Below, in pieces: positions 1 through 9,863 of a DNA stretch of 9,863 nucleotides. How positions within the stretch are numbered: position 1 is the first letter of the stretch; the number at the start of each line of letters is the position of its first letter. The stretch lies in NCBI GenBank assembly GCA_040755715.1, contig JBFLXN010000105.1, positions 1-9,863 of the forward strand. Reading direction: 5' to 3'. Origin of the DNA: JBFLXN01 sp040755715 [NCBI: Candidatus Edwardsbacteria bacterium] (GTDB lineage: Bacteria; Edwardsbacteria; AC1; JBFLXN01). Below the pieces are notes generated by a model. That model was not told the DNA's origin, searched no databases, and saw only the letters and a program-made list of their open reading frames with translations. The position numbers and the translations under genes are program-made.

Positions 1-1
1 T

Positions 2-97
2 AATACAGATAAACTTAAATATTCTATTAAAACTGTATTTAAAGGTATTAACCGTTCTCCATTGTCAATACAAAATTATGTTTTACCATATAAATAA
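2..97 (+). CDS. C-terminal tail of an unidentified AT-rich gene (partial)
   Basis: An open frame enters from the left edge and ends at TAA (95-97), giving 31 residues that end NYVLPYK. I do not recognise the product. Coding support is compositional: I count G or C at 9 of 31 first positions, 9 of 31 second positions and only 2 of 31 third positions, the phase pattern expected of an AT-rich gene. purM downstream uses far more G/C at third positions, so this gene may have a different origin. A competing frame (3-143) is also open and would overlap the purM start as ATGA, but it reads as a Leu/Ile-rich, low-complexity peptide and lacks the codon phase pattern. Too short for a firm call. Confidence 0.35.
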   Translation, partial: NTDKLKYSIKTVFKGINRSPLSIQNYVLPYK

Positions 98-139
98 TTT
101 ATCAAAAATTATGCCGTTTCATATAGTTGACAGAGCATT

Positions 140-1171
140 ATGAAATATTCAGAAGCAGGTGTTGATATTGACGCAGGCAATGAAGCCGTGCGCCATATAA
201 AAAGACTTGCCCGTTCCACTTTCTCCAAGTCTGTTCTCACCGACATCGGCGGATTTGGCGGACTATTCGGTTTTACCTTGAACAGATACAAAAACCCGGT
301 TTTAGTCTCAAGCACTGATAGCGTCGGGACAAAACTAAAAGTTGCCTTCATTATGAACAAACATAATACTGTTGGACAGGACCTAGTCAATCACTGTGTC
401 AATGATATTCTGGTTCATGGGGCTGAACCACTTTTCTTTCTGGATTATGTCGGCGTTAGTAAACTGTGGCCCGAAGTGTTCGGAGAAATTGTCAAGGGAC
501 TAACAAAAGCCTGCCGGGAAAATGGTTGTGCCTTGATTGGAGGGGAAACCGCCGAATTGCCGGGGTTCTATCAAAGCGGTGAATACGACCTCGTGGGTTT
601 CATTGTTGGGGTAGTAGAGCGGAAGAAGATTTTACCTAAAAAGAATATCAAACCAGGTGATATATTGATTGGTTTACCTTCTAACGGTCTACACACCAAT
701 GGCTATTCCTTAGCCAGAAAGATTCTCTTTGAAAAATGTGGCTATGAAGCAACTACCTATCTTGAAGCATTAAAAAGAACAGTGGGGGAGGAATTGCTTA
801 GAGTTCATCGCTCTTATTTGAAATTAGTTTTTCCACTTTTACAAAGAGATTTGCTCAAGGGCTTGGCGCACATTACCGGAGGGAGCTTTATTGACAACAT
901 TCCGAGAATCTTACCTGAAAATTGTTCAGCCGAAATAAGACTAAAGAATTGGATTGCTCCGCCAATTTTCAAAATTCTTGAGAGAGAAGGTGAAATCTTC
1001 ACCGAAGAAATGTTTCGCACCTTTAATATGGGAATTGGCATGGTCTTGATAGTTAACGAAAACAATTTGACAAAAGTGCTCAGTCAGATAAAAAGACAGG
1101 GAGAAAAGGCTTATTTAATTGGCCAAGTCAAAAGAGGTAAGCGAACAGTAGAATTAAAGGGTTCAAAGTAG
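140..1171 (+). CDS. purM: Phosphoribosylformylglycinamidine cyclo-ligase (AIR synthetase)
   Basis: PurM closes the imidazole ring in de novo purine synthesis, converting FGAM to aminoimidazole ribonucleotide with ATP in the cytoplasm. The 343-residue length is normal for the family. Family signatures appear in order: start YSEAGVDIDAGNEAV (3-17), a glycine-rich GGFGGLF (37-43), STDSVGTKLKVA (58-69; family consensus is close to GTDGVGTKLKLA), GQDLVNHCVNDILVHGAEPLFFLDY (79-103), GGETAELPGFY (134-144), GLPSNGLHTNGYSLARK (178-194), GLAHITGGSFIDNIPR (241-256) and FRTFNMGIGMVL (292-303). The two-domain PurM fold is therefore complete. The ATG is chosen because it gives the standard N-terminus; only a weak GAG lies upstream, so initiation may rely on coupling to the upstream frame. 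The other genes nearby are not purine genes. Identification is secure. Confidence 0.97.
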   Translation: MKYSEAGVDIDAGNEAVRHIKRLARSTFSKSVLTDIGGFGGLFGFTLNRYKNPVLVSSTDSVGTKLKVAFIMNKHNTVGQDLVNHCVNDILVHGAEPLFFLDYVGVSKLWPEVFGEIVKGLTKACRENGCALIGGETAELPGFYQSGEYDLVGFIVGVVERKKILPKKNIKPGDILIGLPSNGLHTNGYSLARKILFEKCGYEATTYLEALKRTVGEELLRVHRSYLKLVFPLLQRDLLKGLAHITGGSFIDNIPRILPENCSAEIRLKNWIAPPIFKILEREGEIFTEEMFRTFNMGIGMVLIVNENNLTKVLSQIKRQGEKAYLIGQVKRGKRTVELKGSK

Positions 1172-1202
1172 TTCAAGATGGTTCAAAAAAACAATTTTGA
1201 AC
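1161..1202 (+). repeat. Phased GTTCAA direct repeats ending in a hairpin
   Basis: GTTCAA occurs at 1161, 1171 and 1181, exactly 10 bp apart, so on one face of the helix. The last copy pairs with a downstream inverted copy: GTTCAAAA (1181-1188) and TTTTGAAC (1195-1202), a perfect 8-bp stem with a 6-nt loop. The first copy overlaps the purM stop codon (TAG, 1169-1171). There is no run of T after the hairpin, so it is a poor intrinsic terminator. It could be a protein-binding site, a weak RNA hairpin between cotranscribed genes, or a relic of a dispersed short repeat. Confidence 0.6.
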
Positions 1203-1226
1203 AAAATTTTTGGGAAGCAGAACCGA

Positions 1227-1676
1227 ATGAAATTTTTAGTTGATAGTCCACTCGGCAAACTAGCAAAATTCCTGCGAGCCTGCGGGTTTGACACTGAATA
1301 TTTTGGGGGTATGAGCGCTTTCGCTTTGGTAAAACGGGCCCAACAAGAGAAAAGAACAGTTATTACCACCAATCCCAAATTATCTGAAAACCCCCCCATA
1401 AAAGTGGTAATGGTAAAAGAAGGAAAACCTAAATCTCAACTACAGACGGTGATAGAGGCCTTGAATATAAATTTAGCCACGGAAAATTTCTTTTCCCGAT
1501 GCTTGCTCTGTAATACTGAAGTTGAGAAAATTGACGGAGAAAAAGCTAAAGATTTAGTCCCTCTAAAAGTCTTTGAAACTTTTTCAGAATTTTGGCACTG
1601 CCCGAAGTGTGATAAAATCTACTGGCACGGCAGTCATTGGGAAAATATGAAGAAGAGAATTTTTTTGAAAGGGTGA
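1227..1676 (+). CDS. Mut7-C (PIN-like) domain protein with C-terminal zinc ribbon
   Basis: The 149-residue protein matches the Mut7-C RNase-type family: a PIN-like N-terminal half and a zinc-ribbon tail. The start MKFLVDSPLGKLAKFLRACGFDT (1-23) is the family's hallmark, with conserved Asp6. The ribbon ligands are Cys92 and Cys95 (RCLLC) plus Cys125 and Cys128 (CPKC), followed by the typical IYWHGSHWENM (131-141). Oddly, the acidic residues usually seen after the first motif and in the T-R-D loop are missing: residues 28-34 read GMSAFAL and residues 45-50 read VITTNP. Nuclease activity is therefore doubtful; it may bind RNA or act as scaffold. ATG 1227 is preferred over the upstream TTG at 1197, which lies in the hairpin; GGGAAG stands 9 nt before ATG. 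It stops 5 nt before the TPR gene, so the two are probably cotranscribed. Confidence 0.85.
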   Translation: MKFLVDSPLGKLAKFLRACGFDTEYFGGMSAFALVKRAQQEKRTVITTNPKLSENPPIKVVMVKEGKPKSQLQTVIEALNINLATENFFSRCLLCNTEVEKIDGEKAKDLVPLKVFETFSEFWHCPKCDKIYWHGSHWENMKKRIFLKG

Positions 1677-1681
1677 TAACT

Positions 1682-4600
1682 ATGGCTATTCAAAGCATCT
1701 TTCTTTTAAGTAGAGAACAAATCCTTCAGCGGGCAAAGAAATTGCGGGCTGAAGGCAAAAACAGCAAAGCCATTGACTTCCTTCGCTCAGGCATTAAGGG
1801 TGAGCCGGAAGACTTTGACCTGTATTTAGAATTAGCCTCTTGCCAACTCCAAGAAGGAGAAAATAAGGAAGCTACCCTCTCACTCAAAAACGCCCTCTCT
1901 TTGAAGCCGCAAAGAGATGAAGAGGTGATTCGTTTAGCCGAGGGAAGTTTTTGGGAGAAGAAAAGCTTGGAACTGGGTGAGTTCCTCTTTGAATTGGCTG
2001 TTGGCCGCCGGGACTTTGAAGGAGCAGTAAAGATTGTCTCCTCATTCTCTGGAAAGGAATTGCCACCCCTTTATAATCGCTATCTAAAGTTGGTAGAGAA
2101 TATTGAAAAATTCCGAGGCCCTGGCAAAGAAGAACCGATTACCCCGCGGGACATTCTGGTCTATTATTGCCTTGGCTTGATTTACGAAGCAAAAGAGCAA
2201 TTCCCCGAATTAGCTAAAATTTTCAATAGAATCTTGGAAGTGGCACCTTCGGAAACTGAAACTATTTTAAAAGAATACGAAAGAATCGCCAAGGAAAAAC
2301 ACGGTGAGGCACATCCATATTTAGCCCGTGGAGATATCTATGCCAAACTCTCCCAGCCTGAAAAGGCAGTGGAAGAATGGAGAGAAGCTACTAAAACCGA
2401 TGCTAATTCTATTCCAGCAGCTATTGAAAGGTTAGTAAAATTTCTACCCCAGAATCCCCAAATTGCCCCTGGCTGGGAAATCCTGGGCGACCTCTTTACT
2501 GTCAAAAAACGATTCTCTGAAGCAGTAACCGCCTATGATAAAGTTAGAGAAGCAGACCCGGAAAAAAGTGAAAGTTTGCTTCCGAAATACCGAGAAGTTA
2601 TCCGACTTGACCCGAAGAATCTCGCGGGCTATCTCTCCTTGGGTGACACTGCATCCAATATACATAAGTATGACCTCGCTTTAGCCTCATATAGCAAAAT
2701 TACAGAAATAGACCCCACCAAACAGGAAGAAGTCCTTAATCGCAGTCTCAAAATTCTAAAAGAAGAGCCGACTAATGCCTCCTGTCTCCATTTAGTTACT
2801 GATAGTTACCTTGCTTTGAACAGATTGGATTCAGCGATAGAAACCCTTTCACTGGCTTACAAAAAGGACCCTGAACTCTTTGAATTGGTAGCAGAAAGAT
2901 TAAATCTCATCTTAGAAAAAGACATCAATCATCAAACCGCTCTGGCACTTTTGGCAGAAATCTATTTTAAGAAAAAAGACATCAAAGGTGCCCTGGTGAT
3001 TCTTCGCCATTTGTTGAGTTTGAAAGATGGCCCAGAGTTAGTCATCCCTCAACTACAAAAAGCCCTCACAGATTTCCCTCTGGAAAGAGATGACCCCAGA
3101 CTCTTAACATTACAACTAACCTTAACCGAAGCCCTTGTGGCAAAAAAAGATTTCAAAGGGGCTCTGTTTAACATCGGTAAGATTTTAAGCAAAGATAAAT
3201 CAAAGGCAGAGAATTTTCTTCCCTTACTTGACCATCTCGCCAAATCAGACGAAGAAAATATCAAACCGGTGTTTGAACTCTACCGGCTTTTAGAACAGCA
3301 GGGCGTCAAAAGTCTCAGCTTAAACTGGGCTCTGGCGGAAAACCATCTCCTTTTGAAAAATTATCCAGAAGCGATGAAGAAATTCAATGTAATAATAAAC
3401 TCTGACGAAACTTTAAGACCGAAAGTTATTACCGCCTATCAGAGGACTCTGGAAAAAGACCCACAAGCTACGCCAGTGAGATTAGCCCTGATTGACCTTT
3501 ATTATCAGGAACAAAGACAAGAAGACTTACTGGCAGAGCTACAAACCATTGTTTCTACTGAACCCGCTCGTTTTGGAGAAATCTCTGCCTGGTATGAACG
3601 GCTTCTCAAGACCGATGAACGAAACCTCCCCTTGCGTAAATCATATATTGACCTTTTGGTCAAAGCTAAACTCTATCAGAAAGCGATTACTGAAGCCGAA
3701 AAGGCTATTTCAGTCTGGCCAGATAGAGAAGGGGCTTATTTTCTTTTAAAACTCAGTGAAGCCTTAATCTTCAAAGGGGAATTCAGTAAGGCAGTCGGAC
3801 ATCTATTAAAAGCGGTAACCCTGGATGGCTCACTAGCCGAGGAGTCGCTATCCTCCTTTAAGAAAATTCTTTCGGTAGAAGAAGAAAATATCCCTGCCCA
3901 TTATGGTTTAGCCAAGGTTCACCAATTGATGAAGGATTTTTCCTCGGCTATTGAAGAATTATCTCTAATTATTCGCCACGACCCAAAGAGAACTGAACAG
4001 GTCTTAAAAGAGGTAGAAAACATTGTGGAACAAGACCCCATTTGTGCCAAAGCACACCAACTTCTGGGAGAACTTCTGATTCAAAAAGGAGAAGAGGAAA
4101 GAGGGATGACGGAATTAGAAAGAGGAATGGAATTAGACCGTTCTTTGGTAGATAACATCCTCGGCAAATATCAACTCTTATTAGAAAAAAAACCGAAAGA
4201 GCCTGATAAAATTCGCTTCGCTTTAGCCCGGGCTTATATTGCCAAGGGACTCTACACTGCTTCAGTAAAAGAAATAGAAAAGGTCCTGGAGAGTGATTTT
4301 GGACATTATCATGAGTTTGCGCTTTTAGAATTGAAACGGATTGTGGAACTGCAACCTCAGGAAATCAAAGCCCGATACCTACTGACCAAAATCTATCAAA
4401 AGAAAAAAGTAACTGACTCTGCTGTAACTCTCTTAAGAGAAATCATTTCATTTGCCTCCGAAGAAATAGATGAGGTCTTAACCCGATTAAAAGAATTAGA
4501 AACAGAGGATCCGGAAAATGCCGTCACTCATTACGCCTTGGGCGATGTCTATTTAGAACAAGGTGAGGCAGAAAAAGCGGTAGAACATTATAACCGAGTG

Positions 4601-5554
4601 CTCTTTCTATATCCCGAAGAGTTGGAAAAAGTAATCGGCAAGTTACAGGGAGTAATCCAGAAGCAAATTGAATCTGCTCCTGCCTATCTGGCTTTAGGAA
4701 AAGCCCTCATCAAGCGTGGGCTACTCACTAAAGCCACAGAGTCATTGAACAAAGCCCGACAGATTGATGCCTCATTAAAAAATCCAGTCAAAGAAGGTTT
4801 GGAAGAAATTCTATCATTAGAGGCTAACCTTCTCCAAGCGGCAGAAAATTTAGGCCTCATCTATTTTGAAGGCGGAGAATATAGTAAAGCCAAAGATTTA
4901 TTAATTAAAGCGCTGAAGGCTCAATTGGACAAGGAAAGAACAATTGAACTAAATCTGTATCTTTCACAAACATTGACAAATCTGGGAAAGATGGAAGAGG
5001 CCAAACAAGTGCTTCTGAAACTTCAAGAACTTGACCCTGAAAATCAGCAACTTTATAAGATAATGAAAAGATTTGAAATAAAGTCTCTAAAATCTATCGT
5101 TGATGAAGCCAAAAGAAGAGTAGAATCTGCCCCAGATGACCAGGAGGGGAAGATTTTTTTGGCCTCACTCTACTCAGAAAAAATGAAGAGAGGAGATTGG
5201 GCGATTTCTTTACTCCAATTCACTCCTTTAAACGAAAGGATTTCTTTACTGCGGACAAAAGAGTTAGGCAAAGCCTTTCTGACAATGGGAGATTTAATGA
5301 GCGCAGTTGAAGTGATGCGCAATGTTCCCTTGGCTAGACACCCATTAAGTGAAGAAGAAATGGAATTGGCTTATACCCTTGGTGAGGCTTATGAAAAGAT
5401 GGGGAACTATCCAGCCGCCATTGCCGCCTATAAAAAAATCTACCTTGACGACATAAATTACCGGGATATAAAAATGAGGCTGGACAAAAACTACACTCAA
5501 CTCCTCCTTCAGGATTTAGAAAGGAAGAAGAAAGTGATAGAGAAAATGGGATAA
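1682..5554 (+). CDS. Giant TPR solenoid protein with a 52-residue super-repeat
   Basis: This 1290-residue cytoplasmic protein has no signal peptide, no membrane segment and no enzymatic domain that I can see; it is helical repeat almost throughout. Ordinary TPR pairs occur near the N-terminus (about 14-75) and C-terminus (about 1091-1124 and 1230-1263). Between them, units with the pattern YxxLGDxY...KxxxAIxxYxKIxxxDP start at residues 161, 213, 265, 317, 369, 421, 478, 548, 600, 652, 740, 792, 845, 898, 950, 1002 and 1054. Spacing is mostly exactly 52: a 34-residue TPR plus an 18-residue third helix (for example EEVLNRSLKILK, then EEPTNA). The longer gaps, 70 and 88, fit 52 plus an extra helix or an extra TPR. 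Such solenoids bind protein partners, but the partner here is unknown. ATG 1682 is chosen because AGGG lies 8 nt upstream; the frame opens earlier inside the preceding gene. Confidence 0.9.
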   Translation: MAIQSIFLLSREQILQRAKKLRAEGKNSKAIDFLRSGIKGEPEDFDLYLELASCQLQEGENKEATLSLKNALSLKPQRDEEVIRLAEGSFWEKKSLELGEFLFELAVGRRDFEGAVKIVSSFSGKELPPLYNRYLKLVENIEKFRGPGKEEPITPRDILVYYCLGLIYEAKEQFPELAKIFNRILEVAPSETETILKEYERIAKEKHGEAHPYLARGDIYAKLSQPEKAVEEWREATKTDANSIPAAIERLVKFLPQNPQIAPGWEILGDLFTVKKRFSEAVTAYDKVREADPEKSESLLPKYREVIRLDPKNLAGYLSLGDTASNIHKYDLALASYSKITEIDPTKQEEVLNRSLKILKEEPTNASCLHLVTDSYLALNRLDSAIETLSLAYKKDPELFELVAERLNLILEKDINHQTALALLAEIYFKKKDIKGALVILRHLLSLKDGPELVIPQLQKALTDFPLERDDPRLLTLQLTLTEALVAKKDFKGALFNIGKILSKDKSKAENFLPLLDHLAKSDEENIKPVFELYRLLEQQGVKSLSLNWALAENHLLLKNYPEAMKKFNVIINSDETLRPKVITAYQRTLEKDPQATPVRLALIDLYYQEQRQEDLLAELQTIVSTEPARFGEISAWYERLLKTDERNLPLRKSYIDLLVKAKLYQKAITEAEKAISVWPDREGAYFLLKLSEALIFKGEFSKAVGHLLKAVTLDGSLAEESLSSFKKILSVEEENIPAHYGLAKVHQLMKDFSSAIEELSLIIRHDPKRTEQVLKEVENIVEQDPICAKAHQLLGELLIQKGEEERGMTELERGMELDRSLVDNILGKYQLLLEKKPKEPDKIRFALARAYIAKGLYTASVKEIEKVLESDFGHYHEFALLELKRIVELQPQEIKARYLLTKIYQKKKVTDSAVTLLREIISFASEEIDEVLTRLKELETEDPENAVTHYALGDVYLEQGEAEKAVEHYNRVLFLYPEELEKVIGKLQGVIQKQIESAPAYLALGKALIKRGLLTKATESLNKARQIDASLKNPVKEGLEEILSLEANLLQAAENLGLIYFEGGEYSKAKDLLIKALKAQLDKERTIELNLYLSQTLTNLGKMEEAKQVLLKLQELDPENQQLYKIMKRFEIKSLKSIVDEAKRRVESAPDDQEGKIFLASLYSEKMKRGDWAISLLQFTPLNERISLLRTKELGKAFLTMGDLMSAVEVMRNVPLARHPLSEEEMELAYTLGEAYEKMGNYPAAIAAYKKIYLDDINYRDIKMRLDKNYTQLLLQDLERKKKVIEKMG

Positions 5555-5576
5555 ATAAGGCTCCTGTATATCGCTT

Positions 5577-5596
5577 TTTGCAATAAGTATTGCAAA
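5577..5596. promoter_or_regulatory. Palindrome upstream of the sigma-54 promoter, possible activator site
   Basis: TTTGCAATA-AG-TATTGCAAA is a perfect 9-bp inverted repeat with a 2-bp centre, followed at once by a further half-site ATTGCAATAGC (5596-5606). Its centre lies about 118 bp upstream of the transcription start expected from the sigma-54 promoter at 5680-5695. Enhancer-binding activators of sigma-54 usually bind at about that distance. It also lies 22 bp after the TPR stop codon, but with no T run it is not an intrinsic terminator. The activator role is inferred from position and symmetry. Confidence 0.5.
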
Positions 5597-5679
5597 TTGC
5601 AATAGCAAAAGACTCTTTCTGAAAATCGCCGTAATTATAAGTCTCAAGATTATCTTGACTTAGAATTTGACTTACTCTG

Positions 5680-5695
5680 TGGCACGAATCTTGCT
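5680..5695 (+). promoter_or_regulatory. Sigma-54 (RpoN) -24/-12 promoter
   Basis: TGGCACGAATCTTGCT matches the RpoN consensus TGGCACG-N4-TTGC[A/T] at every defined position, with correct spacing between the -24 GG and -12 GC. It lies in non-coding DNA between two genes and points toward the riboswitch and the outer-membrane protein gene. Transcription would start near 5705. Control would require an ATP-dependent activator, and a palindrome sits at the usual distance upstream. No protein gene follows for 900 bp, so the product is either a very long leader or a non-coding RNA. Confidence 0.8.
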
Positions 5696-5741
5696 ATATT
5701 ATTTTAATGGAAGACAGCTCTTTGAAAAAGCCACAGAATTA

Positions 5742-5916
5742 CACAGAAAAAATAGAAATTCGTAGAAATATAAGAAGAAATTCATAGAAATAGATTGAAA
5801 CTGATAGAAATTAATTAAAAAGATGAATTCCAATGAGTTTCCATAAATTTCAATGAATTTCAACAAATTTCTGTATTATATTTCAATAAATTTCTATTAG
5901 TTTCCGTATTTCTGTG
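5742..5916. repeat. Long imperfect AT-rich inverted repeat
   Basis: The left half is rich in TAGAAAT-type words (5752, 5763, 5785, 5805) and the right half in ATTTCAA/ATTTCTA words (5847, 5857, 5867, 5880, 5889). The ends pair: CACAGAAA (5742-5749) matches the complement of TTTCTGTG near 5909-5916, and TAGAAATATA-like left words match TATATTTCAATAAATTTCTA on the right with gaps. The transcript could fold into a hairpin of about 175 nt. A tract like this may be a degenerate dispersed repeat. No gene overlaps it. Confidence 0.6.
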
Positions 5917-6007
5917 TTAACCCCGTTAGAAATTACCAAAAAGTATGGGAAAATTCCAAGACTAAACTTGCAAAATGTAAGTTAGAGAAGATTTCTAACG
6001 GGGTTAA
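5917..6007. repeat. 17-bp perfect inverted repeat, CCCCGTTAGAA family, copy 1
   Basis: The arms TTAACCCCGTTAGAAAT (5917-5933) and ATTTCTAACGGGGTTAA (5991-6007) are perfectly complementary over 17 bp and enclose a 57-nt spacer. The spacer holds a smaller hairpin, ACTTGC/GTAAGT (5965-5970 and 5976-5981, one G-T pair). It ends 29 nt before the aptamer. The same core recurs at 6219-6266, so this is a repeat family rather than a one-off structure. Confidence 0.85.
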
Positions 6008-6035
6008 TCTATGGCTAAATATCTTGTTTTGCATT

Positions 6036-6123
6036 TTGTGAAACGAAAGGGCAAATCCACCGTAAGGTGGAGACGCAAAGCCACGGGTTCCAGAAAGGGA
6101 TAGCCGAGCCGCCGAAATCACAA
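6036..6123 (+). promoter_or_regulatory. Cyclic-di-GMP-I (GEMM) riboswitch aptamer
   Basis: The conserved GEMM blocks appear in order and at proper spacing: AAAGGGCAAATCC (6046-6058), a hairpin TCCACC-GTAA-GGTGGA with a GNRA loop (6056-6071), GACGCAAAGCC (6072-6082), CACGGGTTCC (6082-6091), GGGATAGCC (6097-6105) and GCCGCCGAA (6108-6116). The closing P1 stem is TTGTGA (6036-6041) with TCACAA (6118-6123). A competing 7-bp pairing, ATCTTGT (6020-6026) with ACAAGAT (6120-6126), shares the P1 3' strand and could be part of a switch. The class senses the second messenger c-di-GMP. The nearest downstream coding sequence is the outer-membrane protein 480 nt away, beyond a terminator. Recognised by eye against the known Vc2-type consensus. 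Confidence 0.92.
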
Positions 6124-6142
6124 GATGGATTTGAATAAAAAT

Positions 6143-6312
6143 AGTAGCGAGTAGAAAGTATTGGGTTAATTGAGTTTGTTGAGTTTTTTGGGTTCATTGG
6201 GTTTTAATAACCCGATAAACCCCGTTAGAAGGCTTGCACATCGCAGCGACGACCTTCTAACGGGGTAAACTCAATAAACCGAGAAAACCCCGTAAACCCA
6301 ATTCTCGCTACT
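6143..6312. repeat. Large nested hairpin between aptamer and terminator
   Basis: Several complementary blocks stack in register: AGTAGCGAG (6143-6151) with CTCGCTACT (6304-6312), and ATTGGGTT (6160-6167) with AACCCAAT (6295-6302). In competition with the latter, GGTTAATTGAGTTT (6164-6177) pairs with AAACTCAATAAACC (6267-6280) at 13 of 14 positions. The CCCCGTTAGAA pair at 6219-6266 sits at the centre. The result is a 170-nt fold of a size and symmetry that suggest a small dispersed or mobile repeat, possibly inserted between the aptamer and its expression platform. Confidence 0.7.
6219..6266. repeat. CCCCGTTAGAA inverted repeat, copy 2
   Basis: ACCCCGTTAGAAGG (6219-6232) and CCTTCTAACGGGGT (6253-6266) form a perfect 14-bp stem around a 20-nt loop. 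The outer 11 bp of each arm are identical to the corresponding part of the repeat at 5917-6007, while loop length and sequence differ. The two copies flank the riboswitch. Confidence 0.85.
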
Positions 6313-6318
6313 TGCCGA

Positions 6319-6336
6319 CCCCGATGAAAATCGGGG
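6319..6336 (+). other. GAAA-tetraloop hairpin
   Basis: CCCCGAT-GAAA-ATCGGGG is a perfect 7-bp stem closed by a GNRA tetraloop, a shape typical of structured RNA. No T run follows, so it is not a terminator by itself. It stands between the large nested hairpin and the intrinsic terminator and could be part of the expression platform of the riboswitch. Confidence 0.55.
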
Positions 6337-6364
6337 GAGGCTTATCTTGAAAATGTAATTTTTC

Positions 6365-6410
6365 AAAATCCGTCTGCCCTTTCGCAAAAATAGCAGACGG
6401 ATTTTTATTT
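6365..6410 (+). terminator. Strong intrinsic terminator
   Basis: AAAATCCGTCTGC (6365-6377) pairs perfectly with GCAGACGGATTTT (6393-6405) around a 15-nt loop, and the stem runs into TTTTTATTTT. The A run before the stem means it could also work on the minus strand. It separates the riboswitch region from the outer-membrane protein gene. GGATTT just after the aptamer (6127-6132) is complementary to AAATCC in the left arm (6366-6371), so an anti-terminator pairing is possible but short. Confidence 0.85.
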
Positions 6411-6427
6411 TGGTAATGATATGATGA

Positions 6428-6530
6428 AACCACGAGATTTCACAAGATTTACACAAGATAAAAATTTAATTGAAAAAATTATTAAAAATATTTTTGTCTA
6501 ATCTATGAAAATCTGTGTAAATCTCTGGTT
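6428..6530. repeat. Imperfect inverted repeat of CACAGATTT-type words
   Basis: AACCACGAGATTT (6428-6440) pairs with AAATCTCTGGTT (6519-6530) with one bulge, and ACACAAGAT (6451-6459) with ATCTGTGT (6511-6518) with one bulge; the AT-rich centre is also loosely symmetrical. The word style matches the CACAGAA/TTCTGTG ends of the repeat at 5742-5916, which suggests a related degenerate family. I see no convincing sigma-70 promoter inside it. Confidence 0.55.
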
Positions 6531-6562
6531 AAATCGAACAGAACCTTTGTTTTAGGACAGTA

Positions 6563-6597
6563 GGGCAGGCGTCCTCGCCTGCCCGAGCGAAGCGAGG
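6563..6597 (+). promoter_or_regulatory. GC-rich hairpins overlapping the ribosome binding site of the next gene
   Basis: GGGCAGGCG (6563-6571) pairs with CGCCTGCCC (6576-6584) around TCCT. A competing stem, CCTCGC (6574-6579) with GCGAGG (6592-6597), uses part of the same sequence and would hide the first bases of the AGGTGA ribosome binding site (6595-6600) of the outer-membrane protein gene. The two folds exclude each other, so they could act as a translational switch. The block is strikingly GC-rich for its surroundings and may be a dispersed repeat. Confidence 0.5.
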
Positions 6598-6605
6598 TGA
6601 GAACA

Positions 6606-8153
6606 ATGAGAAAAAAAGAAAAGGTTCTAATCGTGGGGGTGTGGATAGTTTGGTCTCTGATTCTCTCTCTAAACGCCAAAGGAGAAGAATCTATTTCTAC
6701 CTTTCAAGGTTCCTGTCTTGGTTCTCTATCTTTTAGCGCACCAATGAATTCACTAAACTTAGAGGAATCAAAAGTAGGATTTGGTTGGGGGCTTAAAGGT
6801 GCCACTATTAACCCAGCCGCCTTAGGCAAAATCCACAGAGTAGAATTCTCCACCACTTACAATTTAGAGAAGAATTGGCAGGGGAGTCGACGATTTTTCC
6901 TTGATGAGAGAAAAACAAGACCGTTTGCCTTTCCTTCAAACTTCTCTCTAAGCCAGAGCGGTGGAATTCAATCATTTATCGCTGGCTTAAGAGCAGGAAG
7001 TCTAGTTCTCGCATTCGGCTACCTGGGGAACGAAGCCTTAAATCTTCATTTAACGTTAAATGGCGCCGGACAGCAGGCAATTTCTTATCATACTAATTAT
7101 TTCCTTACCTCAACTGAGGTTCCTGGCTTACCCTCTGAGGCAAAAATCCCAATCCAAGTCTTATTAGAAGGAAATCTTAATTACCGGGGAAGTGGTGCAC
7201 TGGACTTGAACCTTTCAAGAAGACCATTTTATTTAGCCTTAGCCGGCAGTAGAGGACCCTGGTCATTTGGAATTGCCTGTAAGCCTTTTATGATTGATGG
7301 CTCAATTGTTGCCAATCTAACAGTTGCCGGTCAAGGAGAGTTGGAGGGTAAAGTTACTTCTTTAAACGAGGATTGGAAAGTGAATCTGACCACTAAGGTG
7401 AGTACTGACCTTAATTCCCAGGAATTACTTCGTCTTCAGGGACAAGGGCAGATGAGTGCAAGTGGCTTCTCTTTGATGGCTGGAGCCTTACTGCGAACCG
7501 AAAGAGTTGGTCTGGGGATTTCCTTAGAAAAGGTTACACCGCTGAGCTTGTTCACTCAAGGAAGACTATCTTTTCGCTATCCCAATGACTTTCCCCAGAT
7601 TGAAACGATTTCTCCCACGGACATCTCAGTGGATACGGCGAACAGAAGAATTGAAGGCCAGACAGAGCTGAAATTAACTGAAATCTCCCTTGGTGAAGGA
7701 CAAATCAGGCAAGCCTTTATCTATGAAATCCCAGCCGGGCTTCTGCTGCGGGCTGGAGCCGGAGTGAAATTGTTCCCCTGTCTGTCTTTCGCCTTAGCCG
7801 CTGGAGGTTCTGTCGGACGGCAACAGAATGGTCTGGAACATCGCTTCTCCAGTTTTGAATTGGAAATGAAACCTTCTCGCTATTTCTCTATTCAGAGTGG
7901 ATTGAATTCTGACTGGCTGAACTATTCTTCAATGCCTCTACTCCCGACTGCCTATTTTAATAATGGAGTAATGATTGCCAGAGGAAAAGTAGCTTTTGTC
8001 TTCTGTCCTTTCTCTGGTTTAGAAGTTCAACTTGGTGCGGTTGGTGATAGCCGGACTGCTGCTGCCAGTTTCCTGGAAGGATTTTCTATGATGTCTTTTA
8101 GCGGAATCCGGCGGTTAGCGGTTTATACCGGTGGGATTTACCTCCACTTCTAA
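6606..8153 (+). CDS. Outer-membrane beta-barrel protein, FadL/OmpP1-like
   Basis: A 515-residue exported protein. Residues 1-24 form a signal peptide: basic RKKEK, hydrophobic VLIVGVWIVWSLILSL, and likely cleavage after LNA (24). The mature N-terminus carries GATINPAALGKI (65-76), resembling the NPAGLA/NPAALG turn of FadL-type transport barrels. The rest alternates polar and hydrophobic residues as beta strands do, with many Gly and Ser, and ends YTGGIYLHF, the terminal Phe recognised by the Bam machinery. No cytoplasmic domain or lipobox is seen. A FadL-like transporter of hydrophobic compounds is plausible; a general porin or secretion barrel cannot be excluded. ATG 6606 is chosen because AGGTGA stands 5 nt upstream; the GTG at 6597 lies within that site. 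Upstream elements suggest control by sigma-54 and c-di-GMP, if the transcript reads this far. Confidence 0.75.
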   Translation: MRKKEKVLIVGVWIVWSLILSLNAKGEESISTFQGSCLGSLSFSAPMNSLNLEESKVGFGWGLKGATINPAALGKIHRVEFSTTYNLEKNWQGSRRFFLDERKTRPFAFPSNFSLSQSGGIQSFIAGLRAGSLVLAFGYLGNEALNLHLTLNGAGQQAISYHTNYFLTSTEVPGLPSEAKIPIQVLLEGNLNYRGSGALDLNLSRRPFYLALAGSRGPWSFGIACKPFMIDGSIVANLTVAGQGELEGKVTSLNEDWKVNLTTKVSTDLNSQELLRLQGQGQMSASGFSLMAGALLRTERVGLGISLEKVTPLSLFTQGRLSFRYPNDFPQIETISPTDISVDTANRRIEGQTELKLTEISLGEGQIRQAFIYEIPAGLLLRAGAGVKLFPCLSFALAAGGSVGRQQNGLEHRFSSFELEMKPSRYFSIQSGLNSDWLNYSSMPLLPTAYFNNGVMIARGKVAFVFCPFSGLEVQLGAVGDSRTAAASFLEGFSMMSFSGIRRLAVYTGGIYLHF

Positions 8154-8163
8154 CCTGGGAGCT

Positions 8164-8244
8164 ATTTATCCCGCACTCCGCAAAGAAGATATAATGTTTT
8201 GAAATTAAAGAAGTTAACCTCACTTTACGGAGTGCGGGATAAAT
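8164..8244. repeat. 17-bp perfect inverted repeat between convergent genes
   Basis: ATTTATCCCGCACTCCG (8164-8180) and CGGAGTGCGGGATAAAT (8228-8244) are perfectly complementary with a 47-nt spacer. The right arm supplies the last codons of the oxidase gene (its final residues LSRTP and part of the preceding Asp codon), and the stop TAA lies just inside the loop. It may act as a two-way terminator for the converging genes, although the loop is long and there is no T run. It may equally be a dispersed repeat that reached into the gene end. Confidence 0.75.
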
Positions 8245-9625
8245 CAAAAATCTTACCTGGATTTAAAATATTATTAGGGTCAAATGCTTGTTTGATTCTT
8301 TTCATAAGTTCAATTTGTGTCAAATCAAGCCCGAGGCTCAAATAGGATTTCTTGGAAAGTCCGATGCCGTGTTCTCCGGAAATCACCCCTCCTAAATCAA
8401 TCACTTTTTGAAAGAGGTCACGGATTAAGCAGGGCAATCTTTCCTGCCATTCTTCTTGAGCCACCTCTCCCTTCAAAATATTTACATGCACATTGCCATC
8501 GCCTAAGTGCCCAAAAGAAATTATTTCTAATCCATATTTTTCTTCTAATTTTTTTAATTCACTCATCAGGTCAGAGATTTCTCTGCGTGGCACCACTACA
8601 TCTTCTCTCTCCCGAATTGGGCTTTTTGCTGTGATGGCTTCAGTCAGCATTCGGCGGGCTTCCCAGAGTCTTTCTTGAGATGGACGCTCTTCTGCCACTA
8701 AGATATCCATTGCTCCAAATTGCAAGGCAATTTCGCCCAGTCGTTCGTATTGAGTTTGTAATTCCTCTTTTGTTTCCCCATCTAATTCTATGAATAACTG
8801 CGCCTCCGCCTCACTGGCGGGAAGTTTTTTCTGTAAGAAATTCTCACAGGCTAAAACAGCTTTCTTTTCCATAAATTCCATAGTAGCGGGAATAATGCAT
8901 TGGTGAATGATTTTCACTACTGCTTTAGTCATTTCTGTCAAAGAATTGAAGGGAACTAATAGGTCTATCTTGCATCTTGGCAGGGGTAAGAGTCTCAAAG
9001 TGGCTTCGGTCACTACACCTAAAGTTCCTTCCGAACCAATGATTAGGGAAATCAAATCATAGCCAGTAACATTTTTGACTATCTTCCCACCCAGGTGGGA
9101 GATTTCGCCAGTGGGAAAGACCACTTCCAGTCCGCAGACATAGTTTTTAGTCACTCCATATTTGAAGGCTCTCGGTCCACCGGCACATTCGGCAATGTTC
9201 CCTCCGATGCTACAAGAATCAAGGCTGGCAGGGTCTGGCGGATAAAAGAGCCCTTGTTTTTCTACCTCCTTTCCCAATTCCCCGGTAATCACTCCTGGCT
9301 CAGTAATCACCATTAGATTTTCTAAATCAATTTCTTTAATTTTATTCATTCTTTCTAAGGAGAGGACTATTCCACCCTGGCAGGGCAATGCCCCCCCCGA
9401 AACACCCGTGCCGGCACCCCGTGGTGTTACCGGAATTTTTTGGTGATTAGCCAATTTCAGGATTTCCGAGACCTGGCTGGCATTCAGAGGCTTCACCACT
9501 ACATTGGCGAAGAATTTCAACCCGAAGGTTTCGTCATGAGAATAGGGCTCAAGTGCCTCTTCCCCAGTTACCACATTTTCTTCACCCACAATTTCTTTTA
9601 ATATGGGAATAATCGGTGCAACCAT
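8225..9625 (-). CDS. glcD: FAD-linked 2-hydroxyacid oxidase (glycolate/D-lactate dehydrogenase, GlcD family)
   Basis: A 466-residue soluble flavoprotein oxidising glycolate, D-lactate or a related 2-hydroxyacid to the 2-keto acid, passing electrons to an iron-sulfur partner or quinone. The N-terminal FAD-binding (PCMH) domain shows VVVKPLNASQVSEILKLAN (42-60), PRGAGTGVSGG (68-78), PPDPASLDSCSIGGNIAECAGG (129-150), KYGVTKNYVCGLEVV (155-169) and GSEGTLGVVTEATLRLLP (197-214). The C-terminal domain shows FGHLGDGNVH (371-380) and GGVISGEHGIGLSKK (412-426), with the expected His residues, then AFDPNNILNPGKIF (447-460). Substrate cannot be told from sequence. ATG 9625 gives the standard family start; an upstream TTG at 9673 abuts the transposase stop and would add 16 atypical residues. 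No clear ribosome binding site is visible. No GlcF-type partner lies in the window. A run of eight G codes for part of GVSGGA. Confidence 0.93.
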   Translation of the reverse strand: MVAPIIPILKEIVGEENVVTGEEALEPYSHDETFGLKFFANVVVKPLNASQVSEILKLANHQKIPVTPRGAGTGVSGGALPCQGGIVLSLERMNKIKEIDLENLMVITEPGVITGELGKEVEKQGLFYPPDPASLDSCSIGGNIAECAGGPRAFKYGVTKNYVCGLEVVFPTGEISHLGGKIVKNVTGYDLISLIIGSEGTLGVVTEATLRLLPLPRCKIDLLVPFNSLTEMTKAVVKIIHQCIIPATMEFMEKKAVLACENFLQKKLPASEAEAQLFIELDGETKEELQTQYERLGEIALQFGAMDILVAEERPSQERLWEARRMLTEAITAKSPIREREDVVVPRREISDLMSELKKLEEKYGLEIISFGHLGDGNVHVNILKGEVAQEEWQERLPCLIRDLFQKVIDLGGVISGEHGIGLSKKSYLSLGLDLTQIELMKRIKQAFDPNNILNPGKIFDLSRTP

Positions 9626-9651
9626 AATGGCTAAGCAGATGCAAACGGATG

Positions 9652-9668
9652 GAAGCAGATACTGCTTC
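9652..9668. promoter_or_regulatory. Palindrome and direct repeats between transposase and oxidase genes
   Basis: GAAGCAG-ATA-CTGCTTC is a perfect 7-bp inverted repeat with a 3-bp centre. The octamer AAGCAGAT occurs here (9653-9660) and again exactly 20 bp away (9633-9640), two helical turns. The site lies 27 bp upstream of the oxidase ATG and just after the transposase stop. It could be an operator for the oxidase gene, or the sub-terminal end of the insertion element. Confidence 0.45.
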
Positions 9669-9673
9669 GTCAA

Positions 9674-9863
9674 CTAATTATCGCTATCATGTTTCTGGTA
9701 ATTTCTATGAAAGAAATATTTATGTATAGCCTTCGTCATATTAGATGGCCAGCGAAAATTACTCCCTGCAATAACCTTCTTGTAAAGGTCACCAAACACT
9801 GGCTCAATAGGATTAAGCCAGGGGCTGTAGGTGGGCAAGGCCAAGACTTTGAGCACAGCCTTG
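9674..9863 (-). mobile_element. IS630-type transposase, C-terminal part (runs off the window)
   Basis: The frame is open to the window edge and ends at TAG (9674-9676), giving 62 visible residues. LPTYSPWLNPIEPVFGDLYKKV is the last DDE motif of IS630-family transposases (usual form LPPYSPxLNPIExxWxxLK); the Glu of NPIE is the third catalytic acid. The aromatic residue after it is Phe instead of the usual Trp. The N-terminal helix-turn-helix and the first two catalytic Asp residues lie outside the window, so completeness cannot be judged. The terminal repeat of the element should lie between here and about 9626, but I cannot identify it without the other end. Its transcription runs toward the oxidase gene and could drive it. 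Confidence 0.85.

What the first reader, a model, noticed from the sequence alone, without database searches (positions are those of the whole stretch)
6036..6123. c-di-GMP-I riboswitch far from any gene, with repeats between aptamer and terminator
The aptamer is textbook, but the next coding sequence begins 480 nt later and a 170-nt nested hairpin separates the aptamer from the only good terminator. Normally the expression platform is adjacent. Either a repeat has been inserted into a riboswitch, or the aptamer belongs to a longer RNA with its own role. GGATTT after the aptamer could pair with AAATCC of the terminator, a possible anti-terminator.
Basis: partly seen in the sequence, partly recalled or inferred. 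Interest (0 to 1): 0.72.

Follow-up and report, generated by a model that had tools for sequence, protein, structure and literature searches.

The report
Riboswitch stretched by repeat-like palindromes
A bacterial RNA sensor for the messenger c-di-GMP appears to keep a complete off-switch although about 200 bases of repeat-like palindromes sit between its sensing part and its stop signal; they seem to fold up and loop out, which would leave the sensor far more time to catch its messenger.

Summary
The aptamer is real: Rfam RF03167 (c-di-GMP-I-GGC), 62.8 bits against a cut-off of 59, plus a 6-bp P1 outside the model. The nested hairpin, the distant terminator and the 474-483 nt to the next gene are there too. 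The main half was missed: ten bases of the aptamer's own 5' strand (6044-6053) are perfectly complementary to the terminator's 5' arm and loop (6375-6384); 50 terminators behind 76 other aptamers reach at most 6. Length-by-length folding gives an OFF switch: the antiterminator wins once 6384 is made; the terminator wins at 6398-6401 if the aptamer is held. In the model the switch works alike with and without the 200-nt block. The block is built from two palindrome families that recur in unrelated IMG/VR contigs, one nested in the other, so 'repeats inserted into a riboswitch' is the best reading. Without the block the ligand-binding window would be about 57 nt (61 reported for Cd1); with it, about 257. 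No sister genome was found, so insertion is inferred. Ligand, direction and target are inferred; nothing was tested at the bench. New variant of a known kind.

The parts
5917..6007 (.). Palindrome of family A just upstream of the aptamer, 17-bp perfect arms, CCCCGTTAGAA termini
6034..6125 (+). Aptamer with P1: Rfam match 6041-6117 (RF03167); P1 6036-6041/6118-6123, extendable by U-A and U-G to 6034/6125
6044..6053 (+). P strand of antiterminator helix AT1 (CGAAAGGGCA), part of the aptamer 5' strand
6127..6135 (+). Segment behind the aptamer (GGATTTGAA); 6127-6132 pair with 6366-6371 (AT2)
6143..6312 (+). Nested self-folding block; palindrome of 9-base units (family B, about 6160-6306)
6218..6267 (.). 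Second family A palindrome, nested inside family B (14-bp arms 6219-6232/6253-6266)
6319..6336 (+). Small hairpin CCCCGAT/ATCGGGG behind the block, no U tract
6362..6385 (+). Switching (T) strand: terminator 5' arm and part of its loop; pairs either with AT1/AT2 partners or with the terminator 3' arm
6365..6411 (+). Intrinsic terminator: arms 6365-6377 and 6393-6405, loop 6378-6392, U tract 6402-6411
6606..8153 (+). Putative target gene (GTG 6597 or ATG 6606); no Pfam or NCBIfam match

Best explanation
A c-di-GMP class I transcriptional OFF riboswitch for the gene at 6606-8153. Without ligand, once RNA polymerase has made position 6384, the aptamer's own 5' strand (6044-6053) and the segment behind the aptamer (6127-6135) pair with the 5' arm and loop of the terminator, and the gene is read. 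With c-di-GMP bound, the 5' strand is locked in the aptamer, the terminator closes at 6398-6401 and transcription stops at 6402-6411. The roughly 200 nt between the switching sites are palindromic elements of two dispersed families, one nested in the other; they fold on themselves, stay out of the switch and lengthen the time between aptamer completion and decision. Shown by computation: aptamer match, complementarities, alternative folds and energies, recurrence of the palindromes elsewhere. Inferred: ligand, direction of control, target gene, and that the elements came in by insertion.
For: RF03167 above cut-off with an extra P1. The MFE fold of 6036-6420 is the antiterminator. Growing-transcript folding: free RNA AT1 0.92 at 6384 and 0.81 at 6401; holding the aptamer costs 10.4-11.9 kcal/mol from 6384 to 6398; with the aptamer held the terminator forms at 6398-6401. 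Ten-base complement of aptamer 5' strand and terminator: at most 6 in 50 terminators behind 76 other aptamers; 15 of 20000 shuffles and 0 of 9637 other window stretches reach 10. Costs at 6384 and 6392 are the same without the block. Family A palindromes: 8 in five IMG/VR contigs, two of them multi-copy, against 0 for one rearranged control; family B pattern in 3 contigs.
Against: At full length the free RNA also prefers the terminator (0.80 at 6410-6420), so the switch needs the antiterminator to outlive passage of the U tract. 39 of 40 shuffled blocks preserve AT1 as well, so the fold gives no sign that the block's self-folding matters. The conserved aptamer motif makes some complementarity easier: 5 of 76 other aptamer 5' strands reach 8-9 with this terminator. 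No convincing promoter near 6030. No relatives, hence no covariation and no empty site. The energy model knows neither ligand, tertiary contacts nor real kinetics.
Confidence: 0.68

Rival explanations
1. A broken or unresponsive relic: aptamer and terminator survive, but palindromes before, inside and behind the platform have uncoupled them; the gene is always terminated or read from elsewhere.
For: Crowding of palindromes around the switch; no convincing promoter; the long-platform riboswitch Bc1 binds c-di-GMP yet does not respond (PMC11218506, abstract); the aptamer is only 3.8 bits over its cut-off with a divergent P3.
Against: P1, the ten-base AT1 complement, AT2 and terminator are all intact and mutually exclusive.
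Confidence: 0.15
2. The block is an evolved part of the platform, not an insertion: the long hairpin is kept to hold the switching strands together or to time the decision.
For: The block folds strongly between the switching strands. With it the free RNA keeps the antiterminator slightly longer (AT1 0.36 with, 0.11 without the block at 6406).
Against: Its two parts recur as palindromes in unrelated contigs, and a second copy of family A lies outside the switch (5917-6007).
Confidence: 0.1
3. The aptamer belongs to a separate regulatory RNA, or to the end of the upstream TPR-gene transcript, ended by the terminator at 6411, with no role for the downstream gene.
For: 474-483 nt to the next gene, about 480 nt behind the TPR stop codon on the same strand; no clear promoter.
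Against: A terminator that merely ends an RNA has no reason to carry a ten-base complement of the aptamer 5' strand.
Confidence: 0.05

Closest known systems
Cd1, c-di-GMP-I OFF riboswitch of Clostridioides difficile (PMC9262584: abstract, introduction part 1, section 22 part 1, one passage seen)
   Same: c-di-GMP-I aptamer; transcriptional OFF logic; aptamer and terminator can coexist; transient antiterminator that later refolds to the terminator; kinetic control
   Different: Cd1's antiterminator is described as T + A + H (the aptamer-stabilising 3' strand); here the main helix uses the 5' P strand. Cd1's binding window is 61 nt; here about 257 nt by my arithmetic
Bc1, c-di-GMP-I riboswitch with a long expression platform, Bacillus thuringiensis (PMC11218506: abstract and passages seen)
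   Same: c-di-GMP-I aptamer far from the start codon, long structured platform with terminator
   Different: Bc1: up to 220 bp between aptamer and AUG, two terminators, no response to c-di-GMP; canonical GAAA loop and receptor. Here: 474-483 nt, one terminator, palindromic repeats in the platform, no canonical receptor
MITEs and small palindromic elements such as BOX/RUP/SPRITE and Rickettsia palindromic elements (review PMC10969869: passages seen)
   Same: Short palindromes, some inserted into one another, mostly between genes, some in frame within ORFs
   Different: Families A and B have no name that I know of; no transposase or target-site duplication was linked to them. The review only says it is conceivable that MITEs form riboswitches or terminators

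Membership tests
c-di-GMP-I riboswitch (clan with RF03167) | Covariance-model score above the curated cut-off | tested here: met
   RF03167 62.8 bits, cut-off 59
c-di-GMP-I riboswitch (clan with RF03167) | Three-helix fold with P1 | tested here: met
   P2 and P3; P1 6036-6041/6118-6123
c-di-GMP-I riboswitch (clan with RF03167) | Conserved core bases (G20, A47, C92 of Vc2; the numbering named in PMC11218506, its placement here from recall) | tested here: inconclusive
   Cores GGGC, GACGCAAAGCC and GCC match the 25 others by eye; no structure-based assignment
c-di-GMP-I riboswitch (clan with RF03167) | GAAA tetraloop and its receptor (typical, not universal) | tested here: not met
   P2 loop GUAA, P3 without the usual pattern; feature named as typical in PMC11218506
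c-di-GMP-I riboswitch (clan with RF03167) | Binds c-di-GMP | not testable with these tools
   needs in-line probing or ITC
Terminator-type (OFF) riboswitch | Terminator and antiterminator that exclude each other, coupled to the aptamer | tested here: met
   (prediction)
Terminator-type (OFF) riboswitch | Ligand-dependent termination | not testable with these tools
   needs single-round transcription
Miniature inverted-repeat element (MITE) | Short palindrome with conserved termini in many places | tested here: met
   8 exact-arm palindromes in five IMG/VR contigs plus two in the window; rearranged control 0
Miniature inverted-repeat element (MITE) | Target-site duplication, or an empty site in a relative | not tested
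   no sister genome found
Miniature inverted-repeat element (MITE) | Partner transposase | not tested
   an IS630-type fragment lies at 9674-9862; its ends were not compared with the palindromes

The most novel reading that the evidence does not exclude
Mobile palindromes have become a built-in timer: by looping out of the antiterminator they lengthen the ligand-binding window from about 57 to about 257 nt without touching the switch, making a kinetically controlled c-di-GMP switch markedly more sensitive. Insertion of self-folding elements between switching strands would then be a general route by which riboswitch sensitivity evolves.
Probability: 0.15. Interest if true: 0.62.

Novelty: new variant of a known kind. 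Interest (0 to 1): 0.42.

Why it matters
Whether riboswitch sensitivity is set by the time between aptamer and decision is open: PMC9262584 (section 22) cites the argument that a longer platform raises sensitivity, yet notes that its own simulations of a 1.2 s and a 3.0 s window challenge it. This leader looks like a natural experiment: an otherwise ordinary OFF switch with about 200 nt of self-folding, apparently neutral DNA before the decision point. It also offers a c-di-GMP-I switch whose antiterminator is made from the aptamer's own 5' strand, and it warns that distance from gene or terminator alone does not mean that an aptamer is no switch.

Tried and rejected
Sister genomes. None is held for the window. 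In L001-L100 a tblastn search found no neighbour of the window except one weak TPR match (19% identity, L063). The 518-aa protein: 0 of 60 genomes (the tool notes that an empty answer shows nothing by itself) and no relative in viral contigs. GlcD: 236 of 247 genomes of G001's phylum (Acidobacteria by title) match, best 55%. Family A, gap 20-50: 0 of 101 genomes of G020's phylum, probably Armatimonadota. The organism remains unidentified.

Similarity searches with 5555-6596: one 38-base match in a Thermocaproicibacter plasmid, lying in the aptamer; none in phages. The 518-aa protein: single-sequence model, mean pLDDT 31, unusable; no fold search was made.

Literature (9 searches). c-di-GMP-I-GGC is named in 3 papers (listing; one seen by passages, where it is a list entry). 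Family A arms occur in 4 papers, by title and abstract start unrelated to repeats. Searches for riboswitches with MITEs (1 paper), palindromic repeats (11 papers, 10 listed) and palindromic elements (7) showed, by titles and abstract starts, no such insertion; most of these papers were not opened. PMC2700814 was seen by passages and is not relevant. Searches were general searches (one found nothing).

An attC reading of the TCTAAC/GTTAGA boxes was dropped: their order and spacing do not fit (from recall). The idea that only a self-folding block preserves the switch was not borne out by the energy model: AT1 stays above 0.5 in 39 of 40 shuffles, though one shuffle lowers the cost of holding the aptamer to 2.2 kcal/mol.

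Full report
What is there. The window is 9863 bases of an unidentified bacterium: purM (140-1171), a Mut7-C domain gene (1197-1676), a large TPR protein (1637-5554), a 1-kb gap, a 518-aa ORF without Pfam or NCBIfam match (GTG 6597 or ATG 6606 to 8153), a GlcD-like oxidase on the other strand (8225-9673) and the end of an IS630-type transposase. The finding lies in the gap.

The aptamer. Rfam assigns 6041-6117 (+) to RF03167, c-di-GMP-I-GGC, 62.8 bits against a gathering score of 59; one overlapping lower match of the same clan was left out and not named. Beside 25 other aptamers of the clan, the cores GGGC, GACGCAAAGCC and GCC are kept, but the P2 loop is GUAA and P3 is short, without the CUAA/CUAC ... 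AUG pattern that many of the others have (a few others, such as L143, lack it too). It is a divergent rather than a textbook member. That it binds c-di-GMP rather than a related dinucleotide is inferred.

The switch. The minimum-energy fold of 6036-6420 is not aptamer plus terminator but an antiterminator (-148.2 kcal/mol, z = -9.35 against 100 shuffles). Both use the 5' arm and loop of the terminator (arms 6365-6377 and 6393-6405). AT1 takes away bases that the folded aptamer needs, so bound aptamer and AT1 exclude each other.

Order of events, from folding growing transcripts. Up to 6372 the free RNA keeps the aptamer helices (mean pair probability 0.75-0.82). At 6384 AT1 is at 0.92 and AT2 at 0.89, and holding the aptamer costs 11.9 kcal/mol; the cost stays between 10.4 and 11.9 up to 6398. 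At 6401 the free RNA is still antiterminated (AT1 0.81, terminator 0.01), while RNA with the aptamer held has the terminator (mean 0.75 at 6398 and 0.97 at 6401 over the pairs already made; 0.73 at 6401 over all twelve pairs). From 6404 the free RNA drifts to the terminator too (0.40, 0.53 at 6406, 0.80 at 6410-6420). This is the profile of a kinetic OFF switch: bound means stop, free means read-through provided the antiterminator outlives passage of the U tract. Cd1 of C. difficile is described in like terms, including later refolding to the terminator (PMC9262584, section 22).

Is the complementarity more than chance? In 20000 shuffles of the terminator's arm and loop, 15 reach ten or more pairs with the 30-base P strand region; of 9637 other 28-base + strand stretches none does, the best being 9. 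Part of it comes cheaply, because the aptamer motif is conserved: 5 of 76 other aptamer 5' strands reach 8-9 with this terminator. The better control is other riboswitches with their own terminators. I took 76 aptamers: 20 loci, 29 of 30 (L126 dropped as the same aptamer as L082) and 27 new ones. These are the loci that the tools handed out, not all matches listed; five of the 20 (L088, L089, L093, L099, L100) score under 50 bits with RF03167 and some may be false. 47 of 76 have a terminator within 600 nt by my rule (two records hold less than 610 nt). Among 50 terminators the longest complement to the aptamer 5' strand is 6, against 10 here. In 27 of 76 the first terminator starts 6-95 nt behind the aptamer, in 20 it starts 204-447 nt behind and is probably unrelated; here it is 248 nt. 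Distance and use of the 5' strand are thus unusual in this sample, which covers the order of a Desulfovirgula genome, one phylum that is probably Armatimonadota, and a few other genomes. I cannot say how rare 5'-strand antiterminators are elsewhere.

The block. 6143-6312 folds on its own (-75.2 kcal/mol for 6141-6312) and lies between the AT2 strand and the terminator; a small hairpin follows at 6319-6336. When 6141-6340 is left out of the fold, the cost of holding the aptamer at 6384 and 6392 is unchanged (11.9 and 10.4 kcal/mol) and both outcomes remain. It is not wholly without effect: at 6406 the free RNA keeps AT1 at 0.36 with the block and 0.11 without. With the block shuffled the cost at 6392 is 9.7 on average (sd 2.9, lowest 2.2) and AT1 stays above 0.5 in 39 of 40 cases, so in this model the block's palindromic nature is not needed. 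The model hardly charges for loop length and cannot judge a benefit of self-folding.

Where the block comes from. Its core, 6218-6267, has 14-bp arms ACCCCGTTAGAAGG/CCTTCTAACGGGGT; the same 11 bases bound a second palindrome, 5917-6007, just upstream of the aptamer. Scans of IMG/VR for exact 11-base arms found 2 stretches at gap 20-50, 1 at gap 51-81 and 5 at gap 3-19: 8 palindromes in five contigs, one of which holds two and another three copies. One control with rearranged arms at gap 20-50 found 0. A stricter pattern with 13-base arms at gap 5-35 found 0, and gap 20-50 found 0 of 101 genomes of one phylum. Interiors differ between copies. By eye, L109 2297 and L110 4876 sit just before a ribosome-binding site; L168 3962 lies inside an ORF, read as PVRNWISNG. 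Family A is thus a dispersed palindrome. Around it, 6160-6306 is a palindrome of 9-base units (TTGGGTTNA/TTGAGTTNA); one exact pattern of it hit 3 IMG/VR contigs, where it is again a palindromic stretch that by eye lies between genes. No control was run for family B. In the window A interrupts B. Elements inserted into one another are described for S. pneumoniae (PMC10969869, passages). L109 and L110 hold no Rfam match.

History and consequence. The most economical history is an ordinary OFF riboswitch whose platform received B and then A. Without 6141-6340 the stretch from the end of P1 (6123) to the arrival of the T strand (about 6380) would be about 57 nt, close to the 61-nt binding window of Cd1; with it, it is about 257 nt, or 13 s against 3.0 s at 20 nt/s (own arithmetic; Cd1 figures from PMC9262584). 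The limits 6141-6340 are my choice; leaving out 6143-6312 alone would give about 87 nt. The paper cites the argument that a longer platform gives more time to bind, and also says that its simulations challenge it.

What is not shown. No sister genome was found, so neither an empty site nor covariation is available. Ligand, direction and target are inferred. No convincing promoter was found near 6030. Bc1, another long-platform member, binds c-di-GMP and yet does not respond (PMC11218506, abstract), so a dead switch remains possible.

Verdict. A c-di-GMP-I OFF riboswitch of known kind, with an uncommon antiterminator and a platform stretched by repeat-like elements. New variant of a known kind; interest 0.42.

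Noticed in passing
window 5555-6596: The whole gap is a pile of palindromes: TAGAAATT-type arrays with 39-nt arms (5777-5861), family A (5917-6007), the block (6143-6312), CCACGAGATTT.../...AAATCTCTGG (6430-6530) and GGGCAGGCGTCCTCGCCTGCCC ahead of the start codon.
   Followed up: partly
L168 3962-3990 and 3245-3324; L109 2297-2354; L110 4876-4943: Family A palindromes in viral contigs sit either inside or at the start of reading frames (peptide PVRNWISNG, ISNGV) or just before a ribosome-binding site.
   Followed up: partly
window 8164-8244: 22-nt inverted repeat, 95% complementary, between the ends of the convergent 518-aa and GlcD-like genes; perhaps a shared terminator.
   Followed up: no
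window 9674-9862 (-): C-terminal fragment of an IS630-type transposase running off the window.
   Followed up: no
order of G004: 37 of 40 genomes carry c-di-GMP-I aptamers over the cut-off, up to 12 matches in one genome (G418).
   Followed up: no
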